Shown: positions 1 to 64,000 of the stretch, in pieces | Layout of the letters: each line of letters begins with the position of its first letter | Position numbering within the stretch: position 1 is the stretch's first letter | Notes under the pieces: generated by a model | Seen by the model: only the letters and a program-made list of their open reading frames with translations | Databases searched by the model: none | What the model was told of the DNA's origin: nothing | Made by a program: the position numbers and the translations under genes | Assembly: GCA_026004975.1 (NCBI GenBank) | Contig: BPKE01000002.1 | Location: 620,001 to 684,000 of the forward strand | Direction: 5' to 3' | Length of the DNA stretch: 64,000 nt | Source of the DNA: Gammaproteobacteria bacterium | GTDB taxonomy: Bacteria; Pseudomonadota; Gammaproteobacteria; HTCC5015

Positions 1-561
1 GAGCCCGGCGGCCGCGAGCCCGCCGGCGAAACCGACCCAGGTCTTGCCGGGGCTGATGGCCGGCGCCAGGCGCCGGCGTCCCCAGGCGCGCCCGCACACG
101 TAGGCGCCGATGTCCGCGGCCCACACCAGGCCGAGCGCGTACAACGCCCAGCGCGGATCCAGCGCCTGCAGGCCCGCCAGGGCGGCGGCCGCGGGCACCA
201 GGGTCGGCACGGCCGCCGCCATGGTGAGCCCCACGGGCGCGGGCCCGCCCGGGCCGCGGCGGGCCGCCTGGACCACGCGCAGCGTCAACCACATCCACCA
301 GGCGGCCGCCGCCGCCCACAACCACAGGCCCGGCCCACAGGGCGGCACGGTGGCGAGCGCCCAGCACAGCACGGCGATGCCGGCGGCGAAGGCGGCGACG
401 GCGGGCCGCCGCCGGCAGCCCGCCAGATGCGCCCACTCCACCGCCGCCAAGGCCCAGCACGCAGCGACCAGGACCACGAAGGCCGGCGGCGGACTGAGCC
501 AGACGGCCGCCAGGCACAGCGGCGCCGCGACCAGGATGGTCAACACGCGCCGTTTAAGCAT
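1..561 (-). CDS. cdsA: Phosphatidate cytidylyltransferase, C-terminus runs off window
   Basis: Reverse strand begins MLKRRVLTILVAAPLCLAAVWL; encodes AISPGKTWVGFAGGL (CdsA SPGKTxxGxxGG signature); adjacent to uppS. Confidence 0.85.
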   Translation of the reverse strand, partial: MLKRRVLTILVAAPLCLAAVWLSPPPAFVVLVAACWALAAVEWAHLAGCRRRPAVAAFAAGIAVLCWALATVPPCGPGLWLWAAAAAWWMWLTLRVVQAARRGPGGPAPVGLTMAAAVPTLVPAAAALAGLQALDPRWALYALGLVWAADIGAYVCGRAWGRRRLAPAISPGKTWVGFAGGLAAAGL

Positions 562-1291
562 GCTCGCCGCCTTGCGCCGCAACCTGCTCCGGCGTGCGCC
601 CGAAACGCCGTTGCCGGCCCGCGTACCACTCGAGCGCCGCGGCCAGGGCGTTTTCATCGAAGTCCGGCCACAGGCAATCGCAGAAATAGAGCTCGGCGTA
701 AGCCAATTGCCAGATGAGGAAATTGCTGATCCGCGACTCCCCGCCCGTGCGGATGAGCAAATCGGGATCCGGCTGACCGGCCAGGGCCAGCTCGCCCGCG
801 AGCGCCGCCTCGTCGATGGCCGCCGGGTCCAGCTCGCCGCGGGCGACTTTTTCCGCCAGGCGCCGGGCGCCGCGGGCCAGATCCCAGCGCCCGCCGTAGT
901 TGACGGCGATGTTGAGGAACAAAACGTCGTTGCCGGCGCTGACCTGCTCGGCGGTTTCGATCATGCGCCGCAGCCGCGGCTCGAAGCGCGCAAGATCGCC
1001 GGCGAATCGCAGGCGCACACCCTGTTCCACCAGTTTGTCCAGTTCCCGGCCGAGCGCGCCGGCGAACAGCTCCTGGAGAAAGCGCACCTCGGGGGCCGGC
1101 CGCCGCCAGTTCTCGCTGCTGAACGCGAACAGCGTCAAATGCCGGATGCCGAACCGCGGGCAGGCCGACACGACGCGGCGCACTGCCTCCACGCCCGCGC
1201 GATGGCCGGCGCTGCGCGCCTGGCCGCGGCGACGTGCCCAGCGGCCGTTGCCGTCCATGATGATGGCGAGGTGCTTCAGGGGCGCGGCCAT
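554..1291 (-). CDS. uppS: Isoprenyl transferase (undecaprenyl diphosphate synthase)
   Basis: MAAPLKHLAIIMDGNGRWA motif; ISNFLIWQLAYAELYF. Confidence 0.95.
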   Translation of the reverse strand: MAAPLKHLAIIMDGNGRWARRRGQARSAGHRAGVEAVRRVVSACPRFGIRHLTLFAFSSENWRRPAPEVRFLQELFAGALGRELDKLVEQGVRLRFAGDLARFEPRLRRMIETAEQVSAGNDVLFLNIAVNYGGRWDLARGARRLAEKVARGELDPAAIDEAALAGELALAGQPDPDLLIRTGGESRISNFLIWQLAYAELYFCDCLWPDFDENALAAALEWYAGRQRRFGRTPEQVAAQGGEHA

Positions 1292-1310
1292 GGCGCCGGT
1301 CCGCGGCGGC

Positions 1311-1868
1311 TCAGACCGCCAGCAGGTCCTGTTCCTTCTGCGCCAGGACCTGATCGACCTGCTCGATGTATTTGTCGGTCAGCGCCTGGATGTCGTGTTC
1401 GGCGCGACGCTCCTCGTCCTCGCCGATGGCCTTGTCCTTGAGCAGGGCCTTCACCCGCGACATGGCGTCGCGGCGCACGTTGCGGATCGCGACCCGCGCC
1501 GATTCGGCCTCTTGCCGGACCAGCCGCACCAGCTCGCGCCGCCGCTCCTCGGTCAGGGGCGGCAACGGCACCCGGATGACCGTGCCCGCCGTCACCGGGT
1601 TGAGGCCCAGCCCGGCGTTGAGGATCGCTTTCTCGATCGCCGGCACCAGGCTCTTGTCCCAGGGCGTCACGCTCAGCGTGCGGGCGTCCTCGGCGGTGAT
1701 GTTCGCCACCTGCTTGAGCGGCGTGGCATTGCCGTAGTACTCGACTTCGACGGCCTCGATGAGGCTCGGATGCGCCCGCCCGGTGCGCATGCGCGCCAGC
1801 TCCTGGCGCAGCGCCTCGACCGCGCCGCGCATGCGCCCTTCCGCGTCTTTCTTGATGTCCTGGATCAT
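1311..1868 (-). CDS. frr: Ribosome recycling factor
   Basis: 185 aa, [37 protein letters not shown]. Confidence 0.97.
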
Positions 1869-1874
1869 CGCCGT

Positions 1875-2609
1875 TCACCTCACCGTCGTGCCGATCGGCG
1901 CGCCCTTGACGATCTCGACCAGGGCGCCCGGCCGGTGGATGTTGAACACCTTGATCGGGATGCCGTGATCACGGCACAGCACCAGCGCGGTGGCGTCCAT
2001 GACGCCGAGCTTGGAGCCGATCGCCTCGTCGTAGCTGAGCTCGGCGTAGCGCTTGGCGGTGGGATCCCGCATCGGATCGCGGTCGTAGACCCCGTCGACC
2101 TTGGTCGCCTTGAGCATCACGTCCGCGCCGATCTCCACGGCGCGCAGGGCCGCGGCCGAATCGGTCGTAAAGAACGGGTTGCCGGTTCCCGCGGCGAACA
2201 CCACCACCCGGCCCTTTTCGAGGTGGCGCACGGCCCGGCGCCGGATGTAATCCTCGCAGATCTGGTTGACCTTGATCGCGGACATCACCCGGCAATACAG
2301 CCCGCGCCGCTCGAGCGCGTCCTGCAGGGCCAGCGCATTGATGATCGTGGCGAGCATGCCCATATGGTCGGCGGTCACGCGGTCCATGCCCGCCGCGGCC
2401 AAACCGGCACCGCGGAAAATATTGCCGCCGCCGATCACCAGCGCGACCTGCACATCGAGGGCGACCAGTTCGCCGATCTCGCCGGCGATGCGCCCGATCA
2501 CCGCCGGGTCGATGCCGTAGGCGCAATCGCCCATCAGCGCCTCGCCGCTGAGCTTGAGCAGGATGCGCCGGTAAGGTCTGTCGTCGTCGCTCACGCGCCG
2601 TGCCCCCAA
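1875..2609 (-). CDS. pyrH: UMP kinase
   Basis: [27 protein letters not shown] motifs. Confidence 0.97.
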
Positions 2610-2644
2610 TGCGGCGGCGCGGCCTGACGCCGCGCCGTCCTCGT

Positions 2645-3520
<876 letters not shown>

Positions 3521-3570
3521 GGCTTCACACCTCGTGATATTCGGTTCTCCAGGGGGCTTCCAAGCGCCGT

Positions 3571-4455
3571 TCAGGCCGACTTCTCGCCCTCGGCCGCCGC
3601 TTCGGCCGGCGGCTCGGCCGCCGGCTCACCGGCCGGCGCCTCGGGCTCGGCCGCTTCGGACTCCGCGGCGGCGCGCTTGCCGCCGCGCCGCTTCACAGCG
3701 GCCTTCGGCTTGGCCTCGGCGCCGTCCTCCGCGGCGGGTTCGGACGCCGCCGCCTGAGCGGCGGCCGCGGCGGCGCTCTGCCGCCCTTCGAGGATGGCGT
3801 CGGCCGCCGAGCTGACATACAACTCGATCGCCCGGATCGCGTCGTCGTTGCCGGGGATCACGTAGTCGATGCCGTCCACCGGGTTGTTGGTGTCCACCAC
3901 GGCGACGATCGGGATGCCGAGCTTGACCGCTTCGCGCACCGCGATCCGCTCGTGACCGACGTCGATCACGAACAACACGTCCGGCAGGCGCTCCATGTCC
4001 TTGATGCCGCCCAGGCTGCGCTCGAGCTTCTCGGCCTCCCGGCGCAGGCCGAGGGCTTCTTTCTTGCTCAAGCGGTCCACCGAGCCGTCGGCGAGCATCT
4101 GCTCGAGCTCCTTGAGACGCTTGATCGACTGGCGCACGGTCTTGAAGTTGGTCAGCATGCCGCCCAACCAGCGGTGATTGACGTACGGCATGCCGCAGCG
4201 CTCGGCGTGCTGCTTGATCAGGTCGCGCGCGGCACGCTTGGTGCCGACGAACAGGATGACCCCGTTGCGCGCCGCCATCCGCGACAGGAAGTTCATCGCG
4301 TCGTTGAACAGCGGCAGCGTCTTTTCCAGGTTGATGATGTGGATCTTGTTGCGCTCGCCGTAGATATAGGCCCGCATCTGCGGGTTCCAGTAGCGGGTCT
4401 GGTGGCCGAAATGCACGCCGGCCTCCAGCATCTGGCGCATGGTGACGTTCGCCAT
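3571..4455 (-). CDS. rpsB: 30S ribosomal protein S2 with a long Ala/Glu/Pro-rich C-terminal tail
   Basis: [30 protein letters not shown] at 4453-4455, not the upstream ORF start at 4650. Confidence 0.97.
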
Positions 4456-4638
4456 GGAAGGACACTCCTCGGTTGTCGGGAACGGCCGGCGGAGCCGGCC
4501 CGTTCCGGTCGGGTTGAGCCTCCATGTACCCCATGCGGCGACCCGGGGCGGCCGCGGCGCCGCCCGAGAGGGCACCCCACCGCATGTGCCGGTACATGTG
4601 CGGAATCCACCGCCCCGGCGGGGCGGCGCAAGGCGCGC

Positions 4639-4667
4639 TTTATAGCACAAAGGCCAGCGCCGCTCAA
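4639..4667 (-). promoter_or_regulatory. sigma70-like promoter for rpsB-tsf-pyrH-frr
   Basis: On - strand TTGAGC-N17-TATAAA (-35 4662-4667, -10 4639-4644), about 180 nt upstream of rpsB ATG. Confidence 0.65.
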
Positions 4668-4792
4668 CGAAACGCCCCGCGGTCCGGCCGGGAACCGGCC
4701 CGGGGCCGGGGGTGTCTCAGCGCCCGGCCGCCGCCCGCGGCCCGGCGGCCGCTTTCTGCTATAGTTCCGCTTTGGCCGCACGCCCCACCGCC

Positions 4793-5569
4793 ATGACCGT
4801 CACGATCAAGACCCCCGAGGAAATCGAAAAGATGCGCGTGGCCGGCCGCCTGGCCGCGGCCACGCTCGAGATGATTGCGCCGCATGTCCGCCCCGGCGTC
4901 ACGACCGGCGAACTGGACGAGCTCTGCCACCGCTACATCGTCGAGGAGCTCGACGCCGTCCCGGCGCCGCTCAACTACCGGGGCTTCCCGAAATCCATCT
5001 GCACCTCGGTCAACCACCAGGTCTGCCACGGCATCCCCGGCGACCGGGTGCTGAAGAGCGGCGACATCGTGAACATCGATGTCACCGTCATCAAGGACGG
5101 CTACCACGGCGACACCAGCCGCATGTTCCTCGTCGGCGAGGTCTCCCGCCAGGCCGAGCGGCTGTGCCGGGTGGCCCGCGAGTGCATGCTCGAAGGGATC
5201 CGCCTGGTGCGCCCGGGCACCCGCCTGGGCGACATCGGCCATGCGATCCAGCGCCACGCCGAGAAACACGGCTACTCCGTCGTGCGCGAGTACTGCGGTC
5301 ACGGCATCGGCCGCGGCTTCCACGAAGACCCCCAGGTGCTGCACTACGGTGAACCGGGCCGCGGCCTCGAGCTGCGCCCCGGCATGACCTTCACCATCGA
5401 GCCGATGATCAACGCCGGCAAGCGCCACGTCCGCCTGCTGGCCGACAACTGGACGGTGGTCACCAAGGACCACAGCCTGTCCGCCCAGTGGGAACACACC
5501 GTGCTGGTCACCGAGGACGGCGTGGAAGTCCTCACCCGCCGCCGTGACGAAGACGACCTCCCCGGCTGA
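4793..5569 (+). CDS. map: Methionine aminopeptidase type I
   Basis: MTVTIKTPEEIEKMRVAGRLAA; CGHGIGRGFHEDP; FTIEPMIN. Confidence 0.96.
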   Translation: MTVTIKTPEEIEKMRVAGRLAAATLEMIAPHVRPGVTTGELDELCHRYIVEELDAVPAPLNYRGFPKSICTSVNHQVCHGIPGDRVLKSGDIVNIDVTVIKDGYHGDTSRMFLVGEVSRQAERLCRVARECMLEGIRLVRPGTRLGDIGHAIQRHAEKHGYSVVREYCGHGIGRGFHEDPQVLHYGEPGRGLELRPGMTFTIEPMINAGKRHVRLLADNWTVVTKDHSLSAQWEHTVLVTEDGVEVLTRRRDEDDLPG

Positions 5570-8172
5570 CACGCTGCACGACCTCGCCCGCCGGCACCGG
5601 GAACGGCTGGCGGCGCAGCAGCGCGCGCAGCTCGCCGCCTTCGAGGCCGGCGCCCCGGTCGAAACCCTGGTGCGCGAGCGCGCCGCCGCGGTCGACGAGG
5701 CGCTGCGCGCGCTCTGGTCGGCGTGTTTCGCGGGCGAGGAGACGCGCTGCGCCCTGATCGCGGTCGGGGGCTACGGCCGGGGCGAGCTGCACCCCCACTC
5801 CGACGTGGACCTGGCGCTGCTCGTCGAGGACGACGCCTTGGACGCCTTGCGCGACCGGATCGAGCGTTTCGTCGGCCTGCTCTGGGACCTGCGCCTGGAG
5901 ATCGGCCACAGCGTGCGCACCATCGCCCAATGCGGCGAGGAAGCCTCGCGCGACGTCACCGTGGTCACCAACCTGATGGAAGCGCGGCCCCTGGCGGGCA
6001 GCACGGCCCTGTTCGAGCGCATGCAGGCCGCCATCGCCGAGAGCCGCATCTGGTCGCGGGCCGACTTCTTCAAGGCCAAGCTCGCCGAGCAGCAACGCCG
6101 GCACGCCAAGTTCGGCGACACCGCCTACCGCCTCGAGCCGAACCTCAAGGAGGGCCCGGGCGGACTGCGCGACATCCAGACGGTGTTCTGGGTCGCGCGC
6201 CGCTACTTCGGCGCCGACCGGCTGGAAGACCTCACCCGCCTGGGCTTCCTCACCGACGAGGAGCTCGAGGCGTTGCTCGAGGGCCGGCGGTTGCTGTGGC
6301 GCATCCGCTTCCTCCTCCACCACATCGCCGGGCGGCGCGAAGACCGGCTGCTGTTCGACCATCAACGCGAACTCGCCGAGCGTTTCGGTCACAGGGGTGA
6401 CGAGGCGAACCTGGCCGTCGAACAGTTCATGCAGCAGTACTTCCGCACCGTCACGGAGCTCGAGCGGCTCAACGAGCTGCTCTTGCAACTGCTCCAGGAA
6501 GCGATCGAGTACCCCGAACCGGATCCCGCGCCGGTCGAGCTGAACAAGCGCTTCATCGCCGTCCACGGCTACCTGCAGGCCCGCTCCCCGCGCGTGTTCG
6601 CCGATTACCCGCCCGCCCTGCTCGAGGTGTTTTTGCTGCTCCAGCGCAACCCGTGGCTCAAGGGCGTGCGCGCCGAGACGATCCGCGCCATCCGCCGCCA
6701 CCGGCACCTGATCGACGAGAAGTTCCGCGACGATCCGATCTGCCGCAGCCTGTTCATGTCGATCCTGCGCGAACCGCACGGCGTGAGCCACGAGCTGCGG
6801 CGCATGAACCGCTACGGCGTGCTCGCCGCCTACCTGCCCGAATTCGGCCACATCGTCGGGCGCATGCAGTACGACCTGTTCCACATCTACACGGTGGACG
6901 TGCACACCCTGTTCGTGTTGCGCAACGTGCGCCGCTTCTCGGTCCCCGAGCACGCCGACTGGCAGCCGATCTGCAGCCGCATCTTCCCCACCCTGGAACA
7001 CCCCGAAGTGTTGTACATCGCCGCCCTGTTCCACGACATCGCCAAGGGCCGCGGCGGCGACCATTCCGAGCTCGGCGCCATCGACGCCGAGCGTTTCTGC
7101 CGGCGCCATGGGCTGTCGCGCGACCAGACGCGCCTGGTCGTGTGGCTGGTGCGCAACCACCTGCTCATGTCCATGACCGCCCAGCGCCAGGACATCAGCG
7201 ACCCGGCGGTGGTCAACGCCTTCGCCCTCAAGGTCGGCGACCTCAAGACGCTCGAATCACCTCTACCTGCTGACCGTCGCCGACATCAGCGCCACCAACC
7301 CGGACCTGCTCACCAGTTGGCGCTCGCGCCTGCTCGAGGAGCTCTACCTGCGCGCCAAGTACGTCTTCCGGCACGGGCTCGCCAAACCCATCGACGCCAA
7401 GGTGCGCGTCCGCGAGCGCCTGCAGGACGCCGCGGCGCTGCTCGGCGCCCGCGGCATCGACCCGGAACGCTGCCGGCAACTGTGGGCCGACTTCTCCGAC
7501 GATTACGTCCTGCGCCACACCTCCGAGGAGATCGCCTGGCACACCCAGGCGATCCTCGAAGCCGACCCGGCGTCGCTGCCGCGCGTGGTCATCAGCGAGC
7601 GGGTCACCCGCGGCACCACGCCGATCTTCATCTACGCCCGCGGCAACGACGGCTTCTTCGCCGCCGTGACCAGCGTGCTCACCCGTCTCGGCCTGAACAT
7701 CGTCGACGCGCGCATCATCACCTCCAAGAGCGGCCACACGCTGGACACCTACCTCGTCCTCGACGAGCACAACCGGCCGATCCAGGATCCGGCGCGGATC
7801 GCCGAGATGCGCGAACAGATCGAGCGCGGCATCCGCGCACCGCGCGAGCTGCCGCCGCCGCCCCGCCGGCCGCTGCCGCGCCAGCTCCGGCACTTCAAGG
7901 TGCCCACCCGCATCACCACCGAGCGCGCGGCCGACGGCCGGTACACCCTCATGGAGCTGATCGCCGGCGACCGCCCCGGCCTGCTCGCCGACGTCGCCCG
8001 CACGCTCTACGAATTCGGCCTGCGCGTGCACGACGCGAAAATCAGCACCCTCGGGGAAACCGCCGAGAACATCTTTTTGATCAGCGACCGCGACGACCGC
8101 CCGGTGGAAGACCCCGCCGTCCTCGAGCCGCTGCTCGCCACCCTGAAGGAACGCATCGAAAGCGGCCGCTGA
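5544..8172 (+). CDS. glnD: [Protein-PII] uridylyltransferase/uridylyl-removing enzyme, frameshifted in this sequence at about 7254
   Basis: GGYGRGELHPHSDVDLALL nucleotidyltransferase motif, HD domain LFHDIAKGRGGDHSELG, two C-terminal ACT domains in ORF 7402..8172; halves lie in different frames. Confidence 0.93.
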
Positions 8173-8251
8173 GCGGGCCGCCCGCGGGCCGTTTCTCAAG
8201 TCCCGCGGCGGGCGGACGCTAAGGGGCGCGTCACGACCGCGGAGTGGCCCG

Positions 8252-9322
8252 ATGAACCCTTCCCGGAACACCCTTCTCCTGGTTTGCGCCGCCTTGCTCG
8301 CCGCCGGCCCGGCCGGGGCCGACTGGGACCTGCGGGGCTTCGGCACCCTCGCCGCCGTGCGCAGCGACGAGCCGCGCGCCGCCTTCAAGCCGGACCTGCT
8401 GGTCACCGAGGGCGCCGAGGACGGCGAGCTCGACTGGGGCATGTACTCCAACCTCGGCGTCCAGCTCAGCTGGCGGGCGCAACGGTGGGCGCTGACGGGC
8501 CAGGCCGTGGCCCGCCGCCGCGGCGACGCCGACTTCGAGCCCGACGTGGATTGGCTTTACCTCAAGTGGCAACCCCAAGACGCCGTCGACCTCAAGCTCG
8601 GGCGCCTGGTGATGCCCGAGTTCATGATCTCGGACTACCGCTTCGTCGGCTACGCCCTGCCGACCATCGGCCCGCCGGCGCAGGCCTATGTGTACAGCGC
8701 CCTGACCCGCTTCGACGGCGGACAGCTCGGCCTGCAGCACGATTTCGGCGAGGTCCGGCTCGGCGTACAGGCCTCGGCGGGAAAGACCGACGCGGACTTC
8801 GGCTTCATGGGCTTCGACTACACCATCGACGTCACCGACATCCGCAGCCTCAACGCCACGCTCGAATACCGCGATCTGCTGCTGCGTGCGGCCCACCTGG
8901 AAGCACATTTCCACGTCTTCGATACCCAGGGCAACCTCGCCTTCATGCAGGACGCCGAGTTCGACGCCCTCGGCGCCCGTTACGACGACGGCCGCTGGCT
9001 CGTCCAGGGCGAGTGGATCGACCGCAAGGATCTGGCGGAAGTGTACTACCTGCAGCTCGGGCGGCGCTTCGGCGCCTTCCAGCTCACCGGCACCTACACG
9101 CAGGCGGACATCCGCGGCTTCGACCTGCCGGACCAGCGTGATGTCGGGGGGCCGGCCTTGAGCCTGCGCTACGATCTCGGCAGCACGTTCGCGATCAAAG
9201 CCCAATGGGAGCGCGTGCCGACCAACGCCATCTGGTTGTGGCACAGCAACGACCTGATGTTCTACCTGCAACCGGCCCAGGACCGCGACATCTACAGCGT
9301 GGCCCTGGATTTCCTGTTCTGA
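8252..9322 (+). CDS. Outer-membrane porin-like beta-barrel protein
   Basis: Signal peptide (LLLVCAALLAAGPAGA), repeated amphipathic strands, C-terminal aromatic YSVALDFLF typical of outer-membrane barrels. Confidence 0.65.
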   Translation: MNPSRNTLLLVCAALLAAGPAGADWDLRGFGTLAAVRSDEPRAAFKPDLLVTEGAEDGELDWGMYSNLGVQLSWRAQRWALTGQAVARRRGDADFEPDVDWLYLKWQPQDAVDLKLGRLVMPEFMISDYRFVGYALPTIGPPAQAYVYSALTRFDGGQLGLQHDFGEVRLGVQASAGKTDADFGFMGFDYTIDVTDIRSLNATLEYRDLLLRAAHLEAHFHVFDTQGNLAFMQDAEFDALGARYDDGRWLVQGEWIDRKDLAEVYYLQLGRRFGAFQLTGTYTQADIRGFDLPDQRDVGGPALSLRYDLGSTFAIKAQWERVPTNAIWLWHSNDLMFYLQPAQDRDIYSVALDFLF

Positions 9323-9332
9323 GGAGGCGGCC

Positions 9333-9752
9333 ATGCGCATGCCCGCATCCCAAAGCTGGATCGCCCTCCTGGTCGGCGCGCTGCTCGCCGCCGCCCCGGC
9401 GCTCGCCGCCGAACGCATCGCCGTCATCGCCAACCCGGCGCTCGAGGACACGCTGTCGCGCGAAGAGATCGCGCGCCTCTTTCTCGGCCGAAACGGGAGC
9501 TACCGGGTTTACGACCTGCCCGACCGTTCGCCGCTCAAGGCGCGCTTCTACGAAAAGCTGCTCGGAAAGACCCTCGCCCAGGTCAACGCCGAGCGGGCGC
9601 GGCTGGCGTTCAGCGGCCGCGGCACGCCGCCCGAGGAACTGATCAGCGCCAAGGCGGTGAAGAGCGCGGTGGCCTCCGACCCGCGCGCGATCGGCTACAT
9701 CGACGGCCGCGAGGTGGACGAGACCGTCAAGGTGCTTCTCTGGCTGGAGTGA
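9333..9752 (+). CDS. Short PstS-like (phosphate ABC substrate-binding-like) periplasmic protein
   Basis: Signal peptide; ERIAVIANPALEDTLSREEIARLFLGRNGSY...AVASDPRAIGYIDG. Confidence 0.65.
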   Translation: MRMPASQSWIALLVGALLAAAPALAAERIAVIANPALEDTLSREEIARLFLGRNGSYRVYDLPDRSPLKARFYEKLLGKTLAQVNAERARLAFSGRGTPPEELISAKAVKSAVASDPRAIGYIDGREVDETVKVLLWLE

Positions 9753-9771
9753 GCCCGGCGCGGCCCGTCGC

Positions 9772-11298
9772 TCAAGCCGAAAACAGCGGCGGCTCGCCCG
9801 CGACCGTCTGGTCGATCGGGCCGCTGCCCGCCGGGTTGAGCACCGGGTCGGCGGTGAGCACTTCCGGGTTGAGCACGCCGAAGGCGCGATAGATCGTCGC
9901 CGCCACCGCCGCCGGTTCGAACTCGTAGCTGTCCGGCGCCGGCACCTGCACCTGGTTGTTGGTGCCCGGCGTGCCGCTGCGCCGCGTGCGGCCGACCACC
10001 TTGCCGAGCGCGCCGGCGGGGCGCACCGCCGCGCCCATCAGGGTGAACAGGTTCTGCAGATTGCCGTGGTCCCAGCCGCAGGAACCGTTCAGGTTGCAAC
10101 GCCGGCCGAACTCACCGTAGACGTTGATGAGGATGTTGCCGGTGCTGCGCGCCACCCCACCCGGCGTCGTGCCGTCCGCGTAGCGGATGTGCTTGCAGGC
10201 CACGCGCAACGTCTCGAACAGATCCTGCATCCGTTCCGCGTAGCGGTCACAGCCGTTGTTGTGGTCGTCCCAGCCGCCCAGGCCGACGTTGCCCGCCGAG
10301 ATGAACAAGGTGTCGGGATTCTCGACCGCCAGCGTCACCGCGGCGCGGATCTGCTCGGCGAAGCGGTTGTTCGGGTACTGCAGCGTCACGGTCCCGTCGC
10401 CGTTGTCCTGGAAGTCCTCGGCCAGATCCTCCGGATCGATCGCGGCCTGCGAAAACACCAGCGGCGCCTCGAAACGCGCGCCGATGTCGCCGATCTGCGC
10501 GGCCAGCTGGGCGCGTGCCTCCAGCGCCAGCTTGACCCGCGAAAAGCGCCCCTGGGTGCCGTTCACCGCCTCGACCAGCTGGTCGAAGATCGGCTCCATG
10601 CGGCGCGCGAAGGGGTTTTCGAGGTCGGTGCCGAGGGTCTGGTAGCGCAGGCCGAGGTCCAGCTCGGCACCGGGATCCGGGGCGAAAAAGGTCGTCTCCC
10701 CCTCCAGCGACACGAAAGGCAGGATCAACTCGCCAAGAGAGCCCTTGCCCAGGGCCGCCAGGTACTGCCCGGCGTTGCGGCTGAGCAACTGCGCCAGCAC
10801 CGTGCCGATGCCCGGCCGCCCTTCGACGTCGGTCGTGCCCTTCTGGGCCTGGAAGATGCTCTCGCGGTGCGAACGCGAGTCGTTCACCCGCTTGACCATC
10901 GTGCGGTAGACGGTCATGTAGCCGCGGTTCACCAGGAATTCCATGGCCTGCCCCCCGGCGTCGCGCCAGAAGCCGCGCGGCGTGATCTGGCCGTCTTCCG
11001 GGTCGTCGGCGGTGGTCGCCAGGATGCCGCGGATGTTGTTGGCGTAGGAGCTCTGCGAGGCGGCCGCGATGTCCTCGATCTGGGTCAGGTTGCCGGACAG
11101 TTCCGACGGCCCGCCATAGAGAAAGATGTTGATCACCTGCGGCAGCGGCGCGGTCACGCTGACCTCGGCCGCGTCGTAATCCGGGCTCGCCGCCCAACTG
11201 CGCTGCAGCAGGGCGTCGAGCGTGAACGTCGCCGGCACGTACAAGGCCGTGCCGCCCAATCCCGCAAACTTGAGGAAATCCCGACGGTTCATGGCCAC
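9772..11298 (-). CDS. Tat-signal DUF1501-like secreted protein
   Basis: NRRDFLKFAGLGG twin-arginine signal; LPQVINIFLYGG and WDHGNLQNLFTLMG as in DUF1501-type proteins. Confidence 0.65.
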   Translation of the reverse strand: MAMNRRDFLKFAGLGGTALYVPATFTLDALLQRSWAASPDYDAAEVSVTAPLPQVINIFLYGGPSELSGNLTQIEDIAAASQSSYANNIRGILATTADDPEDGQITPRGFWRDAGGQAMEFLVNRGYMTVYRTMVKRVNDSRSHRESIFQAQKGTTDVEGRPGIGTVLAQLLSRNAGQYLAALGKGSLGELILPFVSLEGETTFFAPDPGAELDLGLRYQTLGTDLENPFARRMEPIFDQLVEAVNGTQGRFSRVKLALEARAQLAAQIGDIGARFEAPLVFSQAAIDPEDLAEDFQDNGDGTVTLQYPNNRFAEQIRAAVTLAVENPDTLFISAGNVGLGGWDDHNNGCDRYAERMQDLFETLRVACKHIRYADGTTPGGVARSTGNILINVYGEFGRRCNLNGSCGWDHGNLQNLFTLMGAAVRPAGALGKVVGRTRRSGTPGTNNQVQVPAPDSYEFEPAAVAATIYRAFGVLNPEVLTADPVLNPAGSGPIDQTVAGEPPLFSA

Positions 11299-11302
11299 CC
11301 CC

Positions 11303-13108
11303 TTACTCGCCGATGCGGCGCAGGTAATACGCTTCCGGCAGGCGCGAGATGTAATCGAACGTCGCGCGCGCCATGTCGTCCCAGGCCCAATCGTTCACCC
11401 TCGGCCGCCCGTTCTCGTCGTAACGCCAGTACCAGCGGTTCACCGGCACCTGTTCGGTCGTGTCACCGTCCTCGTCGACGTCGTTGACGTCCGGCGCCAG
11501 CACCTCTTCCGGCCCGAACAAGGCCAGCAGCGCCTCGCGCTCGTCGCTCTGCGCACGGCGCTGCAAGGCGGTCAGGAACAGGAAGTCCAGGTATTCGGAC
11601 GGCGACAGCGCGGCGAGCTCCGGACGCAGATGCGCGTCGGGCTCGTCGTCCTCGTCGGCGGCCGGCGCCACCGCTTCGTCCGAGACGAACAGCAGGCCGT
11701 CGATGAACACGGGCTCGCCGTCGATGTCGCGCCGCCGCCCGGCCCAGGCGTTGCTGTTGAAGAACACCGAATCCCGCAGGGCGTTGTGGTAGCTGACGAA
11801 ACTCAGCGGGTCGGTGGGCACCTCGGGCAAACGGCCGATCTTGTAGGTCATGGTCGCCCAGCCCATGTTCCCCATGTAGAGGCGATTGAAGCGGTTGCTG
11901 GCCATGTTGCGCCAGATGCGCTCGTCGAGGCTGCCGGCGTCGGCGCGCACGTCCCAGCGCAAGGCGTCGAGCAGCGGCAGGAGGTACTCGTCGAAACCCC
12001 GCACCCGTTCGGTGCCGAGCAGGTATTCGCGCGAGAAGATCACGCCCTTGAACAGATCCTCGAAGGTTTCCATGCCCGCGGCGATGAGCGAGTCGCACAA
12101 GGCGAGACGGTCGGCGGGATCACGCTCGGCGAGATAGTAGTTGGTCACCACCTCGCAGACCCGCGGCAGCAACAGCGGATGGCCGGCCACCACGTTGTAG
12201 AAATCCTCGCAGGTGGTGATGTAGTAACCGCCGCTGTCGCCCACGCCGTCGCCGTCGGTGTCCTCCTGGAGGATCACCTGCGGCTCGGTGTTCGGGAAAT
12301 TGGTCTGGCTCAATTCGTAGTTCTGGTCCTCGGGGAGCAGGATGATGTCCTGGCAGGCGACGCCCACCTTGTCGGCGTCTTCGGCCCGGTCGAACAGGCC
12401 GAGGAACTCCTCCAGCCCCTCGACCCCGACGTTCTGCCCGGACCGGCCGATGCGCCAGTTCATGATGCTCGGCAGGTAACCGCGCACGATCGAGCGGATC
12501 GACTGGCCGGCGCCGATCGAAGACACCAGGTAAACGTAAGTCTTCTGGCAGTCGTTCATGCTGGTGCTCTCCATCTCCTCGGCGCAGCTGAAGAGGATGG
12601 TGTTGGAGAGCATGAGCGCGATGGCGTTGACGAAGGCGTTGCGCGACAGGGGATAATCGTGGATCAGCGCATAGGGCTCTTCCTTGGGTCGCGCCTCGGC
12701 GCTGAAGTTGTACTTGCGCAGATCCTCTTGCGGGTTGCCGGCCTCGTCCAGGCCGTAGATCGCCGCGCGCACCTCGCGGACGGTTTCGGTATCGAGGTCG
12801 CGGGCGACGGCGGCGCGGAAGGTGCCGTAGTAGTTCTCCCCGAAATCGGTCGTCCGCGGGTTGTTAAGGCCGCGCGACAGGTCGAAGAAGTCCTGGACCG
12901 GGATCCCCTTGTAGACGGCGGCGGCGAGCTTGGTGGCGACCTGGTACTTGGCGACCGCGTCCAGGGCCCGGTAATCGGCTTCGCTCAGCGACTGGCCGTA
13001 ACCGCTCGGGACCGAGAAATCCTCCGGCGCCGGGTCGCTGGGCACGTCGGCGTCGCAGCCGCCCAGGGCCGCCACGGCCAGGAGCACGATCGAAGCCACT
13101 CGCTGCAT
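11303..13108 (-). CDS. Large lipoprotein of uncertain family, operonic with the DUF1501-like protein
   Basis: MQRVASIVLLAVAALGGC lipobox; DTDGDGVGDSGG Ca-binding-like motif; several Cys; 4 bp from DUF1501 gene. Confidence 0.7.
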   Translation of the reverse strand: MQRVASIVLLAVAALGGCDADVPSDPAPEDFSVPSGYGQSLSEADYRALDAVAKYQVATKLAAAVYKGIPVQDFFDLSRGLNNPRTTDFGENYYGTFRAAVARDLDTETVREVRAAIYGLDEAGNPQEDLRKYNFSAEARPKEEPYALIHDYPLSRNAFVNAIALMLSNTILFSCAEEMESTSMNDCQKTYVYLVSSIGAGQSIRSIVRGYLPSIMNWRIGRSGQNVGVEGLEEFLGLFDRAEDADKVGVACQDIILLPEDQNYELSQTNFPNTEPQVILQEDTDGDGVGDSGGYYITTCEDFYNVVAGHPLLLPRVCEVVTNYYLAERDPADRLALCDSLIAAGMETFEDLFKGVIFSREYLLGTERVRGFDEYLLPLLDALRWDVRADAGSLDERIWRNMASNRFNRLYMGNMGWATMTYKIGRLPEVPTDPLSFVSYHNALRDSVFFNSNAWAGRRRDIDGEPVFIDGLLFVSDEAVAPAADEDDEPDAHLRPELAALSPSEYLDFLFLTALQRRAQSDEREALLALFGPEEVLAPDVNDVDEDGDTTEQVPVNRWYWRYDENGRPRVNDWAWDDMARATFDYISRLPEAYYLRRIGE

Positions 13109-13269
13109 GACACTCCCCTTCGGGTGCGGGCTCACCGAGGCCGCCAGCATGCCGCAGGGACGCGGTGGCGGCTGCGACGCCCTTCACATTTCCCCCCGTA
13201 ACAACCCCTAGCCACGGCCGGCGGCGCCGTCCGTGACAGCCAGGGGGGGCTTGGGTAAGATCGCCGCCC

Positions 13270-14421
13270 ATGAGCGAAGTCCTGGCGCTGGCCCGTGAAC
13301 TGATCCGCCGCCCGTCGGTGACGCCGGAGGACGCCGGCTGCCAGGCCCTGATCGGCGCCCGGCTGGCCCGGGCCGGCTTCCGGGTCGAATCGCTGCCCTT
13401 CGGGGCGGTTCAGAACTTGTGGGCGGTCTACGGCGAACACGGCCCCTTGCTGGTGTTCGCCGGCCACACCGACGTGGTGCCGCCCGGCCCTCGCGAGCGC
13501 TGGGACGGCGACCCCTTCGAACCGCGCATCGTGGACGGCTGGCTGTACGGCCGCGGGGCGGCGGACATGAAAGCGTCGCTGGCGGCGATGGTCTGCGCCG
13601 CGGAGCGTTTCCTGGCCGAAACGCAGGGGCGCTTCACCGGCCGCATCGGCTTTCTCGTCACCAGCGACGAGGAAGGCGACGCGGTCGACGGCACGGCGCG
13701 GGTGGTGGACACCCTGGTCGCGCGCGGCGAGCGCATCGACTGGTGCCTGGTGGGCGAGCCGAGCAGCGAGACGGCGCTCGGCGACGTGATCAAGCACGGC
13801 CGCCGCGGTTCCCTGTCCGGCCGCCTGACCGTGTTCGGCCGCCAGGGACACGTCGCCTACCCGCAGCGCGCCGACAACCCGATCCATCGCGCGGCGCCGT
13901 TGCTGGCCGAGCTGTGCGCCGCGCGTTTCGACGACGGCGACGCCGATTTCCCGCCGACCGGCTTCCAGATTTCCAACATCCACGCCGGCACCGGCGCCGG
14001 CAACGTGATTCCGGGCGAGTTGACGATCGACTTCAATTTCCGCTATTCACCCAACACCCGCGCCGAGGATCTCCAGACCTGGGTGGCCGAGCGGGTCGCC
14101 GGCCACGGCTTGCGCCACACGCTCGACTGGCAGCACGGCGCCCGGCCGTTCATCACCCGCGGCGGCGCGCTGCTCGAAGCGCTGCAGGCGGCGGTCGCCG
14201 AGGTCACCGGCCGCAAGCCGCGCCTGTCCACCGCCGGCGGCACTTCCGACGGCCGCTTCATCGCGCCGACCGGCGCGCAGGTCGTCGAGATCGGGCCGGT
14301 GAACGCGACCATCCACCAGGTCAACGAGCGGGTCGCGGTGGCCGACCTCGAGCCGCTCGCCGCCATCCACCAGGCCGTCCTGCGGCGGCTGTTTCCGGTC
14401 GAACGAGGGTCTCGAAAATGA
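13270..14421 (+). CDS. dapE: Succinyl-diaminopimelate desuccinylase
   Basis: VFAGHTDVVPPGP; YGRGAADMKASLAAMV; DEEGDAVDGT; TSDGRFIAPTGAQVVEIGPVNATIHQVNE. Confidence 0.95.
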   Translation: MSEVLALARELIRRPSVTPEDAGCQALIGARLARAGFRVESLPFGAVQNLWAVYGEHGPLLVFAGHTDVVPPGPRERWDGDPFEPRIVDGWLYGRGAADMKASLAAMVCAAERFLAETQGRFTGRIGFLVTSDEEGDAVDGTARVVDTLVARGERIDWCLVGEPSSETALGDVIKHGRRGSLSGRLTVFGRQGHVAYPQRADNPIHRAAPLLAELCAARFDDGDADFPPTGFQISNIHAGTGAGNVIPGELTIDFNFRYSPNTRAEDLQTWVAERVAGHGLRHTLDWQHGARPFITRGGALLEALQAAVAEVTGRKPRLSTAGGTSDGRFIAPTGAQVVEIGPVNATIHQVNERVAVADLEPLAAIHQAVLRRLFPVERGSRK

Positions 14422-16480
14422 ACCGCGATCCGATCCGCTTGCCGCTGTACCTCGCACTGCTCGCCCTGGCCGCCTGCCGCGGCGCGCCGCCGACGGCGCC
14501 GCCCGAACCGTCCCCCGCCGCCCCGCCGCCCGCCGAACCGGCCCAAGCGCCGGCCGATCCCCAGGCGGCCGCCTATGCGGCGCGCTGCAAGGAGGAGATC
14601 GCCGCGGCGCGGGCCGCCTTCGAGGCGCTCGCCGGCGGCCGCGGCGGCGAAGCCCTGACGGTCCTGGAGGAGTTCAACGCGCTGCAGATGCAGCTCGACC
14701 GCACCGGCGGGCTGGCCAGCCTGTACCGCAACGTGCACCCCAACCCGGCGCTGCGCGAGGCGGCCGACCGCTGCCAGCAGGAACTGAGCGCGCTGGCCAC
14801 CGAGATCGGCCTGTCGCGCCCCCTCTACGAGCGCCTCTGGCGGCCCTGGACCCGAGCGGCCTGGACGCGGCCGCCCGGCGCCTGCTCACGCGGACGCTGG
14901 ACGATTTCCGCCGCGCCGGCGTCAATCTCGACGCGGCCGGCCGCGCCCGCGTCCAGGCGCTCAACGCCGAGCTGGTCGAGCTGGGCCAGCGGTTCAACCG
15001 CAACATCCGCGAGGACGTGCGCCACATCGAACTCGAGTCGGCCGACCGCCTCGAGGGGCTGCCGCAAGACTACATCGACCGCCACCCGCCCGGCCCGGAC
15101 GGCCGCATCCGCATCACCACGGACTACCCGGATTACTTCCCGTTCATGCAGTACGCCGCCGACGACGCCGCCCGCCTCGCCCTCTACAAGGCCTTCATGA
15201 ACCGCGGCTGGCCGGCCAACCGCGAAGTGCTGGCACAGATCCTCGCCAAGCGCCACGCCCTGGCGCGCCTGCTCGGCTACCCGAGCTACGCCCACCTGGT
15301 GACCGAAGACAAGATGATCCGCAGCCCGGAGCGCGCCCAGGCGTTCATCAACAAGGTCAACACCCTGGCGATGGCGCGGGCCGAACAGGACTACCGCATC
15401 CTGCTCGAACGGCTGCGGCGCATCGATCCGGGCGCCACGGCGGTCGGCGACTGGCAGAAGATGTACCTCGAAGAACAGGTCAAACGCGAGCGCTACGGCC
15501 TGGATGCGCAGGTGCTGCGCCCCTACTTCGCCTACGCGCGCGTGCGCGACGGCATCTTCCGCCTGGTCGAAGACCTGTTCGCCGTCGAGATCCGCCCCTG
15601 GACGCCCGGCCCCGAGGACCCGCCGCTGTGGCATCCGAGCGTGACCGCCTGGGAAGTGGTCGACGGCGGGCGCGTGTTGGGACGCTTTTATCTCGACATG
15701 CACCCGCGCGAAGGCAAGTACAAGCACGCGGCCCATTTCACCATCCAGACCGGCGTCGCCGGCCGGCGCCTGCCGATGGCGGCACTGGTGTGCAACTTCC
15801 CGGATCCAGAGGCCGGCCCGGCCTATCTCGAGCACCGTGAGGTGGAAACCTTCCTGCACGAGTTCGGCCACCTGCTGCACGGCATCTTCGCCGGCCACCA
15901 GCGCTGGGTCGCCCAGTCCGGCATCGCCACCGAATGGGATTTCGTGGAAGCCCCGTCCCAACTGCTCGAAGAGTGGATCTGGGACGCCGAGAGCCTGCGC
16001 CGGTTCGCGGTGGACGACGCCGGCCGGCCGATCCCCGACGCGCTGGTCGAACGCATGAACGCCGCGCGCCGCTTCGGCCGCGGCCTGTTCGCCCGCCACC
16101 AGATGTTCTACGCCGCGCTGTCGCTCAACTACCACAACCGCGATCCGGCGCAGATCGATCTGGACGGCTTGATGATCCGCCTGCGCGCGCAGTATTCGCC
16201 GTTCCCGCACGTGCCCGGGACCCATTTCTACGCCAGTTTCGGACACCTGGTGGGCTACTCGGCGCTGTATTACACCTACATGTGGTCGCTGGCCATCGCC
16301 CAGGACATGCTCAGCGTGTTCCGCGACAACGGCATGCTCGACCGGGCGACGGCGCTGCGATACCGGAAGACCGTGCTCGAGCCGGGCGGCAGTCGGGACG
16401 CCGAGGCACTGGTGCAGGATTTTCTCGGCCGACCGTTCGACTTCGCCGCCTTCGCCGCCTGGCTGAACCGCGAGGACTGA
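14418..16480 (+). CDS. M3-family metallopeptidase (thimet oligopeptidase-like) lipoprotein, frameshifted at about 14840
   Basis: MNRDPIRLPLYLALLALAAC lipobox; zinc motif HEFGHLLHG; C-terminal M3 domain in ORF 15017..16480. Confidence 0.88.
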
Positions 16481-16505
16481 ACTCGGCCTGCAACGAGGAG
16501 CGACC

Positions 16506-18113
16506 ATGCGACACCTCATCGCCGCCGGTTTGCTGATCGGCCTGGGCCTGCTGGGCGGCTGCTCGGGGGGGCAGGATCTGCCCGCGGGCGTGCTGCGCAT
16601 CGGCAACGGCACCGAACCGCAGGACTTGGACCCGCACGTCACCACGGGGCTGCCGGAGTACCGCATCCAGTTGGCCCTTTTCGAAGGCCTGGTCGCCAAG
16701 GATCCGCGCACCCTGGAACCGGTGCCGGCGGTGGCGCGGCACTGGACCGTTTCCGACGACGGCCTGCGTTACACCTTCGAGTTGCGCCCCGAGGCCCGCT
16801 GGTCGAACGGCGATGCGGTCACCGCCGACGATTTCGTGTTCAGCTTCCGGCGCCTGCTCACGCCGGCGCTGGGCGGCGAATACGCCTACATGCTCTACCC
16901 CATCGTCAACGCCCGCGCCTACCATCTCGGGCAGATCGACGATTTCGCCGCGGTCGGCGTGCGCGCCCCCGATCCGCACACGCTCGTCATCGAGCTCGAG
17001 CACCCCGTGCCCTATTTTCTGCAATTGCTCGACCACCACAGCGCCTACCCCGTGCACCGGCCGACCATCGAAGCCTTCGGCGCCCAGGCGCGGCGCGGCA
17101 CCGCCTGGACGCGACCCGGCAACCTCGTCGGCAACGGCCCCTTCGTCCTGCGCGAGTGGAGCGTGAACCGGCGCATCGTCGTCGAGCCGAACCCGCACTA
17201 CTGGAACGCCGGCGCGGTCCATCTGCCGGCGATCGCCTTTTTGCCCGTGGAAGACGCCAACACCCAGGAGCGGATGTTCCGCGGCGGCCAGTTGGACATC
17301 GTGCTCGGCGGCCTCAACCCGGACAAAATCGAGTACTACCGGCGCGAGCGCCCGCAGGCGCTGCGCGTCTCGCCCGCCTACGCGACCTATTACTACGAGT
17401 TCAACACCCGGCGGCCGCCGTTCGACGACCCGCGGGTGCGCCGCGCCCTGGCCATGGCCATCGACCGCGAGGCGATCGTCGAGCGCGTCACCCGCGGCGG
17501 CCAGCGCCCCGCCGCGGCCCTCACCCCGCCCGATCCCTACGGCTACCGGCCGCCCGAGGCGCTGCGCTTCGACCCCGAGGCCGCCCGCGCCCTGCTCGCC
17601 GAGGCCGGCTACCCCGACGGGCGCGGTTTCCCGCCGTTCGAAGTGCTCTACAACACCGCGGAGATGCACCAACGCATCGCCGTCGCCATCCAGCAGATGT
17701 GGAAGCGCCACCTGAACATCGAGGCGCGCTTGACCAACATGGAATGGAAGGTCTACCTGGCGGCCCGCAACGACGGCGAATTCGACGTCGCCCGCGCCGG
17801 CTGGGTGGGCGATTTCCTCGACCCGATCAATTTCCTCGAGTTGCTGTCCGGGTACAGCGGCAACAACCACAGCGGCTGGTCCGACCCGCGCTTCGACGCG
17901 CTGCTCGAGCAATCCAACCGGGAGCGCGACCGCGCGCGCCGCTACGCCTTGCTGCAGGAAGCCGAGCGCCTGGCGATGGAAGCGATGCCGGTGATCCCCA
18001 TCTATTACTATTCGAACGTGCAACTGGTCTCCGAGCGGGTGCAGGGCTGGCACGACAACCTGCTCGATTACCACCCCTACCTCGGCGTGCGCCTGGACCG
18101 GGCGGCCGACTGA
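16506..18113 (+). CDS. Peptide ABC transporter substrate-binding lipoprotein (OppA/SBP family 5)
   Basis: Lipobox LGGC; RIGNGTEPQDLDPHVTTGLPEYRI; SNGDAVTADDFVFSFRR. Confidence 0.92.
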   Translation: MRHLIAAGLLIGLGLLGGCSGGQDLPAGVLRIGNGTEPQDLDPHVTTGLPEYRIQLALFEGLVAKDPRTLEPVPAVARHWTVSDDGLRYTFELRPEARWSNGDAVTADDFVFSFRRLLTPALGGEYAYMLYPIVNARAYHLGQIDDFAAVGVRAPDPHTLVIELEHPVPYFLQLLDHHSAYPVHRPTIEAFGAQARRGTAWTRPGNLVGNGPFVLREWSVNRRIVVEPNPHYWNAGAVHLPAIAFLPVEDANTQERMFRGGQLDIVLGGLNPDKIEYYRRERPQALRVSPAYATYYYEFNTRRPPFDDPRVRRALAMAIDREAIVERVTRGGQRPAAALTPPDPYGYRPPEALRFDPEAARALLAEAGYPDGRGFPPFEVLYNTAEMHQRIAVAIQQMWKRHLNIEARLTNMEWKVYLAARNDGEFDVARAGWVGDFLDPINFLELLSGYSGNNHSGWSDPRFDALLEQSNRERDRARRYALLQEAERLAMEAMPVIPIYYYSNVQLVSERVQGWHDNLLDYHPYLGVRLDRAAD

Positions 18114-18117
18114 GCCG

Positions 18118-19059
18118 ATGCTGCGCTTCATCGCCGGCCGGCTGCTGCAGGCCATCCCCGTGCTGTGGGTGATCGTCACCCTCACTTTCTTCCTGGTGCG
18201 CCTGGCGCCGGGCGGCCCCTTCGACACCGAGCGCGCCGTCAGCCCCGAGGTGCGCGCCGCGCTCGAAGCGCATTACGGCCTCGACGCCCCGTTGTGGCGC
18301 CAGTACCTGGACTACCTGGCCGGCGTCCTGCGCGGCGACTTCGGCCCGTCGTTCAAATACGCCAACCGCAGCGTCACCGAACTGATCGCCGCCGGCTTCC
18401 CGGTCACGGCCGAGCTCGGCCTTTGGGCCCTGTCGATCGCCGTGCTGCTGGGCGTGGGCGCCGGCCTGATCGCCGCGCTGCGCCCCCGGCGTTGGCCGGA
18501 TCACCTGGCCATGAGCGCCGCCATGCTCGGCATCTGCCTGCCCTCCTTCGTGCTCGGCCCCCTGCTCGCCCTGCTGTTCGGCATCGTCCTCGGCTGGCTG
18601 CCGGTCTCCGGCTGGGGGCTGACACCCGGCGACAAGATCCTGCCGGCGCTGACCCTGGGGGCGGGCTATGCGGCCTACCTCGCCCGCCTGACGCGCGGCG
18701 GCCTGCTGGAAATGCTCAGCCAGGACTTCGTCCGCACCGCCCGCGCCAAGGGCGCCGGCGAACTGCGGGTGCTGCTCGTCCACGCCCTGCGCGGCGGCCT
18801 GGTGCCGGTGGTCGCCTTCCTGGGACCGGCCGCCGCCGGCCTGCTCGCCGGCTCCTTCGTCGTCGAGACGGTGTTCCAGATCCCCGGCCTGGGCCGCTTC
18901 TTCGTGCAGGCCGCCTTCAACCGCGACTACACCATGGTCATGGGCATGACCGTGTTCTTCTCCACCCTGATCGTGCTGTTCAACCTGCTCGCGGACATCG
19001 CGCTGGTGTGGCTGGATCCCCGGCTGCGCGGCGCGGCCGGCCAGGGAGGCGGCCGATGA
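18118..19059 (+). CDS. Peptide ABC transporter permease (OppB-like)
   Basis: [39 protein letters not shown]-type loop [16 protein letters not shown]. Confidence 0.93.
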
Positions 19060-19916
19060 GCCCCGGCCGCGGACAGTGGCGCGATGCCTGGCGGCGCTTG
19101 CGCCGGCACCGGCCGGCGATGGCCGCCCTCGTCTATCTCGCCGTGCTCGGCGCCGCCGCGCTGCTCGCGCCCCATCTGGCGCCCTATGCCTACGACGCCC
19201 AGGATCTCGCCCTGGGCGCGACCCCGCCCTCGGCCGCGCACTGGTTCGGCACCGACGTGTTCGGCCGGGACCTGTTCACGCGCGTGCTCTACGGCGCGCG
19301 CGTCTCGCTGCTGGTCGGTCTGGTCGCCACCGCCGTGGCGCTGTGCATCGGCGTGCTGTGGGGCACGGTGGCCGGCTACCTCGGCGGCCGGGTGGACGCG
19401 GTGATGATGCGCATCGTCGACATTCTCTACGGCCTGCCCTTCATCCTCTTCGTCATCCTGCTGCTCGTCGTCTTCGGCCGGCACCTCGTGCTGCTGTTTT
19501 TGGCGATCGGCGCGGTCGAGTGGCTGACCATGGCGCGCATCGTCCGCGCCCAGGTGATGTCGCTGCGCCACCAGGAATTCGTGCTCGCGGCCCGGAGCAT
19601 GGGGTTTTCCACCCCGCGGATCCTGTTCCGGCACATCGTGCCCAACACCTGGGGACCGGTGATCGTCTACACCACGCTCACCATCCCCAACGTCATCCTC
19701 CTCGAGTCCTTCCTGAGCTTCCTCGGGCTCGGCGTGCAACCACCGGCCGCCTCCTGGGGGCTGCTGATCAGCCACGGCGTCGAGAGCATGGAGGCCTATC
19801 CGTGGCTGCTGCTGTTTCCGGCCCTGGCGTTGTTCACCACCCTGCTCGCCCTCAACACCCTCGGCGACGGCCTGCGCGACGCCCTCGACCCCAAGACCGC
19901 GGGGGATGCACCGTGA
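19056..19916 (+). CDS. Peptide ABC transporter permease (OppC-like)
   Basis: [31 protein letters not shown]...[31 protein letters not shown] overlap with upstream gene. Confidence 0.93.
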
Positions 19917-21521
19917 CACTGCTGGCCGTCGAAGACCTGCGCATCGCTTTTCCGGGCGCCGAGGGCCCGGCCGTGGACGGCGTCGGTTTCACCCTCGAGC
20001 GGGGCGAGACGCTGGCCCTGGTCGGCGAATCCGGTTCGGGCAAATCGCTCACCTGCTTGAGCCTGCTCGACCTACTGCCGCCCGGCGCCCGCCTGCTCTC
20101 CGGTCGCGCCCGCCTCGACGGCCGCGAATTGCTCGGGGGCGGCGCACGGCGGCTGCGCGGCCGCGACATCGGCGTGGTGTTCCAGGATCCGATGACCGCG
20201 CTGAACCCGTTCTTGACCATCGGCCGGCAACTGGAGGAGCCCCTGCGCCTGCACGCCCGCCTCGGCCGTCGCGAGGCGCGCCGCCGCGCCTGCGCGGCCC
20301 TCGAAGAAGTCGGCATCGACCGGCCCGCGGAACGCCTCGCCCAATATCCGCACGAGTTCTCCGGCGGCATGCGCCAGCGCGTCATGATCGCCATGGCCCT
20401 GATCAACCGGCCGCGCCTGCTCATCGCCGACGAACCGACCACCGCCCTGGACGTGACCATCCAGGCGCAGATCCTCGAGCTCATCGCCCGCCTGCAACGC
20501 GAGCACCGACCTGGCCGTCCTGTTCGTCACCCACGACCTGGCGGTGGCGGCGCAGGTGGCCCGGCGGGTGCTGGTCATGCACCGCGGACGCATCGTCGAG
20601 GCCGGCGAAGTGGCGCGCGTGTTCACCGCCCCCGAGGCCGACTACACCCGGCGGCTGATCGAAGCCATCCCCAGCCGCTCGAAGCCGTACCCCAGCCGCG
20701 CCGACGGGCGGGCCTTGCTCGAAGTGGAAGACCTGCGCGTCGACTACGACACCGCCGCTGGGGCGTTCGAGCGCCGGCGGCGGTTCACCGCCGTGGACGG
20801 CGTCAGCCTGCGCATCGAGGGCGGCGAAGTGCTCGGCCTGGTGGGCGAATCCGGCTCCGGCAAATCCACCCTCGCCCGGGCCGTGATGCGCCTGCTGCGC
20901 CCCGAGGCGGGCCGCATCCGCCTGGCCGGCAACGACATCACCACGCTGGGCGAACGCGCCCTGCGTCCGCTGCGCCGGCGCTGGCAGATGGTCTTCCAGG
21001 ATCCCTACGCTTCGCTCAACCCGCGCCTGTCGGTCGCCGAAGCCCTGTGCGAACCGCTGCGCGTGCACGGTCTGGTCGAGACGGCCGGCGCGGCGCGCAA
21101 GCGCGCCGCCCGCCTGCTCGAAGAAGTCGGCCTGCCGGCCGCCGCCCTCGATCGCTACCCCCACGAGTTCTCCGGCGGTCAGCGCCAGCGCCTGGCGATC
21201 GCGCGCGCCCTGGCCCTGGAACCGGCGCTGCTGGTGGCCGACGAACCGGTCTCGGCCCTCGACGTCACCGTCCAGGCGCAAATCCTCGAATTGCTGCAGC
21301 GGCTCAACCGCGAACGCGGTCTGAGCCTGCTGTTCATCTCCCACGACCTGGCCGTGGTGCGCTTCCTCGCCGACCGCGTCGCCGTCATGCACCGTGGGCG
21401 CCTCGTCGAGCAGGGCCCCACCGAACGCGTCTACGACCGCCCCGAACACCCCTACACCCGTCGCCTGCTGGCCAGCGTCCCGCGGCCGCCGGTGTCCGGT
21501 CACGGTCCGGCACCGCCATGA
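19913..21521 (+). CDS. Peptide ABC transporter, two ATPase domains in one gene (YejF/OppDF fusion-like), frameshifted at about 20505
   Basis: GTG start [13 protein letters not shown]; two Walker A (GESGSGKS) and two Walker B motifs; second half in ORF 20544..21521. Confidence 0.88.
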
Positions 21522-21615
21522 GTGGCACGCCGTGGCGGCGGCCTGCGCCGCTGGTGTATCATCGCGCGGCCCGCGTCCGCGGCTTTCACGAATCCGAACC
21601 ACGAGGACGGCTGCA

Positions 21616-22410
21616 ATGGGATTTCTCAACGGCAAACGCGCCTTGATCGTCGGTGTCGCCAGCAACCGCTCGATCGCCTGGGGCATCGCCCAGGCCATGC
21701 ACCGTGAAGGCGCCGAACTCGCCTTCACCTACCAGGGCGACCGACTCAAAGACCGCGTCGTGGAACTGGCCTCCGGCCTCGGCAGCGACATCGTCCTGCC
21801 GCTGGACGTCACCGACGACGCGCAGATCGACGCCGTTTTCGCCGCCCTGAAGGAACGCTGGGGGCGCCTGGACATCCTCGTCCACTCGGTCGCCTACGCA
21901 CCGGCCGACCAGGTGCGCGGCGACTTCCTGGAGAACATCACCCGCGAAGGCTTTCACATCGCCCACGACATCAGCGCCTACAGCTTCGCCGCACTCGCCA
22001 AGGCCGCCAAGCCGCTGCTCGAGGCCAGCGGCCGCTCGGCGCTGCTCACCTTGACCTACCTGGGCTCGCAGCGCGCGATCCCGAACTACAACACCATGGG
22101 CGTGGCCAAGGCGGCCCTGGAGGCCACCACCCGCTACCTCGCGCGTTCCCTGGGGCCGATCGGCGGCCGCGTGAACGCCATCTCGGCGGGCCCGATCAAA
22201 ACCCTGGCGGCCTCCGGCATCGGCAACTTCCGCAAGATCCTCGACCACGTGGCCCAGGTCGCGCCGCTGGGCCGCAACATCACCCAGGAAGAAGTGGGCA
22301 ACGCCGCCGCCTTCCTCTGCTCGGACCTCGCCTCGGGCATCACCGGCGAGATCCTCTACGTCGACGGCGGCTACAACATCACCGGCATGGCGCTGCCCGG
22401 CGTCGACTGA
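21616..22410 (+). CDS. fabI: Enoyl-[acyl-carrier-protein] reductase (NADH)
   Basis: [63 protein letters not shown]. Confidence 0.95.
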
Positions 22411-22432
22411 AGCGGGCCGGCCGGCGCGACGA

Positions 22433-22460
22433 AAAAGGCCGCGGCGCGCCGCGGCCTTTT
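22433..22460. terminator. Bidirectional intrinsic terminator between convergent fabI and cysN
   Basis: Perfect 12-bp inverted repeat AAAAGGCCGCGG-CGCG-CCGCGGCCTTTT. Confidence 0.85.
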
Positions 22461-22480
22461 CGCTGGCTTCGGGACCCGAC

Positions 22481-23938
22481 TCAGTCCCACCAATGCGGGT
22501 AGTGCCGCGCCACCAGTTCGCGCAAGGCCGTCTCGAAGGCCTCGGGCGCCAGATCCCGCTGCAACAAGGCGTGCAGCTCGGATTCCACCGCGCTGCGCCC
22601 GGCATAGACGAAATCCGCATCCGAGGGGGCGAGCGGTTCGATGACCATGCCCGCCCCGACCGTGGCGTTGCTCAAGCGGTCGATGACGATGAAGGCGCCC
22701 GTGGCCCGGTGTTCGGCATAAGGGTCGATCACGGTGTGCTGGTTGAGCACCACGTCGACCACGCCGATGTCGTTCAAGCCGAGGGTTTCGGCCTCGCTGA
22801 GGGCCTGGGTGTTGACGTCGATGCGGTGATGGATCTGCGTCACCCGGCCCGGCGCGGTCTTGCAAGCGAGTTTCACCAGGTACTCCCGTCCGGTCTCCAG
22901 CACCTTCTCGTGCATCCACACCAGGTGCGCCTTGAAATGATTGGTGACGCCGACCGGATCCTCGTCGCGGACGATCACGTCCCCGCGCGAGACGTCGATC
23001 TCGTCCTCGAGGACCAGGGTGACGGCCTGGCCGGCGAAGGCCGAGGGCAGATCGCCGTCATACGTGACGATCCGCGCGACCCGGCTGCGCGTCCCGGAGG
23101 GCAACACCCGGATCGGGTCGCCCACCGCCACGCGCCCGGACCCCACCGTGCCGGAAAAACCGCGGAAATCCGCGTGCGGCCGGTTGACGAACTGGACCGG
23201 GAAACGCAGCGGCGCCGACACCGGTGCGCCGTCGATCTCGATCGTCTCGAGCAAGCGCAGCAGGGTCGGGCCGTCGTACCAGGGCATCCGCGCGCTCGGC
23301 TCGACCACGTTGTCGCCCTTGAGCGCGCTCAGCGGCACGAAGTGCACCGCCTCGAAGCCGAGCCGGTCGGCGAAAGCCAGGTAATCGGCGCGGATCCGAT
23401 CGAACACCGCCGGGTCGTAACCGACCAGGTCCATCTTGTTGATCGCCACGATGACACGCCGGATGCCGAGCAGCGACACGATGTAACTGTGACGGCGGGT
23501 CTGCGTGAGCACCCCGTTGCGCGCATCGATGAGGATCACCGCCACATCGCAGTTCGACGCGCCGGTGGCCATGTTGCGCGTGTACTGCTCGTGTCCGGGC
23601 GTGTCGGCGATGATGAACTTGCGCTTGTCGGTCGAAAAATAGCGGTAGGCGACGTCGATGGTGATGCCCTGCTCGCGCTCGGCCTGCAAGCCGTCCACCA
23701 GCAAGGAAAAGTCGATCTCTTCGCCGGCTCCGCGCTTGCGGCTGTCGGCCTTGACCGAGGCCAACTGGTCCTCGTAGACCGTCTTCGAGTCGTGCAGCAG
23801 CCGCCCGATGAGGGTGCTCTTGCCGTCGTCGACGCTGCCGCAGGTCAAAAACCGCAGCAAGGCCTTGTTCTGGTGCTGTTCCAGGTAGCGCTCGATGTCG
23901 ATCGGCGCCGGTTTCGCTTCGGTCGTCGCTTCGGTCAT
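22481..23938 (-). CDS. cysN: Sulfate adenylyltransferase subunit 1
   Basis: [23 protein letters not shown] GTPase motif; no CysC fusion. Confidence 0.95.
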
Positions 23939-23961
23939 GGTGTTCTTCGCTCGGCGGGCGA

Positions 23962-24882
23962 TCAGAAATACCCTTCCTGCTTCTTCTTCTCCATGGAGGC
24001 CGCCGTGTCGTGGTCGATCAGGCGGCCCTGCCGCTCGGAGCTGCGGGTGAGCAGCATTTCACGGATGATCTCGGGCAGGGTCGTCGCGGTCGACTCGATG
24101 GCGCCCGTCAACGGATAGCAACCCAGGGTGCGGAAACGCACCATCTTGTACTCGATTTTCTCGTCGGGCCGCAGCCGCGCCTTCATCCGGTCGTCGTCGA
24201 CCATGATCAGCATGCCGTCGCGCCGCACCACGGGCCGCTCCTTGGCGAAGTACAGGGGCACGATCGGAATGTTCTCCAGGTAGATGTATTGCCAGACGTC
24301 GAGCTCCGTCCAGTTGGACAGCGGGAACACGCGGATGCTCTCGCCCTTGTTGATCCGGCCGTTGTACAGGTTCCACAGCTCGGGGCGCTGGTTTTTCGGG
24401 TCCCAGCGGTGGAAACGGTCGCGGAAGGAATAGACGCGCTCCTTGGCGCGCGACTTTTCCTCGTCGCGCCGCGCGCCGCCGAAAGCCGCGTCGAATCCGT
24501 AGCGCGTCAAAGCCTGCTTGAGCGCCTCGGTTTTCATGATGTGCGTGTGCTTTTCGCTGCCGTGATCGAAGGGGTTGATGCCCATGCGCAACCCCTCTTC
24601 GTTCACGTGCACGATCAGCTCCATGCCCATTTCCTTGGCCCGGCGGTCCCGGAACTCGATCATTTCCCGGAACTTCCACGTCGTGTCGATGTGCATCAAC
24701 GGGAAAGGCGGCTTGCCGGGATAGAACGCCTTCAAGGCGAGATGGGTCATCACCGCCGAATCCTTGCCGATCGAGTAGAGCATCACCGGGTTTTCGAACT
24801 CGGCGGCGACCTCGCGGATGATGTGGATGGATTCGGCTTCGAGCTGTCGAAGATGGGTCAGGCGTTCGCGGTCGACGGGCAT
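23962..24882 (-). CDS. cysD: Sulfate adenylyltransferase subunit 2
   Basis: [25 protein letters not shown]...[41 protein letters not shown]. Confidence 0.95.
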
Positions 24883-24971
24883 GATCGGGCTGCACGGTTC
24901 GTTTGGCGCGCGCATTATAACGGAACCGGCGCGACGCCCGTCCGCGCCACCCAGACGAGACGCGCATATCG

Positions 24972-26192
24972 TTATGCGTCCGCGTCGCCGGCGACCACGA
25001 TGCGGTTGCGGCCGTCGGCCTTGGCGCGGTACAAGGCCCGGTCGGCGGCGCGCAACACGGCCTGCGGGCCGGGCCGGCGGCCGCGCCCGGCGGCCAGGCC
25101 GATGCTGACGGTCACCGCCAGCGCCTCGCGACCGTTGCGCCCGCCCCGCCGCCGGCGCCCTTCGGCGGCCGAGCGAGGGCGGTCGGGCGCGCGCAGCACC
25201 AAGCGGTGGGCGGCGATCTCGGCGCGCAAGGTCTCCAACCGCGCCGCCACCCACTCGGCGCCGCGCCCGCCGAAGACCAGGCAGAATTCCTCGCCGCCGT
25301 AGCGGTAGGCTTGCCCTCCGCGCAGGCGCGCCAACTTGGCGCCGACCATGCGCAGCACCTGGTCGCCGATGTCGTGGCCGTAACGGTCGTTGACGCGCTT
25401 GAAGTGGTCCACATCGAGCATCGCCAACCAGTAGCGCCCGCCGAGCTGCTCGAGGCGGTCCTCCAGGGCGCGCCGCGCCGGCAGGCCGGTCAGCTCGTCG
25501 CGATAGGCCAGATCGCGGGCGCCCTGCAACAGCGCGACGAGCAGCGCCAGACCGGCGGCACTCTGCATCACCAGCGACTGGCCGGGGCGGGCCAGTTCCG
25601 CCAGTGTCCAGCCGGTGGCGGCGAGCGCCGCCAGTCCGGCGGCGGCGCCCGGCGCGCCCCGGATCAGGCGCCAGACACACAGCAGACCGCCGGCCGCGAA
25701 CAGGGCGAGCGCGGCCGGCGCCAGGGTACGCTCGGGCGGCTGCACCACCCACCAGGGATGGGCGGCGAGCGCCCCGAGGGCCGCCGGAACCGGCATCCCG
25801 GTCCACCACCATCCCGCACCGGCGGCGGCCAACGCCGCCAGGTACGCCCACAACGGCCAGGCGGCGGGGGCGCGCAGGGCGGCGCGCGGCCAGCAGGCCG
25901 CCAGGGTGATCGACACCGGCACGGCGATCCCCAAAACGGCGAGCACCGCGCGCGGCAGCGGCAAGGACAGGCGCGTCTGCAGGGTCAGGTCCACCACCGC
26001 GTAGAAGCCCGCCAGCAGCAAGGCCAGAACGCAAATGTGCAGGCGGTTGTAATAGGCGGCCAGCGCCGCCGCCAGCGCGGCCAAGGCATAAGGCAACCAG
26101 GGCCACGCCCCGAGTTCGCGCCACAACGCCTCCTGCCAGTACCCCGCGGCGGCCAGCAGCCCCAGGGGCGCGACCAGTTGTCGCCAGTGCAC
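24972..26192 (-). CDS. Membrane diguanylate cyclase (GGDEF, GGEEF variant)
   Basis: Several TM segments; [16 protein letters not shown]...[23 protein letters not shown]...[12 protein letters not shown]; start uncertain (GTG at 26192 or further upstream). Confidence 0.85.
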
Positions 26193-26316
26193 GGTTCCCC
26201 CCTCATGCGCGAACGAAACGGAAAGCGCTCGCCCGAGCGCGGGCGGGCGCGCGCCGATCCTACCATCACGGATGTGAAAATACCGCCGGGGCGAACCCGC
26301 AGACGTGACGAAACGG

Positions 26317-26345
26317 TTGCAAGGAAAACGTGGAATCACTATATT
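26317..26345 (+). promoter_or_regulatory. Candidate sigma70-like promoter reading into structured element
   Basis: TTGCAA-N17-TATATT. Confidence 0.45.
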
Positions 26346-26350
26346 CTGGC

Positions 26351-26485
26351 GACCCGGGAATGTCGCTCCCTGTGTTCCCGGTACGGGTGGGGGAAGGGAT
26401 ATTCGCCCTCCTGCGACCCTGCTGTCGCACTCGATATCCCAAAAGTCTTAGCCCGGACTTCTCCCCCACCCACCTTTGCTTTCTT
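26351..26485 (+). ncRNA. Candidate structured ncRNA or palindromic MITE-like element
   Basis: Hairpin CCGGGAA(26354-60)/TTCCCGG(26375-81) followed by three-way junction: GGGTGGGGG(26385-93)/CCCCCACCC(26463-71), GGGATAT(26396-402)/ATATCCC(26434-40), TGCGAC(26412-17)/GTCGCA(26424-29), AAGTC(26443-47)/GACTT(26456-60); 3' end not determined. Confidence 0.4.
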
Positions 26486-27158
26486 CGGCCGCCACGCCCA
26501 CCGGTTCCACCGGCAGGCGCCGCGGATCCGCCGAAGGCAACACCACCAACACCACCCGGCGATTGCGCGCCCGCGCCCGCGCGTCGCGGTTGGGCACCGC
26601 CGGCCGTTGATCGCCGTGGGCCACGGCCGCCAGTCGCGCCGGCGCCACGCCCCGTTCGACCAGCAGGCGCAACACGGCGGTGGCGCGGGCGGCCGACAAT
26701 TCCCAGTTGGATGGATAGCGCGGGCCGGCGATCGGGCGGTCGTCGGTGAAACCTTCGACCAGCACGGCGTTGTCGAAAGGCACGAGCGTGTCGGCCAGGG
26801 CCTCGATCAGGGGGCGGGCGCGCGGCTCGAGCTCGGCGCTGCCGCTGGCGTAGAGCATGCCGGCTTCGAGCTCGATCTCCAGGCGCAGCGGCCGGCGCGT
26901 CACCCGGATCCGTCCCTGCTCGAGCCAAGGCGACAGCGCCGCCTGCAGGCGCGCGTCGATCTCGCCGATGCGCCAGGCCTGCTCGACGGCGGGGGTCGGG
27001 GCGGCGTCGGTGTCGCCGCCCGCGGGGTCACGGGCCGGGGTGGACCAAGCGCCGGCATAGAGCAGGACGAACAGGGCGAAGAGCAAGGTCATCCAGTCGG
27101 CGTAGCACACCAACCAACGGTCGTGGCTGCGCCGCCGCTCTGTGCCGACCCCGTTCAT
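26448..27158 (-). CDS. motD: MotB-like OmpA-domain flagellar stator protein (MotD-type)
   Basis: RWLVCYADWMTLLFALFVLLYA; VEGFTDDRPI...YPSNWELSAARATAV. Confidence 0.88.
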   Translation of the reverse strand: MNGVGTERRRSHDRWLVCYADWMTLLFALFVLLYAGAWSTPARDPAGGDTDAAPTPAVEQAWRIGEIDARLQAALSPWLEQGRIRVTRRPLRLEIELEAGMLYASGSAELEPRARPLIEALADTLVPFDNAVLVEGFTDDRPIAGPRYPSNWELSAARATAVLRLLVERGVAPARLAAVAHGDQRPAVPNRDARARARNRRVVLVVLPSADPRRLPVEPVGVAAEESKGGWGRSPG

Positions 27159-27161
27159 GGG

Positions 27162-27935
27162 TCAAGCGGCGGCCTGGGCCCGGCAGTAGCCGGTCAGGCG
27201 CTCGCGGATGCGATGCGGGTTGTCCCCTTCGGCGATCGCGACCACCCCCTCCAGAACCAGGCGCCGCGCCTGCAAGGTGTCCTGGACGATCCCCCGCAGA
27301 CGTTCGGCGACCGGCAGACAGAACAGGTTCGCCAGCGCCAGGCCGTAGACGGTCGCGACGAAGGCCGCGGCGATGGCCGGCCCGAGCCGGGCCGGGTCGG
27401 CCAGCGCCGAGGTGGCGCGGATCAGGCCGAGCACGGCGCCGAGCATGCCGAAGATGGGCGCGTAGCCGCCGAGGCTTTCGTAGACGCCGACGGCGCGCTG
27501 CAGGCGCCGCGCCTCGGCTTCGAGCTCGACTTCCATGCTGCGCCGGATGGCCTCGGCGCTGCGCCCGTCCACGAGCAGTTGCAGCGCCTTGGCGACGAAG
27601 GGGTCGCGCTGGCGCGCGGTTTCGGCATCCAGAGCCAGGATGCCCTCCCGCCGCGCCACCCAGCTCCAGCGCAGCACGATGTCCAGTTGCGCCCGCGGCG
27701 TCAAGGCCGGTGTCGCGAAAACCCAACGGAGCAAAGCCGCCGCCAGGCGCAGGCCAGACACGGGGGTTTCGACCAGCACCGCGGCCAGAGCGCCGCCGAC
27801 CACCACGGCCAGCGCCGCCGGTTGCCAGAGCCGCTCCAGCGCCAGGCCGTCGGCGGCGCCCGCCCCGCAGATCAACGCCAGGCCGCCCGCGAGCCCCAGC
27901 CAGGCGCCCCATTGCAACCGCGCCGCCCGCGCCAT
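27162..27935 (-). CDS. motC: MotA-like flagellar stator protein (MotC-type)
   Basis: MotA/ExbB fold; YAPIFGMLGAVLGLIRA; between fleN and motD. Confidence 0.88.
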   Translation of the reverse strand: MARAARLQWGAWLGLAGGLALICGAGAADGLALERLWQPAALAVVVGGALAAVLVETPVSGLRLAAALLRWVFATPALTPRAQLDIVLRWSWVARREGILALDAETARQRDPFVAKALQLLVDGRSAEAIRRSMEVELEAEARRLQRAVGVYESLGGYAPIFGMLGAVLGLIRATSALADPARLGPAIAAAFVATVYGLALANLFCLPVAERLRGIVQDTLQARRLVLEGVVAIAEGDNPHRIRERLTGYCRAQAAA

Positions 27936-27950
27936 CCGCTCGGCTCCGCA

Positions 27951-28808
27951 TCACCCGGCCAGCGCCAGCGCGTCGGCGCCGACCAGGCGTTCCAGGAAAA
28001 ACTGCACGTGCCCGCTGGCCTGCTCCAGCAGCGGCCAGCCGTCGACGGTCGCCGCGAGGCGCCGGAACGCCTCGCTGGCGCGCGCCCGCGGATAGGCTTC
28101 CACCACGGCGCTGCGCGCCTGCACCGCCTTGCGCAACTGCTCGTCGAACGGCACCATGCCGGCATAATCCAGCGTCACGTCGAGAAAGCGGGTCACCACC
28201 GACAACAGGCGCGCGAACACGGCACGGGCCTGCGCCTCCGAAGCGGCCATGTTCACCACCACCCGGCAGCGTCCGACGCCGTAATCGCGTCCCAGAACCT
28301 TGATCAGGGCGTAGGCGTCGGCCAGCGCGGTGGGCTCGTCGCAGACCACGACCATCACGTGTTGCGCCGCCCGGCAGAACGACAGGACATGCGGCCCGAT
28401 GCCCGCCGCGGTGTCCACGAGCAACGTGTCGAGCGGGAAGCGCACCTGGCTGAAACCGTAGATCAACCCGGCCAGTTCGCGCTCGTTCATGCGCGTCAAG
28501 CGGTGCACGCCCGAGGCCGCCGGCACGATCCGCACCCCGGCCGGCCCTTCGATGAGGATGTCGTCGAGCGTGCACGCCCCGTCGATCACGTGGCGGATGT
28601 CGCGCGGCGGCTTCAAGCCGAGCAGCACATCCACGTTGGCCAGGCCGAGGTCGGCGTCGAGCAGCATCACCTTGCGCCCGCGGCGCGCCATCGCCACCGC
28701 CAAGTTCACGGCGACGTTGGTCTTGCCGACGCCGCCCTTTCCGCCGCTGACCGCGATCACCTGCACGGGCCGGGGCCCGGACCGATCCAATGCCGTTACC
28801 GTTTGCAT
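27951..28808 (-). CDS. fleN: MinD-like flagellar number regulator
   Basis: VIAVSGGKGGVGKTNVAVNLAVAMARRGRKVMLLDADLGLANVDVLLG; downstream of flhF. Confidence 0.92.
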   Translation of the reverse strand: MQTVTALDRSGPRPVQVIAVSGGKGGVGKTNVAVNLAVAMARRGRKVMLLDADLGLANVDVLLGLKPPRDIRHVIDGACTLDDILIEGPAGVRIVPAASGVHRLTRMNERELAGLIYGFSQVRFPLDTLLVDTAAGIGPHVLSFCRAAQHVMVVVCDEPTALADAYALIKVLGRDYGVGRCRVVVNMAASEAQARAVFARLLSVVTRFLDVTLDYAGMVPFDEQLRKAVQARSAVVEAYPRARASEAFRRLAATVDGWPLLEQASGHVQFFLERLVGADALALAG

Positions 28809-28827
28809 GGCCGTCTCCTTGTGCCGA

Positions 28828-30075
28828 TCAAACCGCCGCTTTCAATCCGAAACGCCCGTGACGCAGGGCGAGCAAGGTCTCGTCGTCGCCGGATGCGTGG
28901 CGCCGCGCCAGCGCCACCGCCTTGCCGAGCAACAGCGAAACGCGGGCCGGCTGCAGGTCCTCCGGCACGCGCGGGCCGTGGCTCACGAAAGCCAAAGGCA
29001 GCTTGTAGCGCACCGCCACGGTGAGCACACCGCCCAGGCTGCCGGCCTCGTCGAGCTTGGTGAGCACGCAACCGGCGAGCGACGTCTCGGAATACGCCCG
29101 CGCCGTCTCATCCAGGCTGCGCAACTGGGTGGCGGCGCTGAGCACGAGAACCCGCCGGATCGGCAAGCGCGCATCGAGCAGCACGCCCTTGGGCCGGCGC
29201 CGCCAGTCGGCCGCCTGCATCCCCGCGGTGTCGATCAGGATCAAGCGCTTGTTGCGCACCGCGGCCAACACGTCGCGCAGATCCCGTTCGTCGGCCGCGC
29301 ACACGACGCCGATGCCGAGCGCGCGCCCGAGGCTGAGCAACTGTTCGTGCGCGCCGATGCGCCGGTCGTCGTTGGCGATCATCAGCACGCTCTGGCGGCC
29401 GTGGCGGGCGGCGAAACGCGCCGCCAGCTTCGCCGCCGTGGTCGTCTTGCCGACACCGGTCGGCCCCAGCAAGGTGACGATGCCGCCGCGGTCGAAAGCG
29501 GCCGCATCGACCACGCGCAGCCGCGCCGCCCACACCGCCAGGGCGCGCCGCCAGGCGCGTTCCATGTCCGGCTCGGCGCCGACCTGGGCGACGATCTGGC
29601 GGCACAGGCCGCTGCCCAGCCCGACCGCCGTCAGACGCCGCAGCAACTGCACCTTGAGCGGTGAAAGGTGGCACATCTGCTGCCAGCCGAGCAGGTCCAT
29701 CTGGTCCTGCATCAGGCGGCTCATCGCGCCCAGTTCGCGGCGCACCTGTTCGATCATGCGCTGCTCCATGCGCACGATTTCGGCGCCGCCGGCGCCTGCG
29801 CCCGCGGCCGCTGCCGGGCGCGCCGTCGGCGCCGGCTCGGACCGCTGGGCGCGCTCGGCCAGCCACTGCGCGGTGGTCAATTCCGTCTGCGCGGCGCCGG
29901 CCCGCCCCGCCGTCCAGGACTCCACCTGCCCGGCGTCGTAGCCGACCCCGACGATCAATTCCACGCCGTCGGCCGTCCGGCGGTTGCTGAGGATGACCGC
30001 CTCCTCACCGAAGCGCTCCCGCACGGCGCGCATGGCACCGCGCACATCCGCTGCACGTACCCGCTTGATCTTCAT
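28828..30075 (-). CDS. flhF: Flagellar biosynthesis SRP-like GTPase
   Basis: MKIKRVRAADVRGAMRAVRERFGEEAVILSNRR; LLGPTGVGKTTTAAKLAARF. Confidence 0.94.
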   Translation of the reverse strand: MKIKRVRAADVRGAMRAVRERFGEEAVILSNRRTADGVELIVGVGYDAGQVESWTAGRAGAAQTELTTAQWLAERAQRSEPAPTARPAAAAGAGAGGAEIVRMEQRMIEQVRRELGAMSRLMQDQMDLLGWQQMCHLSPLKVQLLRRLTAVGLGSGLCRQIVAQVGAEPDMERAWRRALAVWAARLRVVDAAAFDRGGIVTLLGPTGVGKTTTAAKLAARFAARHGRQSVLMIANDDRRIGAHEQLLSLGRALGIGVVCAADERDLRDVLAAVRNKRLILIDTAGMQAADWRRRPKGVLLDARLPIRRVLVLSAATQLRSLDETARAYSETSLAGCVLTKLDEAGSLGGVLTVAVRYKLPLAFVSHGPRVPEDLQPARVSLLLGKAVALARRHASGDDETLLALRHGRFGLKAAV

Positions 30076-30456
30076 GCCGATCTCCCCGGCGCCGTCGCGC
30101 CTTGACGCCACCGCCCGTCATTCCCGGCCGGCCGGAAAAGGCCGTCCCTGGCCTTCCCCGCCGCAACGCCGCGGGCCGGGACGGCCGACTGCGACCCTGT
30201 CCCCGCCGTCGCCGGTCCGCGACGCCCTCGCGCGCGGGCGACCCTTTCCCCGACCGCCCGTCTTCCCTGCCCCGCGCGATGACGGCCTCCTGCCGTCGTC
30301 GCGCGATCTCGACGGCACCGGCGGCTTCCCGCCGCCTCGACGACGCCATCCCGGCGCCGCCCCACGCCTGCCTGCCCGAACGCGGCGGGCCGCACTCCCG
30401 CCGGCGCCACCGCGTTCACTCGTGCCGTCCGATCCCAGACCATGCCCCAACCCTCC

Positions 30457-32553
30457 TCAAGCCGCCGCCGCGGGTCCGGGCAGCGCGCCGCCGATCGTGC
30501 CCAGCACGCGCAGCCGCCGGTCCTCGGCGACCTCGTTGTAGGCCAGGACGTGCAGGTTCGCGACGGTGCGCCCGAACAACCGCGCCAACAGCGCGCGCAA
30601 CTTCGGGTGCACCAACAACACCGCCGGCTGTCCCTGCCGTTCAAGGCGCTTGCTCCACTCCGACAAGGCCTGATGCAATTTGTCCATCATCGTCGGCTCC
30701 AGAACCATGTTGTCCAAGCCCTTCGCTGTAGACTGAAGCAACAAGCGTTCCAACTCGGAGTCGAGCGTGAGCACCGCCAGCTCGCCCTGAAAACCCGCGA
30801 TGCGCTGCGTGATCAGGCGCCGCAGGGCGACGCGCACCGCCGCCGTGAGCGCGTCGGGATCTTGACTTTGCGGCGCATGCTCCGCCAGCGTCTCGGCGAT
30901 GGTGCGCAGATTGGTGAGCGGGATGCCCTCTTCGAGCAGGTTCTGCATCACGCGCACCACCGTCGCCATCGGCAAGGTCTTGGGCACGAGCTCCTCGACC
31001 AGACGCGGCGCGCTGCGGGCCAGTTTGTCCAACAACTGCTGCGCCTCGGGGTAACCGAAAAGCTCGTGCGCATGCGCCTGCAACACGGCGCTCAGGTGCG
31101 TGACCACCACCGTCGCCGGATCGACCACCGTGTAGCCGAGCGTCTGCGCCTGGTCGCGCAGGGCCGGGTCGATCCACTTGGCCGGCATGCCGAAGGCCGG
31201 ATCCTTCGTGTCCACCCCGTCGAGTTTGCCGAACACCCGCCCCGAATCGATCGCCAACAACTTGTCGGGCGCCACATCCCCTTCGGCTTCCGGCACGCCG
31301 AGCAGGATGATCCGGTAATGCGTCGGCGGCAGGTCCAGGTTGTCGCGCACGTGCACGGGCGGCACCAGGAAACCCAGGTCCTGAGACAACTTGCGGCGCA
31401 CCCCCTTGATGCGGTTCAGCAACGCGCCGCCGCGCTCGGGGTCCACGAGCGGGATCAGCCGGTAACCGACTTCCAGCTCGATGACGTCCACCGGCTTGAC
31501 GTCGTCCCAGCTCAACTCCGCCGGCTTGGGCGGCGCCTGCGCCGGCTTCTCTTCGGCCGCGGCGGCGGTTTCCTTCACGCGCGTGAGGCGCAAGGCCAGC
31601 CAACCCAACCCGCCGCTGATCAAGAGAAAGGTGGCGTTCGGCATGCCCGGCACCAGGCCGAGCGCGCCGATCACCGCCGCCGTCACGCCCAGCGCCCGCG
31701 GATTGGACAACAGCTGCAGCTGCACCTGCTCGCCCATGTCGTGAGCCGTGGACACGCGGGTGACGATGATCGCCGTGGCCGTCGACAAGAGCAGCGACGG
31801 GATCTGCGCCACCAGCCCGTCTCCGACCGTCAACAAGGTGTAATTGCGCACGGCGGCGGCGAGCGACAAGCCGTGCTGCCCCATGCCCACGGCCAGCCCG
31901 CCGATGATGTTGATGAACAGAATCAGGATGCCCGCAATCGCGTCGCCCCGCACGAACTTGCTTGCGCCGTCCATCGCGCCGTAGAAGTCCGCCTCCTGCA
32001 TGATCTCCGCGCGCCGCGCCTTGGCCTCCTCCTGGCTGATCACGCCGGCGTTCAAGTCCGCGTCGATGGCCATCTGCTTGCCGGGCATCGCGTCGAGGGT
32101 GAAGCGGGCGCTCACCTCCGAAACGCGCCCGGCCCCCTTGGTGACGACCACGAAGTTGATGATCACCAGGATCGCGAAAACGACCAGGCCCACCGCGTAG
32201 TTCCCGCCGATGACGAACGCACCGAAGGCCTCGATCACGGCGCCGGCGGCGTCCGTGCCGGTATGGCCGTTGAGCAGAACGACGCGCGTCGAGGCGATGT
32301 TCAAGGCCAGCCGCAACATCGTCGCCACCAGAAGCACCGTCGGAAACAGCGAGAAATCCAACGGCCGCATGGCGTAGACCGTCAGCAACAGGATGACCAG
32401 CGACAGCGCGATGTTGAAGGTGAACAAGAAATCGAGCGCGAGCGGCGGCAGCGGCAGCACCACCATCGCCAGCGTCACGAGCACCAGCAGCGGCGCGCCC
32501 AGGCCGTCTCGGATCAGCGCCTTGGAAAGTACCGGTACACGATCCCACTGCAT
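30457..32553 (-). CDS. flhA: Flagellar export apparatus protein FlhA
   Basis: 698 aa; LDFLFTFNIALSLVILLLTVYAMRPLDFSLFPTVLLVATMLRLALNIASTRVVLL. Confidence 0.97.
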   Translation of the reverse strand: MQWDRVPVLSKALIRDGLGAPLLVLVTLAMVVLPLPPLALDFLFTFNIALSLVILLLTVYAMRPLDFSLFPTVLLVATMLRLALNIASTRVVLLNGHTGTDAAGAVIEAFGAFVIGGNYAVGLVVFAILVIINFVVVTKGAGRVSEVSARFTLDAMPGKQMAIDADLNAGVISQEEAKARRAEIMQEADFYGAMDGASKFVRGDAIAGILILFINIIGGLAVGMGQHGLSLAAAVRNYTLLTVGDGLVAQIPSLLLSTATAIIVTRVSTAHDMGEQVQLQLLSNPRALGVTAAVIGALGLVPGMPNATFLLISGGLGWLALRLTRVKETAAAAEEKPAQAPPKPAELSWDDVKPVDVIELEVGYRLIPLVDPERGGALLNRIKGVRRKLSQDLGFLVPPVHVRDNLDLPPTHYRIILLGVPEAEGDVAPDKLLAIDSGRVFGKLDGVDTKDPAFGMPAKWIDPALRDQAQTLGYTVVDPATVVVTHLSAVLQAHAHELFGYPEAQQLLDKLARSAPRLVEELVPKTLPMATVVRVMQNLLEEGIPLTNLRTIAETLAEHAPQSQDPDALTAAVRVALRRLITQRIAGFQGELAVLTLDSELERLLLQSTAKGLDNMVLEPTMMDKLHQALSEWSKRLERQGQPAVLLVHPKLRALLARLFGRTVANLHVLAYNEVAEDRRLRVLGTIGGALPGPAAAA

Positions 32554-32563
32554 GCTCTGCCCC

Positions 32564-33721
32564 TCAAACGCGGCGGCCGCGCCGCGGCCGCGTCAGCTCC
32601 TCCGGAACCTCCAGCCGGGCCGGCGGCGCGGGCGGCCGTCTCCCCTGGCGGCGGGCGTTGGCGACCTCGTAGACGTAGGCCAACACCTGTGCCACCGCCA
32701 CGTAAAGCGCCCGCGGGATGCGCCGCCCGACCTCGGTCGTGTAATACAGCGCCCTGGCCAAGGGCGGCGCCTCGAACACCGGCACGCCGGCGCCGCGCGC
32801 GATGCGCAGGATGTGCAGCGCCGTCTGGTCTTGTCCCTTGGCGAGCACCACCGGCGCGCTGTCCTGTTCGCGCCGGTAGCGCAGCGCCACCGCGAAATGC
32901 GTCGGATTGCTCACCACCACGTCGGCTTTCGGAACCTGCTGCATCATGCGCTGGCTGGCGAGCTTCTGCTGAACCGCGCGGACCTTCGCCCGCAGCTCCG
33001 GATCGCCCTCGCTCTGGCGCAATTCGTCACGCAACTCCTGTCGGGTCATGCGCAACCGCCGGCGGTGGTTCCACAACTGGAACGGGGCATCCACGGCGGC
33101 GATCACCAGCAAGGCCGCGCACAAGGCCAGCGCGGGCGCGAGCAGCGCCGCCATGCTGTCGCGCAAGGCACGCGCCGCACCGCCCTCGCCCAGCGTCACG
33201 AGCCGCGGGCCGAGCCACCACAGCGCCGCCGCGGCCGCCGCCGACAACAAGGCGAACTTGAGCAGCGACTTGCCGAGCTCCACCCAACCTTGCAGACCGA
33301 ACACCCGCTTCAAACCGCGCACGGGGTCGAGCCGCTTCCAATCCGGCGTCAAGGCCTTGCCGGTGAACACCCAACCGCCCAGCAACGCCGGCGCCGCCGC
33401 CCCGACCGCCAGCACCACCAGCGCCCATGGCGCGACGGCGCGCAATGCCCCCTCGATCGCCCCGATCAGCAAGCGGGGCGGGGCCGCCGGATCGAGCAAC
33501 ACCGCGCGCGGCGACGACCACACGGACGCCGACAGCCCGCCCAGCGCGTTCACCGTCCGTTCACCGAGCATCGTGAAAGCGAGCAGCGCGCCGCAGGCGA
33601 CCACGGCCGTCGTCAACTCGCGCGAGCGCGGCAATTGCCCCTGCTCGCGCGCGTCCTGCAAGCGCTTCGGCGTCGGCTGCTCGGTTTTTTCGCCGGCGGC
33701 TTCGTTCTCGTCCATCACCAC
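32564..33721 (-). CDS. flhB: Flagellar export apparatus protein FlhB
   Basis: GEKTEQPTPKRLQDAREQGQLPRSRELTT; NPTHFAVALRY autocleavage site. Confidence 0.97.
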   Translation of the reverse strand: MVMDENEAAGEKTEQPTPKRLQDAREQGQLPRSRELTTAVVACGALLAFTMLGERTVNALGGLSASVWSSPRAVLLDPAAPPRLLIGAIEGALRAVAPWALVVLAVGAAAPALLGGWVFTGKALTPDWKRLDPVRGLKRVFGLQGWVELGKSLLKFALLSAAAAAALWWLGPRLVTLGEGGAARALRDSMAALLAPALALCAALLVIAAVDAPFQLWNHRRRLRMTRQELRDELRQSEGDPELRAKVRAVQQKLASQRMMQQVPKADVVVSNPTHFAVALRYRREQDSAPVVLAKGQDQTALHILRIARGAGVPVFEAPPLARALYYTTEVGRRIPRALYVAVAQVLAYVYEVANARRQGRRPPAPPARLEVPEELTRPRRGRRV

Positions 33722-34488
33722 ACCCCGGAAACCAACCGAGCCGCCGCGCCGGCCTCGTCCAGCAGGGCGGTGAACACCGCCTGCAGCGCCGGCAGCGCCG
33801 CGAGCATGAACACGAAACCGACGATCAGGCCGACCGGGAAGCCGACGGCGAACAGGTTCAACTGCGGCGCCGAGCGCGTCATCACGCCCAGGGTCAGGTT
33901 CACGATCAGCAAGCCCGTGACCACCGGGATCGCGATGACCAGCGCCCCATCGAACAACACCTTGGAAAAATCGAGCAGCGCCGGCACGGACAGGCCCGCA
34001 TCGAGCCGTACGAAGCTCTCCGCCAACAACGACAGCAACGCCAGATGACCGTCCAGCGCCAGGAACAGCAAGGTCGCCGCGATCAGGTAGAACTGGCTGA
34101 CGACCGGCACGTTGACGCCGTTCTGCGGATCGACCATCTGCGCGAAGCCCAGCCCCATCGACATGGCGACCACCTCACCGGCCAGGGTCGCCGCGTTGAA
34201 CACGAGCTGCAAAAGGAATCCGAGGCCGAGACCGATACCGATCTGCAGGGCGATCAAACCGACACCGACGGGCGACAAGGGATCGTAGGACACCTGAGGA
34301 ACCTGCGGGAGAAGTATGCCGGTGACGGCCAGTGCACAAGCCACCCGCACCCGCATGGGCACGAGCCGGCTGCCGAGCACAGGCGCCATCGAGAACACCG
34401 CCGCCACCCGCGCGAACACCAGCAACCCCTGCTCGACCCATTCGCGCCAAGCGCCCACCGCCAGCGTCAGCGGCTCGATTCCGCTCAT
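33715..34488 (-). CDS. fliR: Flagellar export apparatus protein FliR
   Basis: Hydrophobic, FARVAAVFSMAPVLGSRLVPMRVRVACAL; between flhB and fliQ. Confidence 0.94.
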   Translation of the reverse strand: MSGIEPLTLAVGAWREWVEQGLLVFARVAAVFSMAPVLGSRLVPMRVRVACALAVTGILLPQVPQVSYDPLSPVGVGLIALQIGIGLGLGFLLQLVFNAATLAGEVVAMSMGLGFAQMVDPQNGVNVPVVSQFYLIAATLLFLALDGHLALLSLLAESFVRLDAGLSVPALLDFSKVLFDGALVIAIPVVTGLLIVNLTLGVMTRSAPQLNLFAVGFPVGLIVGFVFMLAALPALQAVFTALLDEAGAAARLVSGVW

Positions 34489-34754
34489 CCGATCCACCCC
34501 GGAATCTCCATGAACAAGCGCCGGCTGAAATCGATCATCGACTGCAGCAACCACGGCCCCGCGACGAGCAGCATCAGGAAAACGACGACGATCTTCGGAA
34601 TGAAACTCAGGGTCATCTCATTGATCTGGGTCGCCGCCTGGAACATGCCGACGAGCAGGCCGACGAACAGGGCGGAGAGGAGCAGCGGCGCCGACACCAG
34701 CAGCAACATCCACAGCGCCTGGCGCATCAATTCGATCGCGTCTTCCGGCGTCAT
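34485..34754 (-). CDS. fliQ: Flagellar export apparatus protein FliQ
   Basis: MTPEDAIELMRQALWMLLLVSAPLLLSALFVGLLVGMFQAATQINEMTLSFIPKI. Confidence 0.96.
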   Translation of the reverse strand: MTPEDAIELMRQALWMLLLVSAPLLLSALFVGLLVGMFQAATQINEMTLSFIPKIVVVFLMLLVAGPWLLQSMIDFSRRLFMEIPGWIG

Positions 34755-34764
34755 CCCAGCCTCC

Positions 34765-35496
34765 TCAAGCGGCATCGAAACTCGCGACCAGGGTTCCCAG
34801 GATCAGCGTCCAGCCGTCCACCATCACGAACAACATCAACTTGAACGGCAAGGAGATGATCAGCGGCGAAAGCATCATCATGCCCATCGACATCAAGACA
34901 CTGGCCACCGCCAGGTCGATGATCAGGAACGGGATGAACAACATGAAGCCGATCTGGAAAGCGGTTTTGAGTTCGCTGGTGACGAACGCCGGCAGCAGCA
35001 CCGAATAGGGCACGTCGGAGGGGGTCAGCCGCTCGTCGATTCCGGCAAGGTCGGAAAAGAACTGCAGCTCCGTCTCGCGCGTCTGCGTGAGCATGAAATC
35101 GCGCAACGGCGCGCCGGCTCGAACCAAGGCCGTTTTCGGATCGATCTCGCCGGCGAGATACGGCTCCACGGCCTCGCTCTGAATCCGCCCGAACACCGGC
35201 GCCATCACGAAGAAGGTCAGGAACAAGGCCAGCCCGATCAGCACCTGGTTCGACGGCGTCTGGGCCGTGCCGATCGCCTGGCGCAGGATCGCCAGTACGA
35301 CGACGATGCGCGTGAACGCGGTCATCATCAGCAGGATCGCCGGCAGCACGCTGAGCAGCGTCATCAACACCAGCGCCTGCAACGTCAGCGACCAGGTCTG
35401 GCCGTCGGCGGTCTGCTGCACCGTCAAGGCCGTCAAACCCGGTTGCGCCGCGGCGACCGGCGCCCAGGTCAGGATCGACAACGCCAGCCACCTCAT
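34765..35496 (-). CDS. fliP: Flagellar export apparatus protein FliP
   Basis: LMTAFTRIVVVLAILRQAIGTAQTPSNQVLIGLALFLTFFVMAP; start ATG 35494-35496. Confidence 0.96.
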   Translation of the reverse strand: MRWLALSILTWAPVAAAQPGLTALTVQQTADGQTWSLTLQALVLMTLLSVLPAILLMMTAFTRIVVVLAILRQAIGTAQTPSNQVLIGLALFLTFFVMAPVFGRIQSEAVEPYLAGEIDPKTALVRAGAPLRDFMLTQTRETELQFFSDLAGIDERLTPSDVPYSVLLPAFVTSELKTAFQIGFMLFIPFLIIDLAVASVLMSMGMMMLSPLIISLPFKLMLFVMVDGWTLILGTLVASFDAA

Positions 35497-35889
35497 TCCC
35501 GACCCTCCCTGCGCAGCCGCGCCGCCAACAACCGGGCGAAAGAGACCTCGCCCTCCAAAGGCGGCGGCGGCCAATCCTCGCTGCCGAGCGCCGCCAGACG
35601 CACGATGCCCGCCGGGGAGACGCCGAGCAGCAGGCGCCGCTGTCCTGCACGCACCACCAGCAGGCGCTCGCGCGAACCGATCGCCAGGCTGGCCTCGATG
35701 CGCAGGCCGCCTCCCCCGCCTCCCTGCAAGCCGGTGACGCGCCGCCACAACCACGCGCCCAAGAGCAGCATCGCGAGCACCATGAACAGGGCCGCCGCCA
35801 CCCGGCCGAGGGACGACGCCGCCTCGGCGGCCCACGCCGGGGCCGGGAAAAAAACCGATCCAGAAAAGCCGGCGGCGCCACCGGATCAC
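35493..35889 (-). CDS. fliO: Flagellar biosynthesis protein FliO, frameshifted in an A7/T7 tract
   Basis: C-terminal ORF 35493..35801 (MLLLGAWLWRRVTGL...LLLGVSPAGIVRLAAL); removing one T at 35848-35854 gives MIRWRRRLFWIGFFPAPAWAAEAASSLGR signal peptide in frame. Confidence 0.8.
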
Positions 35890-35900
35890 CTTTGAATCCC

Positions 35901-36188
35901 CTACTTCAAGGGCTTGACGCGCTCGATCGGGCCGACCACGTCCGTGAGGCGGATGCCGAACTTGTCGTCCACGACGACCACCTCGCCCCGCGCGACCAAG
36001 GTGCCGTTCACCAGGACGTCCATCGGCTCATCGACCATGCGATCGAGCTCGATCACCGAGCCCTGGCTGAGCTGCAACAGATCCCGGATCGTCATCTGCG
36101 TGCGCCCGAGCTCCATGGACACCGTCACCTCGATGTCCTGTATCACGTCCAGATTGGCGGATGGAGCAGAACCGTTGTCTTCAGCCAT
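35901..36188 (-). CDS. fliN: Flagellar motor switch protein FliN
   Basis: LDVIQDIEVTVSMELGRTQMTIRDLLQLSQGSVIELDRMVDEPMDVLVNGTLVARGEVVVVDDKFGIRLTDV. Confidence 0.97.
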   Translation of the reverse strand: MAEDNGSAPSANLDVIQDIEVTVSMELGRTQMTIRDLLQLSQGSVIELDRMVDEPMDVLVNGTLVARGEVVVVDDKFGIRLTDVVGPIERVKPLK

Positions 36189-36203
36189 CCCGTTCACCCT
36201 CGC

Positions 36204-37178
36204 TCAGTCGTGTTCCCAGCGTTCGAACTGCAAGGCCGCGCGCTTGCCCGCCGCCGCCGCCGTCGCCCGAAACAGCGGCCTCGACCCGCTGTAGACCAGC
36301 GCCTGCGGCTTGACCGAGACCGGCAGCCAATCGCCCTTCTTGAAGGCGAGCACCCGCGACAAGGGCATGCGTTGCTCCACCAGAACGGCCTGCAACGGCA
36401 CCGGCACGCTCTCGAGACGGGCGCGCAAGGCCCGCCGCCAGCCGTCGGCCCCGGGGCCCTGTTCGCGACGCCCCCCGGCCGTCAGGACCGGTCGCAAGGG
36501 CTCGAGGTTGGCATGCGGCAACATGAAAACCAGAAATCCGCCGTAATCGCCCAGCGTCAGACCGAAGCGGCACACCACCATGATCTCCGACGCCTCGGTC
36601 GAATCGTTCGCCTGCACGCGGGTTTCCAAGCGCTCGAATTCGAACTTGACCGGGCGCACCGCCGCCCAGCAGGCCGACCAGGTTTCCAGGGCGGTTTTCA
36701 CCAGGCGCTCGGCAAAACGGCGCTCCATGTCGGTGAGCACGTAATCGTCGGGCAAATCGGCCACCGCGCCGCGGCCGCCGAAGTAGCAGTCGACCAACGC
36801 GTTGAGCAGCGGCGTGTCCACCGCGACCAAGAGGCTCGCGCCCGGCTCGAGCATGCGCGCCCGCGCCAAGGTGGCATGGGCGGGCAAGGCGCCGACCGCG
36901 TCGGCGAACTTTTTCATAGACAACGCTTCGGCTTCGACCTTCACGAGCCGCCCGACCCAGGAAAACAAGGCGCGCTGCAAATCCTCCGCGAAGCGCTCGT
37001 CGATCTGCTCCAGCGCCGGAAGCCGTGCCTTGAGCAGATGCGCCGGCTGGTGGAAGTCGTAGAGCTCGACGCGGCGACCGGTGTTTTTTCCACCGTCGAC
37101 CGCGACGGCGCCGCGCTCGACGCCTTCGGCGAGCGCCTCGAGTTCCTCTTCGCTCAATACACGCTGCGCTTCGGCCAT
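36204..37178 (-). CDS. fliM: Flagellar motor switch protein FliM
   Basis: LSEEELEALAEG; YDFHQPAHLLKARLPALEQIDERFAEDL. Confidence 0.95.
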   Translation of the reverse strand: MAEAQRVLSEEELEALAEGVERGAVAVDGGKNTGRRVELYDFHQPAHLLKARLPALEQIDERFAEDLQRALFSWVGRLVKVEAEALSMKKFADAVGALPAHATLARARMLEPGASLLVAVDTPLLNALVDCYFGGRGAVADLPDDYVLTDMERRFAERLVKTALETWSACWAAVRPVKFEFERLETRVQANDSTEASEIMVVCRFGLTLGDYGGFLVFMLPHANLEPLRPVLTAGGRREQGPGADGWRRALRARLESVPVPLQAVLVEQRMPLSRVLAFKKGDWLPVSVKPQALVYSGSRPLFRATAAAAGKRAALQFERWEHD

Positions 37179-37179
37179 G

Positions 37180-37680
37180 TCACTGGATCACGAACTTGTT
37201 GAAATAGACGTCCTCGACCATCGGTTCACCGGTCTTCTCGATCATCACCTTGCGGATCGTTTCCAAGGCAGCCTGCCGGAGTGCCTCCTTGCCCTCGGCG
37301 GTCCGCAAGGGCGCCACCTCCTGCGAACTGAACAGGATGTTCAGGTGGTGACGCAACGCGGGCGCATGCTCCTTGACGGCATCGACGGCCTTTTGCGAGC
37401 GGGCCATGACCGCGACGTCCACCTGCAAGTAACGACCCCGCCCGTCGTCGTCCACATTGACGACGAAAGGCGGATGCAGCTCGTGGTAAAAGGCCGCGGC
37501 CGGCAGTTCGGCCGGCGCGGCTTCGGTTCCGGCGTCGCCCGCCGGCGCAGCAGCATCCGGCGCACCCGTGGCGGCGGCCGCGGCCGGCTGGCGCATCTGT
37601 ACGATCAGGAGCGCGCTGACGACGCCGATCAGCGCGAGCAGCGCCACCAGAATGCCGATGAGCAGGATCTTGTTGTTCAT
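37180..37680 (-). CDS. fliL: Flagellar basal body-associated protein FliL
   Basis: MNNKILLIGILVALLALIGVVSALLIV; C-terminal VEDVYFNKFVIQ; upstream of fliM. Confidence 0.93.
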   Translation of the reverse strand: MNNKILLIGILVALLALIGVVSALLIVQMRQPAAAAATGAPDAAAPAGDAGTEAAPAELPAAAFYHELHPPFVVNVDDDGRGRYLQVDVAVMARSQKAVDAVKEHAPALRHHLNILFSSQEVAPLRTAEGKEALRQAALETIRKVMIEKTGEPMVEDVYFNKFVIQ

Positions 37681-37713
37681 GGTTTGGGCCACCTCCTCTC
37701 CTGCGCTGGGATG

Positions 37714-37729
37714 TGCAATCCACGTGCCA
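37714..37729 (-). promoter_or_regulatory. sigma54 promoter of the fliL operon
   Basis: On - strand TGGCACGTGGATTGCA, full match to TGGCACG-N4-TTGCW; 34 bp upstream of fliL ATG. Confidence 0.85.
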
Positions 37730-37988
37730 GGTCGCCGACGCGCTGCAGCGGCGCCTCGCGCCAAGCTTTTGGCGCCGGTCGCCCCGATCCGCACCGCAAG
37801 GCGTCGGCATGCCGACGCCGCACCGGGTCACAGCGGCGTCACGAGAACCCGCGACACTGGGCGCCATACCCAAGCCGCGCATCGCGGGATGTTTGCCACG
37901 GCGCCGCCTCCACGGTGCGAAACGCGGTCGCACGCGGGTCTCGACGCGACGACCATCGTGCGAGCGTCGTGCATCGAAACCGCTTCAT

Positions 37989-38017
37989 TTGAAATTCACG
38001 CTGCACGCCGATATAAT
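37989..38017 (+). promoter_or_regulatory. sigma70-like promoter of ectABC
   Basis: TTGAAA-N17-TATAAT; about 150 nt upstream of ectA. Confidence 0.75.
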
Positions 38018-38029
38018 TGCGCCACATGA

Positions 38030-38068
38030 ATTCACGCACGCACCCCGGCCCTGACGGGCGTCGTGAAT
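38030..38068 (+). promoter_or_regulatory. Hairpin at 5' end of predicted ectA leader
   Basis: ATTCACGcACGC (38030-41) pairs with GCGTCGTGAAT (38058-68), one bulged base. Confidence 0.45.
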
Positions 38069-38170
38069 ATCCCTTCGCGCCACGCGGCGCGCGCTCCCTT
38101 GATCCTGAATCCTGCCTCCGGCCGCGATTTCGGCGGCGTCATCTGCTTTGCGACCCCCGCTTCCAAACCA

Positions 38171-39995
<1,825 letters not shown>

Positions 39996-40018
39996 CCCCG
40001 ACCGGAGGACAACGGAAG

Positions 40019-40432
40019 ATGATCGTCCGCACCCTGCAAGAGGCACGCGCCGGACGGCGGCGCGTGTGTGCCGAGAACTGGGAGAGCGTCCGCCTCGTCC
40101 TGCGCGAGGACGGCATGGGCTTCTCCTTCCACATCACCACCATCCGCGAGGGCACGCGCACGCCGATCTGGTACAAGCACCACCTCGAGGCGGTGTATTG
40201 CATCGACGGCGAGGGCGAGATCGAGGACCTGGACACCGGCCTGCGCCACCCGATCCGTCCCGGAACACTTTACGCCCTCGACCGGCACGACCGGCACGTC
40301 CTGCATTGCCGTCGAACGCTGCAGCTCGCCTGTGTCTTCAACCCGGCTTTGCGCGGCGACGAGGTGCACGACGCCGACGGGGCCTACCCACCCGCCGAAG
40401 ACCAGGAGGCGAATGCCGCCGCGGCACCGTGA
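40019..40432 (+). CDS. ectC: L-ectoine synthase
   Basis: [59 protein letters not shown]. Confidence 0.96.
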
Positions 40433-40478
40433 GCGCCGCCGCTTTCGAACCAAGACGACGACACGGGAGGAACACGCC

Positions 40479-40858
40479 ATGTCATCCCCTCACGCCTTGG
40501 ACGAGCGCGATCTTAGAGAAGACCCCTATCCGACCCGCATCGCGACCCGGCCGAAACGGCTGCCGAGGACCGAGGGATGCCGGACGCGCTCATTCAGGAA
40601 GGGGGCATCGAAATGTCGACGGGCGCGGCGGGATTGACGGTCTTTTTCGACCGCAACGTGCTGCATGGTTCCTGCGGCAACATCGCGCCGTTTTCACGGA
40701 ACAACGTGTTCATCGTCTACAACAGCATCGAAAACACGCTGCGGGAACCCTATTGCGGGCGACCGCCGCGGCCGGCCTTCCTGGCCGAACGCCGGCCCCG
40801 CCCGCTCACGCCCAGCGGCGAATCGCTGGCGGCCGCCTGCCTGCGCGGCGGTGTCTGA
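40479..40858 (+). pseudogene. ectD: Ectoine hydroxylase remnant: short N-terminus joined out of frame to C-terminal part
   Basis: MSSPHALDERDLREDPYPTRIATRPKRLPR resembles an EctD N-terminus; ORF 40577..40858 IQEGGIEMSTGAAGLTVFFDRNVLHGSCGNIAPFSRNNVFIVYNSIENTLREPY is EctD C-terminal; central region absent and frames differ. Confidence 0.82.
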
Positions 40859-40869
40859 TCCGGCGTGGA

Positions 40870-40890
40870 GCCGCGCCCGCCGGGCGCGGC
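40870..40890. terminator. GC-rich hairpin between convergent ectD remnant and pilZ gene
   Basis: GCCGCGCCC-GCC-GGGCGCGGC; no clear T tract. Confidence 0.4.
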
Positions 40891-40892
40891 CT

Positions 40893-41495
40893 TCACGGCG
40901 CCTCGTCGTCGGCCGCCGCCTGCTCGGCGAGGCGCCGTCGCTGCGTTTCCTGGATGTGCTTGACCAAGAGTTCGCGGTCCGCCTCGTGGATGTAGTCGAA
41001 GTCGACGGCGACCGCGTACCGCTCTTCGGGCGGCGCATGCGGGTCGTCGACGCACCACACCACGCCGCCGATCACCAGCACGCAACGCCGATCCGGCAGT
41101 ACGATCTGGAGCTCGACGTAGTCCTCTTCGCCGTAAGGCTTGGGCGAATAGAAGCGCAGCCCCTGGGCGCTGATGTTCACCCTTTGCTTGGGCCCGTAGG
41201 TCAGCCCGACGTGCTCGGCGACGTGCTTGGCGACCGCGTCGATGCGCTTCTCCAGGTACAGGAGATAGTCCGCCACCTGCGGGTGGCGCTCGCGCAACAG
41301 GCACCAGGCCGGCAACTGCTCCTCGCGGGCCAGATCCAGGTCGTTGAGAAAGCAGTACCGGGCGCGCTTTTCGTCGAGCCGTGCGATCGCCTCGTCGAGG
41401 TGTTCCGACGCCACCCGCCGGTGGGTCAGGTAGACCTCCTCGTCGATCCGATAGTACCGGCGCCGTTCGGCGCCGCTTGCGGTGCGCTCAACCAT
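40893..41495 (-). CDS. PilZ-domain protein (possible flagellar brake)
   Basis: ERRRYYRIDEEV; KQRVNISAQGLRFYS; AVDFDYI; overlaps motB stop. Confidence 0.7.
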   Translation of the reverse strand: MVERTASGAERRRYYRIDEEVYLTHRRVASEHLDEAIARLDEKRARYCFLNDLDLAREEQLPAWCLLRERHPQVADYLLYLEKRIDAVAKHVAEHVGLTYGPKQRVNISAQGLRFYSPKPYGEEDYVELQIVLPDRRCVLVIGGVVWCVDDPHAPPEERYAVAVDFDYIHEADRELLVKHIQETQRRRLAEQAAADDEAP

Positions 41496-42402
41496 CGTTC
41501 GTCACCTCCCGGGCTTCGTGGAGGGTTTCGTTGTCGACCTCGAGCAGGGCGCCGTACTCGATCGCGATCTCGACGCGACGGTTGCGCGCCCGACCGGACT
41601 CGCTGTCGTTGTCGGCCACCGGCCGGTACTCGGCGTAGGCGCGGATCTCGATCCGGTCGCCGGGCACGCCCGCGTAGCGGGTCAAATGGTGCACGACCGT
41701 GGCGGCCCGTGCCGCCGACAGCACCCAGTTCGACGGGAACTGCGGCGTGTTGATCGGCACATCGTCGGTGTGACCGGACACGATCACGGTGCCGGGCGAA
41801 TCGCGCAACACCCGTCCGATCTTGAGCAGGATGGGAATGAAACGCGCCTCGAGCTCGGCGCTGCCCGAGGCGAACGAACCTTTTTCCAAAAGGCGGATGA
41901 CGATCTGTTCGCCCTCGGCATTGACCTCGATGCGTCCGGCGCGGATCTCCTCCTCCAGCAGCTCGCGCAGCTTGGCGAGTTCCTGCTCGAGCAGGCGCTT
42001 GAGGTGCTCCCGAAGCCGCGCCTTGAGCTCTTCGAGCTCGAGCTGTTCGTCGACGAGCTCGCGCGGCACCATGTCGCCCAGGTCGAGGTTTTCCCGGGAC
42101 TCGTCGGTGGTCTGCTGGCGCAGCTCGACGATCGGCGTCGGCTCGGGCCGCCCGGGGCTGAACTCCTGGGCGATGATGCTGGTCCCCTTGGGCGTCTCCT
42201 TGACCTTGATCTCCCGCTGCACGCCGAACGCTTCCTTGAGGCTGCCGGCGAGCTGCTTGAACTTGAGCACGTCCATCTCGGAAAAGGCGAGCAGGAGCAC
42301 GAAGAAGCTCATCAACAAGGACATCAGGTCGGCGTAGGTCATCAGCCAGCCCTGGCTGACGCCTTCTTCGCCGCCGCCTTCGAGGTCGTCTTCTTCGTTC
42401 AT
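41488..42402 (-). CDS. motB: Flagellar stator protein MotB/PomB
   Basis: GWLMTYADLMSLLMSFFVLLLAFSEMD; VSGHTDDVPINTPQFPSNWVLSAARA. Confidence 0.93.
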   Translation of the reverse strand: MNEEDDLEGGGEEGVSQGWLMTYADLMSLLMSFFVLLLAFSEMDVLKFKQLAGSLKEAFGVQREIKVKETPKGTSIIAQEFSPGRPEPTPIVELRQQTTDESRENLDLGDMVPRELVDEQLELEELKARLREHLKRLLEQELAKLRELLEEEIRAGRIEVNAEGEQIVIRLLEKGSFASGSAELEARFIPILLKIGRVLRDSPGTVIVSGHTDDVPINTPQFPSNWVLSAARAATVVHHLTRYAGVPGDRIEIRAYAEYRPVADNDSESGRARNRRVEIAIEYGALLEVDNETLHEAREVTNDG

Positions 42403-42415
42403 CGCCGCCTCGGGA

Positions 42416-43180
42416 TCAGTCTTTCTTGCCGGGCACCTTCCGCTGGCTGCTCGGCAGGAAGGTGAGAAGGAGCTGCTCGAGCACCTTGGGGTTGACGCCG
42501 TTCTGGATGGCGGTCACCGATTCGAGGATCAGGCGCTTGTTGAGCCGCTCGGCCTGGCTGACGCGCTTGAGTTTCTTTGCGATCGGGATGGCGAAGGCGT
42601 TGGCGATCACCGCGCCGTAGAGTGTCGTCAGCAAGGCGATGGCCATGGCCGGGCCGATCTTCTTCGGGTCGTCCATGGTCGAGAGCATCTGCACCAGGCC
42701 GATCAGCGTGCCGATCATGCCCATCGCCGGAGCCGCCTCGGCGATCGCCTTGAAGATTTCCATGCCCTGCTCGTGGCGCTCGATGGTCATCACGATGTCC
42801 TTGTTGAGCATCTTGTAGACGACCTCGGGCGCATAGCCGTCGATGCACATGCCGATGCCCTTCTTGAGGAAGGGATCGCGGATTTCGCGGTTTTCCAGCG
42901 CCAGCATCCCCTCCTTGCGCGCCACCTGGGCGAGTTCCACGGCCTCGGCGATGAGCTGGGTCTGCGGCGGGATCTTGTTCAGGAACGCCTTGAGGGCGAT
43001 CCGGAAAGCCCCGAAAAATTGCTTGAGGGACACCTGGCTCAAGGTGACCATCACCGTGCCGCCGACCACCACCGCCAGAGAGGGGGCGTTGACGAAGGTG
43101 TCCGCGCTGCCACCGATGATGATCGCCACCGCGATCACCGCGATGGCACCGGCCAACCCCAGAAGCGTCGCCAGGTCCAT
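42416..43180 (-). CDS. motA: Flagellar stator protein MotA/PomA
   Basis: MDLATLLGLAGAIAVIAVAIIIGG; PAMGMIGTLIGLVQMLSTMDDPKKIGPAMAIALLTTLYGA (PomA-like). Confidence 0.93.
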   Translation of the reverse strand: MDLATLLGLAGAIAVIAVAIIIGGSADTFVNAPSLAVVVGGTVMVTLSQVSLKQFFGAFRIALKAFLNKIPPQTQLIAEAVELAQVARKEGMLALENREIRDPFLKKGIGMCIDGYAPEVVYKMLNKDIVMTIERHEQGMEIFKAIAEAAPAMGMIGTLIGLVQMLSTMDDPKKIGPAMAIALLTTLYGAVIANAFAIPIAKKLKRVSQAERLNKRLILESVTAIQNGVNPKVLEQLLLTFLPSSQRKVPGKKD

Positions 43181-43264
43181 AGTCCCCGCCCGTATCCTCG
43201 CCCCGTCTGCGACCCGAATCACCCGCCTCCAGCGAGGTCCGGGCTGCGCGGGTCGCCCGCCTTA

Positions 43265-43290
43265 TATCGTTCGCGCGCGATGTCCCTTGA
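43265..43290 (-). promoter_or_regulatory. sigma28-like promoter for motAB/pomAB
   Basis: On - strand TCAAG-N14-AACGATA (compare TCAAG...GCCGATA). Confidence 0.5.
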
Positions 43291-43292
43291 AT

Positions 43293-44594
43293 TCAGGCGT
43301 AGACGTCGAGCAGACCCCGGCGCGGTGCGCCGCAGGCCGGCGCGGGCCCGCTTTCGTCGTCAGAGCGGAACGCCTCGGACGGGTCCGCGGCGGGCGTCCC
43401 GCCGTGCGCGTATGCCTGCTGGTCGCCGGCGCCGCGTTGTTCGAACTGCACGCTCACCAGTTGCAGGCCCTGGCCGGCGAGGACGTCCCGCAGCCGCGTC
43501 AGGCCGGCCTCGAGCCCGTCGCGCGCCGCGGCGTCCGCGACGACCAGGTGGATCTGCACCCGATCACCGTCGGTGTGCACGCCGACGTCGACCGTGCCCA
43601 GCGCCGGCGGATCCAGGCGCAACTGGGCGTGCTGCCGGCCGCCGGCCTGCGCCAACCATTGCACCTGCTTGACGAAAGCGTCCTGCGGCTCGTGCCCATG
43701 GCCGGCGGCGCCGACCCGCACGTCTCCCCGCGCGCCGGCCGCCGTCTCGTCCGCGACCGGGCCCGCCGCGGCGACGACGGCCGCCGCGGGCGATGCGGCG
43801 GGCGGTGCCGCCACCCCGGCCCGTGCCGCCCCTGCGGTCGGCGTCTCGCCGGCGTCGTGGGCGCGATCGGCACGCGCGGCGGCCTCGAAAAACGACGCGT
43901 CCTCGATGGCCGGGAACACCCTACTGGGGTCGCCTCCCGCAGGCGTAGGCGGTTGCGATCCGGCCGCCCGTTCCGCCGCGGATGGCCCGATGTCGGGGGT
44001 CGGCGTGCCACCCTGGGGCGGTGTATCGGCACGCCGGACGGCCGGCGGTACACCGTTCGGCCACGCATCGGGCACGGTTTCCGCCGGCATCCCGCCCGCC
44101 GCCGGGAAGGGCGAGGCGGGAGAGAGGTCTTTCGCTGCGCCTTCCGGACGCGGATTCGGCCCCCCGGCCATGGCGAACGACGGCACCTGCGCGGCGGCAG
44201 CGGAAGCGGCGGACGGAAGCGCGGCGGGCACCCTCTCATCGGCCGGCGCCGCCGCGGCTGGGCGCGCATCCGCGACGTCGGCGAAGGGCGGCATGGCCGG
44301 AGCCGACGCCCCGGAAACGACATCCCCGCCGATCGCGGCGCCGAACCGTTGCGCGGCGACGGCTTGCACCGCCGCGGCCCGCGGCAAACCGTTGCCGGCC
44401 GGCGGCAACACCCTGCCGCCGGCCGGCGACACCACTTCCGGTCCGGCCGGCGCGCCGGCGGCACCGTCGAGCAAGGGCGCACTCGCCCGCTCCAGCAGCG
44501 CCGCGAACACCGGCGCGAGCAAGGCGGCGACGGCCGGCTCGGGCCGGCCGCCCGCTGTCGACAGATCCAGGAGCGGCGCCGCGGACACGTCCAT
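43293..44594 (-). CDS. fliK: Flagellar hook-length control protein FliK
   Basis: Low-complexity Ala/Pro N-terminus, C-terminal LRLDPPALGTVDVGVHTDGDRVQIHLVV; downstream of fliJ. Confidence 0.88.
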   Translation of the reverse strand: MDVSAAPLLDLSTAGGRPEPAVAALLAPVFAALLERASAPLLDGAAGAPAGPEVVSPAGGRVLPPAGNGLPRAAAVQAVAAQRFGAAIGGDVVSGASAPAMPPFADVADARPAAAAPADERVPAALPSAASAAAAQVPSFAMAGGPNPRPEGAAKDLSPASPFPAAGGMPAETVPDAWPNGVPPAVRRADTPPQGGTPTPDIGPSAAERAAGSQPPTPAGGDPSRVFPAIEDASFFEAAARADRAHDAGETPTAGAARAGVAAPPAASPAAAVVAAAGPVADETAAGARGDVRVGAAGHGHEPQDAFVKQVQWLAQAGGRQHAQLRLDPPALGTVDVGVHTDGDRVQIHLVVADAAARDGLEAGLTRLRDVLAGQGLQLVSVQFEQRGAGDQQAYAHGGTPAADPSEAFRSDDESGPAPACGAPRRGLLDVYA

Positions 44595-44603
44595 GCGGCG
44601 GCT

Positions 44604-45047
44604 TCAAACGACGGAGTGACGGCGTTGCGCCAGGCTGTCGTCCTGCTCGCGCTGTTCGCGGCGCGCGGCCAGGCGGCGCTGTTCGTCGCGATGGCGCGCG
44701 AGCAGCTCGTCGAGCAGGCGCTGGTCGACGTGGGCGCGCCGCCAGGCGGCGATCAGCTCGTCCACGGCGGCGATGTGTTCGGCGACCCGTTGCTGCTGCA
44801 CGGCCACCGCCTGGTTCAGTTGCTCCAGGAAACGGCGCGCGTTGAGCAGATCCGCCGGCCGCGCCTGTCCCTGGGCGTAGCGTTGGCGCAACGCGTGCTC
44901 ATACTGACGCCGGTAGGCGATCAGTTCGGTGAGGGTCTCTTCGGCCTGGTGCTTGGCCCGCAGGGCCTCGACCAGGCGCGCCGCCGCCTCGCGTTCGCGG
45001 GCGCGCGACAGCTTGCGGACCGATTCGAGTTTTTGTCCTTGTTTCAT
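44604..45047 (-). CDS. fliJ: Flagellar chaperone FliJ
   Basis: 147 aa coiled coil between fliI and fliK. Confidence 0.85.
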   Translation of the reverse strand: MKQGQKLESVRKLSRAREREAAARLVEALRAKHQAEETLTELIAYRRQYEHALRQRYAQGQARPADLLNARRFLEQLNQAVAVQQQRVAEHIAAVDELIAAWRRAHVDQRLLDELLARHRDEQRRLAARREQREQDDSLAQRRHSVV

Positions 45048-45053
45048 GAGTCA

Positions 45054-46449
45054 TCATCCTCTGCCGCCGGACGAAGCGTCCCGGTCGTGTTCTTGAAAAA
45101 TCCGTGCCAGCTCCTGGATCGACGCCTCGAGCCCGACCGCCTGGCGCATGTGCTGGGCGAGATAGGCCGACAGGCGCGGATACAGCGCGATGGCCTCGTC
45201 GATTTCCGCGTCGCTGCCCGGCTTGTAGACGCCGAGGCGGATCAAATCGCGGTTTTCGTTGTAGCGGGCCCACAAGCGCCGGAAGCGCTGCACCCGCTGC
45301 TGATGCGTCTCGTCGGTGACGGCCGCCGCCAAGCGGCTGACGGAAGCCTCCACGTCGATCGCCGGATAGCGACCGCCCTCGGCGACCTGGCGGGACAAGA
45401 CGATGTGGCCGTCGAGCACCGCCCGCGCCGCGTCCGCGACGGGATCGTTGGGGTCGTCGCCTTCGGTCAGGACCGTGTAGAAGGCGGTGATCGCACCCTC
45501 CCCGCCGCCCGGCCCGGCCCGTTCCACCAGCTGCGGCAAGCGCGCGAACACCGACGGCGGATAGCCCTTGGTGGCCGGCGGCTCGCCGATGGCCAGGGCG
45601 ATCTCGCGCAGGGCCTGGGCGTAGCGCGTCAGGGAATCCATGAGCAGCAAGACCTGCAGGCCGCGGTCGCGGAAAAACTCGGCCACCGCGGTGGCGAGCA
45701 GCGCGCCGTGGGCCCGCAGCAACGGCGGCTGGTCGGCGGGCACGGCGACCACCACGGCGCGGCGGCGGCCGTTCTCGCCCAGGATGTTCTGCACGAACTC
45801 ATTGACTTCGCGGCCGCGTTCGCCGATCAGAGCCCACCACCGTGACGTCGGCCTGCGTGTAACGGGTCATCATGCCCAGCAACACGCTCTTGCCCACGCC
45901 GCTGCCGGCGAACAAGCCCATGCGCTGCCCGCGTCCCACCGTGAACAGGCCGTTGATGGCGCGCACCCCCACGTCCAGGGGGGTGTCGATCGGGCGGCGC
46001 GCCAGGGGATTGATGGGATCGGCGTAGAGCGGCCGGCGCGCTTCGGCGCGCCACGCGCCGCGACCGTCGAGCGGGCGGCCGCGGCCGTCGATCACCCGGC
46101 CGAGCATGTCCTCGCCGACGGGCAGCTCGTAGCGATGCTGCCCCGGCCGCACCCGCGCGCCCGGCAACAGGCCATAAAGATCGTCGATGGGCATGAGAAA
46201 GGTCCGTTCGGCGTCGAAACCGACCACCTCGGCTTCGACGGGCTGACCGCCGCCGCCGTACAAACGACACCGTCCGCCCAGGGGCACGTTGCAGCCGACC
46301 GCCTCCAGGGTGAGGCCGACGATGCGGGTCAGCCGGCCTTCCACCGGCGGCGGCGAACGCTCGGCGATGACCGCACAGCGCCGCAGGCCCTCGGCCAGGG
46401 CCGCCTGCAAGCGGTGGCGCGGCGCGGTCGCCTCAGCGGGCATCCTCAC
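45054..46449 (-). CDS. fliI: Flagellar export ATPase FliI, frameshifted at about 45833
   Basis: [31 protein letters not shown] (45799..46449) and [50 protein letters not shown] (45054..45794); one base restores [15 protein letters not shown]. Confidence 0.93.
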
Positions 46450-47059
46450 CCTCTTGCGTGAACCGATCGAACCACTCGGCCAGATGCTCGAGCTCGGCGT
46501 CCAGGCCGAGATCGACGCTCATCGCGCCGCCTTCGATGCGCAGCTCGCCGCGCCGCAACGGCGGCGCGGCGACGAACTCGATCGCGCGCCCGGCGAACGC
46601 CTCGCGCAAGGTTTCCCCGATGCACTCGAGATCCTGCGGCGCCAGTTGCACACGCAAGGGCTGGTCGGCCGGCAGATGGGCCAGGGCCGCTTCGATCACC
46701 GCCGCCAGATCGCGCCGCCCGGCCTCGAGCTCGCGGCGCAGGATGCGACGCGCGATCGCCAACAGCAGCTCGAGCAGCGCCTCGCGCAGGCTTTCCTGCA
46801 GCTCGGCGAACGGCGCCTCGAAGGCGGCGAGCAGCGCGTCCAGCGTCTCGATGCGCGCCTGCCATTGCGCCTGCGCCTCCCGCCGCCCGCGTTCGAGACC
46901 CTCGGCGTAGCCCCGCGCCTCGGCCTCCTCCCGCAGCCGCGCCGCCGCCTCGGGCGAGGGCCAGTCGCGGCACACCGCCGGCAGCCCGGCCGCCGTCGGC
47001 GGCCGCGGCGGCGCGCTGCCCAGGGGAGGCGGCGACCAGCGGCGCTCGTGATCAGACAT
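46433..47059 (-). CDS. fliH: Flagellar assembly protein FliH
   Basis: FliH-like coiled coil, position between fliG and fliI. Confidence 0.87.
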   Translation of the reverse strand: MSDHERRWSPPPLGSAPPRPPTAAGLPAVCRDWPSPEAAARLREEAEARGYAEGLERGRREAQAQWQARIETLDALLAAFEAPFAELQESLREALLELLLAIARRILRRELEAGRRDLAAVIEAALAHLPADQPLRVQLAPQDLECIGETLREAFAGRAIEFVAAPPLRRGELRIEGGAMSVDLGLDAELEHLAEWFDRFTQEGEDAR

Positions 47060-48074
47060 ATTCCTCCCCGCCGCCGCCCAGGCTGATCTTGCCGTCCTCG
47101 GCGAGCTTGCGCGCCGCCTCGAGGATCGCTTTCTGCGCCTCTTCGACCTCCTTGAGCTTGACGGGGCCGCGCGCTTCCAGGTCGTCGCGGAGCATTTCGG
47201 CCGCGCGGCTCGACATGTTGCGGAACACCTTGTTCTGCATCTCCGGGCTCGCCCCCTTGAGCGCCACCACCAACTGGTCGGTGTTCACCTCGCGCAACAG
47301 GGTCTGCATGTCCCGATCCGAAAGCTCGAGCAGGTTCTCGAAAACGAACATCTGCTCTTCGAGCTGCGTGCCCAGCGACTCGTCGCGCTGGCGGATCGCA
47401 TCCAGAAGCGCCTGGGCGTTCTGGCCGCCCAGGGCGTTGAGCAGCTCGGCGGCGCTGCGCGCGCCGCCGACGTTGCGGATCTTGCCGACCGCCCCGCCGC
47501 TGGCGAACCGTTGCTCCATGATCGCGTCGAGCTCGGCGAGCGCCTCGGGATGAATGCTGTCCATGGTCGCGATGCGCATCAGGATCTCGGCGCGCCGGTT
47601 TTCGTCGAACGCAGCCAAGACGCGCGCCGCCTGCCCTTTTTCGAGGTAAACCAGGACGATGGCGATGATCTGCGGATGCTCGTCGCGGATCAGCTCGTAG
47701 ATCGTCTGCGGATCGAGCCACTTGAGCATTTCCAACCCCTTGGACTGGCTGCCCAACGAAATCCTGGACAACACCGCCTCGGCCTTTTCGCGGCCGAGCG
47801 CCTTGCGCAGCACGCTCTTGAGGTACTCCTCCGCGCCCATGCCCAGGGACGACTGTTTGCCGACGCGGGCGATGAATTCGTCGAGCACCGCCGCGATCTG
47901 GTCCTGCGTCACGTCGCGCAAGCCGCGCATCGTCGCGCCGATCGCTTCCACTTCGTTGGGCTCCAGATGCTTGAGCACCTCGGCCGCCGCGTTCTCGCCC
48001 AGCGCCATCAGCAGCAGCGCCGCGCGCTGCGATGCGCTCAGTTGCGCCCCGTTCCCTTCCGCCTCAACCGCCAT
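47052..48074 (-). CDS. fliG: Flagellar motor switch protein FliG
   Basis: LSASQRAALLLMALGENAAAEVLKHLEPNEVEAIGATM; FVFENLLELSDRDMQTLLREV. Confidence 0.97.
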   Translation of the reverse strand: MAVEAEGNGAQLSASQRAALLLMALGENAAAEVLKHLEPNEVEAIGATMRGLRDVTQDQIAAVLDEFIARVGKQSSLGMGAEEYLKSVLRKALGREKAEAVLSRISLGSQSKGLEMLKWLDPQTIYELIRDEHPQIIAIVLVYLEKGQAARVLAAFDENRRAEILMRIATMDSIHPEALAELDAIMEQRFASGGAVGKIRNVGGARSAAELLNALGGQNAQALLDAIRQRDESLGTQLEEQMFVFENLLELSDRDMQTLLREVNTDQLVVALKGASPEMQNKVFRNMSSRAAEMLRDDLEARGPVKLKEVEEAQKAILEAARKLAEDGKISLGGGGEEYV

Positions 48075-49653
48075 CGCCCACCCAATCCTTGATCACCTTG
48101 GCGACCCGCTTGGGGTCCTCCCGAGCCAACTCGCGCGCCAGCAACAAGATGTCCCCGTACACCTTCGGCGGCGCCGGCAAGGCGCCCTGGGCCCCCTTCG
48201 CCGGCAGGCGGGGCGCCCCGCCGTCGTCTCCCTCCGGCTTGGCGCCGCCGCCCTTCGGTTGCCGCAGGGCCGGGCGGATGACGCCGAAGACCAGGAACAA
48301 GACCAAGGCGCCGGCGGCCAACTGCCGCAACAGGTTCGACCAGTCGATGTTCGACCAGAACGGCGGCTCGGTTTCGGCCGCCTCTTCTTCGGGAGACTGG
48401 AAGGCGCCGGCGAACACCGTCACGCTGTCGCCGCGCTGGGCGTCGAAACCGATCGCTTCCTTGACCAGGGCTTCGAACCGCGCCAGCTGCTCCGCGCCGT
48501 AAGGCTCGCCGCTGGCCGGGTCGGTGCCGTCGACGACCACCGCCGCCGACAAGCGCAGGATGCGCCCGCGCCCGCCTTCGACGCGCCGGACCGTCTTGTC
48601 GAGCTCGTAGTTGCGCAACACGCTGCGTTCGCTCGGCCCGGCCGCCGCGCCCTCGCCGGCCTGCGGCGCACCCTCCGCTTCACCGGGTGCCGCCAGGGTC
48701 GCGGCCGGCGGCGGCTGGTTGCTCAGCGCGCCCGGCACCCCGCCGGCGGCCGCCGAGGGGCCGCGGCGTTCCTCGATCTGCTCGCTGCGCAACTGCGCCG
48801 GATCCGGCTCGTAGCGTTCCTCGACCCGCTCCTCGCGCGAGAAATCCAACTGCGCCGTGACCTGGGCGCGCACCCGGCCGAAACCGACCACCGGCGTGAG
48901 CAGCGCTTCGATGCGTTCGGCCAGATCCTGCTCCAGGCGCCGGGTGTACGCCAACTGCTCCTGGCCGATGCGCAGCGCCGGATCGGCCAAGCGCGCCGAC
49001 AACAAGCGCCCGAACTGGTCCACGACGGTGATGCGCTCCTCGTCCAGGTTCGGCACCGAGGTCGCCACCAGGTGGACGATCGAGGCCACCTGTTCCTCCG
49101 ACAAAGCGCGCCCGGGCCGCAGTTGCACCATCACGGACGCCGACGCCGGCTGACGCCGGCGCACGAAACCGGTCTGCGGCGGCAAGGCCAGATGAACCCG
49201 CGCCGACTCCACGCTCCGCATCGCCGAGATGGTCCGCGCCAACTCGCTCTCGAGCATGCGGTGGTAACGCGCGCTCTGCATGAACTGGCTGCTGCCCAAA
49301 CCCGAATCCTCCAGCCACTCGCGGGCGGCGTCGCCGCTCAGGCCGGCGCCGAACAAGGCGCTGCGCGCGCGCCCGAGATCGGCCTGCGGCACCAGCACCA
49401 GACCGCTGTCCGGGTCGATGCGGAAGGGGATGCCCTCGGACTGCAAAACCGCGCTCACCTCGTCCACCGGCGGCCGGTCCGGCCCGCTGGCCAGCGGCAC
49501 ATACACCGGTTGCATCGCCCACAGGATCAAACCCACCGCCAGGGCGGCGGCGGCGAGCAAGGCGAGCACGGTGCGCAACTGCGCCCACGACACATTCAGC
49601 CTGCCGCCGGCCGCAGCCTCGATCACCTGTCCGCCGGTCGCCGTCTCGCTCAT
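48064..49653 (-). CDS. fliF: Flagellar MS-ring protein FliF
   Basis: SEGIPFRIDPDSGLVLVPQADLGRARSALFGAGL; RALEGELARTI-type region; VRRVEGGRGRILRLSAAVVVDG. Confidence 0.96.
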   Translation of the reverse strand: MSETATGGQVIEAAAGGRLNVSWAQLRTVLALLAAAALAVGLILWAMQPVYVPLASGPDRPPVDEVSAVLQSEGIPFRIDPDSGLVLVPQADLGRARSALFGAGLSGDAAREWLEDSGLGSSQFMQSARYHRMLESELARTISAMRSVESARVHLALPPQTGFVRRRQPASASVMVQLRPGRALSEEQVASIVHLVATSVPNLDEERITVVDQFGRLLSARLADPALRIGQEQLAYTRRLEQDLAERIEALLTPVVGFGRVRAQVTAQLDFSREERVEERYEPDPAQLRSEQIEERRGPSAAAGGVPGALSNQPPPAATLAAPGEAEGAPQAGEGAAAGPSERSVLRNYELDKTVRRVEGGRGRILRLSAAVVVDGTDPASGEPYGAEQLARFEALVKEAIGFDAQRGDSVTVFAGAFQSPEEEAAETEPPFWSNIDWSNLLRQLAAGALVLFLVFGVIRPALRQPKGGGAKPEGDDGGAPRLPAKGAQGALPAPPKVYGDILLLARELAREDPKRVAKVIKDWVGDGG

Positions 49654-49663
49654 ACCCGGCCCC

Positions 49664-49984
49664 TCAGATCGGCATGTTCATGATGTCGCGGTAAGCGTCG
49701 ATGAGCTTGTTGCGCACCTGCGTGAGCGCCTCGAACGACACCCGCGCCTTCTGCATCTCGATCATCACCTGCGCCAGGCTGACCTCGGCCTCGCCGCGCT
49801 GCAACTCCTCGGCCAATGCCCCGGCCTTCTGTTGCTGCGCGTTGACCGCCTCCAAAGAACGTTCCAGCAAGTCGGCGAACCGGGCCGCGTCCGGGGCCGC
49901 CGGCGCCGTGCCGCCGGCCTCGATCCGCGCCTGCGCCTCACGGATGTGGCGCAGCAGATCGTCGATCTTCAGCTCACTCATCAC
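49664..49984 (-). CDS. fliE: Flagellar hook-basal body protein FliE
   Basis: VMIEMQKARVSFEALTQVRNKLIDAYRDIMNMPI. Confidence 0.96.
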   Translation of the reverse strand: MMSELKIDDLLRHIREAQARIEAGGTAPAAPDAARFADLLERSLEAVNAQQQKAGALAEELQRGEAEVSLAQVMIEMQKARVSFEALTQVRNKLIDAYRDIMNMPI

Positions 49985-49997
49985 GGGCCTCCTGCGC

Positions 49998-51317
49998 TCA
50001 AGCGCGGCAGATCCCCGGAATGTCCACGCCCTGGGCGCGCAAGCGCGACAACTTGTAGCGCAAGGTGCGCGGGCTGATGCCCAGCACCTGCGCGGCGCGC
50101 TTGCGGCTGCCGTTGCCGTCCTTGAGCGCCTGCAGGATCAAATCGACCTCGCGGCGCTTGAGATCGTCGTCCAGCGATGCCGGCACGGGCGCCGGCGCGT
50201 CCTCGAATTCGAGCAGCAGGTGCTCGGGGCGGATTTCCGCACCGCCGCAGACCACCAGCGCGCGCTGCACCACGTTTTCCAGCTCGCGCACGTTGCCCGG
50301 CCACGCATAGGCGGCCAGCTTCTGCGCCGCCGCCTCCGACAACGCCGGCGCCCGGCCGGCCGCGTGCTTGCGGATCAAGGCCTCGGCCAGCGGCACGATG
50401 TCGCCGCGCCGCGCCCGCAAGGGCGGCAGATGGAGGGGGAACACGTTCAAGCGGTAGAACAGATCCTCGCGGAACCGGCCCTCGCGCACCGCCTCGCGCA
50501 GGTCGCGGTTGGTGGTGGCGAGCACCCGCACGTCGAGCGCGATCGGCTGGCGGCCGCCGAGCCGCTCCACCTCGCGCTCCTGCAGCACGCGCAGCAACTT
50601 CGCCTGAAGATTCAGGGCCATTTCCGAAATCTCGTCCAGCAGCAGCGTGCCGCCGTTGGCCAGCTCGAACTTGCCGGGGGTGCGCTGCTGCGCGCCGGTG
50701 AACGCGCCCTTCTCGTAACCGAACAACACCGCCTCGAGCATGCTCTCGGGGATGGCGGCGCAATTGATCGCGACGAACGGCCCCTTCGCCCGCGGCGAAT
50801 GCCGGTGGATGTAGCGGCTCAACACCTCCTTGCCGCAACCGCTCTCGCCCTGGATCAAGACCGACACGTCGCTGTCCGCCACCCGCTTGGCCAGGGCGTA
50901 CAGCCGCCGGGTGGCGGGATCGGCCATCACCACCTCGGCCGCGTCCGGCGCGTAGCGCCCGATGATGCGCTCGACCGTCTCCAGCAGGGCCTCCATGTCG
51001 AACGGCTTGACGAGGTAATCGGCCGCGCCCTCCCGCATCGCCGCCACCGCCTGCTCGATCGTGCCGTAGGCCGTCATCAGCACCACCGGGACCGGCACCA
51101 GTGCCGCCTGCGCGCGCTCGAGCAAGGCCCGCCCGTCCAGCTCCGGCAACTGCACATCGGCGAGCAACAATTCGAAGCGGCGGGCCTCCAGCAGGCGCGC
51201 CGCCGCGCCGCCGTCGGCGGCGGCGGTCACCGCGTATCCCGCCTCGCTGAGGATCTCCACCAGGGCCTCGCGCAACCCGGCGTCGTCCTCCACCAACAGA
51301 ATGCGTCGTTCACTCAT
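49998..51317 (-). CDS. fleR: sigma54-dependent response regulator (FleR/FlrC-like)
   Basis: Receiver + AAA+ ([45 protein letters not shown]) + Fis-type HTH. Confidence 0.93.
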
Positions 51318-52519
51318 CGTGTCGCGCCTCCGGCTCGCTGCAATGGGGTCGCGCTCGGCAGCAGCACCGGCGGTTCGGCCGGCCAGGGCAACTCGAGCTC
51401 GAAACACGCCCCGCCCCCGCCCGGCGCGCACAAGCGCACCCGGCCGCCGTGCATCTCCACCACCGAACGCACGATCGCCAGGCCCAACCCGGTGCCGCCG
51501 GGCCGGGTGGTGTAGAACGCCTCGAAGATCCGCTCCGCCGCCGCCGGCGCCACCCCGGCCCGTCGTCCGCGACCTGCAGAATCAGCCTCGCCCCGTCGTC
51601 CCTGGCGCGGATCCAGACCCGCCGCGCGCCGGCCTGCCAGGCATTGCCGAGCAGATTGAGCAGGGCGCCTTCCAGAGAGGTGCGGTCCATCGCCAGCGCC
51701 CGCCGCCGCAGCCGGCCCTCGACCGCCAACGTCACCCGCAAGGTCGGGTAGGCGCTCTGCGCCGCCCGCAGCACGGCACACAGCAGGCCGCCCAGGCGCC
51801 CTTCGGCCAGCACCGGGGGCGTGCCCCGGGCATAACACAACAGGTCGTCGAGGTTGCGCCGCATCGCCTGCAGGCCGTCCAGCGCCGCCTGCAAGGCCCG
51901 CAGCGCGCGCGCATCGCCCCCCGCCCAGCGCAGCCGCAGGCGGCCGAGCTGCAACAGCGCCCCGGCCAGCGGCGTGGCGCAACTGGTGGGCCAGGCGCGC
52001 GAGCATGGCGCCCAGCTCCTGCAGGCGCTCGCGCTGCTGCCAGCCCTCGAGCAGGGCCCGCGACGCCGTCACGTCACTGAGCAACACCACCCGTCCGCGC
52101 CCCTCCGGCATCGCCTGGATCGCCAGGTTCACCTTGCGCCCGTCGGCGAGCTGCACCTCGCCGTTGCGCAGCACCCCGCGCGCCAGGCAACGCTGCGCGA
52201 TCGAACGCCAGTCGCTGCCCGCGAGCGGCCCGCCGAGCAGGGATTCGGCGGCGGCGTTGAACTCCACCAGGCGGTCCTCGGCGTCGAACACCAGCACCCC
52301 GCCCGGCAGCGCCGCCAGAATCCCCACCAGGCGATCGGCCAGGCGCTCCTTCTCCTTGAGCTCGCGCAGGCGGGCGTCCTGCGCGCGGCGCAGCTCGCGG
52401 GTGAGCGCCGCCACCCGCCGCTCCAGCGCCCGGTAATGCCCGATCAGATGGTCCGAGGCCGAATTGAACGCCGCGAACGCTGCCGCCAGCCGTTCGCGCT
52501 CCGCCGCCGCATCGTCCAT
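51314..52519 (-). CDS. fleS: Flagellar sensor histidine kinase (FleS/FlrB-like), frameshifted twice (about 51554 and 51976)
   Basis: PAS region GILAALPGGVLVFDAEDRLVEFNAAAESLLG; H-box LAHQLR(TPLAG); G-boxes VADDGPG and GGTGLGLAIVRSVVEMHGG on three frames. Confidence 0.88.
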   Translation of the reverse strand: MDDAAAERERLAAAFAAFNSASDHLIGHYRALERRVAALTRELRRAQDARLRELKEKERLADRLVGILAALPGGVLVFDAEDRLVEFNAAAESLLGGPLAGSDWRSIAQRCLARGVLRNGEVQLADGRKVNLAIQAMPEGRGRVVLLSDVTASRALLEGWQQRERLQELGAMLARLAHQLRHAAGRGAVAARPPAAALGGGRCARAAGLAGGAGRPAGDAAQPRRPVVLCPGHAPGAGRRAPGRPAVCRAAGGAERLPDLAGDVGGRGPAAAAGAGDGPHLSGRRPAQSARQCLAGRRAAGLDPRQGRRGEADSAGRGRRAGVAPAAAERIFEAFYTTRPGGTGLGLAIVRSVVEMHGGRVRLCAPGGGGACFELELPWPAEPPVLLPSATPLQRAGGATR

Positions 52520-52556
52520 GCCGCTCTCCGCAGGCAACACCACACGCCCCGGCTGC

Positions 52557-52572
52557 AGCAATATGCGTGCCC
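52557..52572 (-). promoter_or_regulatory. sigma54 promoter of fleSR
   Basis: On - strand GGGCACGCATATTGCT (one mismatch to TGGCACG-N4-TTGCW), 38 bp upstream of fleS ATG. Confidence 0.8.
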
Positions 52573-52755
52573 AGCCCCGGAGCGCGCCACGGCGCGGCGT
52601 TCCGCCTCCCCGAGTCAAAAACCCGTCACGGCCGCGCCGCCGCCCGCGCCGGCCGACCGACGCCCGACGACGGCCGTCCGAAACTGACAAAAGCCGTCCC
52701 CGGGGCGCCCGCCCGACGGCGGCCTATACCAAGAAAATCAATGATTTTGATGGTG

Positions 52756-52772
52756 TGGCATGAAAGGTGCTT
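52756..52772 (+). promoter_or_regulatory. sigma54 promoter of pilin gene
   Basis: TGGCATGAAAGGTGCTT: GG-N10-GC spacing, TGGCA and TGC elements. Confidence 0.65.
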
Positions 52773-52828
52773 TCTTTGGGACCAGGCTCCCAGCCACCCT
52801 GTCCCTTGTGTCTTTTGGAGGTTCGAAC

Positions 52829-53342
52829 ATGAAACGCACCCAGCAAGGCTTCACGCTCATCGAACTGATGATCGTCGTCGCCATCATCGGCATCCTCGCG
52901 GCGATCGCCATCCCCGCCTACCAGGATTACACCGTGCGCTCGAAGGTCAGCGAAGGCCTGGTGCTCGCCTCGTCGGCGAAAGTGGCCGTCAACGAAGCCT
53001 ACCAGACCAACGGGGCTGAACGGCGTGTCCGCCGTCGCCACCGACTGGAACAACAACTTCACCCCGACCAAGTACGTTTCCGACATCACGATCAGCGGCG
53101 CCAACGGCGAAATCACGATCACCTACGACACCAACGAGATCCCGCAGCTCAACAGCGGGAACCTCGTGGTCCTGACGCCGTCGATCAACGGCAGTGACCT
53201 TCCCACGGCCGCGGCGGCGGGCACCGCCGGCAACATCGACTGGGCCTGCGCCGGCGCCGACGGCAACACGGCGACCAACCGCGGCCTGCCCGTCACCACC
53301 GGCACGGTGTTGGCGCGTTACCTGCCCTCCGAGTGCAAGTAA
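52829..53342 (+). CDS. pilA: Type IV major pilin, frameshifted at G4 tract 53012-53015
   Basis: [45 protein letters not shown]-terminal disulfide-type WACAGADG...LPSECK in ORF 53025..53342. Confidence 0.92.
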
Positions 53343-53365
53343 GCGGCCGCTTCGGCCCACCGACA

Positions 53366-53398
53366 CGCGCCGCCGTGACCACGGCGGCGCGTTTTTTT
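53366..53398 (+). terminator. Intrinsic terminator of pilin gene
   Basis: CGCGCCGCCGT-GACC-ACGGCGGCGCG followed by T7. Confidence 0.92.
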
Positions 53399-53428
53399 GT
53401 AAGCCAAGCGGGGCGCGCCGCCCGCGCT

Positions 53429-53638
53429 TCAGTCTTCCCTGTCCGCCGCCCCACGCACGTAGCGCCGGGCCGCGCGGCCGAGCAGATCGAGTTGCCGGCC
53501 GAAACGACGGCAGCCGCTGCACAGGGCCAGATGCAGGCGCAAGGCCAGGCGTTGACGCCATCCGAGGCGGCGTTCCCGCGCCTCGGAGAGCAAGCGGCTG
53601 GTTTCTTCACAGCTGAGCACGATCGCCCTCCCCGGCAC
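53429..53638 (-). CDS. Short zinc-finger anti-sigma factor-like protein
   Basis: HLALCSGC (HxxxCxxC, ZAS-like); directly downstream of and overlapping the ECF sigma gene. Confidence 0.7.
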   Translation of the reverse strand: MPGRAIVLSCEETSRLLSEARERRLGWRQRLALRLHLALCSGCRRFGRQLDLLGRAARRYVRGAADRED

Positions 53639-54191
53639 GGAACCAGTGGGTTTCCAGGCAGGCGCGCAGGCGCAGGCGCGCGCGGTGCAGCATGACGTTC
53701 AAATGGTTGGCGGTGATGTCCAGTTGCGCACAGATGTCGGCGGTGGACCAACCCAGGCCTTCGCGCAGCAGGAAGGCCTGGGCCTGGCGCGGCGGCAGGC
53801 CGTCCAGGCAACGCTGGAAAACCTGCCAGAACTGGGCCTGGCCGAAGGCGCGCTCGGGATCCTGCCAGGGGGCGGGACGGACTTCGGGACGCCAGCGGCC
53901 GTCGGCGTCGAAGGGCGAGTCCAGGGCCTCTTGGCCGACCTGCTCGGGCTCCGCCCCTCGCCGGCGCAGCGCATCGGCGAGCTTGTGGCGCAGGATGGCG
54001 AACACCCAACTGCGCAGCGCCGCCCGGCCGACGAACTGGTGGCGGTTGGCCAGTGCGCCGGCCAGGGCCTCCTGCACCACGTCCTCGGCCAGCGCCGCCT
54101 CGCCCAGGCGCGCCTGCGCGTAGCGCAGCATCTGCGCGCGCAACTCGGCAAGGAACCCCGGATCGTCGAGTTGGGCGGAGGACGCCGACAC
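53607..54191 (-). CDS. ECF-type RNA polymerase sigma factor
   Basis: AALAEDVVQEALAGALANRHQFVGRAALRSWVFAILRHKLADALRRR; sigma4 LPPRQAQAFLLREGLGWSTADICAQLDITANHLNVMLHRARLRLRACLE. Confidence 0.9.
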   Translation of the reverse strand: MSASSAQLDDPGFLAELRAQMLRYAQARLGEAALAEDVVQEALAGALANRHQFVGRAALRSWVFAILRHKLADALRRRGAEPEQVGQEALDSPFDADGRWRPEVRPAPWQDPERAFGQAQFWQVFQRCLDGLPPRQAQAFLLREGLGWSTADICAQLDITANHLNVMLHRARLRLRACLETHWFRAGEGDRAQL

Positions 54192-54195
54192 GGCC

Positions 54196-55539
54196 TCAGG
54201 CGAACGCCACGGCGATCAGGCCGGCGCCGATCAGGCCGACCAGGCCGACCAGGGTTTCCAGCGTGGTCCAGGCGAACAGCGTCTGACGCGCGTCCAGGCC
54301 GAGCAGTTGCTTGACCAGCCAGAAACCGGAGTCGTTGACGTGGGAGAGCACGGTCGCGCCGCCGGCGATGGCGATCACCGTGCAAGCGCGCAACACCGGC
54401 GCGGCGTCGGCCGCGGCGACGATGGGCGCCAGCAGGCCGGCGGTGGTGACCATGGCGACGGTGGCCGAACCCTGGGCCACGCGCAGCAGGGCGGCGACCA
54501 GGAAGGCGAACAGCAGCACCGGCAAGCCGCTGCCGTCCAGCGCCCGGACCAGGGCGTCGCCCACGCCGGCCTTGACCAGCACCTTGCCGAACGCGCCGCC
54601 CGCGCCGGTGAGCAGGATGATCATGCCCACCGGCCGCATCGCCCGATCGGCGACCGCTTGCAGTTCGGCGCGGCCGAAACCGCGCCGCGCGCCGAGCCAC
54701 CATAGGGCCAGCGCCGCGGCGGCAAGCAAGGCGCTGAACGGGTGGCCGATCAGGGCCAGCCAGGCCGCCGCCGGGTGCGCCTCGCCGAGCCACAGCTTGC
54801 CGACGGTGTTGGCCAGGATCAGCACAAGGGGCAGCAACACGACCATCAGGGCGGCGCCGAAGGGGGCATCCTGGGCCGGCGCCCGCGCCTCCTCCTCGAG
54901 CACGGTGTCCGGCACACCCTCGGGCAGGCGCGAACCGGCCCAGCGGCCGAACCACACCCCGGCCACCAGCGCCGCGGGCAGGCCGGCGGCCAGGCCGACG
55001 GCGATCACCAGGCCGAGGTCGGCCTCGAGCATCGCCGCCACCGCCACCGGGCCGGGCGTGGGCGGCACGAAAGCGTGGCCGACGGCGATGCCCGCCGCGA
55101 GCGGCAGACCATAGTAGGCGGCGCTGCGGCCGCTGCGCCGCGCCAGGCTGTAGACCAGCGGGATGAACAGCAACAACGCCACCTCGAAGAACACCGGCAC
55201 GGCGACCAGCACCCCGAGCAGCGTCAAGGCCCACGGCGCACCGCGGGGACCGGCCCAGGCCAGCAAACCGTCCGCGAGGCGGCGCGCCCCGCCCGAAGCG
55301 ACGAGCATTTCGCCGAGGATGGCGCCCAGGCCGATGACCAGGGCGATGTAACCGAGGGTCGCGCCCATGCCCGCCTGCACCACGCCGGCGATCTCCCCGA
55401 CCGGGATGCCGGCGGCGAGCGCGGTGAGCAAGGACACGGCGGTCAGTGCCAGGAAGGCATTGACCCGCAACACACCGATCAGCACGACCAGGACCGCGAT
55501 GGCACCGGCCGTGACGACGAGCAGTTGTGGCTCGGACAT
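54196..55539 (-). CDS. GntP-family gluconate:H+ symporter-like permease
   Basis: 447 aa polytopic; GATLGYIALVIGLGAILGEMLVASGGARRLADGLL; HAFVPPTPGPVAVA. Confidence 0.9.
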   Translation of the reverse strand: MSEPQLLVVTAGAIAVLVVLIGVLRVNAFLALTAVSLLTALAAGIPVGEIAGVVQAGMGATLGYIALVIGLGAILGEMLVASGGARRLADGLLAWAGPRGAPWALTLLGVLVAVPVFFEVALLLFIPLVYSLARRSGRSAAYYGLPLAAGIAVGHAFVPPTPGPVAVAAMLEADLGLVIAVGLAAGLPAALVAGVWFGRWAGSRLPEGVPDTVLEEEARAPAQDAPFGAALMVVLLPLVLILANTVGKLWLGEAHPAAAWLALIGHPFSALLAAAALALWWLGARRGFGRAELQAVADRAMRPVGMIILLTGAGGAFGKVLVKAGVGDALVRALDGSGLPVLLFAFLVAALLRVAQGSATVAMVTTAGLLAPIVAAADAAPVLRACTVIAIAGGATVLSHVNDSGFWLVKQLLGLDARQTLFAWTTLETLVGLVGLIGAGLIAVAFA

Positions 55540-55640
55540 CTTCCCCCCTTCCGCGGCCCCGGACCGCGCGCGCCCCGATTGTCCCGGCGGCGGGGGCCGC
55601 GGTCAACCGCGCGAGCGGGTCGCCCGCCCGGGCGCACCGC

Positions 55641-56828
55641 TCAGACCAGCACGGCGCGGGCGAGGAAGGCTTTCAGATAGCGGGTTTCGGGGATCGCCGG
55701 GTGGACCGGGTGATCGACGTCCTGGCCGCCGGCGGCGAGGATTTCGACGTGCCGGTCCAGGTGGCGGCCGGCGGCGCGCAGGATGTCGGCGAGGTTTTCC
55801 GCGGGCAGATGCATGGAACAGGAGGCCGAGACCAGCAGCCCGTCCTTGCCGAGCAGGCGCAGCGCCGCCTCGTTCAGGCGCCGGTAGGCGGCCAGGCCCG
55901 CGCGGGCGTCCTTCTTGCGCTTGATGAACGCCGGCGGATCGACCACCACCAGGTCGAAGCGCGCCCCGTCGGCCTTGAGCCGGGCGAGGACTTCGAAGGC
56001 GTCGCCCTGGTGGACGGTGAGGCGGTCGGCGAAGCCGTTGCGCGCGAAATTCTCCCGCAGCGCCTCGACCGCGACCGGCGAGGATTCGACGCAATGGACT
56101 TCGGCCGCGCCGCCGGCGGCGGCGTGCACGCCGAAGCCACCCGCGTAGCTGAACACGTCGAGCACCCGCGCCCCCCGGGCCCAGCGCAGCAACCAGGCGC
56201 GCACGGCACGCATGTCGTAGTACCAGCCGGTCTTCTGGCCGGATGCGGGCGCGACGAAATCGAGGCCGTTTTCGCGCAGGGCGAAGCGCGCCGGCACCTC
56301 ACCGTGGACCGTTTCGACCGTCTCGGGCAATCCCTCCAGCGCCCGCACCGGCGCATCGTTGCGCAACAGGATGCTGCGCGGGCGCAGCACCTTGTGCAGC
56401 GCGTCCAGCACCGCTTCGCGCAGGCGCTCCATGCCGGCGGTGTTGAGCTGCACCACCAGATCGTCGCCGTAGCGGTCCACCACCAGGCCCGGCAGCAAAT
56501 CCGCCTCGCCGTGCACCAGGCGGTAACACGGCACGTCGAAGGCCCGCCGGCGCAGGCCGAGCGCGATCTTCAGGCGGTGGACCACGTCGCTGGACGTGAA
56601 CGGCGCCCCGCGCCGGGCGAGCAGGCGCGCGCAGATCAGGCTGTGCGGATTGACGTAAGCGACGCCGAGCGTTTCGCCGCGCGCCGTCTCGACCCGCACC
56701 TGTTCACCGGGCTCGAAACCGTCGAGCGGCGTGACCGCCGTGTCCACCTCGTTGCTGAAGATCCACAGGTGGCCGGCGCGCAGGCGGCGCTCTTCGTTCT
56801 TTTTGAGGCGCAGGACGGGCAGCGACAT
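55641..56828 (-). CDS. rlmI: Class I SAM-dependent rRNA methyltransferase (RlmI-like)
   Basis: N-terminal PUA RLKKNEERRLRAGHLWIFSNEV; VLDVFSYAGGFGVHAAAGGA; DLVVVDPPAFIKRKKD. Confidence 0.88.
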   Translation of the reverse strand: MSLPVLRLKKNEERRLRAGHLWIFSNEVDTAVTPLDGFEPGEQVRVETARGETLGVAYVNPHSLICARLLARRGAPFTSSDVVHRLKIALGLRRRAFDVPCYRLVHGEADLLPGLVVDRYGDDLVVQLNTAGMERLREAVLDALHKVLRPRSILLRNDAPVRALEGLPETVETVHGEVPARFALRENGLDFVAPASGQKTGWYYDMRAVRAWLLRWARGARVLDVFSYAGGFGVHAAAGGAAEVHCVESSPVAVEALRENFARNGFADRLTVHQGDAFEVLARLKADGARFDLVVVDPPAFIKRKKDARAGLAAYRRLNEAALRLLGKDGLLVSASCSMHLPAENLADILRAAGRHLDRHVEILAAGGQDVDHPVHPAIPETRYLKAFLARAVLV

Positions 56829-56906
56829 GGCTTCGGGCGGCCAGGCGGGAGGGCGCGCATCATACCCGCAAGGCCGCGCCCGGCCAAGGGCCACGCGGGG
56901 CGGTGT

Positions 56907-57305
56907 TCAGGCGCCGGCGCGGCGGCGCCGGCAATCGGCGACGGCGGCGCGCAGCGCGTCCTCGACCAGCACCGAGCAATGCATCTTCACCGCCGGCAAG
57001 GCCAGGGCCTCGGCGATCTCGCGGCTGTCCAGGGCCTCGGCCTCGTCGAGCGTCAGGCCCTCGATGCGTTCGCTCAACCACGAACCGGCGGCGATCGCGG
57101 CGGCGCAGCCGTAGGTCTTGAAGCGCGTTTCGACGATGCGGTCCTCGGCGTCCACGCGGATCTGCAGCTTGACCACGTCGCCGGCCTGCGGCGAGCCCAC
57201 CAAGCCGGTGCCGACCCCCGGCGCCTCCGGGTCCAGCGCGCCGACGTTGCGCGGCCGCTCGTAGTGTTCGAGAACGGCGGGGCTGTACAGCTCGAAGTCG
57301 ATCAT
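56907..57305 (-). CDS. iscU: Fe-S cluster scaffold protein
   Basis: YSPAVLEHYERPRNVGAL; FKTYGCAAAIAAGSWLSE; KMHCSVLVEDALRAAV (three conserved Cys). Confidence 0.93.
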   Translation of the reverse strand: MIDFELYSPAVLEHYERPRNVGALDPEAPGVGTGLVGSPQAGDVVKLQIRVDAEDRIVETRFKTYGCAAAIAAGSWLSERIEGLTLDEAEALDSREIAEALALPAVKMHCSVLVEDALRAAVADCRRRRAGA

Positions 57306-57315
57306 GGTCCGGTCT

Positions 57316-58536
57316 TCAGTGGGTGGCCCAATGATAGCGCGCCGGATCGATGCCCTGCTCGACCATTTCCCACAACGGCGACAGCGCCCGCAGGCGCTCG
57401 ACGGTGGCGCGCACGCGCGCCACGGCGAAATCGATGTCCGCCTCGCGGGTGAAGCGGCCGAAGGAGAAGCGCAGCGAACTGTGCGCGAGGGGGTTGTCCC
57501 GCCCCAGCGCGCGCAACACGTAGCTCGGTTCCAGGCTGGCGCTGGTGCAGGCCGAACCCGACGACACCGCCAGCGGCCGCACGCCGAGCAACAGGCTTTC
57601 GCCCTCGACGTAATCGAAACTGAGGTTGACGATGCCCGGCAGGCAGCGCTCGGGATGACCGTTGAGGTACACGCCCGGCAGCTCGGCGAACCCCCCGAGC
57701 AAGCGCCGGCGCAGGGCGCGCGCATGCGCCAGGTCGCGCTCCATCTCGGCGCCCGCCAGCGCAAAGGCGGCGCCCATGCCGACGATCTGGTGCGTCGGCA
57801 GGGTGCCCGAACGCATGCCGCGCTCGTGACCGCCGCCGTGGATCTGCGCCTCCAGGCGCACCCGCGGCTTGCGCCGCACGTACAAGGCCCCCACGCCCTT
57901 GGGGCCGTAAACCTTGTGCGCCGAGAACGACATCAGGTCCACCGGCAAGGCGTCGAGATCGATGGGCAGCTTGCCGGCGCTCTGCGCGGCGTCCACGTGG
58001 AACAGCACGCCGTGCTCGTGGCAGACCGCGCCCAGCGCAGCGATGTCCTGGATCACGCCGATCTCGTTGTTCACGTGCATGATCGAGACCAGCACGGTGT
58101 CCGGCCTCAGGGCCGCCCGCAGCGCCTCCGGGTCGACCAGGCCGTCCGGTTGCGGCGCGAGGTAGGTGACCCGGTAACCCTCGCGCTCGAGCTGGCGCAT
58201 GCTGTCCAGCACCGCCTTGTGCTCGGTTTTCACGGTGACCAGGTGGCGCCCCTTGTTCCGGTAGAAATGCGCCGCGCCCTTGATCGCCAGGTTGTCTGAC
58301 TCGGTGGCGCCGCTGGTCCAGATGATTTCGCGCGGATCGGCGCCGACCAGCGCCGCCACCTGCTCGCGGGCGGTTTCCACCTTTTCCAGGGCGCGCCGGC
58401 CGTACTCGTGCGAGCGCGAAGCCGGGTTCCCGAAGACGCCGTCGCCGGTCAGGCAGGCGCACATCGCCTCGGCCACGCGCGGATCGACCGGGGTGGTGGC
58501 CGCGTAATCCAGGTAAACGCCGGGGCCGTCGTTCAT
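57316..58536 (-). CDS. iscS: Cysteine desulfurase IscS
   Basis: [65 protein letters not shown]. Confidence 0.95.
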
Positions 58537-59681
58537 GCGGGGGTCTCCTGGGCGCAGCGGGTCGCGGTGATCTCGGCCAGGGCGGCGAGCAGCCGATCGA
58601 CGTCCTCGGCGCGGTTGCGCGGGCTGAAGCTCACCCGCACCGCGGTGAGCGCCAGCTCCGGCGCCACGCCCATGGCGAGCAGCACGTGGCTGGGCTGGTT
58701 GACGCCGCTGTGGCAGGCCGAGCCCGAGGACACCGCGATGCCGGCCCGGTCGAGTTGCAAAAGCACCGTCTCGCCGTGGCAACCGCGCAGACCGAACTGC
58801 ACCGTGTTCGGCAGCCGCTCGGCCCCGTCACCGAAAATCACCGCGCCCGGCAGCCGGCGCAGCCCCGCTTCGAAGCGTTCGCGCAGGGCCGCCATGCGGG
58901 CCGCTCGCTCGGCCAGCTCGGCCACGGCCAGCTCGGCGGCGGCGCCGAAGCCGACGATGCCGGCGACGTTCTCCGTGCCGGGACGCAGGCCGCGCTCGTG
59001 CCGCCCGCCGTAGAGCAGCGGCCGCAGCACGGCGCCCTGGCTGACGACCAGGGCGCCGACGCCTTGCGGGCCGTGCAGCTTGTGCGCCGAGAGGGTCATC
59101 AGTTGCACGCCCCAGCCGCCGAAATCGACCGGCACCTTGCCCAAGGCCTGGGCGGCGTCGCAATGCACGGGCACGCCGAGAGGGCGCCACAAGGCGGCGG
59201 CCTCGGCCACCGGCTGCAGCACGCCGTTTTCGTTGTTCGCCGCCATCACGCTGACCAGCGCCGGTGCCGGCCCGCATGCCGGGTCCACCGCGTCCAGGCG
59301 CAGCCGCCCCTCCCCGTCCACCGGCCATTCCTCCACCCGCCAGCCGCGCCGCGCCAGGGCGTGGGCCGGTTCACGCAGCGAAGCGTGCTCGACGGCGCTG
59401 ATCAAGAGGCGCCCGGGCCCCGGGGCGGCGGCGGCGACGCCGAGCACGGCCAGATTGTTCGACTCGGTGCCGCCGCTGGTGAAGATCACCTGGTCGGGAT
59501 GGGCGTTGACCGCGCGCGCCACCTGTTCGCGGGCGCGTTCCACCGCGCTGCGCATCACCCGGCCGTGGCGGTGCAGACTGGAGGCGTTGCCCCACAGCGG
59601 GCCGGCCAGGTAAGGACGCATCGCCTCCAGCACCCGCTCGTCGAGCACGGTGCTGGCGTTGTTGTCGAGGTAGACGGTCAC
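58533..59681 (-). CDS. Second cysteine desulfurase (NifS/IscS-like)
   Basis: GTG start, [62 protein letters not shown]. Confidence 0.92.
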
Positions 59682-60148
59682 GTCCGGCTCACCACCGCAT
59701 CGGCGGCCGGCCGGGGACGGCGCCGCAACACGCGCTCGCGCCCGACACGCCCGTTCACCACGTCGGCGAGGCTGATCTGGCCGAGGAACTCCTCGATGCG
59801 CCGGCTCAGGTCGGCCCACAGTTCGTGGCTCAAGCAGGGCTGCTCGCCCCCCTGGCAATTGCGCTGTCCGCCGCAGGCCGTGGCGTCGACGGTCTCGTCC
59901 ACGGCGCGGATGACCTCCGCGACGCTGATCTGGGCGGACGGCCGCGCCAGGCTGTAGCCGCCGCCCGGCCCGCGCGTCGAGCACACGAGGCCGTTGCGGC
60001 GCAACTTGGCGAACAGTTGCTCGAGGTACGACAAGGAAATGCCCTGGCGGCGGGAAATGTCGGCCAGCGCGATCGGATCGCCGCCGGCGTGCACGGCCAG
60101 GTCGAGCATGGCGGTGACCGCGTAACGCCCTTTGGTGGTCAATCGCAC
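59678..60148 (-). CDS. iscR: Rrf2-family Fe-S regulator
   Basis: [41 protein letters not shown] Cys cluster. Confidence 0.95.
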
Positions 60149-60210
60149 GGCTGACGATCCTCGGACTGGCGGCGTCGCCCGCGGCCCGCGGCCGCCGGCG
60201 ACGTGGTCTG

Positions 60211-60243
60211 ATTATTCAATTTCCGAGTGGAACAGTCAAGTAT
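60211..60243 (-). promoter_or_regulatory. iscR promoter overlapped by IscR type-1-like site
   Basis: On - strand TTGACT(60234-39)-N17-AATAAT(60211-16); ATACTTGACTGTTCCACTCGGAAAT (60219-60243) resembles ATASYYGACTRWWWYAGTCRRSTAT. Confidence 0.75.
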
Positions 60244-60395
60244 TCGTCCTGCACCGCCGCGGCGCAGCGGGCGCCACGGCGGGGCGCGACGCCACGGGCG
60301 TCGGGCGCGAAACGGCCGCGCCGGCGGCCTGCGGCCGGCGGCATGGATCGTGCAACGCCGCGGCCGGCCGCCACGATCGCACCGGAGGACCCCCC

Positions 60396-60857
60396 ATGAC
60401 CACATCGCCCGTCTCGACCCGCGCCGAGCTCACCGCCCGCATCCTGGCCGCCAAGCGCCGCAAGGGGCTGAGCTGGAAGGCCATCGCCGAACGGTTCGGG
60501 CGCAGCCCGGAGTGGACGACCGCCGCCCTGCTCGGCCAGATGGCGCTCGATGCCGAGCAGGCGCGCCTGGCGGTCGAGCTGTTCGACCTGCCCGAGGAGG
60601 CCCCGGCGCTGCTCCAGGAAGTGCCGTACAAGGGCGCCCTGCCGGCGCTGCCGCCCAGCGATCCCTTGATCTACCGCCTGTACGAGATCGTGCTGGTCTA
60701 CGGCACGACCATCAAGGCCTTGATCCACGAGGAATTCGGCGACGGGATCATGAGCGCCATCGACTTCGACATGAAAATCGAACGCCAGAGCGACCCGAAG
60801 GGCGACCGCGTGCGGATCACCATGAGCGGCAAGTTCCTGCCCTACAAGGCCTACTGA
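60396..60857 (+). CDS. cynS: Cyanate hydratase (cyanase)
   Basis: KGLSWKAIAERFGRSPEWTTAALLGQM; YRLYEIVLVYGTTIKALIHEEFGDGIMSAIDFDM; KFLPYKAY. Confidence 0.96.
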   Translation: MTTSPVSTRAELTARILAAKRRKGLSWKAIAERFGRSPEWTTAALLGQMALDAEQARLAVELFDLPEEAPALLQEVPYKGALPALPPSDPLIYRLYEIVLVYGTTIKALIHEEFGDGIMSAIDFDMKIERQSDPKGDRVRITMSGKFLPYKAY

Positions 60858-61618
60858 TCGTCTTCCGGCGCCGCCGGCCGTCGCGGCGGCGCCGCTTCGA
60901 CGGCGCGCAGGATGCCGCGCAGGATGTTGATGTCCACCCGGCTCGGCCGGCTGCGGTAGAACAAGCGCCGCAGGCGGCGCAACAGCGTCTGGCGGGGGTG
61001 GTCGGCCTTGAGCACGCCGATGTGCTCCAGGGCGTGCTCGAGGTGTCCCATGAAGCCTTCGAATTCGGCCTGGGTGGCCGGCGGCTCCGCGGCCGCTTCC
61101 GGCCGCACCCCGCCCCGCCACTGGCGGCGCAGCTCGTAGCAGAACACCTGCACCGCCGCGGCGAGGTTCAAGGCGCGGTAGTCCGGATCGGTGTCGAGCG
61201 TCACCAGGGCGTGGCAGCGCGCCAGCTCGGCGTTGTCCAGGCCCGAGGCCTCGCGGCCGAACACCAACGCCACCGGACCGTGCGCGGCGGCGGCCAGGAG
61301 GCGCTGCGCGGCGGCTTCCGGTCCCAGCGGCGACCAGTCCAGGCGCCGGCGACGTGCACTGGTGCCGACCACGTACACACAGTCGGCCAGCGCCGCGTCC
61401 AGCTCGTCCACGCAGCGCGCGCGGGCGAGCAGATCGTCGGCGCCCGAGGCGCGCGCCGTCGCTTCGGCGTTGGGGTAGTCCTGCGGGCGCACCAGCACCA
61501 GCTCGCGCAGGCCCATGGTCTTCATCGCCCGCGCGGCGGCGCCGATGTTGCCCGGGTGGCTGGTTTCCACCAGGACGATGCGCACCCGGCGCAAAGGTTC
61601 GGGGTCGGTCGCGTTCAT
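60851..61618 (-). CDS. trmJ: tRNA (cytidine/uridine-2'-O-)-methyltransferase TrmJ
   Basis: RIVLVETSHPGNIGAAARAMKTMGLRELVLVRP; ALVFGREASGLDNAELARCHALVTLDTDPDYRALNLAAAVQVFCYEL. Confidence 0.94.
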   Translation of the reverse strand: MNATDPEPLRRVRIVLVETSHPGNIGAAARAMKTMGLRELVLVRPQDYPNAEATARASGADDLLARARCVDELDAALADCVYVVGTSARRRRLDWSPLGPEAAAQRLLAAAAHGPVALVFGREASGLDNAELARCHALVTLDTDPDYRALNLAAAVQVFCYELRRQWRGGVRPEAAAEPPATQAEFEGFMGHLEHALEHIGVLKADHPRQTLLRRLRRLFYRSRPSRVDINILRGILRAVEAAPPRRPAAPEDDQ

Positions 61619-61721
61619 GGCGGGCAAGGATACCCCAGCCGGACCGATCGCGCTGCGGTTGGCGCCTTGCGGGCGCCTTGCTATCCTACGCGCCCCTCGC
61701 GAGCGACCGCCGTTCCCACTC

Positions 61722-62507
61722 ATGCACCCATACGTCACCATCGCCGTCCGCGCCGCACGCGCCGCCGGCAACATCCAGCTTCGCCATCTCGACCGCCTGG
61801 ACACCTTGACCGTCTCCGCCAAACAGGCGCGCGATTTCGTCTCGGAAGTGGACCAGGCCGCCGAGGCGGAGATCGTGCGCGTCATCCGCCGCGCCTACCC
61901 GGACCATGCCATCCTCGGCGAGGAGACGGGTCGGCATGGCGAGGCCGAGGTCGAATGGGTGGTCGATCCGCTGGACGGCACGACCAATTACCTGCATGGC
62001 TTTCCGCAGTTCGCCGTGTCGATCGCGGTGCGCCGGCGCGGGCGCCTGGAAGTCGGCGTGGTCTACCACCCGGTGCTGCAGGAGTTGTTCGTGGCGGTGC
62101 GCGGCTCGGGCGCGACCCTCAACGACCGGCGCATCCGGGTGAGCCGCCGCACGCACCTCGAAGAAGCGTTGATCGGCACCGGCCTGCCCTACCTGCCGCA
62201 CCACGATTTCGACGGCTATCTAAAGGCGCTGCGCGAGGTGATGCGCCACACCGCCGGCGTGCGCCGCGCCGGCGCGGCGGCCCTCGATCTGGCCTACGTC
62301 GCCGCCGGCCGCCTGGACGGGTTCTGGGAATACGGCCTGAAGGCCTGGGACATCGCCGCCGGCGTGCTGCTGATCCAGGAAGCGGGGGGACTGGTCTCGG
62401 ATCCCGCCGGGGCCGACGGTTACATGGACAGCGGCGACGTGGTCTGCGGCAACCCGAAAATCCAACCCCAGTTGCTCGAGCTGATCCGGCGCGGACGCGC
62501 GGCTTGA
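61722..62507 (+). CDS. suhB: Inositol monophosphatase family protein
   Basis: MHPYVTIAVRAARAAGNI; ILGEETG; WVVDPLDGTTNYLHGFPQFAVSIAV; EYGLKAWDIAAGVLLIQEAGG. Confidence 0.95.
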   Translation: MHPYVTIAVRAARAAGNIQLRHLDRLDTLTVSAKQARDFVSEVDQAAEAEIVRVIRRAYPDHAILGEETGRHGEAEVEWVVDPLDGTTNYLHGFPQFAVSIAVRRRGRLEVGVVYHPVLQELFVAVRGSGATLNDRRIRVSRRTHLEEALIGTGLPYLPHHDFDGYLKALREVMRHTAGVRRAGAAALDLAYVAAGRLDGFWEYGLKAWDIAAGVLLIQEAGGLVSDPAGADGYMDSGDVVCGNPKIQPQLLELIRRGRAA

Positions 62508-62514
62508 GCGCCGC

Positions 62515-63300
62515 TCAGGCGCCGCGCGTCGCCTGCCACCAGCGCGGCAGATCGGCGACGCTGTCGAGCACCGCCGCCGGCCGCAGACCGCCCGAAAGAT
62601 CCGCCTCGCGGAACTTGCCGGTGCGGACCAGGACGCCGGCGATGCCGAGCCGCTGCGCGCCTTCGATGTCGCTGCGGATGTCGTCGCCCACCATCACCGC
62701 TTCCTCCGGCGCCGCGCCGAGCCGCGCCAGCGCGGCGCGGTAGAACCCCTCCGCCGGCTTGCCGAGCACCACCGGTTCGACGCCGCTGGCGTGCTGCAAG
62801 GCGACCACGAAGGGCGCGACGTCCAGGCGCAGGCCGTCGGGCGCCTTCCAGTAGCGGGTCATGCCCAGCGCCACCAGCGGCGGATGGTTGGGGGCCATCA
62901 ACAGGCGGAAGGCGGTGTTGAGGGTGGCGTAGTCCCAGGCCTCGCCGAGGTCGCCGATCACCACCGCACCGGCCGGCCCCGAGCCGCGCCAGAGCTTGAG
63001 GCCGGCGAACTCGCCCCGGCAGCCTTCGGGGACGAACAAGGCCACCGGGCCTTCGACGTGGCGGCGCAGCCAATCCGCGGCGGCGACCGGCGGCGTGAGG
63101 ATGCGGTCGGGCCCGGTTTCGATGCCCAGCGCGGCGAGCTTGGCGACCAGCGCGGCGCGGTCGCGCGAGGTGGTGTTGGTCAGGAACAGGTGGGGAATAC
63201 CGCGCTCGTGCAGCCAGCGGGCGGTTTCGGCGGCGCCCGGAATCGGGCGCTCGCCCTCGTAGAACACGCCGTCCAGGTCGAGCAGGATGCCGCCGGCCAT
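62515..63300 (-). CDS. HAD-superfamily subfamily IIA hydrolase (LHPP/NagD-like)
   Basis: ILLDLDGVFYEGERPIPGA; FLTNTTSRDRAAL; VMVGDDIRSDIEGAQRLGIAGVLVRTGKF. Confidence 0.88.
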   Translation of the reverse strand: MAGGILLDLDGVFYEGERPIPGAAETARWLHERGIPHLFLTNTTSRDRAALVAKLAALGIETGPDRILTPPVAAADWLRRHVEGPVALFVPEGCRGEFAGLKLWRGSGPAGAVVIGDLGEAWDYATLNTAFRLLMAPNHPPLVALGMTRYWKAPDGLRLDVAPFVVALQHASGVEPVVLGKPAEGFYRAALARLGAAPEEAVMVGDDIRSDIEGAQRLGIAGVLVRTGKFREADLSGGLRPAAVLDSVADLPRWWQATRGA

Positions 63301-63318
63301 GGCCGCCTTCGCGCGCCG

Positions 63319-64000
63319 CTAGGGCCGCCCGTCGGCCTCGCTGTCCTTGGGCACCACCAGGTCGGCGCGGGTCAGTCCCAAGGCCAGCACCAGGGCGCTG
63401 GCGACGAAGATCGAGGAATAGGTGCCGACCACGATGCCGACGATGAGCGCCGTCGAGAATCCGCGCACGATCTCGCCGCCCAGGAAGAACAGCGAGCCCA
63501 AGACCAGCAGCGTCGTGCCCGACGTGATCAGGGTGCGGCTCAAGGTCTGGTTGATCGAGACGTTGGTCACCTCCACCGGGCCGGCGCGACGCATGCGCCG
63601 GAAGTTCTCGCGGATGCGGTCGTAGACGACGATGGTGTCGTTGAGCGAGTAGCCGATGACCGCCAGCAGGGCCGCCAACACGGTCAGGTCGAACTCGAGC
63701 TGCAGCAGGCTGAACACGCCCAGGGTGATGAGGACGTCGTGGGCCAAGGCCAGCACGGCACCGTAGGCGAAGCGCTTCTCGAAACGCAGCGCGACGTAGA
63801 CCATGATCGCCAGCAGCGCCAGCAGCAGGGCCAGGCCGCCCTCGTTCTTGAGCTCGTCACCGACCTGGGGGCCGACGAACTCCACCCGGCGCATCTCCAC
63901 CCGCGGGTCGAGCCCGCGCAGGATCTCCAGGATGCGGTCGCTGACCTTGGCCGAGCTTTCCGCGCCCAGGGCGTCTCCGCCGCCCGGCGGCAGGCGCACG
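63319..64000 (-). CDS. secF: Protein translocase subunit SecF, N-terminus off window
   Basis: VEFVGPQVGDELKNEGGLALLLALLAIMVYVALRFEKRFAYGAVLALAHDVLITLGVF; VIGYSLNDTIVVYDRIREN. Confidence 0.95.
   Translation of the reverse strand, partial: VRLPPGGGDALGAESSAKVSDRILEILRGLDPRVEMRRVEFVGPQVGDELKNEGGLALLLALLAIMVYVALRFEKRFAYGAVLALAHDVLITLGVFSLLQLEFDLTVLAALLAVIGYSLNDTIVVYDRIRENFRRMRRAGPVEVTNVSINQTLSRTLITSGTTLLVLGSLFFLGGEIVRGFSTALIVGIVVGTYSSIFVASALVLALGLTRADLVVPKDSEADGRP

Follow-up and report, generated by a model that had tools for sequence, protein, structure and literature searches.

Does the compact set of inverted repeats that separates the flagellar gene motD from a GGDEF gene, preceded by a promoter-like site, encode a small RNA of its own, or is it ordinary control DNA of its two neighbors? 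We examined this using the whole 64,000-nt stretch of DNA (the window), with positions counted from its first letter, and the assembly it comes from (1.67 Mb, 64% complete).

Inverted-repeat search and folding identified five stems on the + strand. The hairpin H1 (26354–26381) is formed by CCGGGAA/TTCCCGG at 26354-60/26375-81 and holds an inner CGC/GTG pairing that is found on the + strand only. P1 (GGGTGGGGGA/TCCCCCACCC, 26385-94/26462-71) is a perfect 10-bp stem that closes a predicted three-way-junction domain (26385–26471), whose arms are P2/P2b (26396–26440) and P3 (26443–26460). P2 pairs GGGATAT with ATATCCC (26396-402/26434-40), P2b lies inside it (TGCGAC/GTCGCA, 26412-17/26424-29), and P3 has 6 bp with a terminal U-G pair (AAGTCT/GGACTT, 26443-48/26455-60). 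The initial annotation, made from the letters alone, had listed five stems, and all are located where it placed them, P1 being one base pair longer than reported. It had also proposed folding the region, which gives a compact fold with z of about −4 on the + strand that is robust to flanking sequence: mean pair probabilities are 0.93–0.99 for the element alone and 0.85–0.99 with ~100 nt of flank on each side. The minimum free energy of 26345–26500 on the + strand is −65.4 kcal/mol as compared to −49.7 in shuffles (z −4.02; 0 of 200 dinucleotide shuffles fold as well), whereas the opposite strand reaches z −2.91, i.e., its fold is weaker relative to shuffles. This strand bias comes partly from G-U pairs (at the end of P3 and in the inner part of H1), which become A-C mismatches on the − strand.

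Strong folds are frequent in this window, which has a GC content of 70%. Scanning the + strand against dinucleotide shuffles places the element third among 534 stretches of 120 nt (a rank that is flattered, as its register was picked for good folding) and third of the 22 distinct, non-overlapping loci that have z < −3. By GC-adjusted energy it ranks 127 out of 6388, within the top 2% of the window. The element is more structured than chance for its composition, yet it is not unique within the window, and the fold alone proves little because so many loci reach z < −3 at this GC content.

A promoter scan found a sigma-70-like site, TTGCAA-N17-TATATT, at 26317–26345 on the + strand (score 9/12), exactly as claimed initially. 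Its spacing puts the predicted transcription start (an A, 7 nt past the −10) at 26352; the site ends 8 nt upstream of the first stem and H1 begins 2 nt beyond the predicted start, in agreement with the remark that the structure starts near the expected start point. What the initial annotation overlooked is an opposing site of equal score in the same AT-rich island, GCGACA-N17-TATAGT at 26366–26338 on the − strand (9/12), which points to the GGDEF gene. The −35 of the + site keeps the TTG core, which is absent from the weaker −35 of the − site. Such sites are scarce (three on the + strand and four on the − strand of the 64-kb window), and two of the seven are at the motD-GGDEF locus. The top site of the window is TTGAAA-N17-TATAAT (37989–38017, + strand, 11/12).

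The element is flanked by motD and a GGDEF gene, as initially described, and both genes are on the − strand. According to the ORF list and domain matches, motD (MotB_plug and OmpA domains) spans 26448–27158, and the GGDEF gene (24972–26193) belongs to an ORF that opens at 26339, its likely start being a GTG at ~26193 behind the ribosome site AGGGGGG. The two genes are codirectional and, going by that likely start, ~255 nt apart; flhA-flhF-flhG-motC-motD run on the − strand up to the element, at the end of the flagellar operon. The stems were initially said not to be explained by coding, which is only partly right, because the right arm of P1 consists of the last motD codons. The motD ORF ends at 26448; its reading frame thus takes in P1's right arm as well as part of P3, and its stop codon TAA falls in the P3 hairpin. 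Out of 18 homologous loci examined, 17 showed no GGDEF motif within 4 kb downstream of motD.

Some further features of this neighborhood may be recorded here. A small hairpin, GCGCTCGGGCGAGCGC followed by TTTCCGTTTC (26225–26240, − strand, ~32 nt upstream of the likely GGDEF start), is a possible leader attenuator of the GGDEF gene, though its occurrence is at chance expectation. An 8-nt inverted repeat (GTCGCCAG/CTGGCGAC, 26180–26187 and 26346–26353) pairs the GGDEF start region with the edge of the element, and such pairing could hide the GGDEF start in a read-through message. We note that fliA is not found between flhG and motC (27935–27951); a same-family genome (G001) has a sigma-factor-like ORF there.

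Behind P1, on the + side only, is a U-rich stretch, ACCTTTGCTTTCTT (26472–26485, read from the sequence). It is weak and interrupted, and a terminator scan that covers short loops only made no call there; it is a possible weak intrinsic termination signal on the + strand. On the − strand the stem is not followed by a U run, and the element is therefore not a canonical terminator in that direction. At least one canonical terminator is used elsewhere in the genome (53365–53392 plus TTTTTT).

Searches for known families and relatives returned little. The initial reader did not recognize the element as SRP, 6S, tmRNA, RNase P or a GEMM riboswitch, and an Rfam 15 scan agrees: with the cutoff relaxed to E ≤ 10, no family is placed on the structured element (chance-level matches are outside the element only), using a library that recovers within the same window the t44 RNA (RF00127, 61.2 bits; 4513–4606, − strand), a known leader element at rpsB. 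The 6S RNA model RF00013 has no match in the element. It has none in the 64% complete assembly either, where 6S RNA is probably in the missing sequence or possibly divergent. The element, a hairpin plus a three-way junction and not a long rod with a central bubble, was rejected as 6S RNA. Also rejected were an integron attC site (no RYYYAAC/GTTRRRY boxes seen in the element) and a retron or TnpB guide RNA (the neighbors are motD and the GGDEF gene, not a reverse transcriptase or tnpB). DNA search and covariance model found a single copy of the element in the assembly, and no convincing relative in the three same-family genomes or among 369 genomes of the class. DNA searches of plasmids, phages and E. 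coli genomes, and a search of viral contigs, gave no convincing match, and a single-sequence covariance model found nothing near motD homologues of other bacteria (best E 0.34). A 34-bp blastn match in one genome, G055 (E 3.6e-4 for that genome, ~0.13 over 369), was discarded as chance because inspection showed no partners for P2 and P2b there. Plasmid and phage matches of ~25–35 bp (E 0.5–6) were rejected as well; on inspection, the Jiella and Sinorhizobium sequences lack the full fold. G001 does have a motD (47% identity), but the sequence downstream of it is unrelated, and the covariance model finds nothing at the orthologous position. Absence of homologues does not discriminate between a young RNA gene and neutral sequence. 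The case also illustrates that a strong single-sequence fold without relatives says little in a 70% GC genome.

How, then, can the element be explained? The main rival to a small RNA is that the element is ordinary control DNA belonging to its two neighbors on the − strand, a reading that the opposing promoter-like site makes available and that we regard as only slightly less probable than a small RNA. The AT-rich island would be the GGDEF promoter, with a start near 26331 and a leader of ~138 nt; H1 would be an operator-like palindrome at the GGDEF −35 with half-sites 21 bp apart; and the branched hairpin at the motD stop would be a 3'-end structure of the operon mRNA, slowing decay or separating messages. 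Known genes would account for the same AT-rich island, and the opposing site, the codirectional genes with their ~255-nt spacing, the hairpin that straddles the motD stop codon and the flagellar genes that lead up to it all fit; the missing U run on the − strand, the weaker − strand fold, a −35 without the TTG core and the lack of a conserved motD-GGDEF pairing do not.

Chance structure, i.e., a fast-evolving, GC-rich stretch between genes that happens to contain several inverted repeats but has no RNA role, would agree with the GC-adjusted rank, with the 22 loci of z < −3 and with the failure to find conservation. We find it unlikely given that the element is third by shuffle z-score and that its five stems make one compact fold of high pair probabilities beside rare promoter-like sites. 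Less probable still is that a palindromic mobile element (MITE or REP-like) left the structure behind, an origin which the initial annotation had put on a par with an RNA gene. P1 could be taken as a long perfect terminal inverted repeat, and the motD frame runs into P1, as an insertion could produce. This alternative is not supported, with a single copy in the 64% complete assembly by both searches, no convincing match in the plasmids, phages, E. coli genomes, viral contigs or 369 class genomes, and no target duplication seen (P1 is flanked by GTAC and ACCT, and local direct repeats were inspected).

Our slight preference, held at somewhat less than even confidence, is for a lineage-restricted small RNA of ~120–135 nt, expressed from the + strand by its own sigma-70 promoter. 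The analysis shows the sequence motifs, a predicted fold and the strand bias of that fold; that the element is transcribed, where such an RNA would begin and end, and any function are inferred. Four indications, each mild, point to it: H1 begins 2 nt beyond the predicted start; the + promoter, with a −35 that keeps the TTG core where the − site does not, is the better of the two; folding favors the + strand (z −4.0 versus −2.9); and a U-rich stretch follows P1 on the + side only. Also in its favor are the rarity of promoter-like sites in this GC-rich window, this one ending 8 nt before the first stem, and a + strand fold that is third by shuffle z-score and holds in context. The small RNA reading is weakened by the lack of a homologue in any searched set, by a U-rich stretch that is weak and interrupted in a genome that has a canonical terminator, by an equally scored − strand promoter that would serve a real gene, by a + promoter of only 9/12 and by the 22 window loci with z < −3. 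The initial proposal of a noncoding RNA stays live as a candidate, given a first stem 2 nt past the predicted start, a fold that is stronger on the + strand and no Rfam match even at E ≤ 10. It missed the coding overlap and the opposing promoter-like site. A small RNA and a GGDEF promoter with an operon-end hairpin are not mutually exclusive.

If the small RNA exists, RNA polymerase carrying the housekeeping sigma factor would start a + strand transcript near 26352. Immediate folding of this transcript (~120–135 nt) would give a 5' hairpin and a closed three-way junction, which shield its ends, and it would end within or just past the U-rich stretch at 26472–26485, inside the motD 3' end on the opposite strand, with an antisense overlap of ~24–38 nt with the motD mRNA. 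The 3' end of this mRNA is the only partner of the putative RNA evident from the sequence, and any regulation there is presumed; most simply, the RNA would act there on how the flagellar mRNA forms its 3' end or decays, and trans targets are possible. If transcribed, the element would yield an antisense small RNA where flagellar genes meet c-di-GMP genes, at the motile-to-sessile switch of a poorly sampled group; if not transcribed, it amounts to an ordinary promoter next to an operon end. We consider it quite improbable that the element founds an undescribed class of small RNA, with a 5' hairpin followed by a closed three-way junction, in a sparsely sampled lineage, and that such an RNA, overlapping the motD end, couples turnover of the flagellar mRNA to the diguanylate cyclase gene next to it.

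Another structured region in the same operon came to our attention post hoc. The flhA-flhF gap (30072–30456) is ~385 nt here and ~43 nt in G001, and its fold is strong in either orientation (z −4.84 for the + strand and −3.11 for the − strand). When the coding (−) strand is folded, GGA is scored in 7 of the 10 hairpin loops as compared to 1.7 in shuffles (0 of 200 shuffles reach 7), the GGA-bearing loops being GGGAA, AGGAG, AGGGAC, GGGAT and GGGGAAAG. In a simpler count of stems of at least 6 bp, GGA loops are found in 4 of 5 hairpins of the gap and in 28 of 625 window-wide, making the gap the top GGA-loop hairpin cluster of the window. CsrA is encoded in the genome, and Rfam gave no credible match in the gap. 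The gap is a candidate CsrA-binding array or sponge inside the flagellar operon, and this predicted array appears more promising to us than the element behind motD. In the literature we did not find a direct precedent for the motD-GGDEF locus or for such CsrA arrays.

Three kinds of known systems can be compared with the element behind motD. It shares stem-loops and a csrA-bearing genome with the CsrA-sequestering RNAs (CsrB, RsmX-Y-Z), but GGA is found in none of its hairpin loops on the + strand and in one on the − strand, as in shuffles, and it was rejected as a CsrA sponge of the CsrB/RsmZ type. Like intercistronic and 3'-end mRNA hairpins (REP-like stabilizers, terminators), it has a stable operon-end stem that straddles the motD stop; unlike them, it is branched, present in a single copy and without a U run on the strand of the operon. 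As compared to sigma-70-driven intergenic small RNA genes, it has no Rfam family or homologues, a weak putative terminator and a partial coding overlap, but it resembles them in its promoter-like site with structure beside the predicted start, in the U-rich stretch after its last stem, and in its intergenic position.
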